Shown: positions 1-64,000 of the stretch, in pieces
Numbering within the stretch: the first letter of the stretch is position 1
How the letters are laid out: each line of letters starts with the position of its first letter
Assembly: GCA_021647505.1 (NCBI GenBank)
Contig: JAKIUN010000003.1
Coordinates: 43,759 to 107,758 of the forward strand
Source: Gammaproteobacteria bacterium
GTDB lineage: Bacteria > Pseudomonadota > Gammaproteobacteria > SZUA-152
Length of the DNA stretch: 64,000 nucleotides
Direction of reading: 5' to 3'
The notes under the pieces: model-generated
What the model saw: the letters and a program-made list of their open reading frames with translations, nothing else
What the model was told of the DNA's origin: nothing
The model's database searches: none
Made by a program: the position numbers and the translations under genes

Positions 1-361
1 TTTCCGAATGGGCAATGGTACCGACACTGCCCATGAGAAAAATGGACTGGATGTCGTAATTGCGCAGGGCGCGTTTCCGGTAATCGAAACTCTTTGCCAG
101 CCGTTTTCCAGCATCGCTGCTCTTTTTCGTCGGTGACCAGTCAGAGATGCCAGCCGGAGTTTGTTTACTGACAAAACCAGGCAACATGGCATGGTTGATA
201 TGAAACAACAGTGGCAGTAGATCGAGAAAATCACGTGTACGCCAGCGCAATACTTCCTGTGTGCGCCGTAGGCGTTCGCGATTGATGGCGAGGAATCGCT
301 TTCGCGCCGCGCGGACATCCAGCAGGGGTTTGTTGCTTTTTTGTGAGGTGTGATTGGCCAT
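1..361 (-). CDS. cyaA: Class I adenylate cyclase, N-terminal part (runs off the window)
   Basis: Reverse-strand translation from ATG at 361: MANHTSQKSNKPLLDVRAARKRFLAINRERLRRTQEVLRWRTRDFLDLLPLLFHINHAMLPGFV...SIFLMGSVGTIAHSE. LFHINHxxLPGxV and FLMGSxGTIAxS are typical of class I CyaA. Absent from the ORF track because it is truncated. Confidence 0.85.
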   Translation of the reverse strand, partial: MANHTSQKSNKPLLDVRAARKRFLAINRERLRRTQEVLRWRTRDFLDLLPLLFHINHAMLPGFVSKQTPAGISDWSPTKKSSDAGKRLAKSFDYRKRALRNYDIQSIFLMGSVGTIAHSE

Positions 362-666
362 GAGTGAGAGGTGTGACACAGAGATGATGAGAACTGCGTC
401 GCACTTTCTTAGTGTCGGCATTTTGGCAGATTTGTTGAGATATCCGCTGGTCAAAGCGGCGTGACGGGATTAAAGTTCTCCTACCAGCTGTCGCTGATAG
501 GGCTATGAAAAGATTAACGAATTTGTCCGAGGTAAGATTTCTCGATGAATATCATGCAGTTAAAAAGGCAGGCGACGAAAATCCGACGCCAGGCAGGGGC
601 GGAGCACTGATTCTTCCCTGGCCGGGTTGCCGCTATGCTGCCAATCAACTTAGGGAGCCACGCCCG

Positions 667-1494
667 ATGCAAATACCCCATGCCGAACAGAGCCAGTCCA
701 TTCTTGCCGAGGCACCTTTTGGCGTTGCCACCGTGGATGCCGATGGCCGGCTGAGTTGGTGTAATCGTGCACTGGCAGAACTGGCGGGGTGGCCACTGAC
801 GGAGCTGGCTGGGCTGCCGGAAGCAGCACTGCTGGTTACGGCCGGGGTTCCGCCTACCGGCATCGTGCAGTTTGAACAGGGCGGTAAATCGGTGCAGCGG
901 GTGGTGCTGGATCGGGGTGACGGCCAGCGGGTCATTTATTACCAAGATGTCACCGTTCAGGAGACCCTGCGCAGTGAGTGTAATGCACTGGAAAAGCAGC
1001 TCCAGCAGCACAACACCATTGATTCGGTCAGTGGCCTGCTCAACCAGCAGGCGGTGAGGCGTGGACTGGAACCGCTAGTGTCTCGCAGTCGTCGCTATGA
1101 CAATCCACTGTCCGTAGTCATCCTATCGTTCACCAATCTGGCGGATGTGCGCGGTGAGCAAGGTGATGGTGCCGCCGATGAGGCGGTACTGAGTGTCAGC
1201 CAGTTGCTGCGCGACCAGATCCGCTGGGCCGATCTGGTTGGTCGGCTCGACAATGGTGACTTTATCTTTGTGCTGCCGGAGACCGACCAGGTGGCCGCTG
1301 AGGCGCTGGCCGGCAAGATCGCCCGGCAATTGAGCGAATTCACCCTCCCGGCCCTGGGTGGGTTGCGCCCGGAGGGCAGCTTCGGTGTGTCGAACTGGCG
1401 CCGTGGTGATGATGCCAATCTGCTGATTAAGCGTGCCAATGGTGCCCTGAGCAAGGCGGTAGAGGCAGGTCTGTTCAGTGTCGTTACGGCTTGA
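667..1494 (+). CDS. PAS plus degenerate GGDEF domain protein
   Basis: PAS-like N-terminus (ILAEAPFGVATVDADGRLSWCNRALAELAGW) and GGDEF-like C-terminus with signature replaced by GRLDNGDF. Start chosen at ATG 667 inside ORF 505..1494. Confidence 0.75.
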   Translation: MQIPHAEQSQSILAEAPFGVATVDADGRLSWCNRALAELAGWPLTELAGLPEAALLVTAGVPPTGIVQFEQGGKSVQRVVLDRGDGQRVIYYQDVTVQETLRSECNALEKQLQQHNTIDSVSGLLNQQAVRRGLEPLVSRSRRYDNPLSVVILSFTNLADVRGEQGDGAADEAVLSVSQLLRDQIRWADLVGRLDNGDFIFVLPETDQVAAEALAGKIARQLSEFTLPALGGLRPEGSFGVSNWRRGDDANLLIKRANGALSKAVEAGLFSVVTA

Positions 1495-1662
1495 ATTATG
1501 GCCTGAAGCGCCTACTGTTGGCGGTTGGCGCAATTCTGAAAAAATGATCGATGTTTTCTGTGCCTCATAGTGATAAATTTGGGGGCGCTGAATATGCATT
1601 CTACCCAGGGCTACACACGGGCTTTCGTGGCTGGTTGTTGAATGTGATCACAATGACGGAAC

Positions 1663-2370
1663 TTGAGCACCGGGCTATACTCCAAGTTACATTCTTGCCC
1701 TGGCGTCACCACTATGCAACGTACTATCAACCATCAGAACCTGGATGCCGGGTCTGTCCAGACAACGTCATGCAGCCGATTGCTTGGCCACGTGTTTCGG
1801 CCCTTGTTGTTCACCCTCCTGTCACTGTTATTGGCGGGCCAGGCGTGGGCGGGCCAGGCGGACGAAACTGATGGTAAAAGCGTCTTCCTGGTCGCCACCG
1901 ATCAGCTGCGGGGAACCGGTTTTGAGAGAACCGTGGTGCTGATGGTTCACTTCGGTGGTCGGGGCGGAACCACCGGGCTGGCGATCAACCGACCCTCGAA
2001 GATGTTGCTGAAGGAGGCCTTTCCGAAGATTGCCCATCTGCGCGACAGCGACGATGCCCTGTATCTGGGTGGACCCGTGGGCAGCCAGTCCGTGTTCGTG
2101 CTGCTGCGCACCGAGCAGCCGAAGAAGGGCATGATGCCTCTCATTGAGGACATCTATTTCGTCCCGGGCCATCGGATTTTGGCCGAATCCATCAAGGGTG
2201 ACAGTCGTGTCTTCGCCGGTTATACGGGCTGGGCACAGGGCCAATTGCAGGCGGAGATCGAGCGTGGTGACTGGCGTGTAATCCGTCGTGATCCTGATAT
2301 TATTTTCGATCAGGATACCGCTGATCTCTGGCAGCAGCTGTCGAAGCGTTGGTCCGGAAACTGGATTTAG
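1663..2370 (+). CDS. YqgE/AlgH (UPF0301) family protein with N-terminal signal-like segment
   Basis: FLVATDQLRGTGFERTVVLMVHFGGRGGTTGLAINRP matches the AlgH family core. A hydrophobic stretch LLFTLLSLLLAGQAWA precedes the domain. ATG 1714 is an alternative start. Confidence 0.8.
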   Translation: MSTGLYSKLHSCPGVTTMQRTINHQNLDAGSVQTTSCSRLLGHVFRPLLFTLLSLLLAGQAWAGQADETDGKSVFLVATDQLRGTGFERTVVLMVHFGGRGGTTGLAINRPSKMLLKEAFPKIAHLRDSDDALYLGGPVGSQSVFVLLRTEQPKKGMMPLIEDIYFVPGHRILAESIKGDSRVFAGYTGWAQGQLQAEIERGDWRVIRRDPDIIFDQDTADLWQQLSKRWSGNWI

Positions 2371-2394
2371 GCGTCTCGAATGGTTTGTGGTGAG

Positions 2395-2640
2395 TCTCCA
2401 CGGCCAGTTTCACACCTTTGAGAGCCGCTGTTCGTCTACCGAGGTCAACCTCACGGTGGCAGCTGGATCAATTCCTCGACATCAAGAACCACGTCATCCA
2501 GTGCGCTATGCACGGCACCCTGTTCCGCGTCGGCGATGGCCTGTGCTAGCGAGGCTCGTGCCAGGCAATTGCTGTAGGCCTTGCCCTTGAGCGTATGCTA
2601 GTGAGGATCTGGGTGGAGATTGCAGCGGAAGCGAAAAAGG
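2395..2640 (+). pseudogene. Remnant of a Rieske [2Fe-2S]-like protein
   Basis: Frame at 2453: RWQLDQFLDIKNHVIQCAMHGTLFRVGDGLC*RGSCQ has the second Rieske motif (C-x-x-H-G context) followed by in-frame TAG at 2547. The upstream RCSSTEVNL looks like a corrupted first CxHRG motif. Confidence 0.6.
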
Positions 2641-2650
2641 GAGACTGACG

Positions 2651-3196
2651 ATGGCCAGAAAATACGACCGGATCGAGCTGGAACACGCCGAGTTCATCAA
2701 ACGACAGAAGATATTCTTCGTCGCCACCGCAGCGGCCGGGGGGTGCGTCAACCTCTCACCCAAGGGCATGGACAGCCTGCGCGTGCTGGATCCAAACCGC
2801 GTGATCTGGCTCAACGTCACCGGTAGCGGTAACGAGACCGCCGCTCACGTCACCGAAAACCCCCGCATGACCCTGATGTTTTGCGCCTTCGAAGGTAAGC
2901 CGCTGATCCTGCGCCTGTATGGCGAAGCACGTGCCATACACCCCAGCGACTCGGATTGGCAGACATTGCTGGATCACTTCCCACCCCTGCCCGGTGCCCG
3001 GCAGATCTTCGAACTGAACGTGGATCTGGCGCAAAGCTCCTGCGGCATGGCTGTGCCACTGTTCGACTATGTCGAAGATCGTGAGGCCCTCAACGACTGG
3101 GCTCAGCGCAAGGGGCCGGCAGGAATCGGGGAATATTGGCGGGAGAAGAATGTCACCAGTCTCGATGGAATACCGACGGGGATCGATGGCGAGTAG
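2651..3196 (+). CDS. Pyridoxamine 5'-phosphate oxidase family (FMN-binding split barrel) protein
   Basis: RQKIFFVATAAAGGCVNLSPKGMDSLRVLDPNRVIWLNVTGSGNETAAHVTENPRMTLMFCAFEGKPLILRLYGEARAI is typical of the PNPOx-like fold. Confidence 0.85.
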   Translation: MARKYDRIELEHAEFIKRQKIFFVATAAAGGCVNLSPKGMDSLRVLDPNRVIWLNVTGSGNETAAHVTENPRMTLMFCAFEGKPLILRLYGEARAIHPSDSDWQTLLDHFPPLPGARQIFELNVDLAQSSCGMAVPLFDYVEDREALNDWAQRKGPAGIGEYWREKNVTSLDGIPTGIDGE

Positions 3197-3415
3197 TCAG
3201 TGGGTCTGCTAAGAGAGGCAATGGCGAAACAAGTGGTGGCCAAGGGGCTTGTATGGGTGACTTATACTGGCTACCGTGTAATACACGATTATAAATTTAG
3301 GAGGGTTTCGTGCCAGATGGAAAGAGAATTGCACTGCTTAAGGATAATCGTCAATAAATTTATAACAAAGCGCAGAATGGGAAGGGATGATTCACAACCA
3401 AAAATACCTGCGATA

Positions 3416-5695
3416 TCATTCCCTGTCTTGCTCTTTGCCCTGTTTGACACAAGAACGATTATAGATTTCCGCCAGCGAGAGTAATAGTGAAACTTCATCC
3501 ACACTTTCAAGTGCATGGTCTTTTCTAAACACCAGCATAATACCCTTGCGGATCTCCAGATAAAATCCATCATGCTCCACAATGAACTCGATAAGCTCTG
3601 GTGGAATATCCGACAGCGGATCGGCACCCTGTTTTGTATAAAGGCGATATTTTGCAGTAAGTTTGTTACTGCTTGGTAACACTACTTCATCATAATCGAC
3701 CAGATAGCGCTCTAAATAATGCCCTGGAGTGATCACCATATCCGGTATTTGGCTACCCGAATCAGCAGGGCATCGTGAGGTAATGATAGTATGCCAGTGC
3801 TTGGTGTAATAATTCGGTGCCGATGTGTGGCTGTAATCGTACAGGCTTATATGACCACCTAGATATTCACCTGACAGAACATTACTTACTTCCTTGTCTG
3901 CACCACGGTGCAGATAAATGAAGCCTTCTGTATTTAATATGCTCGTCGGTTCAGGCTGGAAATCCAGCTTGTATTGATCAGCCAGACGCTCCATTTGCAC
4001 TTCCCTTTTGCTACGCTGAACCTGCTCTTTGATCAGAGTAGTGTCCTGCATACGGGCTGCCAGTGAGTGTCGTGTAAATGGAATAAAATTTTCCACGCCA
4101 ACCAATTCAAAGGCACGGCCATCGCGCACGCATTCTTCTTCAAATTGATGCAAATACTCCATGGCTGTATGGTCAATAATCCGCCCTGACTCCGTCACAA
4201 TCAAAGTAACACCGACCTTGGATGGTAAGCTGCTGAGCAACTTGTCTAAAGGTAAAAGATTGAAACACACCAGCGAAGACAATGTCATTTCATAATGAGT
4301 GATACCTTCTCTTTCCTGTTTCTTGACCCTTATTACCGGTGTTTTAAACAAACTCCTCAAGTTATCCCAGAGCAGACAACAGCTACGTTTAAAACTCAAG
4401 CGCCCTGTCAACACAAAGCGAAAAGATGGCGCCAACAGATACAACAACATTACTACTTCAGCAGCTACACCGATAAGAATGCCAGAAAGAAGATCCGTGC
4501 CGAGAATGGCAAAAACAGTGATAATGAAGATGACGATCTGGTCACGGCCGATAGCGTAGGTTTTAGTGAAAACCTTATATTCACACAGTTTCCAGCCTAC
4601 ATAGATTAGAATCGCGGCAATAGCCGCCAGTGGAACCATCGCGATAACATCCGTAATAAGAAACAAAAATATCAACAAAAATATTGCATTATAAAAATTT
4701 GCCCACAGTGTCCGTCCGCCAGCATCAATATTTGTTCGACTTTTAATTCCTCCAGGAATGATAGTCAATCCGCCAAAAATACTCGACAGCGAGTTGGAAA
4801 CGCCCATTGCACGCAAAGTTACGTTCGGATCTGATTTGCGCTGGAACGGATCAATTTTATCAACGGCCTTAATCGTCGCTAATGATTCAACGCCATCGAT
4901 CAGTGTCAGGGTAATCACGACGATCAAAATACTCCACCATAGTTCTGGCCGTGAAAATACCTCACCAAAGGCCGGGAAGGTGATCCCGTCCGCCATTATG
5001 CTATCCGGCATTGTGATAAGATATTTTTCGTCAAGACCAAACACAGAGCCCAACAGGATGCCAAATACAGTCACAAATAACGGTGGTGGTACTTTACGCA
5101 TCCAGTCGTACTTCGATTTACTCAGGTAAAAAATAAGAAACAGACTGAGTGCACCAATAACCAGGACGTTCCATTCAACCTGTAATAAGGCCTGAGGAAG
5201 TTTTGCAACAGACGCCAACATGGTTTCAGAGGCGGGTAATATCGCTCCCATCAAGGGAGGAATCTGTTTAATGATAATAATCAAACCGATGGCTGCGAGC
5301 ATCGCCTCAACCACAGTCACAGGTAAAAAAATGGCATACCGACCCGTTTTGAAAAAGGCCAAAACTATCTGCACTAACCCGGTGATACAGATTGCTACCA
5401 AAAGCAGGGGATAACCTTCAGCAAGGTCACCGCCGCCTAACAGCAACATTCCGGCTAAAAGTGCAGGGGCCAAACCTGCAGCTGGCCCACTAATCGTGAC
5501 ATAAGCACCACCGAGAAAAGGAAATATAAGGCCGGCAATAATCGCAGAAATCAATCCGGTAACGGGCGGTGCACCGGAAGCGATAGCAATACCCAGGGAT
5601 AGGGGCAATGAAACGAGCGCGACTTGCATGCCTGCTAACAAGTCGTAACGCCAGTGCTTTAAGCCTTTAATGCCATTCTGTGGGGCTTCAGTCAT
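3416..5695 (-). CDS. SulP family anion transporter with STAS-like region and long C-terminal extension
   Basis: N-terminal SulP core (DLLAGMQVALVSLPLSLGIAIASGAPPVTGLISAIIAGLIFPFLGGAYVTISGPAAGLAPALLAG), STAS-like segment around 455-545 aa, then about 190 aa of soluble extension. Confidence 0.85.
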   Translation of the reverse strand: MTEAPQNGIKGLKHWRYDLLAGMQVALVSLPLSLGIAIASGAPPVTGLISAIIAGLIFPFLGGAYVTISGPAAGLAPALLAGMLLLGGGDLAEGYPLLLVAICITGLVQIVLAFFKTGRYAIFLPVTVVEAMLAAIGLIIIIKQIPPLMGAILPASETMLASVAKLPQALLQVEWNVLVIGALSLFLIFYLSKSKYDWMRKVPPPLFVTVFGILLGSVFGLDEKYLITMPDSIMADGITFPAFGEVFSRPELWWSILIVVITLTLIDGVESLATIKAVDKIDPFQRKSDPNVTLRAMGVSNSLSSIFGGLTIIPGGIKSRTNIDAGGRTLWANFYNAIFLLIFLFLITDVIAMVPLAAIAAILIYVGWKLCEYKVFTKTYAIGRDQIVIFIITVFAILGTDLLSGILIGVAAEVVMLLYLLAPSFRFVLTGRLSFKRSCCLLWDNLRSLFKTPVIRVKKQEREGITHYEMTLSSLVCFNLLPLDKLLSSLPSKVGVTLIVTESGRIIDHTAMEYLHQFEEECVRDGRAFELVGVENFIPFTRHSLAARMQDTTLIKEQVQRSKREVQMERLADQYKLDFQPEPTSILNTEGFIYLHRGADKEVSNVLSGEYLGGHISLYDYSHTSAPNYYTKHWHTIITSRCPADSGSQIPDMVITPGHYLERYLVDYDEVVLPSSNKLTAKYRLYTKQGADPLSDIPPELIEFIVEHDGFYLEIRKGIMLVFRKDHALESVDEVSLLLSLAEIYNRSCVKQGKEQDRE

Positions 5696-6052
5696 AATAT
5701 TTACGCCTCAAAACTTATTTGGTCTTTTATTTAGCCGTATGTGGTGCGTTATACTAAAAATGGGTGCAGAAGGCCATGATTATGCTGTTCCGTCCGCTTG
5801 AGATAACACCACCGTTCTCGCGAGAACGGCTTGCTTGGCTGAGACGATGGAAGCCTGACTTAGCGGCGCCATCAAAGCCTGGGCCTTGCAATACGCCGGG
5901 TCGAGTCTACGCTGGGTGCACAGTCTTAGCGAATAGCAAGCCGCCTGGAGTGCCCTAGAGGATGCCGACTCCATCGTCAGCGGCACCCGTTACGAGCATC
6001 CGCAACGGCAAACTACCTCGCTCTTCCTGAAGGACACCTTTGCGACAGGGGT

Positions 6053-6435
6053 TCAGAGGGTTTGCGCCAGATATTCGCGCAGGAACTCGCCGAAGGGGTT
6101 CGCTCCGGGTCACGTACCTTGCCGCGCTGCACGGCCAGACTGCTGCGGTAGACCTCGCTGGCATGGGTATCATCGAGCAGTTCGCATACGCCGGTCATGT
6201 CATCGAGGATCTCGCCGGCCCATTGCGACAGCTTTATCTTGCTGCCACGGCGGTGCAGGTATAGCTGTGGATCGCGTCCACGGTGGGCGGTAGCCAGTTC
6301 GTTGACGTCCAGTGAGCGCAGTTCGACGTATTTCACCCCGCGCTGTTTGAGGGCGTGGATGGGTTTTTCGGTGGCGCCGGTGATCTGCTTGGGGCGAATG
6401 GTGGCGTTGAGCTGTTCCCAGCGGTTGTTGACGAA
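6053..6435 (-). pseudogene. Partial, internally deleted copy of gshA
   Basis: Compared with gshA (9012..10595): 6089-6309 appears identical to 9241-9461, with internal deletions of about 193, 123 and 33 bp. The tail NPFGEFLREYLAQTL* resembles GshA KPFGDFLREYFAQAL*. Confidence 0.85.
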
Positions 6436-6436
6436 A

Positions 6437-6560
6437 ACGCCGACAGGGGTTGATGGCAAGTAGTCAGTGATTTGCGAAGAAAGAACAATGGCGAAACAGC
6501 TGGTGAGCCAAAGGATTTTCATATGGCCGATTTATACAGATGTCCGTATAAGCCGGTAAA
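6437..6560 (+). repeat. Diverged second copy of PNPOx-family gene 3' end plus its downstream flank
   Basis: ccgacaggggttgatggcaagtagtcagtg...caatggcgaaacagctggtg aligns with ccgacggggatcgatggcgagtagtcagtg...caatggcgaaacaagtggtg near 3173-3240 (about 70% over 66 nt by eye); PTGVDGK* versus PTGIDGE*. Confidence 0.65.
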
Positions 6561-6619
6561 TTACGGATGTTCATTCAATACAGCTATAAGAGCAATAAAA
6601 ATCGAGATTGGAGGAAAAA

Positions 6620-7351
6620 TTGAAACTAAAAAATGCTATCGAAAACATGGGAGAAATTTCAGCAATAGACATTGCGAAAAATATTGCAGAAAATGAAGGT
6701 ATTGATTGGGAGGGTGGCGCAAAATTTATTTTCTCTGTTATCGCGAATGATATTGAAAGAGCCCCAGGAAATATTGGTGGAAAAAATGATACGAAGCAGG
6801 ATGTAATCAAAAAGTGGCTACTTAAATATCAGGGTGGCTTTGATGGAAGAGCTTCGCAGCGTATATCTAACCTGCCAGGAACAGTTGCAGACCCAATAAT
6901 TGAAAAAATAATCGGCGCACGTTTAGATCATCTTACCGATGAAGACTTGAATAAAATAATATTCGCCCATCCTTTGGGAATGTCCGCAGAAAACATCCTT
7001 GGATTGATTCTGGAAGAATATTTATCTAAAAATTTAATAGCAAACGGTTGGCACTGCGCATGGGGAGAGACGGTAAAATCAGTAGATTTTGTAAATGAAA
7101 ATGGAAGTTTGCTACAAATTAAAAACAGAAGCAATTCAGAAAATAGTTCAAGTAGCGCTGTACGTGATGGTACTGAAATCAAAAAGTGGTACAGAATTAA
7201 AGCTGACCGCACTGAATATATGTGGCCACAATTAAATAAAATTTGTGGAACTGATAACTTGTCTGAAGACAAGTTCGTCAATTTTGTGAAAAAAATATTA
7301 AGATCAAACCCAGGTTGTTTAGCTGTTGAGGATGGCAGCCCTTGGAAGTAG
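6620..7351 (+). CDS. Putative type II restriction endonuclease (SinI/AvaII-like, GGWCC-type suspected)
   Basis: Convergent with a C5 methyltransferase. Contains SLLQIKNRSNSENSSSSAVRDGTEIKKWYRIKADRTEYMWPQLN. TTG start at 6620 has ggagg upstream. ORF track starts at 6608. Confidence 0.6.
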   Translation: MKLKNAIENMGEISAIDIAKNIAENEGIDWEGGAKFIFSVIANDIERAPGNIGGKNDTKQDVIKKWLLKYQGGFDGRASQRISNLPGTVADPIIEKIIGARLDHLTDEDLNKIIFAHPLGMSAENILGLILEEYLSKNLIANGWHCAWGETVKSVDFVNENGSLLQIKNRSNSENSSSSAVRDGTEIKKWYRIKADRTEYMWPQLNKICGTDNLSEDKFVNFVKKILRSNPGCLAVEDGSPWK

Positions 7352-7368
7352 TCGACATCAAAAATCAG

Positions 7369-8826
7369 TCAGCCAAACTGAATTTCTTGTTGAGTTAAGT
7401 GATGCTGTGTAGCATTGTTGTACGATTTAAGAAACTGCTCCTCCCATTCATGATTGCTGGTATTTTTATATCTTGAGTAGTTAAATCCAAGAAATTGTTC
7501 AGGTTTTTCATTATTTAGCAGAGACACAATCAGTCTCCCTATAGCAAAGCCTAAGCCAGAAGGTACAGCGTTGCCGGCTTGCTTATATTGTTGAATAAGA
7601 GGGCCAGCTAATATCCAGCTATCTGGAAACTCCTGTATACGTTTGTATTCCTGAATAGATAGCGGCCTGTCTTCTTCTGGGTGGGCTAAATCAGTGGCAG
7701 GCATGGCAGGATGAGTGACTACCGTTGGTGAAGGCTTGTTCCAAGCTAACCTTCTTAGGAAGCCTGTTTTACCACCACCAGCATAAAAAGATTTCCCCAA
7801 AGCTTCTTTTTGTAATTCTTCTGGTAAATTTCTCCAATTTTCACCAGGCTTTAGCATTCTATAATATTTCAGTCGCTTCTCTGGAAAATTTAGGTGTTGA
7901 TGTTCTGTTAAACCTTTAACTGCTTGCTTAAATGTTTTCCATTTTGGCAATCCATACTCTTTTTTCTCAGTGTGAGTTGGTGTCAAATATGGAGGAGTCT
8001 TACCATCTCTCGCACAAACAATTATTACACGCTCTCTTATCTGTGGTGTGCCGAAATTGGCGGAGTTATAGAGATTAAATGAATAGGAATACCCTGATTT
8101 TTTTAATTTTGACAAAATAAAATTCAAAGCCCCTCCTTTCATTTCATCGGCAGTCAGATCAGGGAATTCTGAGCCTCTCTCGTCATGAGGCCTATGATCC
8201 ATCGGGCAAGACAGTAAGCCTCTAACATTTTCAACTATGATATAGTTGGGATTTAATTCAATAGCTAAGTCAATGTATTTTAGAAATACATTACCCCTAT
8301 CATCATTGAATGCCTTGCGTTTCCCTGCTGTGCTAAAAGCCTGACAAGGTGGCCCCCCGATAATAAGGTCAATTTCATCTGCCTCGGTAAGACCTGAAGC
8401 ATCCAAAATATCTTGCTTGGAATAATCATTAATATCACTTAAAAGCGCCATATTAGGTTTATTAAGTGCAATTGTTTGACGGCAATACTTATCAATTTCA
8501 CATGCAAGTCGAACATCAAACCCCGCTTTCTCAATACCAATATCTAATCCCATTGCGCCTGAGAAGAAGCTGAGAGCTATTGGTTTGTTATTCGCATCTT
8601 TTTGCACTGCATAAGCCGCGTGATCTTCCACAATCATATGGGATGTTTGTAATCCATAGCGTTTTACCGATTCTGATTCCAGCATCCAAGAACGACCAAA
8701 TCTTGTGGCAGATAGAATCCCTGTACGGCATAATGTGCGAATTCGCTGCTCACTAATATTTAATAGATAAGCGGCTTCTTTGGTTGTGATGTGGGTACTC
8801 ATAAGCGCAGCCTTTTGCGAAACCAA
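7369..8826 (-). CDS. DNA (cytosine-5)-methyltransferase with N-terminal excisionase-type HTH
   Basis: [49 protein letters not shown], and [11 protein letters not shown] motifs of C5 MTases. N-terminal [37 protein letters not shown] is an excisionase/MerR-like HTH. Start may be 8802 (MSTHITT). Confidence 0.9.
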
Positions 8827-8838
8827 TAGAAGGTACCT

Positions 8839-8866
8839 ATTTTACTGACGTCATATTGAGTGTCAA
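8839..8866 (-). promoter_or_regulatory. Putative sigma70 promoter of the methyltransferase gene with TGACGTCA palindrome in the spacer
   Basis: Reverse strand: TTGACA-N16-TAAAAT. Perfect palindrome TGACGTCA at 8846-8853 lies between the -35 and -10. Confidence 0.5.
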
Positions 8867-9011
8867 TGCAAAAAACGCTCTATCAATCAATAGCATATAC
8901 TCAGACTTCTATACGCTACAGCCACATCACTTTTAGCTGTCGGTGATGCTAGTGGTCTGTCAACCCTGTCGGGGTTCAGCGTTCCTGGATCTCCACCGGC
9001 ACCTTGTTTGT

Positions 9012-10595
9012 TCACAGGGCCTGCGCGAAATATTCGCGCAAAAAATCCCCGAAAGGCTTGTTATCGGCGTCTTCGATGGCCTGTTGCTGCTGGCGTGATT
9101 GCTCGGCCATGTGAATGAATTTGGTACGACGTTCTTCGCTCAGGCTGAGGCTGTAAAAATGGTCACGATGCTGCTGGGACATGCGCATGCCGAAGTGGAA
9201 GAAGCCTTCGCTGTTAGCACGCATTTCCGCCAGCATGCGCGCCGAAGGGGTTCGCTCCGGGTCACGTACCTTGCCGCGCTGCACGGCCAGACTGCTGCGG
9301 TAGACCTCGCTGGCATGGGTATCATCGAGCAGTTCGCATACGCCGGTCATGTCATCGAGGATCTCGCCGGCCCATTGCGACAGCTTTATCTTGCTGCCAC
9401 GGCGGTGCAGGTATAGCTGTGGATCGCGTCCACGGTGGGCGGTAGCCAGTTCGTTGACGTCGATTTCGCGGCGTTCCTGCGCGTCGATGGGCGGGCTGTC
9501 GAGCAGCAGGCAGTAGACCAGAAAGGCTTCGAGAAAGTGCATTTGTGGCAGGCTGATACCCAGCGGATCGAAGGCGTTAACGTCCAGTGAGCGCAGTTCG
9601 ACGTATTTCACCCCGTGCTGTTTGAGGGCGTGGATGGGTTTTTCGGTGGCGCCGGTGATTTGCTTGGGGCGGATGGTGGAGTAGTACTCGTTTTCGATCT
9701 GCAGGATGTTGGCGTTGAGCTGTTCCCAGCGGCCGTTGACGAATGTACCGATGCGCTCGTAGGCGGCGCAGGGGGTGCTGATGGCGCAGTTGAGGGTGTC
9801 GACATAGCTGTCGAGGTCGTCGTAACAGGCCTTGATGCCGATTTCGGCCTCCTGATTGTTCTGGTAACCGATGTCGCCCATACGCAGGGAGGTGGCGTAG
9901 GGCTGGTAGGCGGTATGTTGGTCGAATTCCTTCAGCTGGGTGGGTTGGCCGTTGAGGAAGGATTTGCACACGGCCGGTGAGGCGCCGAACAGGTAGGGCA
10001 CCAGCCAGCCAAAGCGTTGCAGGTTGCGGATCAGGCCGAAATAATGATCGGAGATGAAGTCTTGCAGTCGTCGCTGGTCGTTTTCGAGCTGCTGGTAGGC
10101 GGGCCAGAAGGCCTCCGGCAGGGAATAGTTGAAATGCACCCCGGCGATGATTTGCATCAGGCGGCCGTAACGATGGCCAAGGCCACGCCGGTAGACAGTC
10201 TTCATCTGGCCGATGTTGGAGTCGCCATAGCGGGCAATGGGGATACTGCCCTCTCCGGCGACCACACAAGGCATGCTGGTGGCCCATAGCAGCTCGTCGT
10301 TTTCCAGCTGGCCATAGACGAAGCTCTGTACGTCGCGCAGGGCAGCCAGTACTTCGCCAGTGCCCGCGAGTGGAGGAGTGATGAATTCGGTCAGGGCCTC
10401 GGAGTAATCGGTGGTGATCAGCGGGTGGGTGAGCGGCGAGCCCAGCGCAGCGGGGTGCGGCGTTTGCGCGAGCTTGCCGTCCGGGCTGACGCGCAAACTC
10501 TCTTTCTCCAGGCCGATGTGCGCACCTGTGAGCAGGCCGCGCTGGGCACTGCTGGTGAGTTGGTTGAGACGCCGCCGGAGCTTTTGTTCTACCAT
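9012..10595 (-). CDS. gshA: Glutamate-cysteine ligase
   Basis: GLEKESLRVSPDGKLAQTPHPAALGSPLTHPLITTDYSEALTEFITPP, and PKQITGATEKPIHALKQHGVKYVELRSLDVNAFDP are characteristic of proteobacterial GshA. Confidence 0.95.
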   Translation of the reverse strand: MVEQKLRRRLNQLTSSAQRGLLTGAHIGLEKESLRVSPDGKLAQTPHPAALGSPLTHPLITTDYSEALTEFITPPLAGTGEVLAALRDVQSFVYGQLENDELLWATSMPCVVAGEGSIPIARYGDSNIGQMKTVYRRGLGHRYGRLMQIIAGVHFNYSLPEAFWPAYQQLENDQRRLQDFISDHYFGLIRNLQRFGWLVPYLFGASPAVCKSFLNGQPTQLKEFDQHTAYQPYATSLRMGDIGYQNNQEAEIGIKACYDDLDSYVDTLNCAISTPCAAYERIGTFVNGRWEQLNANILQIENEYYSTIRPKQITGATEKPIHALKQHGVKYVELRSLDVNAFDPLGISLPQMHFLEAFLVYCLLLDSPPIDAQERREIDVNELATAHRGRDPQLYLHRRGSKIKLSQWAGEILDDMTGVCELLDDTHASEVYRSSLAVQRGKVRDPERTPSARMLAEMRANSEGFFHFGMRMSQQHRDHFYSLSLSEERRTKFIHMAEQSRQQQQAIEDADNKPFGDFLREYFAQAL

Positions 10596-10796
10596 GGGAA
10601 CCTTTGTTTTTCGGCGGTTTCGCCAAGAAAAAACGCAGAGTCTACCGCAAGCCGAATGTTACAGGCAGTCGGTGGCTGGGAAATGCACATATTGCTTGCA
10701 TGTGATATCTGTTTACGGCATTTTCACGCTGTGCGCATGGGGGTATAGTCCGCGCTTGAATCATCGATTTACGAACACAGCAAGGAGCAATACGGT

Positions 10797-11534
10797 ATGG
10801 CCAAGATCATTGTCAATCGAGAGAGTTTCAAGGTCGACGAAATTGAGCTTGAACAGGGCACACTGCACGTCGGCCGCAATCACGACAATGACCTGTGTAT
10901 CGACGACCTGACGGTGAGCGGCCGCCATGCGCAGATCGTCACTGTGTTCGGTTCGACGTATGTCGAGGATCTGGGCAGTACCAATGGCACTTCCGTCAAC
11001 GGCAAAAAGGTGAGAACCCACACCCTGCGCAATGGTGACGTGCTCACCATCGGTCACTATCAGCTGCTGTTCCAAGGTGAAAGCGCGGTAAATCCCCACA
11101 TAGATGGCGACGAAACCCGGATGATCAATCAATCTCAGGTCGAGGTGTTGATGAAAAAGGCGGATGCACAGCACCATCAAGCGGAACGACCCGTCTACAA
11201 GGCGTCGCCTGCCGCTGCCGTGCATACCGCTTCTGCATCACACGCCGCCGCAGCGAATGCCGTCCGGGCGCAGGCGGCACCTCATGTGGCGATAGCCAAC
11301 AAGGGCCCATCACTGGTCAGTAACAATCGCGTGGTGCCAGAGCCGGAGGCTGAAGTGCTGCCGGATATCGAAGACCCCAGTGACATGATCGGTAAACACA
11401 CGCCGCCAGCGCAGGGCATGAAGCCCTTGCGCCGTGGTGACGTCTCTCCCTCCTCCTCGCTGAAAATCGTTGCCCTGGCGGCGCTGACCGCTGCGGCAAC
11501 CTTCCTGCTGATGATGCTGATCTTCGACCTGTAA
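10797..11534 (+). CDS. FHA domain protein with C-terminal transmembrane segment
   Basis: LHVGRNHDNDLCIDDLTVSGRHAQIVTVFGSTYVEDLGSTNGTSVNGKKV is an FHA domain. C-terminus SSLKIVALAALTAAATFLLMMLIFDL is hydrophobic. Confidence 0.9.
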   Translation: MAKIIVNRESFKVDEIELEQGTLHVGRNHDNDLCIDDLTVSGRHAQIVTVFGSTYVEDLGSTNGTSVNGKKVRTHTLRNGDVLTIGHYQLLFQGESAVNPHIDGDETRMINQSQVEVLMKKADAQHHQAERPVYKASPAAAVHTASASHAAAANAVRAQAAPHVAIANKGPSLVSNNRVVPEPEAEVLPDIEDPSDMIGKHTPPAQGMKPLRRGDVSPSSSLKIVALAALTAAATFLLMMLIFDL

Positions 11535-11734
11535 TGAACGGTTCGTTTGCCTGCGGATGCTGGTAACCCCCTGCCTGGGCGTCATTTCGTTCGCCGATCC
11601 CGGCTGTCAGTCTGGGGGTGTATCAAGCTTGCCGAGACCCTGCCGATAGGATGGGAGACGCGGAAATACCCACAGACAGTGGGTGTGTTGCGCGGTTACC
11701 CCCTTTCGTTCCAGTAACACGCACAGATGCCTGC

Positions 11735-12847
11735 ATGGAGCTAGTTGTAACAAGTCCGACAGAACACAGCCAGCATTTGCTGGTAGTGGATGATATCGAG
11801 AGCAACCGTGATCTCATGCGCTTGCAATTGCAGCGTTATGGTTATCGGATATCGCTGGCGGAAGACGGCGAAGAGGCGCTGGCGATGATCGCGCGAGAGC
11901 GTTTTGACCTGGTGTTGCTCGATATCCGCATGCCCGGCATGGACGGTATCGAGGTATTGCAGCAGATTCGTTGCAGTTATTCTCAACTTTCCCTGCCCGT
12001 CATCATGGTGACGGCCGAGGATCAGGAACAGCGTTTGATCGAGGCGTTACGGATTGGCGCCAACGATTATCTCGCCAAGCCCCTGCGGCTGCCAGTGACC
12101 CTGGCGCGCATCGAGGCCCAGCTCAGTGTTGGCCGGCTCGCCACGATCCAGGAAGACGTGGTGCAATTCACCAGCCACGACCTGAAAAAACCGCTGTTGG
12201 TGATGATGGACATTGCCGAAACCATGCAAGAGGAAGTGCAACAGTCGGGTGTCATGCCGGCAGACAGCGGCGAGCTGCTGGATCTACTGATTCGCACCGG
12301 GCAGAATATGCAACAGGTGATAAGCGGTTTCCTCGACCAGGAAGGGCTGGGCTATGGCCGTGAAGAGCCTCTGCGGCGAGTGCTCGACCTCAATCAGACG
12401 ATGCAGAAGTCCCTACAGGCAAATCTAGACTATGCCACCCGCAAGGGCGTCGTGCTGAGTAGTGAATTTGCCGAACAACTGCCATCGGTACAGGCCAATG
12501 AATTCCGTCTGTGCCAAATCATGGACAATCTTATTGGCAACGCGCTGAAATTTTCCCCACGGGAGACGCACACCGTGGTGCGCACCCGCGCAGAGGATGG
12601 ACAGGTAGTGGTTGAAATTGAAGACAGCGGCCCAGGGCTCGACAAGGACGATTTCAGCAAGCTGTTCACCAAGCATGCCCGACTCAGCAACCGGCCCACA
12701 GGCAATGAAAGCAGCAGCGGACTCGGCCTGGCTATGTGCAAGCAGCTTATTATCCTCGATAAGGGCACGATTGGTGCGCGTAACAACCCTGAAAGCGGTG
12801 CAACTTTCTGGATTCGGCTGCCAGTCAGTGTATTGAACGAGTGCTAG
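11735..12847 (+). CDS. REC-HisKA-HATPase hybrid response regulator/histidine kinase
   Basis: Receiver LLVVDDIESNRDLMRLQLQRYGY...DLVLLDIRMPGMDGIEVL; H-box-like FTSHDLKKPLLV; N box NLIGNALKFSPR; G boxes EDSGPGL and SSGLGLAMCKQL. Confidence 0.85.
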   Translation: MELVVTSPTEHSQHLLVVDDIESNRDLMRLQLQRYGYRISLAEDGEEALAMIARERFDLVLLDIRMPGMDGIEVLQQIRCSYSQLSLPVIMVTAEDQEQRLIEALRIGANDYLAKPLRLPVTLARIEAQLSVGRLATIQEDVVQFTSHDLKKPLLVMMDIAETMQEEVQQSGVMPADSGELLDLLIRTGQNMQQVISGFLDQEGLGYGREEPLRRVLDLNQTMQKSLQANLDYATRKGVVLSSEFAEQLPSVQANEFRLCQIMDNLIGNALKFSPRETHTVVRTRAEDGQVVVEIEDSGPGLDKDDFSKLFTKHARLSNRPTGNESSSGLGLAMCKQLIILDKGTIGARNNPESGATFWIRLPVSVLNEC

Positions 12848-12910
12848 TCCCTTGACACTGGACTAGTCAAACCTGTTGCCGTTACCCGAAGATAACGGGA
12901 GAATGACGGC

Positions 12911-13291
12911 ATGTCAGACGACTGGAAAGACCGGCTCACACCCGAGCAATATCACATCACCCGCGAAGGTGGCACGGAAAGGGCCTTCAGCGGCGCCTAT
13001 TACCGGCTCGATGAGCCCGGCGTTTATCACTGTGCCTGCTGTCATGCCCCCCTGTTCCAGGCGCAACAAAAATATGACTCCGGCAGTGGTTGGCCTAGCT
13101 ACTGGGCGCCCATCGATGAAGGGGCAGTCCGTGAAATCACCGACAACAGCCACGGCATGAGTCGCACGGAGGTGCGCTGCGCCGGCTGCGACGCCCACCT
13201 CGGCCACGTCTTCACCGATGGCCCGCCGCCCACCGGCCTGCGCTACTGCATCAATTCCCTGTCACTGGAATTTGTCGCCACGGACGAATAA
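12911..13291 (+). CDS. msrB: Peptide-methionine (R)-S-oxide reductase
   Basis: [46 protein letters not shown]...[24 protein letters not shown]. Confidence 0.95.
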
Positions 13292-13322
13292 ATCTTCTTA
13301 ATTATTGCTGGATACCCCTGAA

Positions 13323-13805
13323 ATGACCCAAACAAGAGACTGTCCCTGCGGTAGTGGCCACCCGTTTACGGACTGCTGCGCCCCCTATTTGTGTGGTGTA
13401 AAGATTGCAGCCACGGCCGAGATTTTGATGCGTTCCCGCTATACGGCCTACGTTGAACATGACGACGCTTATCTGCTTGCCAGCTGGGATCCGCAGACAT
13501 GCCCGGATGACCCTCACCCCAGTGCTGATGACGGCAGTACCTGGATTGGCCTGAAAATTCTACGCACAGAGGCCGGAGGTGAAAATGATGACGAGGGCGT
13601 GGTGGAGTTTGTTGCCAGCTGTGACGTGCGCGGCACACCGGCGCAATTGCACGAGATCAGCCAGTTCCGGCGTAGCGACGGCCGCTGGTTATATGTGGAT
13701 GGTGATACTCAACAGCCAGTGCGCCGTAGCCAGCCAAAGATTGGCCGCAATGAGTCCTGTCCCTGCGGTAGCGGGAAAAAATACAAAAGGTGTTGCGGGG
13801 GATAG
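13323..13805 (+). CDS. YchJ family protein with SEC-C zinc motifs at both ends
   Basis: [17 protein letters not shown] at N-terminus and [17 protein letters not shown] at C-terminus. Confidence 0.9.
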
Positions 13806-13811
13806 TACTCT

Positions 13812-14614
13812 TTGAATAAGTTATACAGATCATTTCAGCCAATCTTAACGGAAGCAGGACTGAAACGTTTTGGGCTGATCCTGGAATACTCTCTTGCCTG
13901 TAAAACTTTAAGGGGCATCGTTCATTCTTATTTGCAGATCAGTACAGCAAAACCCACGCCCTACCCCGTTATACCGGATGGAACCCAGGCGGTTTATATC
14001 GCACCTCATGGTGCAAAAATAGGTGGGGCTCAATCCCGGGCACGTGATATTCAAATACTACAGCCGGGGGATTGTTTTGGCATTCGATTTTACCCCGGCG
14101 CCTTGCGATATTTTTTTGATATAAATATTTTTGGAATTACCGATCAATTCGTTGATGAGAATTTTCTTCCTTGTTGTGGGTTCGGTGAATTACATAACAA
14201 TATTTATCAATACCACAGCTTTTATGAACGGGCACGTGTTTGTGAGCAATGGTTGTTACAACAATATAAACCCCGTCCGGCACTCAGTTTAAACATGCGT
14301 TGTCCCTGATATACCAGTCCTTTGGTAATATAAAAATTGCTCAGTTGGCGACAATGGTGGGTTGAGGTAGTCGTTATTTAAATCGCTTGTTTCGACTTCA
14401 CGCCGGGCTGAGTACTAAGGAATTTGTCCAGACGATTCGTATTCAACATGTCTGTAAAAAACTGTATATGGCACTGGGCAATTCTCTGAATGCAGCACTT
14501 GATCTGGGATTTTTTGATCAGTCTCACCTGATAAAAGATTATAAGAAGCATTTGTTATTGAGCCCAATTCAGGTCAATATTGCCGCAATGTCAGCGTATT
14601 GCCCCGCTGGGTGA
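13812..14614 (+). pseudogene. AraC family transcriptional regulator, frameshifted and interrupted
   Basis: N-terminal sensor half (13812..14309) and HTH half in another frame: HALSLIYQSFGNIKIAQLATMVG*GSRYLNRLFRLHAGLSTKEFVQTIRIQHVCKKL. In-frame TGA at 14363 plus a frameshift near 14290-14300. Confidence 0.75.
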
Positions 14615-15092
14615 ATTCCAGATGCTTGAGAAAACTCATCCCCAGTAGTACCGCCTGCTGCCGCATGGCAGGATTGATGGAGGCGCGTACGCCTTGCAGT
14701 GAGATATCGTCCAGAGAGACATCGTCCAGCACGGTAGCATATGCTTTTACCGGGCCATTGGCCGTTTGATAGATCACTGCTTTGCCCTGCCTCAGGCGCA
14801 GACGTTTTGCCACCGGGCCGGGGATGGCGACGTCCGTGGCGCCGGTGTCCAGCATAAACACCACCGGTTCGCCATTGATGCTGCCGCTGGCTACATAGTG
14901 ACCGGCGCGATTGCGGGTCAGTACCAATTCCCGCACACCATCGGCGCTGGTGCGCGTCTGCGGGTTTTGGTTGGGATTGCGCTGCTGTTCGTCCCAGTCC
15001 TGAAAAAACAATGTCAGCAGACCGAGCAGTACGATCCACATGGCAATGGTCATGCCGACGCCCAGGCGGCGTTGCGAATTCTCTGCCGGCAT
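14574..15092 (-). CDS. TIGR02281-like clan AA (retropepsin-like) aspartic protease, membrane anchored
   Basis: TM segment near N-terminus; VVFMLDTGATDVAIPGPVAKRLRL and LLGMSFLKHLEF motifs. Confidence 0.85.
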   Translation of the reverse strand: MPAENSQRRLGVGMTIAMWIVLLGLLTLFFQDWDEQQRNPNQNPQTRTSADGVRELVLTRNRAGHYVASGSINGEPVVFMLDTGATDVAIPGPVAKRLRLRQGKAVIYQTANGPVKAYATVLDDVSLDDISLQGVRASINPAMRQQAVLLGMSFLKHLEFTQRGNTLTLRQY

Positions 15093-15201
15093 CAGTCAGC
15101 GGTGACCAGCGGGATTTTTGTGGAGGGGGGCATATTGTGAGTGTCCTTCATATAAAATCTTTCAATGCAGAATGCCGTGAAATGCTTCATCATGATAGGC
15201 C

Positions 15202-15573
15202 ATGCGACCCATCATACCAGCCCTGCTCACCCTCAACCTGCTCAGCGCCTGCGGTGGTGAGGACAAGCTGGATTTCCAGATTTTAGATAGCGGCCTGCCG
15301 CCACCCCTGATCGAGGTCTACACGCCGCTCAACGGCAGCACGATTCCCGCCAATAGCGATTTTGTCGTGGACTATGCCGTGGTGCGTGGTAAGGGTGGCG
15401 ACTATGTAGAGATCCGCGTGGATCAACAAAAGCCCATGCGGGTTAACAGCCTGAAAGGCCGGCACCGGATGAAAGGGCTGAATCCCGGCCGGCATGCCCT
15501 GCTGATCCTGGAGTATGCGGCCGACGGCAAAAAGACCGGCGGCATGGCGAGAATCGAGATTACTGCGGAATAA
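15202..15573 (+). CDS. Putative lipoprotein, function unknown
   Basis: Lipobox-like LLTLNLLSACGG, followed by a beta-rich domain. Confidence 0.6.
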   Translation: MRPIIPALLTLNLLSACGGEDKLDFQILDSGLPPPLIEVYTPLNGSTIPANSDFVVDYAVVRGKGGDYVEIRVDQQKPMRVNSLKGRHRMKGLNPGRHALLILEYAADGKKTGGMARIEITAE

Positions 15574-15588
15574 GTAGCAAGATCCCGG

Positions 15589-16017
15589 TTACTGTTCGCT
15601 CAGCACAAACTGCCCGTCGAGATTTGCCAGCAGCGAGGCAGTGATTTCCTTCACCGCCTCATCGGTGTATTCCTCCCGTTCCTCATGTCCCCATACCACG
15701 CCTGGCCAGAAAAAGTCGTTGGGGTGGCGACCGACCACATGCACGTGCAGCTGACTCACCACATTGCCGATACTGGCCACGTTAATCTTGTCACAGCCAA
15801 AGGCCGGCTTGATGAAGTTGGCCAGGTCGTCAGTATCACGCACTAGTCCAAACCGTATTTCATCATCCAGCTCGAACAGCTCCGTGGCGTCCGTGTGTGG
15901 CACCAGAATGAACCAGGGTACGAGGGCATTGTTGAGCAGCAACAATTGGCTGTCCCCCAGCTTGCCGAGAATGAAGCAGTCATCTTTTAGTTGAGGGGAG
16001 AGGTGGAAATTGCTCAT
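15589..16017 (-). CDS. HIT domain protein
   Basis: INVASIGNVVSQLHVHVVGRHPNDFFWPGVVWG contains the HxHxxxR HIT-type motif. Confidence 0.9.
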   Translation of the reverse strand: MSNFHLSPQLKDDCFILGKLGDSQLLLLNNALVPWFILVPHTDATELFELDDEIRFGLVRDTDDLANFIKPAFGCDKINVASIGNVVSQLHVHVVGRHPNDFFWPGVVWGHEEREEYTDEAVKEITASLLANLDGQFVLSEQ

Positions 16018-16406
16018 GGGAGTGTCAGCTGGTCGTTGGCATCGAGTGAGGAAGAGTTTGTGGGGTTCTTGTGATCGGAATCATCCTCCTCGGGGATCGC
16101 TACGATCTGCCAGCATTTGCTGTGGCCTTCCACGCACAGGTATCGTCTCCCCGACTTGTACAGGCGGATCTTGGTGCTCTGTCCCGGTTCTACGGTGCGG
16201 TCTCCGTTGACGATGATCTTCTTATCTTCGGTGAGAATGACGGTCTGTGGGTCATCCAGAAACAAAAGCGGCACTAGATTCGATGAGATGGTTTTCTTCC
16301 CTGGTGTTTCGCTTATCTGTTTATCGGTGCAGGCGACCGTCAGCAATAGCAGTGGACAAATGGCAGACAGTGTAATGGCCTGCCTGAGTTTACGACTCGA
16401 TTTCAT
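16014..16406 (-). CDS. Putative lipoprotein, function unknown
   Basis: MKSSRKLRQAITLSAICPLLLLTVACTDKQ has a lipobox. Overlaps the HIT gene by 4 nt. Confidence 0.55.
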   Translation of the reverse strand: MKSSRKLRQAITLSAICPLLLLTVACTDKQISETPGKKTISSNLVPLLFLDDPQTVILTEDKKIIVNGDRTVEPGQSTKIRLYKSGRRYLCVEGHSKCWQIVAIPEEDDSDHKNPTNSSSLDANDQLTLP

Positions 16407-16475
16407 GGTATCGCTTCCTGTGTTCTCGATCAGCATCGGGGATGGCTAGTCATGAGAGCTTGGCCGGCAACCACC

Positions 16476-16748
16476 CTATTTCGTCGGTGGCGTATAGCCG
16501 TCCGGTGTGGTGCCGCCGTCGCCGAAGAAAAAGCGCTCCATTTCCTTTTCGAGGAATTCCCGCGCCTTGGGTTCGATGACCGACAGGCGATACTCGTTGA
16601 TGAGTATCGTCTGCTGCTTCACCCAGGCCGCCCAGGCCTCTTTGGAGACATTGTCGAAGATGCGCTGGCCCAGTTCGCCGGGATAGGGGGAGCGATCCAG
16701 GCCTTCGGCCTCTTTACCGAGCTTTACACACTGCACTGTTCGTGACAT
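16476..16748 (-). CDS. yggX: Probable Fe(2+)-trafficking protein
   Basis: [56 protein letters not shown]. Confidence 0.95.
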
Positions 16749-17008
16749 GGCTGTTTCCTGTGTCTGATGGAATGGGACATGATTCGTTGCGCACTATTGT
16801 AGCAGGCTGGCGTCCGCCGTAGACCATTTGTTATATTCGTTTATCAATGCCAATTTTTTACTATACGATCTGAAAAAATAGCTGTTTTAGTACCTTTATG
16901 TAGATATTCAATTACACCAACAAGTTTCTTTGGAATAATCAATGTTAATTGGCATCTGAGTTGGTAGTGAGACTGAGTAGTTCATTGTGTATGACATTAA
17001 CTTTAATT

Positions 17009-17260
17009 TTAGATCTTCACAAAGTAGATAAGCATTCTTAAACTCCTCTTTTTTAGTGAAATCTCCAGACTCACCATCTCGATCTCACAGTTATCAAAAA
17101 TGGAATGTACTACTACTTCTTTATCTTCGATTGTATAGAAAATGGAAAACGTCGAACCACACAACCCTGGAAGTAAGAATAATAAATTCTGTACATTATC
17201 GGATCGAAAGAAAAGCAAGTGATTAATATTTAATCCCTCCGTCCCCTTTGCCATGCACAT
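17009..17260 (-). CDS. Small ORF immediately downstream of the fic gene, function unknown
   Basis: 83 codons starting 3 nt after the fic stop, same strand. No family recognised. Confidence 0.3.
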   Translation of the reverse strand: MCMAKGTEGLNINHLLFFRSDNVQNLLFLLPGLCGSTFSIFYTIEDKEVVVHSIFDNCEIEMVSLEISLKKRSLRMLIYFVKI

Positions 17261-17262
17261 TA

Positions 17263-18654
17263 TTATAAAGATTCAAGGTTTTGTTTGAGATTAGCAGTTG
17301 GTGTAAATGAAAATGCCTTCCCAATTTTTGTTTTATTTAGAACCCCCATTTTAACTAACTTAAGCAAATCAGTTCTGGCAGTATCATAAGTTACATTATG
17401 CGCACCTCTATGACTTTCAACATAAAATACTGCATCAGGATTTTTTAAGGCTCTATTTATTAGTGCAATTTGCCGATAATTAAGTAATTTATTTAAGCGA
17501 GGAGACTTTCTTACTATATGTTCAACAGTTTTTATTTCTTTAGATTTATTCTCTAAATAAATTAGTAAGTCTTTTGTTGCTTGGTTAATGACGTTTAATT
17601 GATGAACAATAAAGTAGGTTACATCATTATCATCTGTTTCTGTATGTAGATAGGCTCGTGTATATTTGGCGGGGGCAGACTTTAGTATTTTAGAAATAGA
17701 AATAAATTCCATGGTCCAGTACCCTTGTTTTAGCATAGACCAATAAAATAATGCCCGTGCTGTTCTACCGTTACCATCTTCAAATGGATGGTCATATGCA
17801 AGTAGGAAATGCAATATTATTGCACGAATAACAGGGTGTAAAAATTCTGTGTGATGGGTAGCATTCGCAAAGTTACAAATATTTTCTATTCTGTTTTGTA
17901 GTTCTTTTGCTTTTGGGGGGATGTGAATTATAGTTGCATCACGGTCATCACCCACATATATATCATCTGATACGCGCAGCCTGCCTACTGTGTCTGGATC
18001 GTCCATTGTGTTATTGCTTAGAATTCTATGTAATTCATATATAAGTTCAGGCGTAAGTGACTCATTGGATATGTCCTTTATATATTCCATTGCATGATAA
18101 TTATTAAGGATCATTGTTTCAGACTTATCACGTGGCTTACATTTTTGCCTAAGCATTTCTTTGGCTACTTTTCTAGTTGTTGCTGCACCTTCAAGCTGAC
18201 TTGATGTTATTGACTCTTCAATTAATGAATTTATAAGATAAGTATCTCGTGTATTTGGGTTGGCTATTTGTTCCGTTGTTTTTAACTCTCCACCCCCATG
18301 TACATCTATTTCATGTAATAACCGACGTACTGTATCAGGCTCGCCAAAAACGAAAGAATTACCATCTTTATCTGAATGTGGAATATTTTTGTAAAGTGCT
18401 TTACGTGCAATTTTTATAGCTAACCACCATTCTTCAGGATTTGACATTGCTGAAGGGAGTTTTAAGTGCCTTAATTTGTCCCAGTGGTAGTACTTCCCTT
18501 TGGGGTCAGGTTTTATACCAGATGAGAATATTTCGCCTAGTTTCTCAGGGGTGTGTTTGATTATATAGTCAATCGAGCTTTGAAAGCTGGGCGGGGAAGC
18601 TGGGATTTTCACACTTATTACCAATAAATTATTTATTGGTAATAAGTGTAGCAT
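17263..18654 (-). CDS. Fic family protein with internal inhibitory helix motif and C-terminal winged-HTH-like region
   Basis: Fic core HPFEDGNGRTAR; inhibitory motif SSQLEG upstream (class II); C-terminal TYDTARTDLLKLVKMGVLNKTKIGKAFSFTP. GTG at 18612 (VKIPASPPSF) is a plausible alternative start. Confidence 0.9.
   Translation of the reverse strand: MLHLLPINNLLVISVKIPASPPSFQSSIDYIIKHTPEKLGEIFSSGIKPDPKGKYYHWDKLRHLKLPSAMSNPEEWWLAIKIARKALYKNIPHSDKDGNSFVFGEPDTVRRLLHEIDVHGGGELKTTEQIANPNTRDTYLINSLIEESITSSQLEGAATTRKVAKEMLRQKCKPRDKSETMILNNYHAMEYIKDISNESLTPELIYELHRILSNNTMDDPDTVGRLRVSDDIYVGDDRDATIIHIPPKAKELQNRIENICNFANATHHTEFLHPVIRAIILHFLLAYDHPFEDGNGRTARALFYWSMLKQGYWTMEFISISKILKSAPAKYTRAYLHTETDDNDVTYFIVHQLNVINQATKDLLIYLENKSKEIKTVEHIVRKSPRLNKLLNYRQIALINRALKNPDAVFYVESHRGAHNVTYDTARTDLLKLVKMGVLNKTKIGKAFSFTPTANLKQNLESL
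18611..18649. promoter_or_regulatory. 18-bp-arm perfect palindrome at fic 5' end
   Basis: ACACTTATTACCAATAAA-TTA-TTTATTGGTAATAAGTGT. Confidence 0.75.
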
Positions 18655-18671
18655 CTAAAAATGCAATTTAC

Positions 18672-18751
18672 TACCAAATTGACATTAATTGGTAGTAAAT
18701 TGGTATTAAGGACTAAATACCAAATCGGTATTAATTGGTAGTAAATTGGTA
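18672..18751. repeat. Array of TTGGTA/TACCAA boxes including a 22 bp direct repeat (attaattggtagtaaattggta at 18684 and 18730)
   Basis: Boxes at 18672(inv), 18689, 18700, 18718(inv), 18725 (TCGGTA), 18735 and 18746. The 22-mer repeats exactly with a 46 bp offset. Confidence 0.8.
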
Positions 18752-18960
18752 GTTGTCAAGTCTTTATCTTGCTGATTTATATGATGTTATTAATTTATGG
18801 TAAATAATCTAACAGTTGTATTGAACTGACGTCCGCAATCTACCTACTTATGCGGACGCCGGTATAAGTCCGCAGGCACTGTTTTCTTATCGCCAGGTAC
18901 CCCCATACTAATCAGGATATTTCCCGGAAACAAGGCAACAGCATGTCAGGCACACCTACC

Positions 18961-20010
18961 TTATAGCGCGAATTCTGGAAGGCGGCCGAGGAGTTTAGCG
19001 ACGGGAGCGGGCAACCCGCCGGGGGCGGTGTCCTGAGGGTGGTGCCACAGCCAGCTGTTGTCACGCACGGCATGGGTGGAGACGAGATGGGCGTGCACCG
19101 GAGTGATGTGGAGATGAAAGTGGCTGAAGGTGTGGCGCAATGACGGCCAATGAGCGGCCTCTTCCACTTGCAACCCCCATTGCTCGCGGCCGGCTTCGGT
19201 GACGTTGCTGCCGGCAGGCAGTTCCGGCAGGCTGAGCAGTCCGCCCCAGATGCCGGTGGGCGGGCGGCGCTGAAGCAATATCCGGCCTTCGCTGTCTTGC
19301 AGCAGGAGCATCACTGTTTCGCGTACCGGCAGGGTTTTCTTCGGCTTGCGGCCGGGGAAGTCGGTCTGTCGGCCTTCGATGCGGGCACGGCAGGCGACGG
19401 CCAACGGACATCTGTTGCAGCCTGGCCGGCTGTGGGTGCAGACGGTGGCGCCGAGATCCATCATGGCTTGGTTGAAGTCAGCACTGCGCTGGTGCGGTGT
19501 CAGTCGTTCGGCGTGATCCCACAGTGCACTGAGCACGGCGCTTTTTCCCGGCCAACCTTCCAGTGCATAGTAGCGTGACAGCACCCGCTTGCAGTTGCCA
19601 TCGAGGATGGCGTGGTGCTGATTCAGGGCCAGTGACAGGATAGCGCCAGCGGTGGAGCGGCCGATACCGGGCAAGGCTTGTACCTGCTTGATGTCTTCGG
19701 GGAAGTGGCCACCGTGTTCGTTGCGCACGATCTGTGCCGCGCGGTGCAGATTGCGTGCGCGGGCGTAGTAGCCAAGCCCGGACCAGTGTAAGAGCACGGT
19801 GTCCAGATCCGCCACCGCCAGTGTCTCAATGTCGGGGAAGCTGGTTATGAAGTGCTCGAAATAGGGGATCACCGTGGCCACCTGGGTCTGCTGTAGCATG
19901 ATTTCCGAGACCCACACGCGATAGGGCGTGATCTCACGCTGCCAGGGCAGGTCGTGGCGGCCGTGGTGGCTGAACCAGTCCAGCAGGTGGCGGGCGAAGT
20001 TGCCGCCCAT
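18961..20010 (-). CDS. mutY: A/G-specific adenine glycosylase
   Basis: WFSHHGRHDLPWQREITPYRVWVSEIMLQQTQVATVIPYFEHFI, LPGIGRSTAGAILSLAL, and [4Fe-4S] motif CTHSRPGCNRCPLAVAC. Confidence 0.95.
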   Translation of the reverse strand: MGGNFARHLLDWFSHHGRHDLPWQREITPYRVWVSEIMLQQTQVATVIPYFEHFITSFPDIETLAVADLDTVLLHWSGLGYYARARNLHRAAQIVRNEHGGHFPEDIKQVQALPGIGRSTAGAILSLALNQHHAILDGNCKRVLSRYYALEGWPGKSAVLSALWDHAERLTPHQRSADFNQAMMDLGATVCTHSRPGCNRCPLAVACRARIEGRQTDFPGRKPKKTLPVRETVMLLLQDSEGRILLQRRPPTGIWGGLLSLPELPAGSNVTEAGREQWGLQVEEAAHWPSLRHTFSHFHLHITPVHAHLVSTHAVRDNSWLWHHPQDTAPGGLPAPVAKLLGRLPEFAL

Positions 20011-22364
20011 CAGCGGAATAGGCCCTTGAGCGCCTTGTCGGCTTCCTCTTTCAGCTTTTCCTTGGCCTTTTCACGTTCCTTGACCACCGCCTTGTCGGTC
20101 TTCTCCTTGAGCTTTTTCTTCTGCTGATCCAACTTTTGCTTGGCCTTGGCGTTCATCACCGACTTGAGATCCAGGTTGATTTTGGGATCGGCGAAGGGCC
20201 CCTTGATGCGGATGGGGATGGGCAGACCCCTGAGTTGTTCCAGATCTTTGCCGGCCTGGCCGGTGGCGGTGTTGACGATGGTACTGACGAGCCGGTAGTC
20301 GAGGCGCTCCTTCGGCAGATCCACCGTGCCTTCGCCGCTGATGCGCAGTAGTGGCGTCTTGGCGGACAGATCCTTGTTGGTCACCACGCCATCGGCGATA
20401 GACACGCTGGCTGTGATCTCGGCGAAATCGGTTCGTTTCAGTTCCTCGGGAGGTGCCGGCTTGCCCTTTAGCTTGGCCTGGGCGCTGCGTAACATGTGAC
20501 CAATATTGATGCCTGTGACAGAACCGTCGAGGAATTGCATCTGTGCGCTGCCGTTGAGGGTCTTCATCATCGCTTCGGGCTCACTGCCCAAGGTGGTGAT
20601 CTTGGCCTGCAGATTGGCGGTGCCGGAGATAGGGTCATCACCATTAACGTCTTTCAGCAGCGGGCCGGCCTGCACATTTTTGATGACTTCGTCGAGACTG
20701 ATTTTTGGCGTGTCGCTGCGTACATCCATGCGGATGTCGCCGGCATAACTGCCGCCGTAGAGATTGGCCTGTAGCGGGTGCAGGCGTAGCTGGCCGCCCT
20801 TGGCCTTGAGTACTAGCAGGATGTCGGCCAGTTGTGCATTGGCGGCCTTGAGCTTGCCGATGGTGATGCGGCCATCCACGTCCAGCGCGCGCAGGGGCTC
20901 CAGCGGCAGACCGGCGGCCTCTACGGCGGCTCCGGCGGGCACGGGCACGGGCGGGGTGTCGGGCTTTGGCGGCAGGTAGCGATCCACGTCAATGCCATCG
21001 ATGGCGAGATTGAAGCGGATGGCGGGCTGCGCGAAGTTGCTCACGGTGGCGTTGCCGGTGAGCTGTGTATCGTCGGCGGCCAGGCTGAGCTCTTGTAGTT
21101 CGATGGCGTCCAGCGAACCATCGAAGGTCAGGGAGAGACTGGCCTTATTGAGTACCTGTGGGTCGCTGGTTTCCGGTAGCTCGATATTGGCGCTGCCAGC
21201 CAGCTGACGGGGTGAGAACTCCGCGATACTGAGTTGACCGTGGGCCTGCGGGGCGTCGATGATCTGCGTGGCTTCGATATTGCTGTCGATTTGCAGACCA
21301 GCGGCCTTGATCTGTAAGGTTTTGACCGTTGCTGTTTGTTTATCTATGCTCCATAAAGCCTCCATTGAGAGTGAGGACTCACTTATAAGCTGGCTGGGGA
21401 GGTCGGCTGGTAGCAGACTGGCGAGGGCCTGAGGGTCGCTGATGTCGATGCGGATGCGGGCGTCGCCGTTCTGCCACTGCTCAAGACGTATATCACCGCG
21501 CAGCTCCGTGCCGAGGACATCGATTTGCAGATCGGAAATAGTGGCCTGCTGCGTGCCGAGGTTGGCCGCGACTTCGGCACCGAGGCGCAGGCTCAGCGGG
21601 CTGACCGGCAGGGTCTCGCCCTGGCTGTCGATGGTCAGCTGCAGGCCGCTGAGCTGGAGCTGTTGTAAGGCGTCGTCGATATCAACACGGGTGGAGAACT
21701 CAATGTGGTTGCGCAGCGCGGGTTCGCGGGTTTCTACGTCCAGTGAGAGGTGGATATCTACGGGTTCGCCCAGGGCCAGGGCGCCGGTCTGTAGCTGCAG
21801 ATTGTCGATGGTTATGTGCTGACCGCCTTGCTGGTCGTCCCAGACGATACGGGCATCACTCAGTTCGATGCCACCGATGGCTAGCGCCGCCAGCGGTGGT
21901 GGGGCGGGTTCATTCGTCGATGGGATTTTCTCCGCCGGGGCTTCGGTAGCTTCCGCGGGTTGGCCGATGAGGTCATCCCAGTTGCTGCTGCCATCGGCGT
22001 GGCGCGCCAGATTCAGCTGTAGGCCGTGCAGCAGGATGGTCTTCATCTCCAGCTGGCGTTTAAACAACGGCAGCAGCTTGACCTTGATGTCCACGGCCTT
22101 GACCTGTGCCATGGGCTGGTCGCCAAATCCCGCTGCGTTGCCCAGCCGGGTTTGGCCCAGAGACAGGCCTAGCCAGGGGAACACGGAAAGCTCCAGGTTG
22201 CCAGTGATATTCAGCTCGCGGCCGGTGGCATCGTGTACCGCCGTGGTGATGTCGTCTTTATAGTCATTGGGGTCGACGAACAGCAGTATGCTGATCAGTG
22301 TGAAGATAATGAGCAGTACGGCGGCGCTCAGGGTATAAAGGGTGATCTTGAGAAATTTGGGCAT
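20010..22364 (-). CDS. AsmA family protein
   Basis: N-terminal TM then FVDPNDYKDDITTAVHDATGRELNITGNLELSVFPWLGLSLGQTRLGN; C-terminal AsmA-like repeats. Start at ATG 22364. Confidence 0.9.
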   Translation of the reverse strand: MPKFLKITLYTLSAAVLLIIFTLISILLFVDPNDYKDDITTAVHDATGRELNITGNLELSVFPWLGLSLGQTRLGNAAGFGDQPMAQVKAVDIKVKLLPLFKRQLEMKTILLHGLQLNLARHADGSSNWDDLIGQPAEATEAPAEKIPSTNEPAPPPLAALAIGGIELSDARIVWDDQQGGQHITIDNLQLQTGALALGEPVDIHLSLDVETREPALRNHIEFSTRVDIDDALQQLQLSGLQLTIDSQGETLPVSPLSLRLGAEVAANLGTQQATISDLQIDVLGTELRGDIRLEQWQNGDARIRIDISDPQALASLLPADLPSQLISESSLSMEALWSIDKQTATVKTLQIKAAGLQIDSNIEATQIIDAPQAHGQLSIAEFSPRQLAGSANIELPETSDPQVLNKASLSLTFDGSLDAIELQELSLAADDTQLTGNATVSNFAQPAIRFNLAIDGIDVDRYLPPKPDTPPVPVPAGAAVEAAGLPLEPLRALDVDGRITIGKLKAANAQLADILLVLKAKGGQLRLHPLQANLYGGSYAGDIRMDVRSDTPKISLDEVIKNVQAGPLLKDVNGDDPISGTANLQAKITTLGSEPEAMMKTLNGSAQMQFLDGSVTGINIGHMLRSAQAKLKGKPAPPEELKRTDFAEITASVSIADGVVTNKDLSAKTPLLRISGEGTVDLPKERLDYRLVSTIVNTATGQAGKDLEQLRGLPIPIRIKGPFADPKINLDLKSVMNAKAKQKLDQQKKKLKEKTDKAVVKEREKAKEKLKEEADKALKGLFR

Positions 22365-22601
22365 GAGAGACTCGCGGGTTGTGCAGTTGCCGCTAGCGTA
22401 ACGCATGGCGTGGTTGATTTCGATTCGCTGCGGGCGCTGAAATCGAACCACAGGCCAAATGAATTAGCCAGATAATATGTTCGATACGAAATTACCTGGA
22501 TTCAGCCAAGGGATAATCCTGGTGTCGGTGTCCGGCCCGGCTCTAGAGCTACCTCTCCAAAAGTGGCTCAAATTGGCTCTCATAAAGCGCTGATGAACTC
22601 T

Positions 22602-22817
22602 TCATTGACAAAATAGCTTTTCAAGCGGCGCCACATCTGGCGCGTCACCTTTGGCAGCACGCTGTAAAATACTCGGCACAGGAAGGGGTTCACGAAAACG
22701 GACGGGGCGGGAAACCCAAGTCGCAATAGGCCCGCTCGGTATGAATTGAGTGTGCAGATGACGCATCAGATTGCTCATTTCCGCCAGCAGCTTTTTGCCC
22801 GATATTTGGGTTGACAT
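22602..22817 (-). CDS. Small hypothetical protein
   Basis: 71-codon ORF MSTQISGKKLLAEMSNLMRHLHTQFIPSGPIATW... No family recognised. Confidence 0.3.
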   Translation of the reverse strand: MSTQISGKKLLAEMSNLMRHLHTQFIPSGPIATWVSRPVRFREPLPVPSILQRAAKGDAPDVAPLEKLFCQ

Positions 22818-23031
22818 AATAGTGAATTACACATAGGGTGAAACCAATAATCTACGCCTGAATTTCATGGAATAATTAAGATATCAGGGCAAATGGACGT
22901 ATTTTTATGTGATTTTCGAGTGTTTTTGCCTGATTTTTGGTTGAACACTGCAGGAAAGCAGGGCGATTATGCTTGCTACCAATTAAGTTACCTTCAAAAG
23001 GTTTATCAGTAACCCTGCTGTTATAGTGCTA

Positions 23032-23685
23032 TTATAGCATCAAGCCATAAATGATGGTAATTCCAATGGTGTAAGCAGCGAGAATGAATACATTGATCGG
23101 GTTTCCAGAAAGTTTTGGTGTTTTTATCTGGGATACGTTTAAGGCTGCGAGAGAGACTCCACTAGCATAGAGAATGACAGAAAAAATACTCTGGCTAAAT
23201 AGACCTTCAAACAAAAAGATGAAAACTAGGATAATATTGTTGTTATCCAAAGCTAGTCCCGTGTATTTGCTTCCACCAGCAAGACCAAAAGTACTGAAGT
23301 AACTCAGTCGTAATGCACTTGCGGCAAGCATTACAAATGCACCCGGCAAGTAGATAAGTTCAAAATTACCATAGCTCATGAGCAGAATAGCAGGTGCAAC
23401 ACCGTAGCTGACAATATCAATTAATACATCGAGTTGCCCTCCAAATATGCGGTCATTTCCAGTGCGCCCTTTCATTCTACGGGCAATGAGGCCGTCGGCC
23501 CAATCAAAAGCAACCGCCCAGATCATACCAATCATCGCAGCTGCGTAAAGTCCGGATATACTGTAATAAATAGCGAGAAGGGTGCAGGCTAGCCCGGCTA
23601 GCGAGCAAGTATTAGGCAGATCCTTGGCGTAGGAGAGGATCGAATTTGGTTGTGATTCTTGAGTTTCAGGGGTTTCGATGGTCAT
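23032..23685 (-). CDS. CDP-alcohol phosphatidyltransferase family protein
   Basis: FDWADGLIARRMKGRTGNDRIFGGQLDVLID carries the CDP-OH-P motif (DxxDGxxAR...GxxxDxxxD); multiple TM segments. Confidence 0.85.
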   Translation of the reverse strand: MTIETPETQESQPNSILSYAKDLPNTCSLAGLACTLLAIYYSISGLYAAAMIGMIWAVAFDWADGLIARRMKGRTGNDRIFGGQLDVLIDIVSYGVAPAILLMSYGNFELIYLPGAFVMLAASALRLSYFSTFGLAGGSKYTGLALDNNNIILVFIFLFEGLFSQSIFSVILYASGVSLAALNVSQIKTPKLSGNPINVFILAAYTIGITIIYGLML

Positions 23686-23777
23686 TGTTTACCTTTATAT
23701 CCAAGTAGGCGTTATAGCTAGAATGCGGCGGCGGTATGTTAACATGTTTGATTTTGTCTAGAGGTGGGAATTTAACA

Positions 23778-24200
23778 ATGCTTGTCTATACGGTTGGAAC
23801 TTGGGACTTACTTCATGTTGGTCATTTGGCGTTACTCAGGCATTGTAAAACATTAGGTAATACGGTCGCAGTTGGGGTCGCCTCGGATGAGGTAGTAGCG
23901 AGTTATAAATTTAAACCTCCTGTCATTCCTCTAGAACAGAGAATAGAAATGCTTAAAGCTTTACGTAGCGTTGATATTGTACGTCCCTATCATGAGCTGG
24001 AATACACGTCAGCATGTAAAGAATTAGATGTAGATATTTTTGTTATTGGAGAGGATTGGGGGAGTAAATCTCATAATATTGAAGTTGAGACTTTTCTAAA
24101 GGAAGCAGGTAAGTCCATTGTTCAGGTTAGCTATCACCCTCAAACTTCATCTACAAAAATAAAAGAAAGCACGATCGCACAACTTTCCATAGCGGTATAA
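23778..24200 (+). CDS. Cytidylyltransferase family protein (glycerol-3-phosphate cytidylyltransferase-like)
   Basis: VYTVGTWDLLHVGHLALLRHCKTLG has the HxGH motif; STKIKEST resembles the RTxGISTT region. Confidence 0.85.
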   Translation: MLVYTVGTWDLLHVGHLALLRHCKTLGNTVAVGVASDEVVASYKFKPPVIPLEQRIEMLKALRSVDIVRPYHELEYTSACKELDVDIFVIGEDWGSKSHNIEVETFLKEAGKSIVQVSYHPQTSSTKIKESTIAQLSIAV

Positions 24201-24439
24201 AATTCGTCAGTCAGATAGGCATATAAGCATCAAGAGCAGAAAAATAGAAAAATGGGGTCAGACTCGAATTAATTTCTTATGGGTTAATTCTTTCTGTTAG
24301 CTGTTGAAATATACAGTAGTTTGGTTGCGCTTTGAAGGTGAATATAATATAAATCAAAGTGATTCATTTAACCGCGTTACTTTGGCGTCTACCTGTTGTT
24401 ATATATAAGATAGGAAAATTCATGCTCAGGCTTGAAGGC

Positions 24440-24790
24440 TTGAAGGAAAAATTGCATTAATTACTGGTGCAGCTAGAGGAATTGGTCAAGCTATTGCTGA
24501 ATTATTCTCTGTTGAAGGCGCACAGGTAATCTTGTCTGATATAAATGATGAGATTGGGCAAGAAGTAGCAAACAAAGTTGGTGTAAACTCTAAATACATT
24601 CATCTAGATCAGGTATTGTCGGGATTTCTGTTGCTACAGCATATGCCTCAAGCAAAGCCGCAGTATGAAACCATACAAAATCAGTAGCCCTGTATTGTGC
24701 ACAGAAATCCTATCCCATTCGGTGCAGCTCAATCCATCCTGGTGCAATATTCACACCAATATAGGATGCTATGCTTGATGGGGGACTGCG
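24440..24790 (+). pseudogene. Short-chain dehydrogenase/reductase, internally deleted
   Basis: KIALITGAARGIGQAIAELFSVEGAQVILSDINDEIGQEVANKVGVNSKYIHLD, then a jump to [39 protein letters not shown]. The middle of the fold is missing and a stop follows SKAAV. Confidence 0.75.
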
Positions 24791-24814
24791 CTTGGTAGTG
24801 CGGTGGCCGGGATG

Positions 24815-25354
24815 TTACTGCTCATTTCCCTTGCCCACGTCTATATCCTGTACCGCTGCCAGTTGCCCGTTTGATGGTGGTTTTGCCACCGGCATACAGC
24901 TGGACAGCGTTAACTGTGGTGGCTCAAAAGAGAAGGTGAAGTTACCCGCCTTGCGCAGCCCGCTGAGCCCCAGAATGTGTCGTGTACGTCCAGGAAATAC
25001 GGCGGCTTCCACATCATGCAGCTCACAATTGTCGCCCAGGCGAATCATGTCGAGGCGATATACGGCAACCCGTTTGCGCTGGCCGTTGGCGAGGATGCCG
25101 ATAAGATTTCTGACGAAGCTGGCCCGGCCCTGTTCCTGCAGCATCGCCAGGCTATGTTCGTTGATAGTGTTATAGCTGGAGCCCGTATCGACAAGAAAAT
25201 CGACCGCCCCAACCCCCATAATCTCACCCTGCACGTAGAATGTTTTGGCACTCTTCTCCGTCATCGGCACGATATGGTCGACAGGTACTGCCGCAGAAGC
25301 ATTACCCGCGACAAACAGCAACAGCCCACATAGCACTCGCCGAACTGGTATCAC
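24815..25354 (-). CDS. Retropepsin-like aspartic protease family protein, secreted
   Basis: Signal-like N-terminus; VDFLVDTGSSYNTINEHSLAML motif. Confidence 0.75.
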   Translation of the reverse strand: MIPVRRVLCGLLLFVAGNASAAVPVDHIVPMTEKSAKTFYVQGEIMGVGAVDFLVDTGSSYNTINEHSLAMLQEQGRASFVRNLIGILANGQRKRVAVYRLDMIRLGDNCELHDVEAAVFPGRTRHILGLSGLRKAGNFTFSFEPPQLTLSSCMPVAKPPSNGQLAAVQDIDVGKGNEQ

Positions 25355-25699
25355 CGGTCATTCCCTCCCTCGTAGTGCGCCACTGTGCCAGACGACCTGC
25401 TTCTGTTGTTATATAACGGCAGTCTGGCGGACAATCTTGAGTAGGGGTATAGCGGCCGAAACGCCAGTGCAGTTGCGTGTAGACTCTGCGGAGGAATGTG
25501 GCGGCTTCCGGCGAACCAGCGTGATATGTCATATTGAATGCGTCCATACCCACATTCAGTGCATGAGGCACGATGCACCACAACAGATATAAGACCTGTA
25601 CCCTTAACGCTAGTCAAGATCCAGTTTAGTGTTTCATGCTGAATGCAGACTGAATTCAGATGTAGATAAGAATGGCGAGGGAGGGCCGTACCATCAAAA

Positions 25700-27055
25700 T
25701 CAATTTTGCCGAAACAACGCTGCTTCCAGCTGGTGGCGGTGCAGTAGCTTGTAAAAATCGGTGCGGTTGCGCTGTGCCAGGCGGGCAGCCTGGCAGACGT
25801 TGCCGCGGGTCATTTTCAGAACCTGTACGAGGTAGTCGCGCTCGAACTGACTGACAGCTTCACCCAGCGGTAGTACCTCCCGGCCTTTGCCGCGCAGGGC
25901 GCGTTGCACAAGACTGGCGGAGATAGCCGGGGAAGTGGTCAGGGCCGAGACCTGTTCCACGACGTTGAGCAGCTGGCGGATGTTACCGGGCCAGGGGGCG
26001 GCCATGAGTAGCTCCATGGCTTCGCGTGAGAAGGAGCGAGCCTGGCAGTTTTTGCTGCGTTGTCGCAGTTGGCCGAGGAAATGGTTGGCAAGCAGGGGGA
26101 TATCTTCACAGCGCTCGGCCAGGGAGGGCAGTTCCAGCATGACGACATTGAGGCGGTAGTAGAGATCTTCACGGAATCTACGCTCGCCGATGGCGGCCTC
26201 AAGGTCGCAGTGAGTGGCGGAGATGATGCGTACGTCTACCGGCAGCGCCTGGGTCATACCTAGTGGCCGCACCTCGCCCTCTTGCAGCACGCGCAGCAGC
26301 TTGCTCTGAAACTCCAGCGGCATGTCGCCGATTTCGTCGAGAAACAGGGTGCCGCCGTTGGCGGCTTCGAATAGGCCCGAGTGGTTGCGGTCGGCGCCGG
26401 TGAAGGCGCCCTTGCGATGGCCGAACAACTCTGACTCCAGTAGGGCCTCGGGGATAGCGGCACAGTTGATGGCGACGAAAGGGCCCTTGTGGCGTGGGCT
26501 GGCGGCGTGGATGGCTTGTGCCAGGCGTTCTTTGCCGGTGCCGCTTTCACTTTGTATAAGGATGCTGACGTCCGTCTGCGCGACTCGCCAGGCCTGTTTC
26601 AGCAATTCATCCATACGCGGGCTGGTGGTGACGATTTCGCGCCGCCATGCTTGGTCTTCGTCGTCATTGCCGCTATCTGTCTGTGGCCCTGCATGGTGCA
26701 GGGCGGCGGTGATGTTTTCCAGCAATTGCTGGCTGTCGAAGGGCTTGGTCAGATAGCTGAAGACACCCTTTCGAGTGGCGTCCACGGCATCGGGGATGGT
26801 GCCGTGGGCGGTAAGGATGATCACTGGCAGTGAGGGGTAGCTGGTGTGTACTTCGTTGAACAGGGCGAGGCCGTCCATGCCTTCCATGCGCAGGTCGGTA
26901 ATGATGACCTGGGGTTGGAAGGTGGACAGACGGGCCAGGGCCTGGCGGCCGTTGGCAGCCGTCACCACCGTGAAGCCAGCGGCTTTGAGGCGCATGGAGA
27001 GTAGCCGCAACAGACTGGCGTCGTCGTCAACGAGGAGTATTTTATTTTTGCTCAT
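25700..27055 (-). CDS. glrR: Sigma54-dependent response regulator, GlrR-like
   Basis: REC domain, [14 protein letters not shown] and [31 protein letters not shown] (sigma54 interaction), C-terminal Fis-type HTH. Downstream of kinase and YfhG-like gene as in the glrK-yfhG-glrR operon. Start [12 protein letters not shown] at 27055. Confidence 0.85.
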
Positions 27056-27695
27056 GGGCTTTTGCTCCCTTCCTGTCGGATGCCGGATTTTCGACTGCAC
27101 GTTCTTTTGCGTTGATGTCCTGTTCGATGGATTTCAGCTGATCCAGTTGTGACTGCTGGGCCTGAACTTGTTTCTTTAGGGATGTTGCAGTGGCTTGTAT
27201 CTGCTGGAGTTCTTTTGTCAGTACCTGTGCGCGGCTCTTTTCCCGGGCGAGTGACTCCTCCAGCAACATCTGCCTTGCCAGCAAACGCTGATGTTCGGCC
27301 AGGCTATCCGTGAGCAATCGCTGGCGGTCAGCCAGACTATCTGCCAATTGTTGCGCCAGTCCCCGTTGTGGGTGCTGCGCTGTGGCGGGATCGGCAAGAA
27401 AACCTGTCAGAAGTCTGGCGGCCTCCGCGTCATCGCGGAAGGGGGTGTCGGGCTTGCAGAGCAACAGTGCCAGGCGTAGACGGTTGCAGGCGTCGTCCAG
27501 CCCCCCAGTTGGTTGCAGTGCCTGGCGCAATTCCCGTCCGTCGTTGGCGGACAGGCGAGAAGCCAAGGAGTAGTATTCAACAACATCGCCACAGCTTTCG
27601 GTTTTGGCCGGCAGTGGACTATTGCTGAATGGCAGCGGTGCGCAGGCGCTTAGTAGTAACAACGCAAGAATCGTCCCGGCTTGCTGACGGATCAT
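27042..27695 (-). CDS. YfhG/QseG-like lipoprotein
   Basis: Lipobox LLLSACAPL, coiled-coil C-terminal half, position between glrK and glrR. Confidence 0.65.
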   Translation of the reverse strand: MIRQQAGTILALLLLSACAPLPFSNSPLPAKTESCGDVVEYYSLASRLSANDGRELRQALQPTGGLDDACNRLRLALLLCKPDTPFRDDAEAARLLTGFLADPATAQHPQRGLAQQLADSLADRQRLLTDSLAEHQRLLARQMLLEESLAREKSRAQVLTKELQQIQATATSLKKQVQAQQSQLDQLKSIEQDINAKERAVENPASDRKGAKAHEQK

Positions 27696-27718
27696 GAAAT
27701 TACCTGTCTCCTGTTCAT

Positions 27719-29185
27719 TTATTCATTGTGTTTGCCATCCAGTGGCAGGGTAACGCGCAGATGTGCCCCGGCCCCGTTATTCTGAACCGTGATATCGCCC
27801 CGATGCAGGCGGGCGTAGCGCTGGGCGATGGCCAGTCCCAGTCCGGTGCCTTTTACATGGCTACGCGGCGACTGTCGGCCCTGAAAAAAGGGCTCGAATA
27901 TTTGTTGTCGCTCTGTGCTTGGGATGCCGGGTCCATCATCTATGACATCGATCTGGGCATGATCGTTCGCGCTTCGCAGGCTGATTCGAATCTGTCCGCC
28001 ATCCGGTGAGTATTTAATAGCGTTGGATAACAGGTTATCGAGCAGGGTGCGCAACTGTTCACGCTCTCCACACAGGCTAACCGCTTGCAGTTCGCGGTGC
28101 ACGGAAATTTTTCGTGCCTGCAGCGCCAGGCGGTGTTTATCGATGATCTCCGGTAGCAGCGTGTGCAATTCGACGGTTTCTTGACGCAGCAGACTTCGTT
28201 GTGCCAGGGCTGCGTTGAAATTCAGCAGGGCCTCTACTTGTGTCTGTAGCTGGAGACTGCTCTCGCGCAGAATGTCGGCGACTTCCGCTTGTTCGCTGTT
28301 AAGCGTACCGACCACTTCCTCGCGGAGCAATTCCACGCCCTCACGGATGGCCGTCAGTGGTGTTTTCAGCTCGTGGGAGACGTGGTGTAAAAAGGCCTGT
28401 TTCTGTTCGTCCAGTTCGGACAACCGCTGGCGCAGCCAGTCGAGTTGCTCGCTGAGTTCACGGATGTCTTGTGGGCCGCCGACTGTCACCGCCGTCGTTA
28501 ATTCGCCGGCACCGAGGCGGCGGATGACCGTCCCCAGGCGGCGCAGCGGACGACTAATGAGGAGGCTGAAGATGACTGCCAGGATCAGCGCCAGTGGAAT
28601 CAGCCCCAGTGCCTGCCATAGTAATTGACGCTGTACACTTTCAACTTGGCGGGTCATGACATTGCTCTCTTCGGCGATCATCTGCGTGACCTCGAAGGGA
28701 ATTGGCCTCGCCAGTCGGGTAAGGTCGTGTTTTTCCGTCAGCCGTTGCGGTAGACCCGCCGGTAGTTTTTCAGGCATCTCGGCGACCTCATGAAGTTGGT
28801 GGTACAGGGCTTCCTCCTGCTGGCGCAATTGTGACAACCGCTGTGCCAGGCTCTCGGTCAGGGTTAAATCTTCCAGATGGGCCATGGCCTTGGCGAGCTG
28901 GCTGCGTTGATCTTCATAGCGTTGCAACACGGCGGGATCGCGCAGAACCAGGTATTGGCCGGTGCTGCGTTCCATATTCAGCACCTGGGTCATGATGATG
29001 CGGCTGGCCTCGACTGCCCGGGATGAATCTCGCACGGCGAGTTGCATCTGCACCGAAAGCTTGTCGATGAGCATAAATGTGTTTACCAGTGCCGCTGCAA
29101 GCGGTAGCGCGGCAAGGAAAAAGCCAATCAGTGCCAGTTGAAAGATCGAAGTGGGCAGGGTGAGCCGCATGGCGTGATTCATCAC
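27719..29185 (-). CDS. glrK: Sensor histidine kinase, GlrK-like
   Basis: TM segments, HAMP, HHVSHELKTPLTAIREGVELL, NAIKYSP, DDGPGIP, GTGLGLAIAQRYARLH. Confidence 0.85.
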   Translation of the reverse strand: MMNHAMRLTLPTSIFQLALIGFFLAALPLAAALVNTFMLIDKLSVQMQLAVRDSSRAVEASRIIMTQVLNMERSTGQYLVLRDPAVLQRYEDQRSQLAKAMAHLEDLTLTESLAQRLSQLRQQEEALYHQLHEVAEMPEKLPAGLPQRLTEKHDLTRLARPIPFEVTQMIAEESNVMTRQVESVQRQLLWQALGLIPLALILAVIFSLLISRPLRRLGTVIRRLGAGELTTAVTVGGPQDIRELSEQLDWLRQRLSELDEQKQAFLHHVSHELKTPLTAIREGVELLREEVVGTLNSEQAEVADILRESSLQLQTQVEALLNFNAALAQRSLLRQETVELHTLLPEIIDKHRLALQARKISVHRELQAVSLCGEREQLRTLLDNLLSNAIKYSPDGGQIRISLRSANDHAQIDVIDDGPGIPSTERQQIFEPFFQGRQSPRSHVKGTGLGLAIAQRYARLHRGDITVQNNGAGAHLRVTLPLDGKHNE

Positions 29186-29401
29186 CGGTTACCAGCTAGC
29201 CTGGTTGGGGAGTGGAAAATGATGTGCGCAACGGAGCCAGTATGAGACACTACACTAGAATAGCACCCAAAAAAATAGCCCTAAAAAACCCCATCCGTGG
29301 AATTTTATTAGAGCCGAAGGCATAAGTTAGAAGATTGAGCCCTCTTAACGCGCGCTGCCAATGGAGTGGCGAGCGATCAACGCATCCTTGCGTCGTGATG
29401 G

Positions 29402-29447
29402 GCCCCTACTCTCTGAGAGAGAGGAAGAGTGGAATGAGTAGGGGCCG
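29402..29447. repeat. Hairpin with 11 bp perfect arms
   Basis: GGCCCCTACTC (29402-29412) and GAGTAGGGGCC (29437-29447). Confidence 0.7.
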
Positions 29448-29475
29448 ACCAATCTTTGCTGTTTAGGCAGTAGAT

Positions 29476-29727
29476 TTAATTTCCGCCTTCTTCACCTTCC
29501 GGCATGACCAGTTCAAACCGAGCAAATTCAACCTCGTCTAGTACGCCGTCTGTATTGAGGTCATAGGTGTCCCACTGCTCATTCAATCCCGGCAGTGCGG
29601 CGGCTTCTTCCTTGCTGATGGAGCCGCTTTGGTCGGTATCGGCCGCCTTAAAGGTACCATCGGCAAAAGCTGCGCCGCTGGCCAGGGTAAAGGTGAAAAG
29701 CGCTGCAAATAGTAGTTTCTGGTTCAT
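29476..29727 (-). CDS. Secreted EF-hand domain protein
   Basis: Signal peptide; FKAADTDQSGSISKEEAAAL and YDLNTDGVLDEVEFARF EF-hand loops. Confidence 0.85.
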   Translation of the reverse strand: MNQKLLFAALFTFTLASGAAFADGTFKAADTDQSGSISKEEAAALPGLNEQWDTYDLNTDGVLDEVEFARFELVMPEGEEGGN

Positions 29728-30132
29728 GAAAGCTATCCTCTATTTAGTCTTTAGTTAGGCGTCCTTGAGTAGACGTCCCTGTGGTTAGCAATGCTGCTTG
29801 CATCCGTGTGTTAGCAGTGCTGTTTGCGTCGAAATTTGCCACGATCCAAACTGTGGCGTGTAACATCGACTACCGTGACTAAAGCATGTTGCGTGCCAGA
29901 TCATTTAATCCTTATTTTTTCAGTGAGTTACAGATTTTAATAGGGTTTGACCTGATTGTTGGCGAGGATGTTTGTTGCCAATCGGAGACAGATAAAGGCT
30001 CGGTGGTGGGTAACTGATTGAAATACAATCACAATCAATTGTCTCTAGATGGAGACAGCCGTCAATTTGGTGGTGAAACCGGGGAGTTGATTGCCGCAAA
30101 ATGGCCAGACTCCCGATGAGTGATGGCCTGTG

Positions 30133-30741
30133 CTAGCCGAGGGTGGTGAGCAGCTTATCCAGCGCCTGGCCTCGATGGCTGAGGTGATTTTTTACCACGG
30201 GTGAGAGCTCCGCTGCTGCGCAGTGTTTGCTGGGTACGAAAAACACCGGGTCGTATCCAAAGCCGTTTTCGCCACTGGGCTGATGCAGGATGTAGCCCTC
30301 CCAGGTTCCCTGGCAGATCAGCGGTGTGGGGTCTTCGGCGTGGGCCATGAAGACCATCAGGCATTGAAAGCGCGCCGTGCGCTCGACTTCCGGCACGCCT
30401 TGCAGTGATTCCAACAGTTTCTGCACATTGTCTGCATCCGTGGCGCCTGGCCCGGCAAAGCGGGCGGAATAGATGCCAGGGGCGCCGTTGAGGGCGTCCA
30501 CCTCCAGCCCGGAATCATCGGCGATAGCAGGCAGGCCGGTAGTACGGGCGGCGTGGCGGGCCTTGAGGATGGCGTTTTCGATGAAGCTAAGTCCGGTTTC
30601 CTCGGCCTCGGTCACGTTGAAGTTAGATTGCGGCAGGGCCTGCATACCCAGGCCTGCAAGGATCTGGTTGATCTCGCGCAGCTTGCCTTTGTTGCCGCTG
30701 GCCAGTACGACCTTGTCGGGCAGAGTCTTGCCGATGCGCAT
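30133..30741 (-). CDS. rdgB: XTP/dITP diphosphatase
   Basis: [55 protein letters not shown]. Confidence 0.95.
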
Positions 30742-30771
30742 TTTTCGTCCTTTCGTTAATATTGAAGGGCG

Positions 30772-30943
30772 TTTGCCACAGAGGCGCGGAGGACACAGAG
30801 AAACAACAATTAAAAAAATATAACCACTAAAAAGAACACAAGGCGCTCGAAGGCAACAATATAAAAACTTTGCACTCTTTTAAGGCCTCCCTCGTGGTAA
30901 AATCTGATTTTTCTCCGTGCCCTTCTGTGCCTCCGTGGCAAAC
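30772..30943. repeat. Palindromic intergenic repeat (CACAGAGGCxCGGAGG-type)
   Basis: Left end tttgccacagaggcgcggagg; right end ccttctgtgcctccgtggcaaa as an imperfect inverted repeat about 170 bp apart. Confidence 0.7.
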
Positions 30944-30950
30944 AAATACC

Positions 30951-31670
30951 CTACACTTGGCTCAGCACTGCTTGCTGATGCTCAATCAGTTCAGCGATGC
31001 CGGATCTGGCCAGCCCCAGCATGGCGTCCAGTTCATCCTGACGGAAGGCGTGGCCTTCGGCGGTACCTTGCACTTCGATGAAGGCGCCGGCGTCATTCAT
31101 GACCACGTTCATATCGGTTTCGGCATTGGAGTCTTCGTCGTAGTCCAGATCCAGTACCGGGGTGCCGTTGAAGATGCCCACGGATACCGAGGCCACTTGG
31201 CCGATGATGGGGTTCTTTTTCACCTTGCGCTGATCCACCAGCCACTGCATGGCGTCGGCAAGGGCAACAAAACCGCCGGTGATCGAGGCGGTGCGGGTGC
31301 CGCCGTCGGCCTGGATGACGTCGCAATCGACGGTGATGTTGCGCTCGCCCAAGGCCTCTAGGTTGACCACCGCACGCAGCGAGCGGGCGATCAGGCGCTG
31401 GATCTCCATGGTGCGTCCGCCCTGCTTGCCGCGCGCTGCTTCGCGCCCCATGCGCGAGCCGGTGGAGCGCGGCAGCATGCCGTATTCGGCCGTTACCCAG
31501 CCACGGCCCTGGCCCTTGAGCCAGCGTGGGGTGCGATCCTCGACGGTGGCGGTGCACAGTACCCGGGTGTCACCGAACTCCACCAGCACCGAGCCTTCGG
31601 CGTGTTTGGTGTAGTTGCGGGTGAATTTGATGTCGCGCAATTGCTCGGCTGAGCGGCCGCTGGGTCGCAT
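30951..31670 (-). CDS. rph: Ribonuclease PH
   Basis: [73 protein letters not shown]. Confidence 0.97.
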
Positions 31671-31854
31671 GGTGTGTCCTTGTTTCGGTGTGATTCATTG
31701 TGGGCACGCATTATACCCGTGTGGCGGAGTGGGAGGCCAGCCAAGGGCTGGACGCAGGCTCGGAATTCTGTTCTAATGCGCGGCTCTCGTGTTTTTGGGG
31801 TCTTTGTGATCCCCGGCGCGCTGTACAAAATAACGAAATTCAGAGACTGAAGTC

Positions 31855-32091
31855 ATGGCTAAAGTATGTCAGGTTACCGGTAAGCGTCCTATCACCGGTA
31901 ACAACGTTTCCCACGCTAACAACAAGACTCGGCGCCGTTTCTTGCCGAATCTGCATTCCCATCGTTTCTGGGTTGAGAGCGAAAACCGTTACGTCCGTCT
32001 GCGTGTTTCCGCCAATGGTATGCGTACTATCGACAAGAAAGGCATCGACGCTGTGCTGAGCGAAATGCGCGGCCGCGGCGAAAAGGTTTAA
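31855..32091 (+). CDS. rpmB: 50S ribosomal protein L28
   Basis: [65 protein letters not shown]. Confidence 0.97.
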
Positions 32092-32157
32092 AGCGCCTGC
32101 AGCGGATTTAATTTAGAGAGCGCCCGCAGCAGCGGCCCCTGAAGGAGAAAAGAAATC

Positions 32158-32313
32158 ATGCGTGATAAAATCAGACTCGTTTCCAGTGCCGGTACCGGCC
32201 ATTTTTATACCACGGACAAGAACAAGCGCAACATGCCGGAAAAAATGGAGATCAAGAAGTTTGATCCCGTCGTCCGCAAGCATGTGATGTACAAAGAAGC
32301 AAAGATTAAGTAG
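32158..32313 (+). CDS. rpmG: 50S ribosomal protein L33
   Basis: [51 protein letters not shown] (51 aa). Too short for the ORF track. Confidence 0.97.
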
Positions 32314-32334
32314 GGATATTGAATCCCTGATAAG

Positions 32335-32361
32335 AGCCCGGTGTTTACCGGGCTTTTTTTT
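32335..32361 (+). terminator. Rho-independent terminator after rpmBG
   Basis: AGCCCGGTGTTTACCGGGCTTTTTTTT. Confidence 0.9.
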
Positions 32362-32446
32362 GGCTGATTTTCTGTCATCATTGCCGCCTTGATGTGCCTG
32401 GCTCGATGGGCCCCACCGTATTTGTAAAATTTAGAGGAGTCTCTCC

Positions 32447-33025
32447 GTGTTATTACGCAAATTATTTATTGCCGCCTTTTTATTCTCCGCCAGCAGTAGC
32501 CTGGCCATGGCGCAGAGCCTGGATATCAATCTCGGCGACAAGAGCGCCAGTTTCCGCTACAACGCTTTCGTGGGGGGGTCGACCTTCGGCCGTACCGAGC
32601 TTAATTTTGGTGTTCTCTATAACGAGGACAAGAACCGCTATGCCGATATCGGTTTGCTGGTGGTGGACACGGCCGGCAGCAAGGCTCCCGGGCTGGAGGT
32701 CGGTATCGGCCCCAAGGTCATGTTCCTGTGGGAAAACGATCGGGACGCCAAAGGTACGGCGATTGCCCTGGGTGGACGCCTGAATTTCAAACCGCAGAAG
32801 ATGAAGCGCCTGCGTCTGGGACTGGAGGGTTACTTCGCACCCAGTATCACTTCGTTCCAGGATATTGATAATGCCTATACGCTGGAGGGGCGGGTAGGTT
32901 ATGAGATCCTGCCGACGGCCACGGCCTATGTTGGTTATCGCAGTATCCGGGCTTCGCTCAACAAGAACCAGGGCACACAAACCATTGACCAAGGCGCCTT
33001 CCTGGGCATTCAACTCTTTTTCTGA
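32447..33025 (+). CDS. YfaZ-like outer membrane protein
   Basis: Signal peptide, alternating beta pattern, terminal LGIQLFF; FRYNAFVGGSTFGRTELNFGVLYNEDKNRYADIGLLV. Confidence 0.75.
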   Translation: MLLRKLFIAAFLFSASSSLAMAQSLDINLGDKSASFRYNAFVGGSTFGRTELNFGVLYNEDKNRYADIGLLVVDTAGSKAPGLEVGIGPKVMFLWENDRDAKGTAIALGGRLNFKPQKMKRLRLGLEGYFAPSITSFQDIDNAYTLEGRVGYEILPTATAYVGYRSIRASLNKNQGTQTIDQGAFLGIQLFF

Positions 33026-33044
33026 TCTTAAGTCCGACAGCCTC

Positions 33045-33707
33045 CTAGATCCTCCCCGCGCGAGCGCAGACCCAGACGTCAACCTGGGCAGCGCCTGCGT
33101 CACGCAGGGTGCGGGCCAGCTCCTGTACCGTGTAGCCGGTCGTCATCACGTCATCGATGATGGCGACACGGCCTGCCAGCTTCTGCCTTACACCAAAGGC
33201 TCCTTTGAGGTTGTTGTGCCGCTGCTCGGCGGGCAGCTCGGCCTGCGGTGGGGTATTGCGTAGGCGCCGGCAGCTGTGGGTGTCGAGGGGCAGTTTCAAG
33301 CGCCGGGCGATAGGACGCGCCAGCTCCAGTGACTGATTGAAACCGCGCTCACGCAAGCGGGCCGGATGCAGAGGGACGGGTATAATGCGTTCGGGCAGGC
33401 CGTCCGTGCGCCCCTCCAGCCATTGCGCCATCAGCCCACCGAGGGTGCGTGCAAGCACCAGCCGGCGGTTGAACTTGAGATCCTTCAACAGGTGATCCAG
33501 CGGCGCGTGGTAGGCAAAGGGCGCCAGACAGTGCGTGAAGGCCGGGGGTTCTGTCTGGCACTGCCCGCAGAGGCTGCCGTGCTGGTGAGCGACCGGCAGC
33601 GGGATGGCGCAACGCGCGCAGGCGGCCTCGATGATGGGCAGGTCGAGGCGGCAGGCGTGGCATAGATCCAGCCCGGAAGCACCCCGTTCACCGCACAGCA
33701 CACACAC
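33045..33707 (-). CDS. comF: ComF family phosphoribosyltransferase-like protein
   Basis: CxxC zinc motif at N-terminus, IIPVPLHPARLRERGFNQSLELA, VAIIDDVMTTGYT. Confidence 0.9.
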   Translation of the reverse strand: MCVLCGERGASGLDLCHACRLDLPIIEAACARCAIPLPVAHQHGSLCGQCQTEPPAFTHCLAPFAYHAPLDHLLKDLKFNRRLVLARTLGGLMAQWLEGRTDGLPERIIPVPLHPARLRERGFNQSLELARPIARRLKLPLDTHSCRRLRNTPPQAELPAEQRHNNLKGAFGVRQKLAGRVAIIDDVMTTGYTVQELARTLRDAGAAQVDVWVCARAGRI

Positions 33708-33885
33708 CGGTTCCAGTAGAGCGTGCCGGTTAATATTTAACCATTGGCTGATAAATTCAACCCTCCCTGGTTGACAGCTTCCCTGTGCGCGCTAAGATGC
33801 AGCACGTCCCTGAGTACTCCGCCAAGGTTGTATTGGCAAAGTACGAGTATCCCCCATTCACTGCCCGATCCCAAGGAGTCCCCGC

Positions 33886-34911
33886 ATGGACAATGAAGCC
33901 TACCACCGTATCGATGCCTTTACCCAGCGGATTCTCGATGGTGGCGACATCTGTGCCGAGGAAGGCCGCTGGCTGCTGGGGCTGGATCATGATTACCTGC
34001 CCTGGCTGATGGCGGGGGCCGACCGTATTCGCAAGACCTACCGTGGTAACGAGATCGAAGTTTGTGGGATCTCTAATGTACGGTCGGGGAACTGCTCCGA
34101 AAATTGCTCGTTCTGCTCACAAAGCGCCCATCACAAGACCTCGGCACCGGCCTACGATTACATCAGCAGCGAGGAGCTGGTGTCGCAGGCCCAGCGTGCC
34201 CGCAACTGGGGTGTGAGTGACTTCGGCGTGGTCTCCAAGGGCTGGGGCATACGCTCGGACAAAGAGCGTAAGCAGCTGGGCGAATACTTTGCCGCCATGG
34301 AAGAGCACTCGGACGTGGGTCGTTGCGCCAGCCTGGGCGTGCTGACGCCCGAGACGGCTGCTGAACTGAAGGCTATGGGGCTGGAAAATTATCACCACAA
34401 TATCGAGGCCGCCGAGAGCTTCTTCGGCAATGTCTGCACCACCCACACCTACCAGGAAAACATCGATACCATCCGTCACGCCCGTGACGCCGGCCTGAGT
34501 GTCTGCGCCGGTGGCATCCTCGGCATGGGCGAGAGCCTGGATCAGCGCGTCGAACTGGCCATGCAGCTGCGCGAACTGGGCGTCGATTCGGTGCCGATGA
34601 ACTTTCTCAATCCGGCCGAAGGCACCCCAATGGGCAAGCTTGCGACCATGGAACCCTTCGAGATCCTGCAGAGTATTGCCGTATTCCGCTACCTGTTGCC
34701 ACGCGCCGAGATCCGCATCGCCGGCGGCCGCCATTTCCTCGGTGACATGCAGTCGATGATCTTCATGGCCGGCGCGTCCGCAGTGATGATTGGCGACTAT
34801 CTCACCACCCACGGCCGCAGTGCCAACGATGACCTGAAGATGTTCGACGACCTCAAACTGACCATCCGCGGTGACACTCAAAGCCGCCGCACAGCCGAAA
34901 GCGAAGCCTGA
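33886..34911 (+). CDS. bioB: Biotin synthase
   Basis: [18 protein letters not shown] radical SAM motif with flanking BioB features. Confidence 0.95.
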
Positions 34912-34922
34912 TCAGAGCAGTC

Positions 34923-36077
34923 ATGGAGGCTGAATTGAACGCCGCCCTGATTGAGCTCCGGACGCAGGCGCTGTACCGTTCGCGGCGAGTGGTGGACGGG
35001 CCGCAGGCCCCGCAACAGGTCATCGATGGGCGAGAGGTGCTGAGTTTTTGCAGCAACGACTATCTGGGCCTGGCCAACCACCCCGAGGTGATCGCCGCTC
35101 TGCAGCGCGGCGCTGATGACTATGGTGTCGGTGCCGGTGCGGCACACTTGATCAACGGCCATTCACGCGCCCACCATGTCCTCGAAGAAGCACTGGCCGA
35201 ATTTACCGGCTACGAACGTGCACTGTTGTTTTCCACCGGCTACATGGCCAACCTCGGTGTTATCACCGCCCTGCTGGGCAAGGCCGATGCGGTGTTCGAA
35301 GACCGTCTCAATCATGCCTCGTTGATTGACGCTGGTCGGTTGTCCGGCGCTCGCCTGCGGCGTTATCGGCATGTTGATCCTTCATCGTTAGACGGATGGT
35401 TGGGCAAACACCCGCAGGGCCGCCGCTTGGTTGTTACCGACGGTGTCTTCAGTATGGATGGCGATCTCGCCCCGCTACCCGCGCTGGCGGCATCGGCGGC
35501 ACGCAACAAGGCCTGGCTGATGGTGGATGATGCTCATGGCTTGGGTGTGCTGGGGCGCCAGGGCCGTGGCACACTGGATCATTTCGGCATGGATGCCTGC
35601 GAGGTGCCGGTCTTGATGGGTACCCTCGGCAAGGCTTTCGGTACCAGCGGTGCCTTTGTCGCCGGCAGTGAAGCCCTGATCGAAACCCTGATCCAGCAGG
35701 CGCGCAGCTATATCTACACCACCGCCCTGCCCCCGGCGCTGGCCGAAGCCACGTGTACCAGTCTGCGCCTGTTGCAGCGTGGCGAGGGGCGGCGCGAGCG
35801 TCTGGCGGCCTTGATCCAGCGCTTCCGTCACGGTGCCGGGCAGTTGGGTCTGGAGCTGATGGTATCGGAGACGCCTATCCAGCCCATCGTCATGGGCGAG
35901 ACGGCACGGGTGGTGGCCGTCAGCGAGGCACTGTTGCGGCGCGGCATTCTCGTCACCGCCATTCGTCCACCCACTGTGCCTGCGGGCAGCGCACGGCTGC
36001 GTGTGACCCTGTCGGCGGCGCACAGTGAAACACAGGTCGACCGGCTGCTTGACGTGCTTGGCGAAGTGGCCGCATGA
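34923..36077 (+). CDS. bioF: 8-amino-7-oxononanoate synthase
   Basis: [71 protein letters not shown]. Confidence 0.95.
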
Positions 36078-36871
36078 ACGATTCCCGGTTGTTTGACAAA
36101 TTGTTTTGCAAAATGCAGGGCAGCGGGCCGGATCTGGTGTTGCTGCATGGCTGGGGCATGAATGCCGATATCTGGGATGGCGTTGTGCCCATGTTGGCAA
36201 AACAGCACCGTGTCACCGGTGTGGATCTGCCAGGTCATGGTCGAAGCGGTGATCCGGGGAGTGACTATTCACTGCCGGCGCAGGCGAAAAAGATCGCGGA
36301 AATCCTGCCGGCAGGATCCATTCTTGTCGGCTGGTCGCTGGGCGGCCTGTTGGCGCTCCAGGTGGCGTTGGATTTTCCCCGGCGCATCAAGGCACTGGTG
36401 CTGGTGGCCAGCAGTCCCCGCTTTGTGCGCGCGGGCGACTGGCCCGATGCCATGGATGGTGACGTGCTGCGAGGTTTTGCCAATGAGTTGCAAAGCGATT
36501 TCACAAAGACCATCAAGCGTTTTCTGGCGATACAGGTACTGGGTAGTGAACATGCGCGTGAAGAACTACGCTGGCTGCGCGAGCGGGTATTTGCCCATGG
36601 TGAGCCGGATCGCAAGGCGTTGGCCAGCGGGCTGGATATTCTCATGACGGCCGATTTTCGTGACCGCCTGCCACAGCTACAGTGCCCGACACTGTTGATG
36701 AGCGGTGAGCGTGACACGCTGTTTCCCGTGCAGGCGGCGCGGCGCACCCAGGCCCTGCTGGCCGATGCAGCCTTGCATGTTATACAGGGCGCCGGCCATG
36801 CGCCGTTTCTGTCGCACCCTGAAGAGTTTGTCTGCGTACTGCAGGAGTTTCTGGATAATGACAACTGGTGA
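36074..36871 (+). CDS. bioH: Pimeloyl-ACP methyl ester carboxylesterase
   Basis: Alpha/beta hydrolase; [27 protein letters not shown]; located between bioF and bioC. Confidence 0.93.
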
Positions 36872-37701
36872 ATAGTCAGACTTTATTACATAAGCGCAGT
36901 CTGCGTAATGCCTTTGACCGCGCCGCCGAACGATACGATGACGTGGCCGTGTTGCAGCGTGAAGTGGGCGAGCGCATCATGCAGCGCTTGCAGTTGGTGC
37001 GGATTGCGCCACAGACCATTCTCGATGTGGGCGCAGGCACCGGTGTGTTCAGCCTAGCACTGAGCCAGCGCTACAAAAAATCACGTGTGCTGGCAGTGGA
37101 TATCGCTCCGCGCATGCTATTACAGGCACGCAAGCGCAAGGGCTGGTTCAGTCGCCAGAGTTTTATCTGTGGTGACGCTGACAGCCTGCCCATTGCTTCC
37201 GCCAGCATCGACTTGGTTTTTTCCAATTTCACCCTACAGTGGTGCGGCGAGCCGGATCAGGCCTTTGCGGAATTCCGCCGGGTGCTGAAACCGGGCGGCC
37301 TGCTGATGTTTTCCACCCTCGGCCCGGATACCCTGAAAGAGCTGCGGCAAAGCTGGCAGGCCGTGAATACCGCGCCGCACGTGCATGACTTCATCGATAT
37401 GCATGATGTGGGGGATGCCCTGTTACGGGCGGGGCTGAGCGACCCGGTGATGGATATGGAGAGCTTTACCCTCGCCTATGACAATGCCATGCAGCTGATG
37501 CGCGAACTGAAAATCATTGGTGCGCATAATGCCGCCATCGACCGCCCGCAGGGCCTGACGGGAAAAGGCAGCCTGAAAAAAATGCTATCTGCTTACGAAG
37601 ACCTGCGCCGTGATGGCGTATTACCAGCCACCTATGAAGTGGTCTATGGACATGCCTGGGGGCCGCTGGCAGGCAACGAAATCCGGGTGTCATTTCCCTG
37701 A
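36868..37701 (+). CDS. bioC: Malonyl-ACP O-methyltransferase
   Basis: FDRAAERYDDVAVLQREVGERIMQRL; ILDVGAGTGVFSLAL; in bio operon. Confidence 0.93.
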   Translation: MNSQTLLHKRSLRNAFDRAAERYDDVAVLQREVGERIMQRLQLVRIAPQTILDVGAGTGVFSLALSQRYKKSRVLAVDIAPRMLLQARKRKGWFSRQSFICGDADSLPIASASIDLVFSNFTLQWCGEPDQAFAEFRRVLKPGGLLMFSTLGPDTLKELRQSWQAVNTAPHVHDFIDMHDVGDALLRAGLSDPVMDMESFTLAYDNAMQLMRELKIIGAHNAAIDRPQGLTGKGSLKKMLSAYEDLRRDGVLPATYEVVYGHAWGPLAGNEIRVSFP

Positions 37702-38408
37702 TGGCCGGTATCTTTGTCACCGGCACCGATACCGATGTCGGCAAGACGCACATTGCGCTGGGGCTGATGGCGGCGCTACAGCAGCGGGGTTTGTGCGTTG
37801 CTGCCATGAAGCCGGTGTCGGCGGGTTGCGAGCTGGATGGCAGTGACGGCGATCAAGGCTTGCGTAATGACGATGCCCTGCAGTTGTCGGCGCAGTCGTC
37901 GGTTGCTATCCCCTACCGGACGCTGAATCCCTACGCCTTCGAGCCCGCCATTGCCCCGCACATTGCCGCACAGGTGGTGGGCGTGACCATGCAGCTGGGA
38001 GTGTTGGAGCGTGCCTGCGCGGAGATCGAAAATCAGGCCGACGTGGTGGTGGTCGAAGGCGCCGGCGGCTGGCTGGTGCCGGTCAATGCGCGGCAGACAC
38101 TGGCGGATTTGGCCGTGGCGCTGAGATTTCCGGTAGTGCTGGTGGTGGGGATACGTCTGGGCTGTCTGAATCATGCCCTGCTGAGTGCCGAGAGCATTCG
38201 CGCCCGTGGCCTGACGCTGGCGGGCTGGGTGGCCAACGAGATATCGACGCAGGTCGTTTGTGTCGAGGAAAACATCACCGCCCTGTCGCAGCGCCTGCTG
38301 GCGCCGTTATTGGGGCGCATACCCTACGACAGACAGGCTGGCGCCGAGCGCACGGCCGCCAGCCTGGACGTTGGCCCGTTGCTTGAATCTATTTCCGTAA
38401 AACCATAA
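37701..38408 (+). CDS. bioD: Dethiobiotin synthetase
   Basis: GIFVTGTDTDVGKTHIALGLMAALQQRG; VVVEGAGGWLVPVN. Confidence 0.95.
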   Translation: MAGIFVTGTDTDVGKTHIALGLMAALQQRGLCVAAMKPVSAGCELDGSDGDQGLRNDDALQLSAQSSVAIPYRTLNPYAFEPAIAPHIAAQVVGVTMQLGVLERACAEIENQADVVVVEGAGGWLVPVNARQTLADLAVALRFPVVLVVGIRLGCLNHALLSAESIRARGLTLAGWVANEISTQVVCVEENITALSQRLLAPLLGRIPYDRQAGAERTAASLDVGPLLESISVKP

Positions 38409-38445
38409 AAAAACGGCGGCGTCACAGTCGGCGCCGCCGTCTTCC
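38406..38445. terminator. Likely bidirectional terminator between bioD and the DUF481 gene
   Basis: aaaaaaacggcggcgtcacagtcggcgccgccgtcttcc. Confidence 0.7.
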
Positions 38446-38458
38446 ATCCCTCTGCTGA

Positions 38459-39190
38459 CTACTTGCCGAAGTTGTAGAGCAGAGCAATAGCGACTTCGTC
38501 ATCGACCTTTTCTTTGCCTGCTGGAACCACGGAAGAGTGGCGCAGGGTGTAGCTGATCTTGGTGTGTAGATTACCGGCGATCTGCGCAGTAAGGGCGGTA
38601 ACAGAACGGGTCACGGCGCCGCCCTTGTCCCGGTCGCCGATTTCCGTGGTGAGATCCTCGGTGAACTTGGTGGTCTTGCTCACGTTCCACAACAGCTTGA
38701 GGGCGCCGCGAACGGTGAATTCATCCTCGGTTTTCTCGGGAGTTGTATCGGTGCGCTTGATCTGGTTTTGCCGTGCGCCGGGTGCAACCTCGAGATCCAG
38801 CGTCACCTTGTCGTTTTGTACCACGCGGTGACCGTAACCGATATTGGCCGTGGCGCGGTATTCATAGCCGCTGAAGCGGTCGGCTTCGTAGCCGAGGAAA
38901 CCAAAGAAGTAGCCGCGTTCCGTGATCTTATAGTTGCTTTGGCCGTTGGCAAGGTAGCGCTCGGCGTTGGTGCTGCCGTCGTTGGAAGTGTTAAGGGCCT
39001 CGATGACCAATGTATTTCGCCATTTGTCGAGCTCCTGCTCGGCCTTGGCCTTGGCATTGATGGTAGAGGTATCGGTGTTGCCACCGGTCTTTACGTAGCC
39101 GAGTTCGGCCTCGCCCTTCCAGTCCGCACTGGCAAGGCCCGGTGCAAGACAGGCGGTCAGAATAGCGATGGAAAGAGAATTTCTGTTCAT
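38459..39190 (-). CDS. DUF481 (YdiY-like) family outer membrane protein
   Basis: WKGEAELGYVKTGGNTDTSTINAKAKAEQELDKWRNTLVIEALNTS; signal peptide from ATG 39190. Confidence 0.88.
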   Translation of the reverse strand: MNRNSLSIAILTACLAPGLASADWKGEAELGYVKTGGNTDTSTINAKAKAEQELDKWRNTLVIEALNTSNDGSTNAERYLANGQSNYKITERGYFFGFLGYEADRFSGYEYRATANIGYGHRVVQNDKVTLDLEVAPGARQNQIKRTDTTPEKTEDEFTVRGALKLLWNVSKTTKFTEDLTTEIGDRDKGGAVTRSVTALTAQIAGNLHTKISYTLRHSSVVPAGKEKVDDEVAIALLYNFGK

Positions 39191-39263
39191 GTTCGATCCT
39201 TGGGATAAATGGTCGGATTCAGGAGATGCCACGGGACGGATTATAGCCTGACTGGATTTAGCC

Positions 39264-39905
39264 TTACACACCATATTGCGTGCGATAGGCGCGAATAGCG
39301 GCCAAATATTCTGTCATATCTGTCGACTTGCCCAGATATTCTACCAGATTGCCCAATTGCACGATGCTGGCCACCCTGAGCCCATAGTCGCGCTCCACTT
39401 CCTGGATCGCCGACGTCTCGCCTCGACCACGTTCCTGCCGGTTCAGTGCGATGACCACTCCTGCCGGTGTGGCGCCGCTGGCCTGGATGATGTCCACAGA
39501 TTCGCGTACCGAGGTGCCGGCAGAGATGACATCGTCGATGATCAGCACACGGCCTGCGAGTGGTGCGCCGACGATGATGCCGCCCTCGCCGTGATCCTTG
39601 GCTTCCTTGCGATTGAAGGCATAGGGCAGGTCACGGTGGTGGTGATCGGTCAGTGCGATGGCCAATGCTGCGGCCAGCGGGATGCCCTTGTAGGCGGGGC
39701 CGTAAATCATGTCGAACTCGATGCCGGAATCCATTACCGCCTGTGCGTAATAGCGGCCGAGACGCGCCAGACTGCTGCCGGTATTGAACAGGCCACTGTT
39801 GAAGAAATAGGGACTGAGGCGGCCGGACTTGAGGGTGAATTCACCAAAGCGCAGCACGCCCACGTCGATGGCAAAATCGAGAAATTCACGTTGATAGTCT
39901 TGCAT
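39264..39905 (-). CDS. pyrE: Orotate phosphoribosyltransferase
   Basis: [60 protein letters not shown]. Confidence 0.95.
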
Positions 39906-40047
39906 GGTGGCCTGTCCATAGTGAGATGAAGGAAATACGGCGTATTCTAGCGCAAGTCGCCCTGCCCCGGTGGTCCGTTGCGATATCTCTTCAGGGTATT
40001 TCTCTACGGTATACTGGCGCGTTTTGTCGCATCGACCGGAGAGCTTC

Positions 40048-40842
40048 ATGAAAGTCATTACCGCCAACGTCAACGGCATACGCGCCGCCGCTAAAAAGGG
40101 TTTCTTTGACTGGCTTGCCCGGCAGGATGCCGATGTTGTCTGCATTCAGGAAACCAAGGCCCAGGAGCACCAGTTGGAGGCCGAGCACTTTTATCCTCAT
40201 GGTTACCATTGCTATTACGTGGATGCGGAAAAAAAGGGCTATAGCGGCGTGGCCATCTACGCCAAAAAAAAGCCACTGAAGGTTATTACCCAGCTGGGAG
40301 AAGGCTTCGAGGACATGGACGCCGAGGGGCGTTTCGTCCAGGCCGACTTCGACAGCGACATGGGCAAACTCAGCATCGTGTCGCTCTACCTGCCCTCGGG
40401 TTCCAGCAAGGAAGAGCGACAGCAGATAAAGTTTAGTTTCATGGAGCGCTTCACCGAAAGGCTCAGGGCCATGCGTCGCAAGCGCAGTGAATTCATTATT
40501 TGCGGTGACTGGAACATCGTGCACAAGGAAATCGACATCAAGAACTGGAAGAGCAACCAGAAAAATTCCGGCTGCCTGCCGGAAGAGCGTGCCTGGCTGG
40601 ATGAAGTATTCGGGCCACTGGGTTTCGTCGATGCCTTTCGCGTGGTGAATCCGGCGCCCAGTCAGTACACCTGGTGGTCAAACCGCGGCCAGGCCTGGGC
40701 CAAAAATGTGGGCTGGCGCATTGATTATCAGGTTATCACTCCGGGGCTGAAGGAGCGTGTCGAGGCCGTGGAAATCTACAAAGAAGAGCGCTTTTCCGAT
40801 CATGCGCCGCTGATCATTGAGTATGCAGTAAAAATACAGTAA
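40048..40842 (+). CDS. xth: Exodeoxyribonuclease III (copy 1)
   Basis: [77 protein letters not shown]. Confidence 0.92.
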
Positions 40843-40937
40843 GGCAAAAGCGATAGGTGAGTTTAACCTGACCGGTTTTTTAAAAAGGTTAAAGGCTTTG
40901 CAACAGAGGTTGGAGCTTGAGGGGGGGAGAGTGACCT

Positions 40938-42317
40938 CTACGGATTTAAACGAGCTTCCAGCAGATCACGATAATCCCTTATTCGCGTCACGTAGCGCAC
41001 CGGCTCATTGCCACGCGCATAGCCATAGCGCAGGTCTTTGTGGTATTCCTTCTGGCTAAGCAGAGGCAGCACCTCTTTCATATCTGCCCAGCGTTGTGGG
41101 TTTTTGCCCAGCTTGCGGGCCAGTCCCTGGGCGTCGCGGAAATGACCGCGCCCGACATTGTAGGCGGACAGCGCCAACCAGGTGCGGTCGGGTTCGGTGA
41201 CATCTTCGCCGATCATGTCGAGCATGCGACGCAGATAGATGGCGCCGGCAAAGATATTCTGTTCGGCATCCAGCCGGCTGGTGACGCCCAGTGAACGGGC
41301 CACGGGCTGAGTTAGCATCATCATGCCACGCACGCCGGTGGGACTCTTGGCTCGCGGATTCCAGTGAGATTCCTGATAGCTGACAGCCGCCAGCAAGGTA
41401 GGGGATATGCCCTGCTCTTTTGCCGCTGTTTCGAACATGACGCTATATTGCGGATAGCGTTTATCGATACGACGCAAAAAGCGCTTTACATCGACATAAT
41501 CGAACACTTCGACGAAGCCGAAATACTTTTCCTGCAAATGATCCAATGCAGAGAATTTATTAAACTCTTCAAACCATTGCGTGATGGCATTGTTGAGTTG
41601 TGGACTGTTTTTGGGGAACATCCAGGCGAGCTGGGAATTCGATGCCAGTGTATATTTGAGCGATAACTCAGGGTAATAGCGGCGATTGATGGCTGCTATG
41701 GTAGAGTCCGCGACCGTGCACTGGATTTTTTTCTGCCATACTTTTTTCATTAATTGCGGCGTCAGTAATCGCGTGTCAGTTTTCCAGTAGATGTCGGGAT
41801 ATTCGGTCTGCAGTTTTTCCAAGGTACGGATGTAACTGCTCTGCGCGGGAATAACAATCTCCAGCCCGGCAATGTCTCCGGCATCACCAACACGTTTGCT
41901 GTTGCGGTGGCAGATCAGTTCTTCATTAACCTCTTGATAGGCTGGGCCAAAATCAAAGTGTTTTTGCCGTTCTTTGGTGATGGTAATGCCTGCGGCGGCG
42001 ATGTGGCCCTCACCCTGCCGCAAGGCATTTATCACTTCTGGCAAGGAATCAAAAACTCGAAAATCGGGTTTTACACCGAGGCTTTTGGCAAAGGCACGCG
42101 CCATTTCGTACTCCGGGCCAGCCGGCTTGTCGTCGCGATCGAAGTAGTAGGCGGTGGGTTCGTTGGTGGTGAGGATCACCAGTTCGCCGTTGTTGCGGAT
42201 CTGTTCCAGCAATGGCCGGGGGGCTGGCGGTGGGGGTTTTTCGCTACAGGCTGCGAGTGAAAGACATAGAAGAAAAGGGAGCCAGCACCGGTGAACATGT
42301 CTCTTGTTCATCGGCAT
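40938..42317 (-). CDS. mltF: Membrane-bound lytic murein transglycosylase F
   Basis: Lipobox LSLAACSE, solute-binding-like domain, then SLT domain QESHWNPRAKSPTGVRGMMMLT. Confidence 0.93.
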   Translation of the reverse strand: MPMNKRHVHRCWLPFLLCLSLAACSEKPPPPAPRPLLEQIRNNGELVILTTNEPTAYYFDRDDKPAGPEYEMARAFAKSLGVKPDFRVFDSLPEVINALRQGEGHIAAAGITITKERQKHFDFGPAYQEVNEELICHRNSKRVGDAGDIAGLEIVIPAQSSYIRTLEKLQTEYPDIYWKTDTRLLTPQLMKKVWQKKIQCTVADSTIAAINRRYYPELSLKYTLASNSQLAWMFPKNSPQLNNAITQWFEEFNKFSALDHLQEKYFGFVEVFDYVDVKRFLRRIDKRYPQYSVMFETAAKEQGISPTLLAAVSYQESHWNPRAKSPTGVRGMMMLTQPVARSLGVTSRLDAEQNIFAGAIYLRRMLDMIGEDVTEPDRTWLALSAYNVGRGHFRDAQGLARKLGKNPQRWADMKEVLPLLSQKEYHKDLRYGYARGNEPVRYVTRIRDYRDLLEARLNP

Positions 42318-42323
42318 ACGGCC

Positions 42324-42854
42324 TCAGCCCTGCTGGTGCTGATTCTTCAGTGCAACGTAATGCCGTGCTGAATACTCGATCCAGCGGCGTTCCTCTTCAG
42401 ACAAGACACGCACCTTGCGTACCGGACTGCCCAACCAAAGATAACCTCCTTCCAGCATTTTTCCCGGCGGCACCAGGCTGCCTGCGCCCAGCAAGACATA
42501 GTCCTCCAGTTCGGCGCCATCCATGATGGTGGAGCCCATACCGATGAGGCAGAGATCACCAATGGTGCAGCCATGCAGAATGACTTTGTGGCCGACGGTT
42601 ACATCTTTACCCACAAGCAATGGATGACCATCTGGCGCGTCCTCGTGTGGATGGGTGACATGCAGCACCGAGCCATCCTGGATATTGCTGCGTGCACCGA
42701 TACGGATGTGGTTGACGTCGCCACGCGCGACGCTCATGGGCCAAAGTGAGGCATCGGCGCCTAACTGGATGTCACCGATAATCAACGCGGAGCTATCGAC
42801 AAAGGCCCCCTCACCCAGCACCGGCGTTTTGCCCTGAAAGCTGCGAATATTCAT
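42324..42854 (-). CDS. Gamma carbonic anhydrase family protein
   Basis: Left-handed beta-helix hexapeptides: SLWPMSVARGDVNHIRIGARSNIQDGSVLHVTH; GHKVILHGCTIGDLCLIGMGSTIMDGA. Confidence 0.93.
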   Translation of the reverse strand: MNIRSFQGKTPVLGEGAFVDSSALIIGDIQLGADASLWPMSVARGDVNHIRIGARSNIQDGSVLHVTHPHEDAPDGHPLLVGKDVTVGHKVILHGCTIGDLCLIGMGSTIMDGAELEDYVLLGAGSLVPPGKMLEGGYLWLGSPVRKVRVLSEEERRWIEYSARHYVALKNQHQQG

Positions 42855-42860
42855 GACACC

Positions 42861-44213
42861 TCAGCGCAGTGTGACCAACTCTTCCGAGCTGGTGGGGTGA
42901 ATGGCGACGGTGTTGTCGAAATCCTTCTTGGTCGCACCCATCTTGATCGCCACGGCGAAGCCCTGCAACATTTCGTCGACACCCTGGCCGATGAGGTGGC
43001 AGCCGACGACCCTCTCTTCCGCTCCCACGCATACCAGCTTCATGGCGGTACGCTGCTGGTTGGGACACAGGGCATGGTACATGCCGGTGAAGCGGGTCTG
43101 GTAGACCTTGACCGCTTCACCGTGTTTTTCACGTGCCTCGCCCTCGGTCAGGCCGATGGTAGCAATGGGTGGGTGGCTGAACATGACGGTGGGAATCAGG
43201 TCGTAGTCCAGCCTGCGCTCAGGCTGGTTGTTAAACAGGCGGTCGGACAGACGCCGCCCGGCGGCCACCGCCACCGGCGTCAATTGTGCGCGGCCGGTGA
43301 CGTCACCCACGGCGTAGACAGCGGGCACGTTGGTGTTCTGAAATTCATCGGTAGGAATATAGCCGTGCTCGTTGCTCTCGATACCGGCGCTATCCAGGGC
43401 TAGTGAGGCGGTGTTCGGTTCGCGACCGATGGCGCAGATCAGTGCGTCGTAGCCTTCCAGCTTGATGCCGCGCGCACAGTGAATATCGAGGCAGCCATCG
43501 GCGCGCTTTTCGACACGCTCGACGCTGATGGAGGGCATGATGTTGACCCCGGCATTGACCATTTCTTCCATCAGCGTCTCACGCAACATGGCATCGAAGC
43601 TGGACAGGAAGTGGTCGCGGCGCAGTAACAACGACACCTCGCTGCCGAGGCCGTTGAGCAGTCCGGCCAGCTCCACGGCAATGTAGCCCGCACCGATCAC
43701 CGCCACCCGTTTCGGCTGCGTTTTGAGGGCAAAAAAACCGTCGGAGGTGAGCATGTGCTCAGCGCCGGGAATGGTAGGAAGAATGGGTTTTCCACCGGGG
43801 GCGATAACGATGTGGTCGGCGGTATAGATTTCACCGTCGACGCTGACCGTGTGGGCATCGATGAAGCTGCCGGTGCCTTGCAGGTGATCGATATCGGAAT
43901 CGGCCAGATAGTTGCCGTACCAGTCGAGGATGCCCTGAATATAACCCTCACGCGCCTCCACCAACTTGCCCCAGTCGAAACCGCGCAGCTCGGCGTCAAA
44001 GCCGTAGCCACTGGCATTGTGAAGGGTCTCGGCAATGCCGGAGGCGAACCACATGACCTTCTTCGGTACGCAGCCCACATTGACACAGGTGCCACCCAGC
44101 TTATTGTTTTCGATGATGGCGGTCTTCCTGCCATATTCCGCTGCGCGCTCCGCCGCCGAGAGGCCGCCGCTGCCACCGCCGATACTGATGAGGTCATAAT
44201 GCGTGGTCATCAC
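42861..44213 (-). CDS. gor: Glutathione-disulfide reductase
   Basis: [49 protein letters not shown]-terminal [12 protein letters not shown]. Confidence 0.95.
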
Positions 44214-44352
44214 TTATCCTTCTTTTTTGTAGGGTGGGCACCGCCCACCACTTAGCCGATGTTTGTTCGTTGGCAACGGACGGATCCACCCTACGAATTA
44301 CTGTTCACATCCACCCTCGCCTGCTCACTCAAGGCGGCGCCCTTCTCAAAGC

Positions 44353-45033
44353 CTATTCTTTCAAACGAATACTGAGCCGGCCGTCCTCAACACGGATCGC
44401 ATCCACGCCATCGGCGAATGCCGCCCAAAAACCACCTTGCTGCCCAAACTCCTGAACCAGGTCGATATTTTTCATATTCCCCAGCCAGGCATTGGGCACC
44501 GGCACACCCATCACACTGACGCCCTTGAGCACCACCACCGGCTGGCCATCATTAAACGCCAGCTCCACCCCGGCCTTCACCTTCAGTGTCTTGCCCCCCA
44601 GCACGGGAAAGTCCTCGTCCAGGGGCAGCAGGAGCTTGACACTGAGCAGATCGCTGGACAGGTCGATGGCCAGTTTTCGCGCCAGATCCGTATTGTTGGC
44701 CAGCAGGGCGTTCAGTTCCTTTTCCGTGAGGGCAATATCCCGGCTGGCGCCAACCTCGCTGTAAGCTTCGGGCTGCAAAGGCAGCGTCGCACCGGCCCGG
44801 CCCGGCGTGGTTTCCAGTCGCGACAGCTTGGCGTCCAGCACTTGGTTCTCTTCGGCCGACAGGATCACCGGCTTGAATTCATCGGGAAATACATAAACCG
44901 TCAGCACCCAGACCGAGACCACGGCACCGGTGATAATTGCCAGCAATACCATCAGCACAACATGCAGGCGGTCAAAGCGCCGTGGCCGTGGAGGATGTTC
45001 TGTGGGCTCTATTGATTGTGTCTCAGTCGTCAT
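44353..45033 (-). CDS. Membrane-anchored hypothetical protein
   Basis: N-terminal TM segment (LHVVLMVLLAIITGAVVSVWVLTVYVF); no specific family recognised. Confidence 0.6.
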   Translation of the reverse strand: MTTETQSIEPTEHPPRPRRFDRLHVVLMVLLAIITGAVVSVWVLTVYVFPDEFKPVILSAEENQVLDAKLSRLETTPGRAGATLPLQPEAYSEVGASRDIALTEKELNALLANNTDLARKLAIDLSSDLLSVKLLLPLDEDFPVLGGKTLKVKAGVELAFNDGQPVVVLKGVSVMGVPVPNAWLGNMKNIDLVQEFGQQGGFWAAFADGVDAIRVEDGRLSIRLKE

Positions 45034-45120
45034 AGCCGTGTAGATATCCTCTCCCTCCCTCAAATCAAGCGTGGATGCTACCCAGCCATTCGTCGACCTA
45101 TACCCGCAGACGGATACCGG

Positions 45121-46137
45121 TCACATCCACTGCAATGGCGGCTCATTCATCACCGCCGCCTGTTCGCGCAGGGCGAGGATCTGTTCTTCCCAGTAGCGTG
45201 GCTCACCAAACCAAGGGAAGTTACGGGGGAAGCTGGGGTCATCCCAGCGCCGTGCCAGCCAGGCCGAATAATGGATCATGCGTAAGGTACGCAACGGTTC
45301 GATCAAGTGTAGCTCGCGTGGGTGAAAATCCATGAATTCTGTGTAGCCGCTGAGAATTTCGTCAATCTGGAGGGTCATCTGCGACCGCTCGCCGGACAGC
45401 AACATCCACAGATCCTGCACCGCCGGCCCCATGCGTGCGTCATCAAAGTCGACGAAATGGGGGCCATCGTCGGTCCATAAGATATTGCCGGGGTGACAAT
45501 CGCCGTGCAAGCGGATCACGGCGTAGTCACCGGCGCGTGCGAAGCCGGCCTCCACCTGCGCCAGTACGTCTTTGCTGAGGCTGAAATAGGCCTCGCGCAG
45601 ATAGTCGGGGATCGTCGCCGCCTCGCGCAGGTAGTCCACGGAGGCGTGGCCGAAGCCGGCGATATCCAGTGTGGGACGGTACTTGAAGGCTTTTGTTGCG
45701 CCGATGGCATGAATACGGCCCATAAAGCGGCCCATCCACAGCAGCTTGTCCAGATCTTCCAGATCCGGCCAGCGGCCGCCACGGCGCGGATAGAGGGCAA
45801 AACGAAAACCGGCATGGCTGACGGCATCAGTGAACAGGGTCTTGCCATGGGCATCGGCCAGCGGCGCTACGGCGGGGATCTCTGCGGCGGCCAGCACTTG
45901 GCTAAAGGCGTGCTCCTCGTGGATGGCCTCGTCCGACCAGCGTCCGGGGCGATAGAATTTCACCACCAGTGGCTGCGCGTTCTCTACGCCCACCTGATAG
46001 ACGCGGTTCTCGTAGCTGTTCAGCGCCAATAAACGGCCATCGGTGCGATAGCCTGCGGCGTCCACCGCATTCAGCACAGCGTCCGGCGTCAGGGCGTCGT
46101 AAGGGTGCCGGTCTGAGGGGCTGAGAGCATCAGTCAT
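45121..46137 (-). CDS. srkA: Stress response serine/threonine kinase SrkA (YihE family)
   Basis: PYDALTPDAVLNAVDAAGYRTDGRLLALNSYENRVYQVGVE; RLHGDCHPGNILWTDDGPHFVDFDDARMGP. Confidence 0.93.
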   Translation of the reverse strand: MTDALSPSDRHPYDALTPDAVLNAVDAAGYRTDGRLLALNSYENRVYQVGVENAQPLVVKFYRPGRWSDEAIHEEHAFSQVLAAAEIPAVAPLADAHGKTLFTDAVSHAGFRFALYPRRGGRWPDLEDLDKLLWMGRFMGRIHAIGATKAFKYRPTLDIAGFGHASVDYLREAATIPDYLREAYFSLSKDVLAQVEAGFARAGDYAVIRLHGDCHPGNILWTDDGPHFVDFDDARMGPAVQDLWMLLSGERSQMTLQIDEILSGYTEFMDFHPRELHLIEPLRTLRMIHYSAWLARRWDDPSFPRNFPWFGEPRYWEEQILALREQAAVMNEPPLQWM

Positions 46138-46231
46138 GGATTTCCTATTGGCTTGAACCAAAGCCATTAGGGTAACATCATTGCGCCATAGCGACCCCGC
46201 AACCCAAACAACCCGGAACCCGAAGGCACTT

Positions 46232-48271
46232 ATGAACAACCCCCTATTGCAGCTCACCGATCTCCCTCCCTTCAGCCAGATCAAGCCGGAGCACGTGGAA
46301 CCCGCCATCGACCGGGTTCTGGCCGACAACCGCGCCGAGATCGAGCGCCTGCTGGCGGCCACGGACGACTACAATTGGGACAACCTGGCCGCACCGCTGG
46401 CCGACCTGGAAGACCGTCTTAACCGCACCTGGTCACCGGTCAGTCATATGATCGCGGTGGTCAACAGCGATGCCTTGCGCGAGGCGCACAATGCCTGCCT
46501 GCCCAAGCTCAGCCAGTACGCCACCGAACTGGGGCAGAATGCACGCCTCTATGCCGCTTTCCAGCAGGTGGCGCAAGACAGCCGGCTGGACACGGCCCAG
46601 CGCAAGGCCATTGACAATGCCCTGCGTGACTTTCGTCTCGCCGGAGTCGATTTGCCCAGTGAGCAAAAACAGCGTTACATGACGATACAGCAGCGCCTCT
46701 CCACCCTCGCCGCAAAATTTTCCGAGAATGTTCTGGATGCCACTCAGGCCTGGAGCAAGATTGTTGAAAGTGAAGGCTCACTCTGCGGTATGCCCCCGTC
46801 TTCCGTCGCCATGGCACAGCAGGCAGCCGAACAAAAAGGGCTTGACGGCTGGCTGCTGACACTGGAGTTTCCCAGCTATTTCGCCGTCATGAGCTATGCA
46901 GATCATCGCCAACTGCGCGAGGAGGTGTACCACGCCTACGCCACCCGCGCCTCGGATCAGGGCCCCCATGCCGGGAAATTCGACAATGGCCCGCTGATGG
47001 AGGAAATCCTCGCCCTGCGCCACGAGCTGGCCAGACTGCTCGGCTTCGAAAACTACGCCGAACGATCACTGGCCACCAAAATGGCACCGAGCACCGACAA
47101 GGTCATTGCCTTCCTCAGCGACCTCGCCGATCGCTCACTGGGCATGGCGCGGGAAGAGCTGGACGAACTGGCCGCCTTCGCCCGCGAACTGCATGGCATC
47201 GATGTGTTGCGGCCCTGGGATATCACCTATTACGCGGAAAAACTGCGCCAGCATCGTTATGCCTTGAGCCAGGAAGACCTCAAGCCCTACTTCCCCGAAC
47301 CCCGCGTGGTCAGTGGCCTGTTCGAGGTGGTCAAGCGCCTCTATGGCCTGCAAATCGAGGAGTTACAGGACGTCGACATCTGGCACCCGAGCGTGCGTGT
47401 GTTCGAGATCCGTGATCGCTATGACGAACTGCGTGGCAGCTTCTATCTCGACCTCTACGCGCGTGAAAACAAGCGCGGCGGGGCCTGGATGGATGAGTGT
47501 CTCTCACGCCGCGCCACCACCGAGGGTGTACAGCTGCCAGTGGCCTATCTCACCTGTAACTTTACACCACCGCTGGGCAGTGATCCCGCATTGCTCACCC
47601 ATAACGAGGTCATCACCCTGTTCCACGAATTCGGCCATGGCCTGCACCACATGCTCACCCAGGTGGACGTCATGGCGGTATCCGGTATCAGTGGTGTGCC
47701 GTGGGACGCCGTCGAGCTGCCCAGCCAGTTCCTTGAAAACTGGTGCTGGGAGCGCGAACCCGTGGATCTTATCGCCGCCCACTATCAGAATGGCGAGCCC
47801 CTACCCGATACCCTGTATTCGCGTATGATAGCGGCGAAAAATTTCCACGCGGGGATGCAGATGGTGCGACAGCTGGAGTTCTCTCTGTTCGACTTCCGCC
47901 TGCATCGCGACTACGACCCCGCACTGGGCGCACGGGTACAGGAAATCCTCGATGTCGTGCGTACCGAGGTGGCGGTGATCAAGCCACCGGAATATAACCG
48001 CTTTCAGCACAGCTTCAGTCACATCTTCGCCGGTGGTTATGCGGCGGGATATTACAGTTATAAATGGGCCGAGGTCTTATCTTCCGATGCCTTTTCCCGC
48101 TTTGAGGAAACGGGTATTTTCAACCGTGACACCGGGCTGGCGTTTCTTGCAGCGATTCTGGAACAGGGTGGTGCCCGCGACCCCATGGATCTGTTCGTGG
48201 AATTCCGCGGCCGCGAGCCGGAGATCGATGCCCTGCTACGCCACAGCGGTATCAGCACCTGCAGTGAATAA
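46232..48271 (+). CDS. prlC: Oligopeptidase A (M3 family)
   Basis: LFHEFGHGLHHMLTQVD contains the HExxH-type zinc site; M3 family architecture. Confidence 0.95.
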   Translation: MNNPLLQLTDLPPFSQIKPEHVEPAIDRVLADNRAEIERLLAATDDYNWDNLAAPLADLEDRLNRTWSPVSHMIAVVNSDALREAHNACLPKLSQYATELGQNARLYAAFQQVAQDSRLDTAQRKAIDNALRDFRLAGVDLPSEQKQRYMTIQQRLSTLAAKFSENVLDATQAWSKIVESEGSLCGMPPSSVAMAQQAAEQKGLDGWLLTLEFPSYFAVMSYADHRQLREEVYHAYATRASDQGPHAGKFDNGPLMEEILALRHELARLLGFENYAERSLATKMAPSTDKVIAFLSDLADRSLGMAREELDELAAFARELHGIDVLRPWDITYYAEKLRQHRYALSQEDLKPYFPEPRVVSGLFEVVKRLYGLQIEELQDVDIWHPSVRVFEIRDRYDELRGSFYLDLYARENKRGGAWMDECLSRRATTEGVQLPVAYLTCNFTPPLGSDPALLTHNEVITLFHEFGHGLHHMLTQVDVMAVSGISGVPWDAVELPSQFLENWCWEREPVDLIAAHYQNGEPLPDTLYSRMIAAKNFHAGMQMVRQLEFSLFDFRLHRDYDPALGARVQEILDVVRTEVAVIKPPEYNRFQHSFSHIFAGGYAAGYYSYKWAEVLSSDAFSRFEETGIFNRDTGLAFLAAILEQGGARDPMDLFVEFRGREPEIDALLRHSGISTCSE

Positions 48272-48288
48272 ATAACAGGAAGGACGGC

Positions 48289-49110
48289 ATGATTCTATCG
48301 AGCAAGATCCACAGGCTGCTGCTCACGACCCTGCTGGGCATAGCGCTGCCGGCACACGCCGCCTTTATCACTGACCGCATCGAAGTGCCGCTGTATGCGG
48401 AGAAGCATAATCAGGGCGCAGTGCTGAAAAGGCTCCTTAGCGGCACCCAGGTGGATATCCTCACGAAAGACGGTGAGTTCGCCCGCATCAGCACCCGTGA
48501 TGGCACCCGCGGCTGGATCGAGTTCAAATATGTCAGTGCGGAAAAACCTCTCGGGCTGGAATACTTGGAACTGCGCAGCCAGTACAAGGCCTTGCAGCAG
48601 GAACTTGCCGCCGCACGGCAGGCACCCGAGGCGCGGCAGGAAACAACCAGCCCCGGCATCAGCGAGGAAGAACTGGCCGCTCTGCGCCAGGACGCCAAGG
48701 ACACCAGCTGGATGAAGGCCGAGATGAACAAGGCCCGAAAGCAGGCGAAAAAGCTCGAAAATGAATTGAAGACCCTGCGCACAAATGCGCTGAAACAGAG
48801 CGATGACTCAAGTATCGTGCAGGAAGAACTGACACAGCTGCGCACGCAGAATCAGGATTTTGAGGCCCGCTTGGCCGCCGCGCTGCTCATCAACGAAGAA
48901 CAGCGTGCCACCGAGGCCATCATCATTGAAACGGTCGCAACAGCCGAGACCGAAACCCACCCGGCCCGTAGCGAAAACAACATCTGGCCGGTCAACCTGG
49001 AGTGGTTTTTTGGCGGTCTGGCCGCTGCTTTTATCCTCGGCATTATCAGCGGCATGCGCTGGCTTGATCGACGCATCCGCAAAAGGCATGGTGGTTTTCG
49101 AATTTATTAG
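48289..49110 (+). CDS. SH3-domain, coiled-coil, C-terminal TM protein (TIGR04211-like)
   Basis: Signal peptide, ITDRIEVPLYAEKHNQGAVLKRLLSGTQVDILTKDGEFARISTRDGTRGWIEFKYVS, coiled coil, TM near C-terminus. Confidence 0.85.
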   Translation: MILSSKIHRLLLTTLLGIALPAHAAFITDRIEVPLYAEKHNQGAVLKRLLSGTQVDILTKDGEFARISTRDGTRGWIEFKYVSAEKPLGLEYLELRSQYKALQQELAAARQAPEARQETTSPGISEEELAALRQDAKDTSWMKAEMNKARKQAKKLENELKTLRTNALKQSDDSSIVQEELTQLRTQNQDFEARLAAALLINEEQRATEAIIIETVATAETETHPARSENNIWPVNLEWFFGGLAAAFILGIISGMRWLDRRIRKRHGGFRIY

Positions 49111-49157
49111 GGAGTGTTAATACCCTGTAAACATGTTGTCACATCAAGGAGAAAATC

Positions 49158-49271
49158 ATGACAACCCGGTCATTTGTGAATACTCTGCTGGGTATTCTGC
49201 TGCTGGCTCTATTGCAGCCGTACCTGCGAAAATGCCGTCCTGACATGATCCATGTGCATGGCGTCAGTTGA
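49158..49271 (+). CDS. Small hydrophobic ORF (37 aa)
   Basis: MTTRSFVNTLLGILLLALLQPYLRKCRPDMIHVHGVS* preceded by aaggagaaaatc (plausible RBS). Confidence 0.35.
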   Translation: MTTRSFVNTLLGILLLALLQPYLRKCRPDMIHVHGVS

Positions 49272-49290
49272 CACGATTAAGGAAGGTACA

Positions 49291-49620
49291 ATGGTCTACC
49301 TCTATCTGACACTCGCCATCATTGCGGAAGTGGCGGCGACCAGCGCGCTAAAGGCCTCAAAGGAATTTACAGTACTCGGGCCGTCGATTGTCGTCGTTGT
49401 TGGCTACGGCATTGCCTTCTACCTGCTGGCGTTGGTGCTGCGTACAATGCCGGTCGGCGTCACCTATGCCATTTGGTCAGGCCTGGGCATTGTGCTGGTC
49501 ACGATCGTCAGCATCTTTCTTTACGGACAAATCCCCGATCGGCCCGCCATCCTGGGCATGGCGCTGATCATTGCGGGCGTCGTGATTATTAACGTATTTT
49601 CTACCACAACAAGTCATTAG
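49291..49620 (+). CDS. SMR family multidrug/quaternary ammonium efflux protein
   Basis: MVYLYLTLAIIAEVAATSALKASKEFTVLGPSIVVVVGYGIAFYLLALVLRTMPVGVTYAIWSGLGIV. Confidence 0.95.
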   Translation: MVYLYLTLAIIAEVAATSALKASKEFTVLGPSIVVVVGYGIAFYLLALVLRTMPVGVTYAIWSGLGIVLVTIVSIFLYGQIPDRPAILGMALIIAGVVIINVFSTTTSH

Positions 49621-49691
49621 CGGTCTGCCCAAAGGTCTGCTTGTGCGGCAAGGCCGCAGCGACTGTCTGACACTATTATTTGGAACCCCCG

Positions 49692-50468
49692 ATGAAAATT
49701 TCTTCCTGGAACGTCAATTCCCTCAAGGTGCGCCTGCCGCATGTGCTCGACTGGCTCGATCAGCAGCAGCCCGACATCCTCGGTCTGCAGGAGACCAAGA
49801 CCATTGACGAGAATTTCCCCATTAACGAGATAGAGGCGGCCGGGTACCGCGCCGTGTTTGCCGGGCAGAAGACCTACAACGGCGTTGCTGTGCTCAGCAA
49901 GTTACCGGCCTCCAACATCGTCACCGATCTGCCTGGGTTGGAAGACCCACAGCGCCGCGTGCTGGGCGCCACCCTCGGCTCGGGCACGGACGCCGTGCGC
50001 TTTCTCAATCTCTACGTGCCCAACGGCTCGGAGGTGGGTTCGGACAAGTACGCCTACAAGCTGGCATGGCTGGAGGCGCTGATTCGCTACATCGACCAGC
50101 AACTGAGTGAGCACGAAAACCTGGTTGTGGTGGGTGATTTCAATATTGCCCCCGACGACCGTGACGTGCATGATCCGGCGGAATGGCAGGACAAGATTCT
50201 CTGCAGCCCGCCGGAACGCGAAGCCTTTCAAGGTCTGTTGGATCTGGGTCTGTCCGACTGCTTCCGCATCTTCGAGCAGGAAGAGGCTATCTACAGCTGG
50301 TGGGATTACCGTGCCGCCGGTTTCCGCCGTAACCGTGGTCTGCGCATCGACCTGTTGTTGGCCAGCGCGGCCATCAGCGCGCGTTGCACGGCCAGCTACG
50401 TCGACAAAGAACCACGCAAGCTGGAACGCCCCTCGGATCACGCCCCGGTGGTAGCCGAATTCTCATGA
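49692..50468 (+). CDS. xth: Exodeoxyribonuclease III (copy 2)
   Basis: MKISSWNVNSLKVRLPHVLDWLDQQQPDILGLQETKTID; VVVGDFNIAPDDRDVHDP; SDHAPVVAEF. Confidence 0.92.
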   Translation: MKISSWNVNSLKVRLPHVLDWLDQQQPDILGLQETKTIDENFPINEIEAAGYRAVFAGQKTYNGVAVLSKLPASNIVTDLPGLEDPQRRVLGATLGSGTDAVRFLNLYVPNGSEVGSDKYAYKLAWLEALIRYIDQQLSEHENLVVVGDFNIAPDDRDVHDPAEWQDKILCSPPEREAFQGLLDLGLSDCFRIFEQEEAIYSWWDYRAAGFRRNRGLRIDLLLASAAISARCTASYVDKEPRKLERPSDHAPVVAEFS

Positions 50469-50487
50469 CCGCACGTACCGCATCACA

Positions 50488-52110
50488 ATGATAGAAATCC
50501 TCGCTCTCGCAGCCGCCTTTCTGCTTGGCCTGGGAGCCCGTCAGGTCGGCCTGCCACCATTGGTGGGTTACCTCATCGCCGGCTTCCTGCTCTATGCGCT
50601 GGGGATGGAAAGCTCTCCTGGCCTTGATCTGTTCGCGGAACTGGGTGTTACCCTGCTGCTGTTCACTATCGGCCTCAAGCTGCGCCTGCGCAATCTGCTG
50701 ATGCCGCAGATCTGGGCCGTGGCCAGCCTGCATATGCTCGTAGTGGTGCTGTTTTTGACCACCGTGCTGTTGCTCGCCGGTGTGATCGGGCTCAGCACTT
50801 TTAGCGACCTGTCGCCACAGACCATTGCCGTCATCGCCTTCGCCCTGAGCTTTTCCAGCACCGTGTTCGCGGTCAAGGTGCTGGAAGAAAGCGGCGAGAT
50901 GTCCGCCCTTTATGGACGCATCGCCATTGGCGTACTGATCGTGCAGGACATCATCGCCGTGGCCTTTCTGGCCGTCTCCGCCGGTAAGATACCCTCACCC
51001 TGGGCGCTGCTGCTGCTCGGCCTGATCCCCCTGCGCCCCGTGCTGCGGCGGCTACTGACGCACGCCGGGCATGGCGAGCTGCAAATCCTGTTTGGCCTCA
51101 GTCTGGCCCTGGGTGGTTCGCTGGTGTTCGAAGCGGTCGGCGTGAAGGGCGATCTCGGTGCCCTGATCCTCGGCCTGCTGCTGGCCGGCAGTCCCCGCGC
51201 CTCGGAACTGGCCAAGCACCTGCTTGGATTCAAAGACCTGTTCCTGGTGGGTTTCTTTCTCACCATTGGTCTCGCCGGTGGCTTGAACTTGCATACCCTG
51301 AGCATCGCCCTGCTGCTGGTGTTACTGGTGCCGCTCAAGACCGGGCTGTTCATATGGCTGTTCACGCGTTTTCGCCTGCGTGCTCGCAGCGCCTTCCTCA
51401 CGAGCATCAGCTTGGCCAACTACAGCGAGTTTGGTCTCATCGTCGGTGCCGTGGCGGTGGCCAACGGCTGGCTGCCGGCGGAATGGCTGGCCATCATCGC
51501 TATCGCCCTGGCCCTTTCTTTCATCGGCGCCGCACCGCTCAACAGCTGCGCGCATATCCTCTATGGCCGCCTGCGCAAGCACCTGGTGTATTTCGAGACC
51601 GGCCAGCGTATTGCCGAGGAGGCGCGCATCGACCCGGGGCCGGCAACGGCACTGGTTCTTGGCATGGGACGGGTCGGGCTTGGTACCTATGACAGCCTGC
51701 ATCAGCGCCTGGGTGATCTGGTGCTGGGCATTGACCAAAATGCACAGGCCGTAGAGCGACATAGCGGTGCCGGCCGGCGGGTTATCCTCGGCAGCTCCAC
51801 TGACCCGGAATTCTGGGAGCGCATGCGCATGGACTTCGATCAGCTGCGCCTGGTGATGCTGGCCATGCCCAGCGAGCACGAGAACCTGGAGGCCGCACGC
51901 CTGTTACGACGCTTGGGTTATACCGGTCACATTGCCGCGATTGCCCGCTTCACTGACGAAATTGCTCATCTCAAGGAGGCTGGCGTGAATTTTGTCGTCG
52001 ACCTCTACGCCGGTGCCGGCAGCGGTTTCGCCGATGATGTCTGGCATGACTTGGCGCCCGACTTTACGGGTGTCTGGGACAGACGGGAGAACAAGCGTGA
52101 GAAGGAATAG
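50488..52110 (+). CDS. Kef-type cation:proton antiporter with RCK/TrkA-N domain
   Basis: LGLGARQVGLPPLVGYLIAGFLLYALG membrane domain; ALVLGMGRVGLGTYDSL Rossmann motif. Confidence 0.92.
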   Translation: MIEILALAAAFLLGLGARQVGLPPLVGYLIAGFLLYALGMESSPGLDLFAELGVTLLLFTIGLKLRLRNLLMPQIWAVASLHMLVVVLFLTTVLLLAGVIGLSTFSDLSPQTIAVIAFALSFSSTVFAVKVLEESGEMSALYGRIAIGVLIVQDIIAVAFLAVSAGKIPSPWALLLLGLIPLRPVLRRLLTHAGHGELQILFGLSLALGGSLVFEAVGVKGDLGALILGLLLAGSPRASELAKHLLGFKDLFLVGFFLTIGLAGGLNLHTLSIALLLVLLVPLKTGLFIWLFTRFRLRARSAFLTSISLANYSEFGLIVGAVAVANGWLPAEWLAIIAIALALSFIGAAPLNSCAHILYGRLRKHLVYFETGQRIAEEARIDPGPATALVLGMGRVGLGTYDSLHQRLGDLVLGIDQNAQAVERHSGAGRRVILGSSTDPEFWERMRMDFDQLRLVMLAMPSEHENLEAARLLRRLGYTGHIAAIARFTDEIAHLKEAGVNFVVDLYAGAGSGFADDVWHDLAPDFTGVWDRRENKREKE

Positions 52111-52162
52111 TCACCGACTCCGGTTGCTCCATCATTAAAGCAGCTTGATGGAGCGACTGGGG

Positions 52163-52396
52163 TCAGTGCAGATTACAATGCTCCGGGTTTTGGGAGATGG
52201 AGGCATACACCGTGTCATATAATTTTTCCTTGCCGCGCCGGCTGCATTCCACATACACCAGATCCAGTACTTCGCGGCCTTCATCGGCCTCTTTGCCGGC
52301 CCCCATCAGGGCCTGGCAAACACTGCGGCGGACAAATCGAACCAGCGCCTTTTCTGACATATTCGGCAGGGCGTGTTCCAGTCTGTCGATCTTCAT
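52163..52396 (-). CDS. Small hypothetical protein
   Basis: 77-codon ORF; no family recognised. Confidence 0.5.
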   Translation of the reverse strand: MKIDRLEHALPNMSEKALVRFVRRSVCQALMGAGKEADEGREVLDLVYVECSRRGKEKLYDTVYASISQNPEHCNLH

Positions 52397-52610
52397 GGTT
52401 TTCTTCTCCTTGCTTGTCCATTACTGGGTTATCGTCCCGTAGTGAGAAACTTCCACCACAAATGCATGGTGCAACTTACGTCTACAGCCAGTTTTTTCAG
52501 GTGTGGCAACGATGTGCTTGCCACATCCGTTGCAAGGGAGAATAATCAAACGTGATACCCGACTAAACCCATCGGATTATTGCCCGCACGAAATAGAAAG
52601 GAGAGTCACC

Positions 52611-52892
52611 ATGCATAAAACCACCCTGATCGGCGCTGTACTGGCAGCCGCCCTGTTTTCCGTCGGCAGTCTGGCTTGCGACGCTATGGGGCCCGGCGTC
52701 CACATGGGTCAACTGATGTCCGTTGACCCGGCCAATAACCGCTTTACCATCCGTGATGCGCAGTCCGGCGGCCCCATCACCTTCAGTGCCGATGCCGATA
52801 TCCTCAAGGCTTTGAAGACCCACAGCGGCAGCGTTAGGGTGGATTACGAGGAAAACGACGAGGGCAACAAGGCAGTCGACGTGTCCTTTTAA
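52611..52892 (+). CDS. Small secreted hypothetical protein
   Basis: MHKTTLIGAVLAAALFSVGSLACDAMGPGVHMGQLMSVDPANNRFTIRDAQSGGPITF; RBS gaaaggaga; signal peptide. Confidence 0.7.
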   Translation: MHKTTLIGAVLAAALFSVGSLACDAMGPGVHMGQLMSVDPANNRFTIRDAQSGGPITFSADADILKALKTHSGSVRVDYEENDEGNKAVDVSF

Positions 52893-52940
52893 CAATTCGG
52901 TACAGAGTCATCGCTAAACTTGCCGACAGGCAAGCCGAAG

Positions 52941-52966
52941 AAGGGCGGGTCAACCGCCCTTTTTTG
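52941..52966 (+). terminator. Rho-independent terminator
   Basis: AAGGGCGGGTCAACCGCCCTTTTTTG. Confidence 0.9.
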
Positions 52967-53188
52967 TGTTACCCGCTTTTTCGGGGTCTTGACCGGTGCA
53001 TTTGGTGCAGTGATCAAGCGGCAGGTAATATGCAAGTCAGGTCAGTACCACTCCGTTGACAAATTTTGCCGTGCGGACATGAATTCTGGCCATCTTTCCC
53101 GTTATACCGGGCGTGTTCCGATATAACGATATAAAGTTAGCAAGATAGCAATATACAGTATAAGTCACCGAGCAAAAATAGCCAGACC

Positions 53189-54367
53189 ATGAATTTTATT
53201 TCTACCCTGCAACGCTGGTTTCCACCGCAAAGTGAGCTTAGCGGCAAAAGTATTCTGTTTTCCGCCGGTGCTGCCCTGGTCTCGGTCATTCTCGTCGCTA
53301 TGGCCAGCCGGCAGATGCTTCAAGGTATCGCCGGGCCCTTCCTGCTCGCATCCATGGGCGCCTCCTCGGTATTGTTGTTCGTTGTCCCCTCCAGTCCCAT
53401 GTCACGTCCGTGGTCCTTCGTCGGCGGGCATCTGATCGCCGGCCTGATCGGCGTCACCAGTGTGCAGCTGATTCCCGACATCGCTACCGCTGCTGCTGTG
53501 GCTGCGGGTGGTGCCATCCTCGCCATGCACCTGCTGCGTTGCATGCACCCACCTGGTAGCGCCACCGCCCTTCTGGCGGTGGTGGGCGGTGACGCGGTGC
53601 ATAATCTTGGCTACCAGTTCCTGCTCTCACCGGTGGCCATTAACGTTGCCATCATGATGGGATGCGCCTTGCTTTACTGGCACTTCAGCCAACGGATACA
53701 GCAAGGTGTCAGCCGTCAGACACTGGAAGCGGAGCTGAAACGCAGTGAGGAAAAATGGCTCAGTAGTGGCCCGGCCTTCAGTGACGAAGACCTGAAGCGC
53801 GCGATGGTGGAAATGGATACATTTCTGGATATCAGCCGTAAGGATCTGAAGGAAATCTACAGCCGGGCGCAACAGCATACGCATGCCCGCCAACTGGGCA
53901 GTCTGCGCTGTGGTGAGATCATGAGTCAGCCAGTGATCTCGGTGGAATTCGGTAGTGAGTTGAAAGAGGTCTGGAATCTACTGGAAAAATACGCCATCCG
54001 TGGTCTGCCAGTGATTGACCGTGCCCAGCATGTGATCGGCATTGTTACCGTCAGTGATTTCGTCCGTCACGCCGAGCAGTTGCCGCAGGAGACACTGTCG
54101 GAGCGCCTGACTCACCTGCGTCACCGTACCACACGCCTGGAGTCGGATAAGCCAGAGGTGGCGGGGCAAATTATGACTCATCCGGTGTTCACTGCCAGCG
54201 AGGGTCAGCCCCTGTCCGAAGTGGTTCAGCAATTTACCGCCAAGCGCATCCATCACATACCGGTGGTTGATCTGAAACAGAAGTTGGTGGGTATGCTTAC
54301 CCGTGAAGACGTGATGGCCGCTTGCGGCTGTTTGGCGGACGAAGCAGTGCATGACTCTGAACACTGA
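53189..54367 (+). CDS. HPP family membrane protein with tandem CBS domains
   Basis: SMGASSVLLFVVPSSPMSRPWSFVGGHLIAGLIGV; HPPGSATALLAVVGG; two CBS domains. Confidence 0.93.
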   Translation: MNFISTLQRWFPPQSELSGKSILFSAGAALVSVILVAMASRQMLQGIAGPFLLASMGASSVLLFVVPSSPMSRPWSFVGGHLIAGLIGVTSVQLIPDIATAAAVAAGGAILAMHLLRCMHPPGSATALLAVVGGDAVHNLGYQFLLSPVAINVAIMMGCALLYWHFSQRIQQGVSRQTLEAELKRSEEKWLSSGPAFSDEDLKRAMVEMDTFLDISRKDLKEIYSRAQQHTHARQLGSLRCGEIMSQPVISVEFGSELKEVWNLLEKYAIRGLPVIDRAQHVIGIVTVSDFVRHAEQLPQETLSERLTHLRHRTTRLESDKPEVAGQIMTHPVFTASEGQPLSEVVQQFTAKRIHHIPVVDLKQKLVGMLTREDVMAACGCLADEAVHDSEH

Positions 54368-54635
54368 CTGGCCAGCGTACTCCGGCTTGTTACTTCGTTG
54401 GTTAAATATTCATCTATTATTAATAACATCTTTATCTGACATTAATCTCTTGCTCGGCAGGATACTCATCTGGCTCTGCTATAACAGGCAATGAGACAGG
54501 GCTTCTTTATGAGCCGGGCGACATTGAAGATATTGACAGCACATTGCTTGAATATTCTTAAGAATCCGCAATAGGCAAAATTATTGGGTAAAGAACGTGC
54601 ACGTCCCTAAACGTGTGGTAAACATTGTTAGATCG

Positions 54636-55343
54636 CTATGATGGCTGACCTGACAGTGGCGTAGGCTTTATATCCTCCAGCTTATAGCCAAAGCCACGTA
54701 CCGTCTTGACCAATGAGGGGGAAAATCCTTCATCTATTTTCTTTCTGAGATTACTGATGTGAACTTCTACCACATTGGTCAATGGATCGGTGTTGTAGCC
54801 CCACACCTGGTCAAGAATTTTGCTGCGACTGAATACGCGTCCCGGAGCATTCATGAAATACTCCAGCAGCACATGCTCCTTAGGGGTCAGTTCGATAAGC
54901 TGGTCTGCCCGATGTACTTCTCGGGTCTCCCGGTTGAGCGTTAAATCGGATACCTGCAGCACGGTAGATTGTTCTTTATAGCCATGACCGCGGCGCAGCA
55001 GCGCCTGGATTCGGGCGATCAGTTCGTCAAAGGCAAAGGGCTTGGTGAGGTAGTCATCCGCTCCGATGTGAAGACCCTCGATTTTATCTTCCAGAGTATC
55101 CATGGCGGTGAGCATTAGGATAGGGGTGTTGATACCTCGCTGGCGCAGTTGGCGACAGATTTCCTGGCCGCTGATATCGGGGAGCATCAGATCCAGTAAT
55201 AGCAGATCATATTCGGTGTGGGTGGCGAGTTGCAGGCCGAGCATTCCGGTAGTGGAAGTTTCAATCAGGTAACCTTCCTCCTCCAATCCTCGTTGGACAA
55301 ACTGCAAAATTCGTTCATCGTCTTCGATAATCAGTATTGTCAT
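54636..55343 (-). CDS. OmpR/PhoB family response regulator
   Basis: ILIIEDDERILQFVQRGLEEEGY, DLMLPDISGQEICRQLR, C-terminal winged helix KTVRGFGYKLE. Confidence 0.93.
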   Translation of the reverse strand: MTILIIEDDERILQFVQRGLEEEGYLIETSTTGMLGLQLATHTEYDLLLLDLMLPDISGQEICRQLRQRGINTPILMLTAMDTLEDKIEGLHIGADDYLTKPFAFDELIARIQALLRRGHGYKEQSTVLQVSDLTLNRETREVHRADQLIELTPKEHVLLEYFMNAPGRVFSRSKILDQVWGYNTDPLTNVVEVHISNLRKKIDEGFSPSLVKTVRGFGYKLEDIKPTPLSGQPS

Positions 55344-55364
55344 AATTCACATCCTCACAAAGAT

Positions 55365-56978
55365 TCATATCTCGGCTGTATCCGCAGCCAGGGGTTCAGA
55401 TGATAATATCGGCAGGGTAATTGTTACATGGGTCTGCTGGCCAAGTGTACTGACCACGCCAATTGTTCCCTGGTGTGCTTCAATAATCGTTTTGGCCAGG
55501 GGGAGTCCCAGCCCGGCACCGGAAGGAGTACCGTTGCGGGCCTGTTTGCCCCGATAAAAACGTTTGAACACCTCGTTCAGTTCTGCGGCAGGGATCCCCA
55601 TGCCTTGGTCGCAGACTGTCACTGTGGCGCAATTTTTATCGGCTTGCAGGATGATAGCGATTTTACCTCCGGAATCAGAATAGCGGCAGGCATTGTCAAT
55701 CAGGATGAGAAATACCTGCTGTAATCGCCGCCGGTCACCCGATATGCTGATGTCCTGCTCGGGTAATTGCAGGCTCAATTGCAGTTTTTGTTGGCGAGCC
55801 AGTGCCCGGGTACTTTCATAGACATCACTGATCAAGTCATTCAGCACCAGTTGGGAGAAATCAAAACGGAGGTTGGCGGATTCGGCACGGGCCATGAAGA
55901 GCAGATCTTCCACCAGTTTCCCCAATTGGTTGCTAAGCGCTACAATCCGCGTGAGGGCTTCCCGGTATTCTTCCGGGGCTTTGTCCTTGCCCCGTGCCGT
56001 CACCTCGGCTTCGCCTCGAATGGCGGTAAGCGGGGTGCGTAATTCATGGCTGATGTCGGCTAAAAACCGCAGGCGACCCTCATCGATATGTTGTAATTTT
56101 TCATTGGCCTTCTGGAGTTCACGGGTACGGATATCCACCACATTTTCCAATTCCATCTGAGCGGACAGCAGATGCTGTCGTTGCTGAGACAATTTCTGAG
56201 TCATGTCATTGAAGTTTTTTGCCAAGTAGGTGAATTCGTTACGTCCGGGCAGTTCAATACGGTGCGTCAGATCATCCTTGGCTACCTGACGAACTCCCTT
56301 CACCAGTTGGTTCAGTGGGGTGCTGAGATTGCGTAACAACCAGGTGGTCATAAGCAGTGCCAAGCAGAAGGCGACGATGGCGGTTATTGCCGCCATCCAT
56401 TTAAGGTCACTCAGTAAACGTTGGGCCTGATGTCGGGCGTTTTCCAGTTCTTTGCGCTCCTCCGCAATCCCTTGATCGATAATAGGTTTGAACTGCTGGT
56501 CAATAGTCTGCTCCAATACCTCCTTCAATACCGCTTGTGCCGGTTTTTCCGCGCCACGGCGCTGCAATAGTATGATACGTTCAAATGCCCAGATCCCCTC
56601 AGTCAGGAGTTTTTCGATTGCGTTAATCTGCTCAAGCTCTTGCTTTGCATCTGCCAGTTCCTGCTCATCCACTTGATATATTTCGGCATTGGTGGCAATC
56701 CGTAGCTGGTTGAGTGATTGCTGGAGGTTCTGGTAAGAGAGTTTTGCCTGTCCCACGTCGGCATCGCCATCAAGCACAACGATATCCACCAACTCTTTGA
56801 AGTGGCGATAGGCATCGTGGGAAAGTTGAACGTAGGCCTGGGAAGTATTATGGGCCAACTGGCTGCGCTGGAAGTAGTATTCTGCCCGGTGAGTGCCCCA
56901 ATACAGGGTGGCGGCCAGTAGCAGTATAATACTTAACAATACGGAGAGGGCTGTGGTCAGCTTCAATCTGAACATCAT
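55365..56978 (-). CDS. Sensor histidine kinase (HAMP, HisKA, HATPase)
   Basis: FLADISHELRTPLTAIRGEAEVTARG, DNACRYSDSGG, GAGLGLPLAKTIIEAHQG. Confidence 0.93.
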   Translation of the reverse strand: MMFRLKLTTALSVLLSIILLLAATLYWGTHRAEYYFQRSQLAHNTSQAYVQLSHDAYRHFKELVDIVVLDGDADVGQAKLSYQNLQQSLNQLRIATNAEIYQVDEQELADAKQELEQINAIEKLLTEGIWAFERIILLQRRGAEKPAQAVLKEVLEQTIDQQFKPIIDQGIAEERKELENARHQAQRLLSDLKWMAAITAIVAFCLALLMTTWLLRNLSTPLNQLVKGVRQVAKDDLTHRIELPGRNEFTYLAKNFNDMTQKLSQQRQHLLSAQMELENVVDIRTRELQKANEKLQHIDEGRLRFLADISHELRTPLTAIRGEAEVTARGKDKAPEEYREALTRIVALSNQLGKLVEDLLFMARAESANLRFDFSQLVLNDLISDVYESTRALARQQKLQLSLQLPEQDISISGDRRRLQQVFLILIDNACRYSDSGGKIAIILQADKNCATVTVCDQGMGIPAAELNEVFKRFYRGKQARNGTPSGAGLGLPLAKTIIEAHQGTIGVVSTLGQQTHVTITLPILSSEPLAADTAEI

Positions 56979-57009
56979 GGCATTATTAAAGCACTCACCA
57001 GGAAAAATT

Positions 57010-57069
57010 ATGAAGAGAATATTAAGGCCATATTAAGAAAACATGAAGAGAATATTAAGGCCATATTAA
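57010..57069 (-). promoter_or_regulatory. Two tandem 27 bp repeats with PmrA/QseB-like boxes upstream of the kinase gene
   Basis: atgaagagaatattaaggccatattaa at 57010-57036 and 57043-57069 (33 bp period). Reverse strand reads CTTAAT-ATGGC-CTTAAT and TTTAAT-ATGGC-CTTAAT. Confidence 0.65.
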
Positions 57070-57457
57070 AAAAAGTTTTTGGTAATTATAGCGAGGGAGA
57101 GATCTTCTAAAGGTACCGCACTTTTTTTGGCAGCCGCCCCGCCTTCGGCTGATATGCTCCGTGGGACTCCCCATCCTACACGTGATCCTAAGAATAATCA
57201 CAGAGCTGAGTTTTAGCAATGGGTCTATCGATTTGTTTTCTCTGCGATGGTGGCATATTTGTCATTATGGCCATTCCAATTGGCTATGTAGATACTAGCT
57301 ATAGGGTTCTTGTCAAACACCATTATCACGGAGTCGGATCATTTTATTGTCGGTGTCCGGGCCTTCTTTCAGGTACATCGCCAATAGAGGTATAGCCCTG
57401 GTTTAGAAGAAATTTTCTTTAAAAAATAGGCTCTTCTCCGGTCTTGTGAGTGAGTAT

Positions 57458-57583
57458 TAGGCTGAAACGTAGAACATTGAATCCTTGTCCGAAAGCGAGG
57501 ACTGCCTGATCTTAAGTTTGAAATACTCGGTATCCTTAATCCCTTTTGCGCGCTTACGGATCATGCCAATCGCAATATTTCCA
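57458..57583 (-). pseudogene. Possible transposase C-terminal fragment
   Basis: Reverse strand frame: GNIAIGMIRKRAKGIKDTEYFKLKIRQSSLSDKDSMFYVSA*, which resembles transposase tails. No intact ORF around it. Confidence 0.3.
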
Positions 57584-58012
57584 GTTCGTAGGGTGATGGG
57601 CAATGCCCACCCTACAAGATTATTCCTTCAGCAGTGTCAGCAGCCAGGTTGAGGTTGCATTCGCAGCAAGCTGCGGGGAATTAAACCCCTAGAGATTGAA
57701 GGAACGTGCATGTAATAATTTCCCGATCTTGCATCCCGTTTTTCTATGCTGTTTATTGAGATTGAATACCCCATAAATCATGTACCATTTTTTTGTCTAC
57801 GGCCTGCATGGACGCAGGTACCAAAAGTAGGCGCTCTTAGGCGAGGGGCGAGAGCAGGACGCGGTAGCTTTATCCACAAGGAATCTATCTTCAGTTACCC
57901 ATCATCACCGATAGTGCCTGCCTGGTGAGTGAGGCGAGTGTATTGGGCCGCGCGAAAATCTGGGATTTAGCTATAATTGGCAGGAAGGGCCGTTATCGTA
58001 GAGGAGAATTTT

Positions 58013-58312
58013 ATGACCTCAGTCAATATGCCGCGCGACGATGCGGCCATCAATATCAACACCAAGGCCGTTGCCAAGCGCGACGTTAAGCCCACTGAGC
58101 CCTATCCGGCTACACCGCCAGTGAAAAAGCACGAAGAGGAGCATGTGGCCGTACCGCCTGTACAGGCTCGCCAACAGCGCCGTCAGGGTGACCGGCGGCA
58201 GAAAGACGAGCCGGTTCTACTGGATACGCGCACGGGCCGTGATCGTCGCAAGGGCGGCAAGCAGGATGACGATGACGACACCCGGACTAGTCATATCGAC
58301 GTCTACACTTAG
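58013..58312 (+). CDS. Small charged, probably disordered hypothetical protein
   Basis: MTSVNMPRDDAAININTKAVAKRD...QQRRQGDRRQKDEPVLLDTRTGRDRRKGGKQDDDDDTRTSHIDVYT; gaggag upstream. Confidence 0.55.
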   Translation: MTSVNMPRDDAAININTKAVAKRDVKPTEPYPATPPVKKHEEEHVAVPPVQARQQRRQGDRRQKDEPVLLDTRTGRDRRKGGKQDDDDDTRTSHIDVYT

Positions 58313-58321
58313 TATGAGACA

Positions 58322-58609
58322 CTACGCTTTGGCGGCGTTATGCGCGGCGCGTTCAAGCATCGCTGTTGACAGGTCGATGCCTATCACCCGTCCCTGCGGG
58401 CCGACCGCTTGTGCCAGCGCCATCGCCAGTGCACCGGTGCCGGTGGCCGCGTCGAGTATTTTACTGCCAGGCTTTGGGTTTAGGTGGCCCAGTGCACGCT
58501 CGGCGCTGAAGGGGAAGAAGCGCAGGGCAGGGCTATCGTAGCCGCCAGCGACCTCATCGAAAACCGAGATAACCTTCTGCTTGCGGGCCTGTGTATCGAG
58601 ACCGCTCAC
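58322..58609 (-). CDS. Truncated class I SAM methyltransferase (motif I half only)
   Basis: VISVFDEVAGGYDSPALRFFPFSAERALGHLNPKPGSKILDAATGTGALAMALAQAVGPQGRVIGIDLSTAMLERAAHNAAKA*. Start overlaps cbpM stop (ATGA). Confidence 0.7.
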   Translation of the reverse strand: MSGLDTQARKQKVISVFDEVAGGYDSPALRFFPFSAERALGHLNPKPGSKILDAATGTGALAMALAQAVGPQGRVIGIDLSTAMLERAAHNAAKA

Positions 58610-58926
58610 TCGAAGCGGCCTTCAAGGCGACGCAGGCGGGTTTCGAGACCATCGATTTCATCGAGCAGGTCGAGGATCATGGCAATGCCGGCGAAGTTGA
58701 CCTCTAGATCCCGCCGTAGACGCAGTGCGGTACGCGCCCGGTGCAGGGCGTCCCCCTGGAATCGCCACGGTGCCAGATGTACGTCCACGGGCTCGAGCAG
58801 GCCCTCCTGTACCATTTCCACCAGCACCCTGCGTTCCACGCTACAAGCGCGGCTCAGGTCTTTCAGCGACAGTTCGGTGTTTTCGTCCAGCAACACGCCT
58901 GCCAGTATGGTTAACTGTGTGCTCAT
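58606..58926 (-). CDS. cbpM: Chaperone modulator CbpM
   Basis: MerR-like small protein directly downstream of cbpA: LSLKDLSRACSVERRVLVEMVQEGLLEP. Confidence 0.85.
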   Translation of the reverse strand: MSTQLTILAGVLLDENTELSLKDLSRACSVERRVLVEMVQEGLLEPVDVHLAPWRFQGDALHRARTALRLRRDLEVNFAGIAMILDLLDEIDGLETRLRRLEGRFE

Positions 58927-58930
58927 GTGC

Positions 58931-59872
58931 TCAAACCTCCAGTGCGGCGCGTGGATTCAGGGGCATCTGCTCCGCCATCTTGCGGTACAGGGCTTCGTCT
59001 TCCGCCGTGTGTGGTTCGGGTGCGATTATTTCCAGCACCACATACTGATCGCCGGCGGGCTGGCCCGGCAGGCCGCGTCCCCGCAGGCGAAATTTTTGAC
59101 CCGACTTCGCCCCGCGTGGGATCTTCAGATTCACCTTGCCGCCTAGGGTCGGCACCTTGACTGTGGCGCCCAGCGCCGCCTCCCAGGGGGTAATGGGTAG
59201 ATCCAGCGACATATCGTGGCCCTCCACCCGGTACAGTCGGTGTGGCTGGAAGGAGACTTCGATATACAAGTCTCCCGCCGGCTGGCCACCGGCGCCCGGC
59301 GAACCCTGCCCGGCCAGGCGGATCACCTGTCCTTCACGGATGCCCTTGGGGATGGTGACATTGAGGGTGCGTTGACGAGTCTGTAGATGGCCATCCGGGG
59401 TCAGGGTGGGCGCCTGTAGAGTAATGGTGCGAGTTGCTCCCTGGTAGGAATCCTCCAGTGAAATCAGAATCCTGGCATGATGGTCTTGGCTCGGATCCTG
59501 GTGGAAGCCCGGGCCGGCGCTGTGTCGTCGACCGCCACCAAACAGGCTCTCGAAGAAATCGCTAAACTGCTCGGCACCGGCGGCGCCCTCGAAACCGCCA
59601 CTGAACTCGAAGCCGGCGCCCCAATCCGGTGGCGGGGTGAAATCCTCACCCGGGTGCACGCCGCTGCCCAGCTGGTCGTAGGCCAGGCGTTTTTCTGGGT
59701 CTTTCAGCACCGCATAGGCCTCACCGACCTCTTTGAAACGGCTTTCGGCATTGGCCTCCTTACTAACATCCGGATGATATTTGCGCGCCAGCTTGCGGTA
59801 GGCACGCTTGATTTCACCCTCTGAGGCATCCTTTGATACACCCAAGATCGCGTAGTAATCCTTGAATTTCAT
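58931..59872 (-). CDS. cbpA: Curved DNA-binding protein / DnaJ-class co-chaperone
   Basis: [40 protein letters not shown] domain; no zinc finger; C-terminal DnaJ domains. Confidence 0.92.
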
Positions 59873-60032
59873 GCCGTGCTGGCTCCTCAGAATGTTTCTG
59901 GTCTGTAGCATGCGGCCGGCAGACGGTGAATTCAAGAAAGTGGCGCATTCATGGCAGTATCACTTTCAGCCGACAAGCTCACAGCCTGCTACACTTGCCG
60001 CGTTCAATCATCATCGTTTCCGGGAGAGCATA

Positions 60033-60242
60033 ATGTCTGAGCATGTATACAAAATGATCGAGCTGGTGGGCTCATCCCCCAACAGCACCGATGACGCTAT
60101 TCGCAATGCCATCGCCCGTGCTGGCAAGACCCTGCGCAATCTGGACTGGTTTGAAGTACTGGAGACCCGTGGTCAACTAGTTGATGGTAAAGTGGCGCAT
60201 TTTCAGGTCACTCTCAAGGTCGGTATTCGCCTCGAAGGCTAA
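60033..60242 (+). CDS. Dodecin family flavoprotein
   Basis: [68 protein letters not shown]. Confidence 0.95.
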
Positions 60243-60344
60243 GTCGGACTTGACAGGAGATATCGCCAACCCGTATTTGTAATATACAGAGGGCGTAGGG
60301 CTGGCCCCAAAATAATCAATAACTAACTGAAAGAATAAACATTT

Positions 60345-63038
<2,694 letters not shown>

Positions 63039-63039
63039 T

Positions 63040-63309
63040 CTAGGGTCTGTTGACGTTCTATTTTCATCACTGTTGCGCCTGAAAAAGCGCCAATCAACGC
63101 GCGAGGAGAGAAGTTTGGTGACTGCAAATAAACGACGAGCAACGCCGAGTGGCGCTTTTTCAGATGCAACCCGCAGGGCTGGGCCACTTTTTCCGCCCTG
63201 CGGCGTTGTCAGTCGCTTGTGTAGAACAACTACACAGCACTCCTTCCGCCTTGCAGGACAAAAAAAGCGGCTCCAGCAGTGGGGAAAATAGAACGTCAAC
63301 AGACCCTAG
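63040..63309. mobile_element. MITE-like non-autonomous element, 270 bp, 26 bp perfect TIRs
   Basis: CTAGGGTCTGTTGACGTTCTATTTTC (63040-63065) and its exact reverse complement (63284-63309). Internal 20 bp near-perfect inverted repeat at 63072-63091 / 63151-63170. No transposase ORF. Confidence 0.8.
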
Positions 63310-63317
63310 TACCCACG

Positions 63318-63713
63318 ATGAAAAAGAACCTGCGCCTGCGGCCGTTGTGGTTGCTCTGCGGCTGGGCCATGCTGGCGATGGCGGTGTGGTTGAGTCTTAT
63401 CGCCGCTCCACCGCAGATCGTGGGAATCCCCTACATCGACAAAGTGAAGCACCTGTTGGCTTACGCTGTGCTGATGGGCTGGTTCGGGCAGATCTACACG
63501 ACGCGGGGCACGCAACGAGGCTGGCTGATCGGCTTGGTAGTAATGGGCATCATGCTGGAATTCCTGCAAGGCTGGGGTGGTGCGCGGTTTTTCGAATACG
63601 CCGATATGCTCGCTAATACCCTGGGTGCTCTGCTTGGCTACTGGCTGACACGTAACGTGCTGGCTGGAACTTTGGCCCGTGTTGACCTGCGGCTTGCTCG
63701 TCGACCTCATTAA
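63318..63713 (+). CDS. VanZ family protein
   Basis: GIPYIDKVKHLLAYAVLMGWFGQIY; GIMLEFLQGWGGARFFEYADMLANTLGALLGYWL. Confidence 0.88.
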   Translation: MKKNLRLRPLWLLCGWAMLAMAVWLSLIAAPPQIVGIPYIDKVKHLLAYAVLMGWFGQIYTTRGTQRGWLIGLVVMGIMLEFLQGWGGARFFEYADMLANTLGALLGYWLTRNVLAGTLARVDLRLARRPH

Positions 63714-64000
63714 GGGCTTTGACTCCTTCGCGCTTAGCGGATCCCTTAGCGCTCTTCACTCACCATTACCAAACATCTTCAACGGATGGATCATCATAAC
63801 GATCTAGAGTAGCTGGCCATTCTGGTATGCCTTCTTTTATTGTTTCTTTCAAATCATCTAGGTCATCTTTTTCGGTTCTTCGAAGAATTGTGTGAAGGCC
63901 TATGGGGCCATTTTCAGGCCACCACAATAAAACAATATGCTATTTCTGAATCCATCGAATGAACGATAACCCCTGGCATTCGACTTGACGGTCTGAATCT

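Follow-up and report, generated by a model that had tools for sequence, protein, structure and literature searches.

Probable insertion of a Type II restriction-modification block with a long duplication of gshA in a gammaproteobacterium

A scrap of gshA lying beside a Type II restriction-modification (R-M) system is probably what remains of the native gshA 3' part after the R-M block inserted with a long target duplication, the left copy then decaying. Sequence comparison marks the R-M block as the foreign DNA, together with the final ~50 bp of the intact gshA, whereas the scrap is native. The locus lies in a 64,000-bp stretch of DNA (the window) from a 3.74-Mb genome in 117 contigs, which was compared with six genomes of the same genus, metagenome-assembled gammaproteobacteria. 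The entry of transposase-free R-M genes into chromosomes is only partly understood. Here the sequence of steps is legible, since relatives preserve the site without the insert and the locus itself still has its two borders and a decaying duplicate (Table 1). It is a real scar of a known type, and it stands out for unusually readable borders, which give clues to the course of the insertion. Besides the scar, the analysis brought out another long-duplication insert, at this slot in a relative, and a genome from which the predicted site of the enzyme has already been largely cleared.

Table 1. Features of the gshA locus, in window coordinates
Feature	Position	Strand	Evidence
PNPOx-family gene, resident copy, C-terminus GIPTGIDGE-stop	2651..3196	+	Pfam PNPOx_N 2.3e-13; 88% DNA identity to L031
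SulP-type transporter gene, resident	3416..5695	-	Pfam Sulfate_transp; 92-93% identity to L025/L031
Native gshA 3' flank and native last codons (GEFLREYLAQTL-stop)	5724..6088		Contiguous with intact gshA in L025 and L031; tail 29/30 nt with L025
169-codon chimeric ORF	6013..6522	-	Pfam Glu_cys_ligase, partial
Decayed left gshA copy	6088..6435	-	Deletions of 193, 123, and 33 bp; 222-bp block identical to intact copy
Left end of block: diverged PNPOx 3' end in frame (TPTGVDGK-stop) and start of its flank	6436..6480	+	77% to 3173-3267; translation
Integron attI-like relic	6481..6591	+	Same repeat directly upstream of decayed integron-integrase gene in G003 (L063)
Type II restriction endonuclease, SinI/AvaII family	6620..7351	+	RE_SinI 3.9e-37; AvaII 6g3b 2.4e-25; PADLOC REase_II
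C5-cytosine methyltransferase with N-terminal HTH domain	7369..8826	-	DNA_methylase 8.3e-59; HTH_17 1.8e-07; dcm family; PADLOC MTase_II
Right part of block	8827..9011		Short dispersed repeats; no match in relatives' gshA loci (8830-9011 searched)
Diverged (donor-type) tail of intact gshA, last ~49 bp, GDFLREYFAQAL-stop	9012..9060	-	81.6% to L025
Intact gshA (527 aa in all)	9061..10595	-	Pfam Glu_cys_ligase 1.3e-163; upstream synteny with relatives

BLASTN of positions 5700-6620 against the window resolves the scrap into three gshA segments. These are 6088-6309, matching 9240-9461 over 222 bp at 100% identity; 6300-6407, matching 9575-9682 at 95.4%; and 6402-6435, matching 9710-9743 at 94%. 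The gshA tail at 9010-9059 also matches 6051-6100 (78%), and the PNPOx end at 3173-3267 matches 6440-6537 (77%, E 8e-12). A separate repeat search of the window recovered the same repeat families. The left copy is collinear with the intact gene (9012-10595, minus strand) at four offsets of 2959, 3152, 3275, and 3308, and therefore lacks 193, 123, and 33 bp. All three deletions fall between short direct repeats of 7-9 bp. The breakpoints of the 123-bp deletion have gtt(g/a)acgtc in common and those of the 33-bp deletion atg(g/t)tgg, while the 193-bp deletion has its joint on gccgaaggg, found both on the block side and in the native tail of the relative L025. Joints at short direct repeats are commonplace in decay, via slippage or annealing. 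At about 6436 the scrap passes into the diverged copy of the PNPOx gene end.

Much of this architecture had been read from the letters in an earlier note, and the alignments bear it out: the gshA-identical block (given there as 221 bp, 6089-6309, one base short), the three deletions, the short repeat shared by the ends of the 123-bp deletion, the joint to a diverged PNPOx 3' end, and the uneven identity, with a 100% block beside diverged tracts. The left and intact copies differ at 0/222 positions in the identical block versus 7/128 directly upstream (Fisher p = 0.0008). A conversion tract is probably the best account of 222 identical bp between otherwise diverged copies.

Comparison with relatives separates the native from the foreign. 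In two close relatives, HyVt-441 (L025) and S140 (L031), sulP, a spacer equivalent to window 5724-6088, and an intact gshA form one unbroken stretch; the gshA locus of neither relative contains R-M genes. Over the last 30 coding nucleotides, the left copy agrees with L025 at 29/30 positions and with L031 at 27/30; for the intact copy the counts are 24/30 and 21/30. The 3' flank of the left copy is 88% identical to both relatives, and window 5724-6100 is 86% identical to L025. The contiguous R-M-free site and the native tail and flank together mean that the scrap and its flank are the original gshA 3' end. The earlier note had proposed a foreign or old fragment, partly overwritten by conversion. 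The mismatch distribution supports an old fragment with an overwritten part, whereas the native tail and flank speak against a foreign one. That note had also named relatives with an intact second gshA and no R-M genes as a finding that would count against it; the relatives have one intact gshA here.

The right border is marked by a drop in identity. Across its last 49 bp the intact gshA is 81.6% identical to L025, but over the next 180 bp the value is 95.6% (Fisher p = 0.003). This drop puts the right-hand edge of the foreign DNA near 9060, so that the foreign stretch spans about 6436 to about 9060. Homology to L025 is unbroken over window 9010-10693. On the left, translation shows that the block ends in a peptide, TPTGVDGK, corresponding to the resident PNPOx C-terminus IPTGIDGE. 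The two borders, a PNPOx C-terminus in frame on the left and a gshA C-terminus on the right, thus correspond to the ends of the two genes that enclose the slot in G003 and in S140. In G003, ~1.7 kb with one other gene separates PNPOx and gshA. In S140 the order is PNPOx-insert-sulP-gshA, with sulP and the insert between the bounding genes.

The repeat could in principle have misled the assembler. An exact 222-bp repeat is probably longer than common assembler word lengths, and this short-read genome is in many contigs. The other path through the repeat, however, would leave no intact gshA, whereas an intact 527-aa gene is present. The left copy is also set apart by its native flank, by substitutions not shared with the intact copy, and by three deletions found in it alone. 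We therefore regard an assembly artefact as very improbable. Rearrangement within this genome is another candidate: the PNPOx-gshA region would have been duplicated in tandem and then pruned by deletions, and the R-M genes would have come in separately. The order gshA scrap, PNPOx end, R-M, gshA does fit a collapsed tandem duplication. The PNPOx end (77%) and the right gshA tail (about 80%), however, are too diverged for recent duplicates when the gshA middle is 100% identical, and an outside source for the R-M genes would still be required. We consider this account unlikely.

A third account invokes an integron. In this scenario an attI site behind PNPOx took up the R-M pair as a cassette, and a later rearrangement duplicated gshA. 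The attI-like relic at 6481-6591 speaks for it, as does the occurrence of integron integrases above the cut-off in 6/7 genomes of the genus. In G003 (L063) the same repeat directly precedes a decayed integron integrase (MDAEKERQFW...), and integrase stubs adjoin it in L038 and L062. Against capture, no RYYYAAC...GTTRRRY attC pair within 50-150 bp was found anywhere in the window, and the core GTTRRRY is not intact beside the R-M genes. Capture alone also neither duplicates gshA nor brings the gshA and PNPOx ends. We find this route rather unlikely.

Decayed integron integrases and attI relics are scattered through the genus (L063, L059, L062). The repeat of 6481-6591 recurs behind mutY at window 18808-18873, followed at 17263-18654 by a Fic-family gene (PADLOC SoFic). 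Because G004 and other relatives also have this relic, the region downstream of mutY may be a former integron slot. In contig C144 of G003, an attI relic directly precedes a ParA-like gene.

Insertion of the R-M block with a long duplication, the reading we favor, can be laid out in steps. The source of the DNA would be a donor chromosome carrying PNPOx-R-M-gshA in the same slot. A clean exchange with such a chromosome would lose sulP, yet the block was added, so joints are needed both in the gshA tail and inside gshA. One end of the donor DNA would have entered by homologous recombination in the gshA tail. The other end would have entered by an illegitimate joint inside a second gshA copy, around 9743, for example on the sister chromosome. 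In this way sulP would be kept, and a gshA stretch of ~680 bp or more (about 9061-9743) would be duplicated. The segment 9061-9743 is represented on both sides of the insert, with deletions in the left copy. Being redundant, the left copy would then have decayed, with the conversion tract preserving 222 identical bp. No genome with the donor order PNPOx-R-M-gshA was found. With just ~49 bp of foreign gshA tail and ~30 coding bases of PNPOx to compare, the relatedness of the donor is weakly constrained. ComEC is present in all genomes of the genus; DNA uptake is thus possible there, but the gene is too widespread to count as evidence.

The repeat also has a computed consequence. If the 222-bp repeats recombined with each other, a 3152-bp circle would be excised and the remaining gshA would encode 476 residues, of which 452 are native and 24 unrelated. 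Truncation of gshA upon excision may help hold the R-M block in place. More generally, and only tentatively, the "long target duplication" around R-M genes could arise when alleles of one accessory slot recombine by homology on one side only and the incoming DNA is added, the repeat then locking in the R-M genes because excision truncates gshA.

Similar structures occur in relatives. S140 has a second, independent case in the same slot, where an insert of ~1.8 kb between sulP and PNPOx has on either side a ~200-bp stretch from the 3' end of sulP, the two being ~90% alike. The repeats lie at L031:4263-4500 and 6409-6631, and the DNA between them has small ORFs and 53-bp palindromic repeats. In G003, a 164-bp direct repeat (92%; L114:8552-8714 and 12008-12171) surrounds ~3.3 kb with a long coiled-coil-like ORF, possibly another insertion with a long duplication.

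The scrap and the block together create the 169-codon chimeric ORF. The earlier note was right that the frame exists. Its match to Pfam Glu_cys_ligase covers only residues 38-76. Among 40 genomes searched, no other one has the gshA-PNPOx joint, and the ORF is not kept in relatives. The signal-like N-terminus pointed out in that note is the antisense of PNPOx-end and attI-like sequence and gives no reason to infer a new gene; most likely the ORF arose by accident.

The R-M genes are convergent. The endonuclease ORF opens at 6608, and its likely start is a TTG at 6620, after GGAGG at 6610-6614. It scores 128 bits against Pfam RE_SinI (cut-off 22), which places it in that family. The N-terminal domain of the methyltransferase is of the HTH_17/excisionase type. 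Such an HTH domain might control R-M gene expression, as in some other R-M systems. From these matches the pair is predicted to be an ordinary GGWCC-type system; AvaII cleaves G^GWCC (PMC7337904). The endonuclease was not detected in 23 other genomes of the order or in 368 other genomes sampled from the class. A donor of the pair was sought in the order (24 genomes), the class (369 genomes), and plasmids, and none of these held a close one; on plasmids, the best endonuclease match was 41% and methyltransferase matches were below 60%.

GGWCC is depleted in the window, with 9 sites observed versus 72 expected (~8-fold), the lowest ratio among 32 degenerate palindromes tested. Beyond the window, observed/expected ratios come from sampled contigs (L097-L103). 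The ratio is 0.17 in other contigs of the source genome, which is overall 6- to 8-fold depleted. It is 0.09 in G002 (11-fold), a genome in which this R-M system was not detected. G003 (0.29) and G001 (0.45) are intermediate, and G004-G006 are only mildly low (0.65-0.72). Depletion in G002, where the system was not detected, suggests that restriction at GGWCC probably has a longer history in the lineage than the insertion, or came and went. The clade's history with GGWCC specificity probably predates this single insertion. A search of the genus for other C5 methyltransferases that might account for the depletion found only 30-39% relatives.

Several known systems bear comparison. The attI-like repeat resembles an integron attI in lying, elsewhere in the genus, just upstream of a decayed integron-integrase gene; unlike an attI, it is here only a relic, with neither integrase nor attC. 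The R-M pair resembles the AvaII/SinI (GGWCC) systems in an endonuclease that matches RE_SinI and the AvaII structure and in an adjoining C5 methyltransferase. The methyltransferase here has an N-terminal HTH domain, which the best PADLOC MTase_II model also covers, and the specificity is predicted. Homology-facilitated illegitimate recombination during transformation pairs a homologous joint with an illegitimate one, which would fit both borders; unlike that process, the event here would have been additive, with the target duplicated and not deleted. The closest setting is that of R-M genes inserted with long, variable target duplications, described in comparative work on Helicobacter and in subsequent studies (Nobusato et al. 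2000, as recounted in PMC3031569 and PMC1643837). Inserts with such duplications frequently carry R-M genes. Such direct repeats permit tandem amplification (PMC3031569). As in these insertions, the Type II pair at the present locus lies between long direct repeats from a resident gene, and relatives are single-copy and R-M-free. It differs in that one repeat copy has decayed, and in that the ends of the block are diverged copies of the genes bounding the slot, which suggests one-sided homologous recombination with a donor allele.

What the first reader, a model, noticed from the sequence alone, without database searches (positions are those of the whole stretch)
18611..18751. Dense, helically phased operator-like array upstream of an autoregulatory-looking Fic gene
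Within about 140 bp there is an 18-bp-arm perfect palindrome (ACACTTATTACCAATAAA-TTA-TTTATTGGTAATAAGTGT), an exact 22 bp direct repeat 46 bp apart, and nine TTGGTA/TACCAA boxes (one TCGGTA). Many are spaced 10-11 bp (18689/18700, 18725/18735/18746), i.e. on one DNA face. The Fic protein has a C-terminal winged-HTH-like segment that could bind these boxes, and an SSQLEG inhibitory motif. The combination suggests cooperative autorepression of an AMPylator, perhaps with activity-dependent derepression.
Basis: partly seen in the sequence, partly recalled or inferred. Interest (0 to 1): 0.7.

Follow-up and report, generated by a model that had tools for sequence, protein, structure and literature searches.

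The report
Self-repressing Fic enzyme with matched operators
A stand-alone bacterial AMP-transferring (Fic) enzyme appears to switch off its own gene by binding a precisely spaced array of short DNA boxes, and across about 50 relatives the box sequence changes in step with the two amino acids at the tip of the enzyme's DNA-reading helix, so one can nearly read which box each protein recognises.

Summary
The pair TACCAA-N11-TTGGTA occurs only three times in the 3.74-Mb genome, all here. In 43 of 55 homologue upstreams an exact inverted hexamer pair sits at spacer N11 (shuffle mean 2.65).

Half-sites keep a fixed layout, direct at 10, 11 and 21 bp and convergent at 7, 17 and 28 bp, while their sequence differs by clade: TACCAA, TATCAA, TACTAA, TACTTG, TGCTAA, TCCTAA, TTCTAA.

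Of 88,336 pairs of protein columns, residues 409+410 predict exact half-site identity best. These are the first two residues of the recognition helix in the predicted C-terminal winged HTH. This points to the Fic protein itself as the binder. The boxes flank or cover the promoter, the gene has no conserved neighbour, and sister genomes lack the cassette. I conclude it is a single-gene, autorepressed class-II Fic protein. Its nearest tested precedent is CccR, but the operator geometry differs. Activity-dependent derepression is unsupported. Repression and binding are inferred, not measured.

The parts
17263..18612 (-). fic gene, 449 aa, GTG start at 18612; class-II Fic (inhibitory motif N-terminal to the FIC motif) with a C-terminal wHTH
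   Evidence: ORF; Pfam Fic 5e-17; start chosen from homologues beginning MK[IM]P
18187..18204 (-). SSQLEG, residues 137-142, class-II inhibitory motif (S/T)xxxE(G/N)
   Evidence: S137, S138, Q139, E141 and G142 invariant in 56 homologues, L140 nearly invariant
17764..17790 (-). catalytic FIC motif HPFEDGNGR, residues 275-283
   Evidence: direct reading; H275, F277 and D279-R283 invariant in 56 homologues
17299..17478 (-). C-terminal winged helix-turn-helix, residues 379-438 (helices 379-390, 398-405, 409-421; wing strands 425-430, 433-438)
   Evidence: AlphaFold2 model, mean pLDDT 87.9; fold matches SoFic, CbFic2 and CccR
17350..17388 (-). recognition helix, residues 409-421 (YDTARTDLLKLVK); 409, 410 and 414 covary with the DNA box
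18611..18649 (.). proximal operator: perfect palindrome holding TACCAA-N11-TTGGTA (boxes 18619-18624 and 18636-18641), next to the start codon
   Evidence: same -30/-13 placement in L006-L010
18645..18653 (-). candidate extended -10 element TGCTACACT, overlapping the outer arm of the proximal palindrome
   Evidence: TGNTANNNT at -36 to -43 in all 7 TACCAA-clade members with an uninterrupted leader, and upstream of the insertion in L030; no consensus sigma-70 pair found by the scan
18672..18705 (-). distal operator unit, four half-sites (-93, -82, -72 TGTCAA, -65) with spacing ->11->10->7<-
18718..18751 (-). second distal operator unit, four half-sites (-139, -128, -118 TACCGA, -111); 46 bp from the first
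   Evidence: only one unit in the 98%-identical relative L012
16827..18808 (.). approximate extent of the A+T-rich inserted cassette (fic plus array) between yggX and mutY; about 100 bp in the sister genome G064

Best explanation
The array is the operator of the fic gene and is bound by the Fic protein's own C-terminal winged HTH. The module is a single gene: a class-II AMP-transferase that limits its own expression. The basic site is an inverted pair TACCAA-N11-TTGGTA, read by two recognition helices of a dimer. The proximal pair lies over the start of transcription and the start codon. The distal pairs carry two further half-sites 10 and 11 bp apart on the same DNA face, giving four half-sites (->11->10->7<-). 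They would let more subunits load side by side and tighten repression. Shown here: the sites, their conserved geometry, their uniqueness in the genome, and the matching of box sequence to recognition-helix residues. Inferred: binding, repression, cooperativity and the promoter.
For: (1) TACCAA-N11-TTGGTA occurs at three places in the whole genome, all in this array; the reversed control pattern occurs at none. (2) Inverted hexamer pair at N11 in 43 of 55 homologue upstreams; shuffles mean 2.65, max 4; in-gene control 1; downstream control 6. (3) Over 46 loci with different boxes, direct spacings 10 (22 loci), 11 (23), 21 (15) and convergent spacings 7 (16), 28 (20) peak against about 1 expected, while 9 and 12 do not (the 17-bp convergent count, 46, is by construction). 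(4) Box sequence follows the helix. Residues 409/410: YA with TATCAA 12 of 13; YQ with TACTAA 6 of 6; TQ with TGCTAA 3 of 3; NQ with TCCTAA 2 of 2; KQ with GTCAAA 2 of 2; YD with TACCAA 7 or, where 414 is K, TACTTG 5. (5) In 1080 protein pairs under 55% identical, identical boxes occur in 60% when 409 and 410 both match and in 0% when both differ; this column pair ranks 1st of 88,336. Blind MI ranks Y409 first for base 2 and D410 first for base 3 and for the whole hexamer. (6) AlphaFold2 places 409/410 at the N-terminus of the recognition helix. (7) No neighbour gene is conserved. (8) CccR, a Fic-HTH protein, represses its own promoter (PMC9755527).
Against: No binding or expression data exist for this protein. 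Phylogenetically independent contrasts are few: sign tests on starred branches gave about 2:0, 1:0 and 2:0 and cannot reach significance, although no contrast went the other way. About 40 of 90 loci had no exact automatic call, many because of spacer 10 or imperfect boxes. CccR's footprint has a quite different geometry (N26). The half-site registers of the most divergent (actinobacterial) loci are uncertain.
Confidence: 0.87

Rival explanations
1. The boxes bind another regulator (a host factor or a neighbouring gene's product), and Fic is only the regulated gene.
For: Direct binding has not been measured. Host regulators commonly use inverted repeats.
Against: No neighbour is conserved beyond three closely related planctomycete loci. 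Box sequence differs between clades and follows Fic residues 409/410 better than any other pair of Fic columns. The paired box is unique to this promoter in the genome. The same layout occurs in Gammaproteobacteria, Planctomycetes and Actinobacteria.
Confidence: 0.06
2. The palindrome is an RNA element (attenuator, terminator or start-codon hairpin), and the rest is incidental repetition.
For: The window's palindrome has 19-nt perfect arms next to the start codon.
Against: In homologues only the boxes stay paired: the inner N11 averages 2.5 symmetric positions of 5. The palindrome has no T-tract terminator. Rfam gives no match near its gathering scores. With the inferred -10, transcription would start inside the palindrome, and the remaining leader does not fold (z 0.72). 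The array also contains direct, phased half-sites that would not form hairpins.
Confidence: 0.03
3. The array is a replication, recombination or transposition element (iterons, or ends of the inserted cassette).
For: It lies near one edge of an A+T-rich insertion absent from sister genomes. The 46-bp unit varies in copy number between near-identical loci.
Against: The array stays with the fic start codon in unrelated genomic places. No rep, transposase or integrase gene is in the cassette, and the array is not at both ends.
Confidence: 0.02

Closest known systems
CccR (YPK_0951) of Yersinia pseudotuberculosis, PDB 7XUX, PMC9755527
   Same: Class-II Fic domain plus C-terminal HTH in one protein; binds inverted repeats near its own promoter and represses itself; fold match.
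   Different: Only a distant relative (7XUX aligned over residues 133-298, E 1e-7). CccR's operator is AGATAATCAT-N26-ATGATAATCT, not 6-bp boxes at N11 with extra phased half-sites. CccR is a T6SS effector; nothing here indicates secretion.
SoFic (SO_4266) of Shewanella oneidensis, PDB 3EQX/3ZCN; NCBIfam NF046030, PADLOC PDLC03963
   Same: Best fold match (E 3.9e-13); Fic domain plus C-terminal wHTH; stand-alone gene.
   Different: About 21% identity; 59 bits against a cut-off of 550 for the NCBIfam equivalog. 29 SoFic-family upstream regions show various inverted repeats but no N11 peak. PMC10628234 states that SoFic DNA binding had not been shown.
CbFic2 of Coxiella burnetii, PDB 8CIL, PMC10628234
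   Same: Fic plus wHTH; DNA binding through the wHTH; fold match.
   Different: Tested with random DNA only, no operator known; DNA binding was reported to stimulate (de)AMPylation, which is untested here.

Membership tests
Fic/Doc family (Pfam PF02661) | Fic fold with HPFx[D/E]GN[G/K]R motif | tested here: met
   Pfam 62.9 bits against cut-off 24; HPFEDGNGR invariant in homologues; fold match
Class II Fic proteins | Inhibitory (S/T)xxxE(G/N) helix N-terminal to the FIC motif in the same chain | tested here: met
   SSQLEG at residues 137-142, in 56 homologues
Class II Fic proteins | AMP transfer autoinhibited by the Glu | not testable with these tools
   needs enzyme assay
SoFic equivalog (NF046030) | score above curated cut-off (550 bits) | tested here: not met
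   59 bits
Autorepressed Fic-HTH proteins (CccR-like mode) | C-terminal (w)HTH domain | tested here: met
   AlphaFold2 model residues 379-438, fold matches
Autorepressed Fic-HTH proteins (CccR-like mode) | inverted-repeat operator in its own promoter | tested here: met
Autorepressed Fic-HTH proteins (CccR-like mode) | binding and repression demonstrated | not testable with these tools
   inferred from covariation only
CccR orthologue | full-length orthology and the N26 operator | tested here: not met
   partial, distant match; N11 geometry
Type II toxin-antitoxin (Fic/Phd-Doc type) | separate antitoxin gene next to the toxin | tested here: not met
   no conserved neighbour in 90 loci; the inhibitory motif is in the same chain

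The most novel reading that the evidence does not exclude
A cross-phylum family of one-gene AMP-transferases uses a composite operator of four half-sites (->11->10->7<-) with a readable recognition code: residue 409 sets base 2 (Y=A, T=G, N=C, D=T) and residue 410 sets bases 3-4 (A=TC, Q/E=CT, D=CC). Loading several subunits on such an array would also hold the Fic domains in a defined oligomer, so the operator could gate enzyme activity as well as expression.
Probability: 0.3. Interest if true: 0.75.

Novelty: new variant of a known kind. Interest (0 to 1): 0.58.

Why it matters
PMC9755527 says almost nothing is known about how class-II Fic enzymes, the largest class, are controlled. I found one demonstrated autorepressor (CccR) in the literature searched. 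Here is comparative evidence that a wide group of Fic-wHTH proteins autorepress through operators of fixed geometry, with a near one-to-one match between two helix residues and the DNA box. That gives directly testable binding predictions for about 50 proteins, a natural data set for wHTH-DNA recognition, and sets of probably orthogonal repressor-operator pairs.

Tried and rejected
Rfam search of the leader gave only chance-level hits. Consensus sigma-70 and terminator scan: nothing. Testing whether SoFic-family genes share the N11 operator: they do not, though inverted repeats of other spacings are common. Search for a partner gene: none. Phylogenetically independent sign tests were underpowered. 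Ranking single residues by mean half-site similarity was confounded by clade signal, with P260 and I306 on top; I therefore rely on exact-match ranking over column pairs and on MI. Phage and viral collections gave few relatives. A literature search for Fic operators found only CccR and the CbFic2 paper.

Full report
Observation. Between 18611 and 18751 there are eight exact TACCAA/TTGGTA boxes and one TCGGTA. Two thousand dinucleotide shuffles of the same 141 bp gave a mean of 0.37 and a maximum of 3 boxes. In the whole 3.74-Mb genome the paired form TACCAA-N11-TTGGTA occurs at three places, and all three are in this array; the reversed control pattern does not occur.

Gene. The Fic ORF most likely starts at GTG 18612, because homologues begin MKIP/MKMP at that point; the palindrome therefore ends at the start codon. 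The protein has the catalytic HPFEDGNGR motif and the class-II inhibitory SSQLEG motif, both conserved in 56 homologues. The AlphaFold2 model (mean pLDDT 87.9) has a C-terminal winged HTH at 379-438, with recognition helix 409-421 and wing strands 425-438. The closest solved folds include SoFic, CbFic2 and CccR. It falls far below the SoFic equivalog cut-off.

Context. The gene sits in an A+T-rich stretch between yggX and mutY (mutY named from the ORF at 18961-20010 by reading, not by a family search). In same-genus genome G064 the two flanks are about 100 bp apart, and in G369 other DNA without fic fills the gap, so the cassette was acquired. Among 90 loci no neighbour gene recurs except in three closely related planctomycete loci. 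It is a one-gene module.

Anatomy in gene orientation (positions relative to the start codon). The proximal pair is at -29/-12 (-30/-13 in most close relatives). An extended -10-like TGCTACACT is at -41; TGNTANNNT occurs at -36 to -43 in the window and the six other TACCAA-clade members with an uninterrupted leader. Distal unit one is -93, -82, -72, -65, and its duplicate is -139, -128, -118, -111. Each distal unit is ->11->10->7<-. A near-identical locus (L012, 98% identical over the part covered) has only one distal unit, so unit number varies. In L030 (74% identical, same helix) a short element with inverted ends has split the proximal pair, while two distal units and a -10-like element survive upstream of it.

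Comparative test. Relatives were collected from genome contigs, class-wide genome samples, plasmids and viral contigs. In 55 upstream regions, an exact inverted hexamer pair with 11 bases between occurs in 43; shuffles average 2.65 (max 4), in-gene controls give 1 and downstream controls 6. Across 46 loci called automatically, distances between boxes peak at 10, 11 and 21 bp (direct) and at 7 and 28 bp (convergent); 17 bp is built into the calling. Without the window's clade the same peaks remain (15, 16 and 8 of 39 direct; 9 and 13 convergent). Four-half-site units with at most 3 mismatches in total are found in 20 of 80 loci, including Gammaproteobacteria with TATCAA boxes (L013, L051) and Actinobacteria (L106, L110, L112). 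It is strongest in some clades and absent from others: the TACTTG clade has a lone pair.

Who binds. The boxes differ between clades and the difference follows the recognition helix: YA with TATCAA, YQ with TACTAA, TQ with TGCTAA, NQ with TCCTAA, DQ with TTCTAA, KQ with GTCAAA, YD with TACCAA, and YD followed by K414 with TACTTG. In 1080 pairs of proteins under 55% identical outside the HTH, boxes are identical in 60% of pairs when residues 409 and 410 both match and in none when both differ; mean body identity is nearly equal, 0.51 against 0.48. Of 88,336 column pairs across the whole protein, 409+410 is the best predictor (phi 0.65). Blind mutual information over 438 columns puts 409 first for base 2 and 410 first for base 3 and for the whole hexamer. 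On a tree built without the HTH, the box label changes at least 17 times. Formal independent-pair tests have too few contrasts to be significant, but none goes the wrong way. I read this as coevolution of the Fic wHTH with its own operator.

Mechanism. Most likely a Fic dimer binds the N11 pair; bound at the proximal pair it covers the expected start of transcription, and in several other clades the box overlaps a -10-like sequence directly, for example TGATATACTTG (L038) and TGGTATACTTG (L035). Extra phased half-sites would recruit more subunits. Repression itself is inferred. Coupling between AMPylation and repression is not supported: CccR H192A still represses, and CccR's regulatory and toxic activities were judged independent (PMC9755527). 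DNA binding stimulating catalysis, as reported for CbFic2 with random DNA (PMC10628234), remains open.

Novelty. Autorepression by a Fic-HTH protein is known from CccR. New here, as far as the searched literature shows, are the N11/four-half-site geometry, its spread across phyla, and the recognition code. I file it as a new variant of a known kind.

Noticed in passing
L030, about -110 to -12 upstream of fic: A short element with near-perfect inverted ends (GGAAGCTCTGATTAAT...ATTAATCAGAGCTTCC) appears inserted inside the proximal box pair, with TTAG on both sides; the distal units survive upstream of it.
   Followed up: partly
window 16827-18808; L144, L146: The yggX-mutY gap is a variable insertion spot: fic cassette here, about 450 bp of other DNA in G369, about 100 bp in G064.
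   Followed up: partly
L113-L142 (SoFic-family loci): Upstream regions of SoFic-family genes also carry inverted repeats, with varied spacers (N7, N14, N16) and different boxes (e.g. TTTCTTTAATT in L115); possibly another group of autoregulated Fic-wHTH genes with another geometry.
   Followed up: partly
L067, L071, L072, L073 (Klebsiella plasmid), L080, L081: More distant Fic-wHTH genes (33-41% identity) have inverted repeats built on CTCAA/TTGAG just before the start codon, mostly with helices of the type xNTAR.
   Followed up: no
window 13812-14614: Two adjacent ORFs (13812-14309 and 14387-14614) look like one AraC-type regulator broken by a frame change.
   Followed up: no
window 17009-17260: 83-aa ORF just downstream of fic in the A+T-rich cassette, same strand, no Pfam, NCBIfam or PADLOC match.
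   Followed up: no
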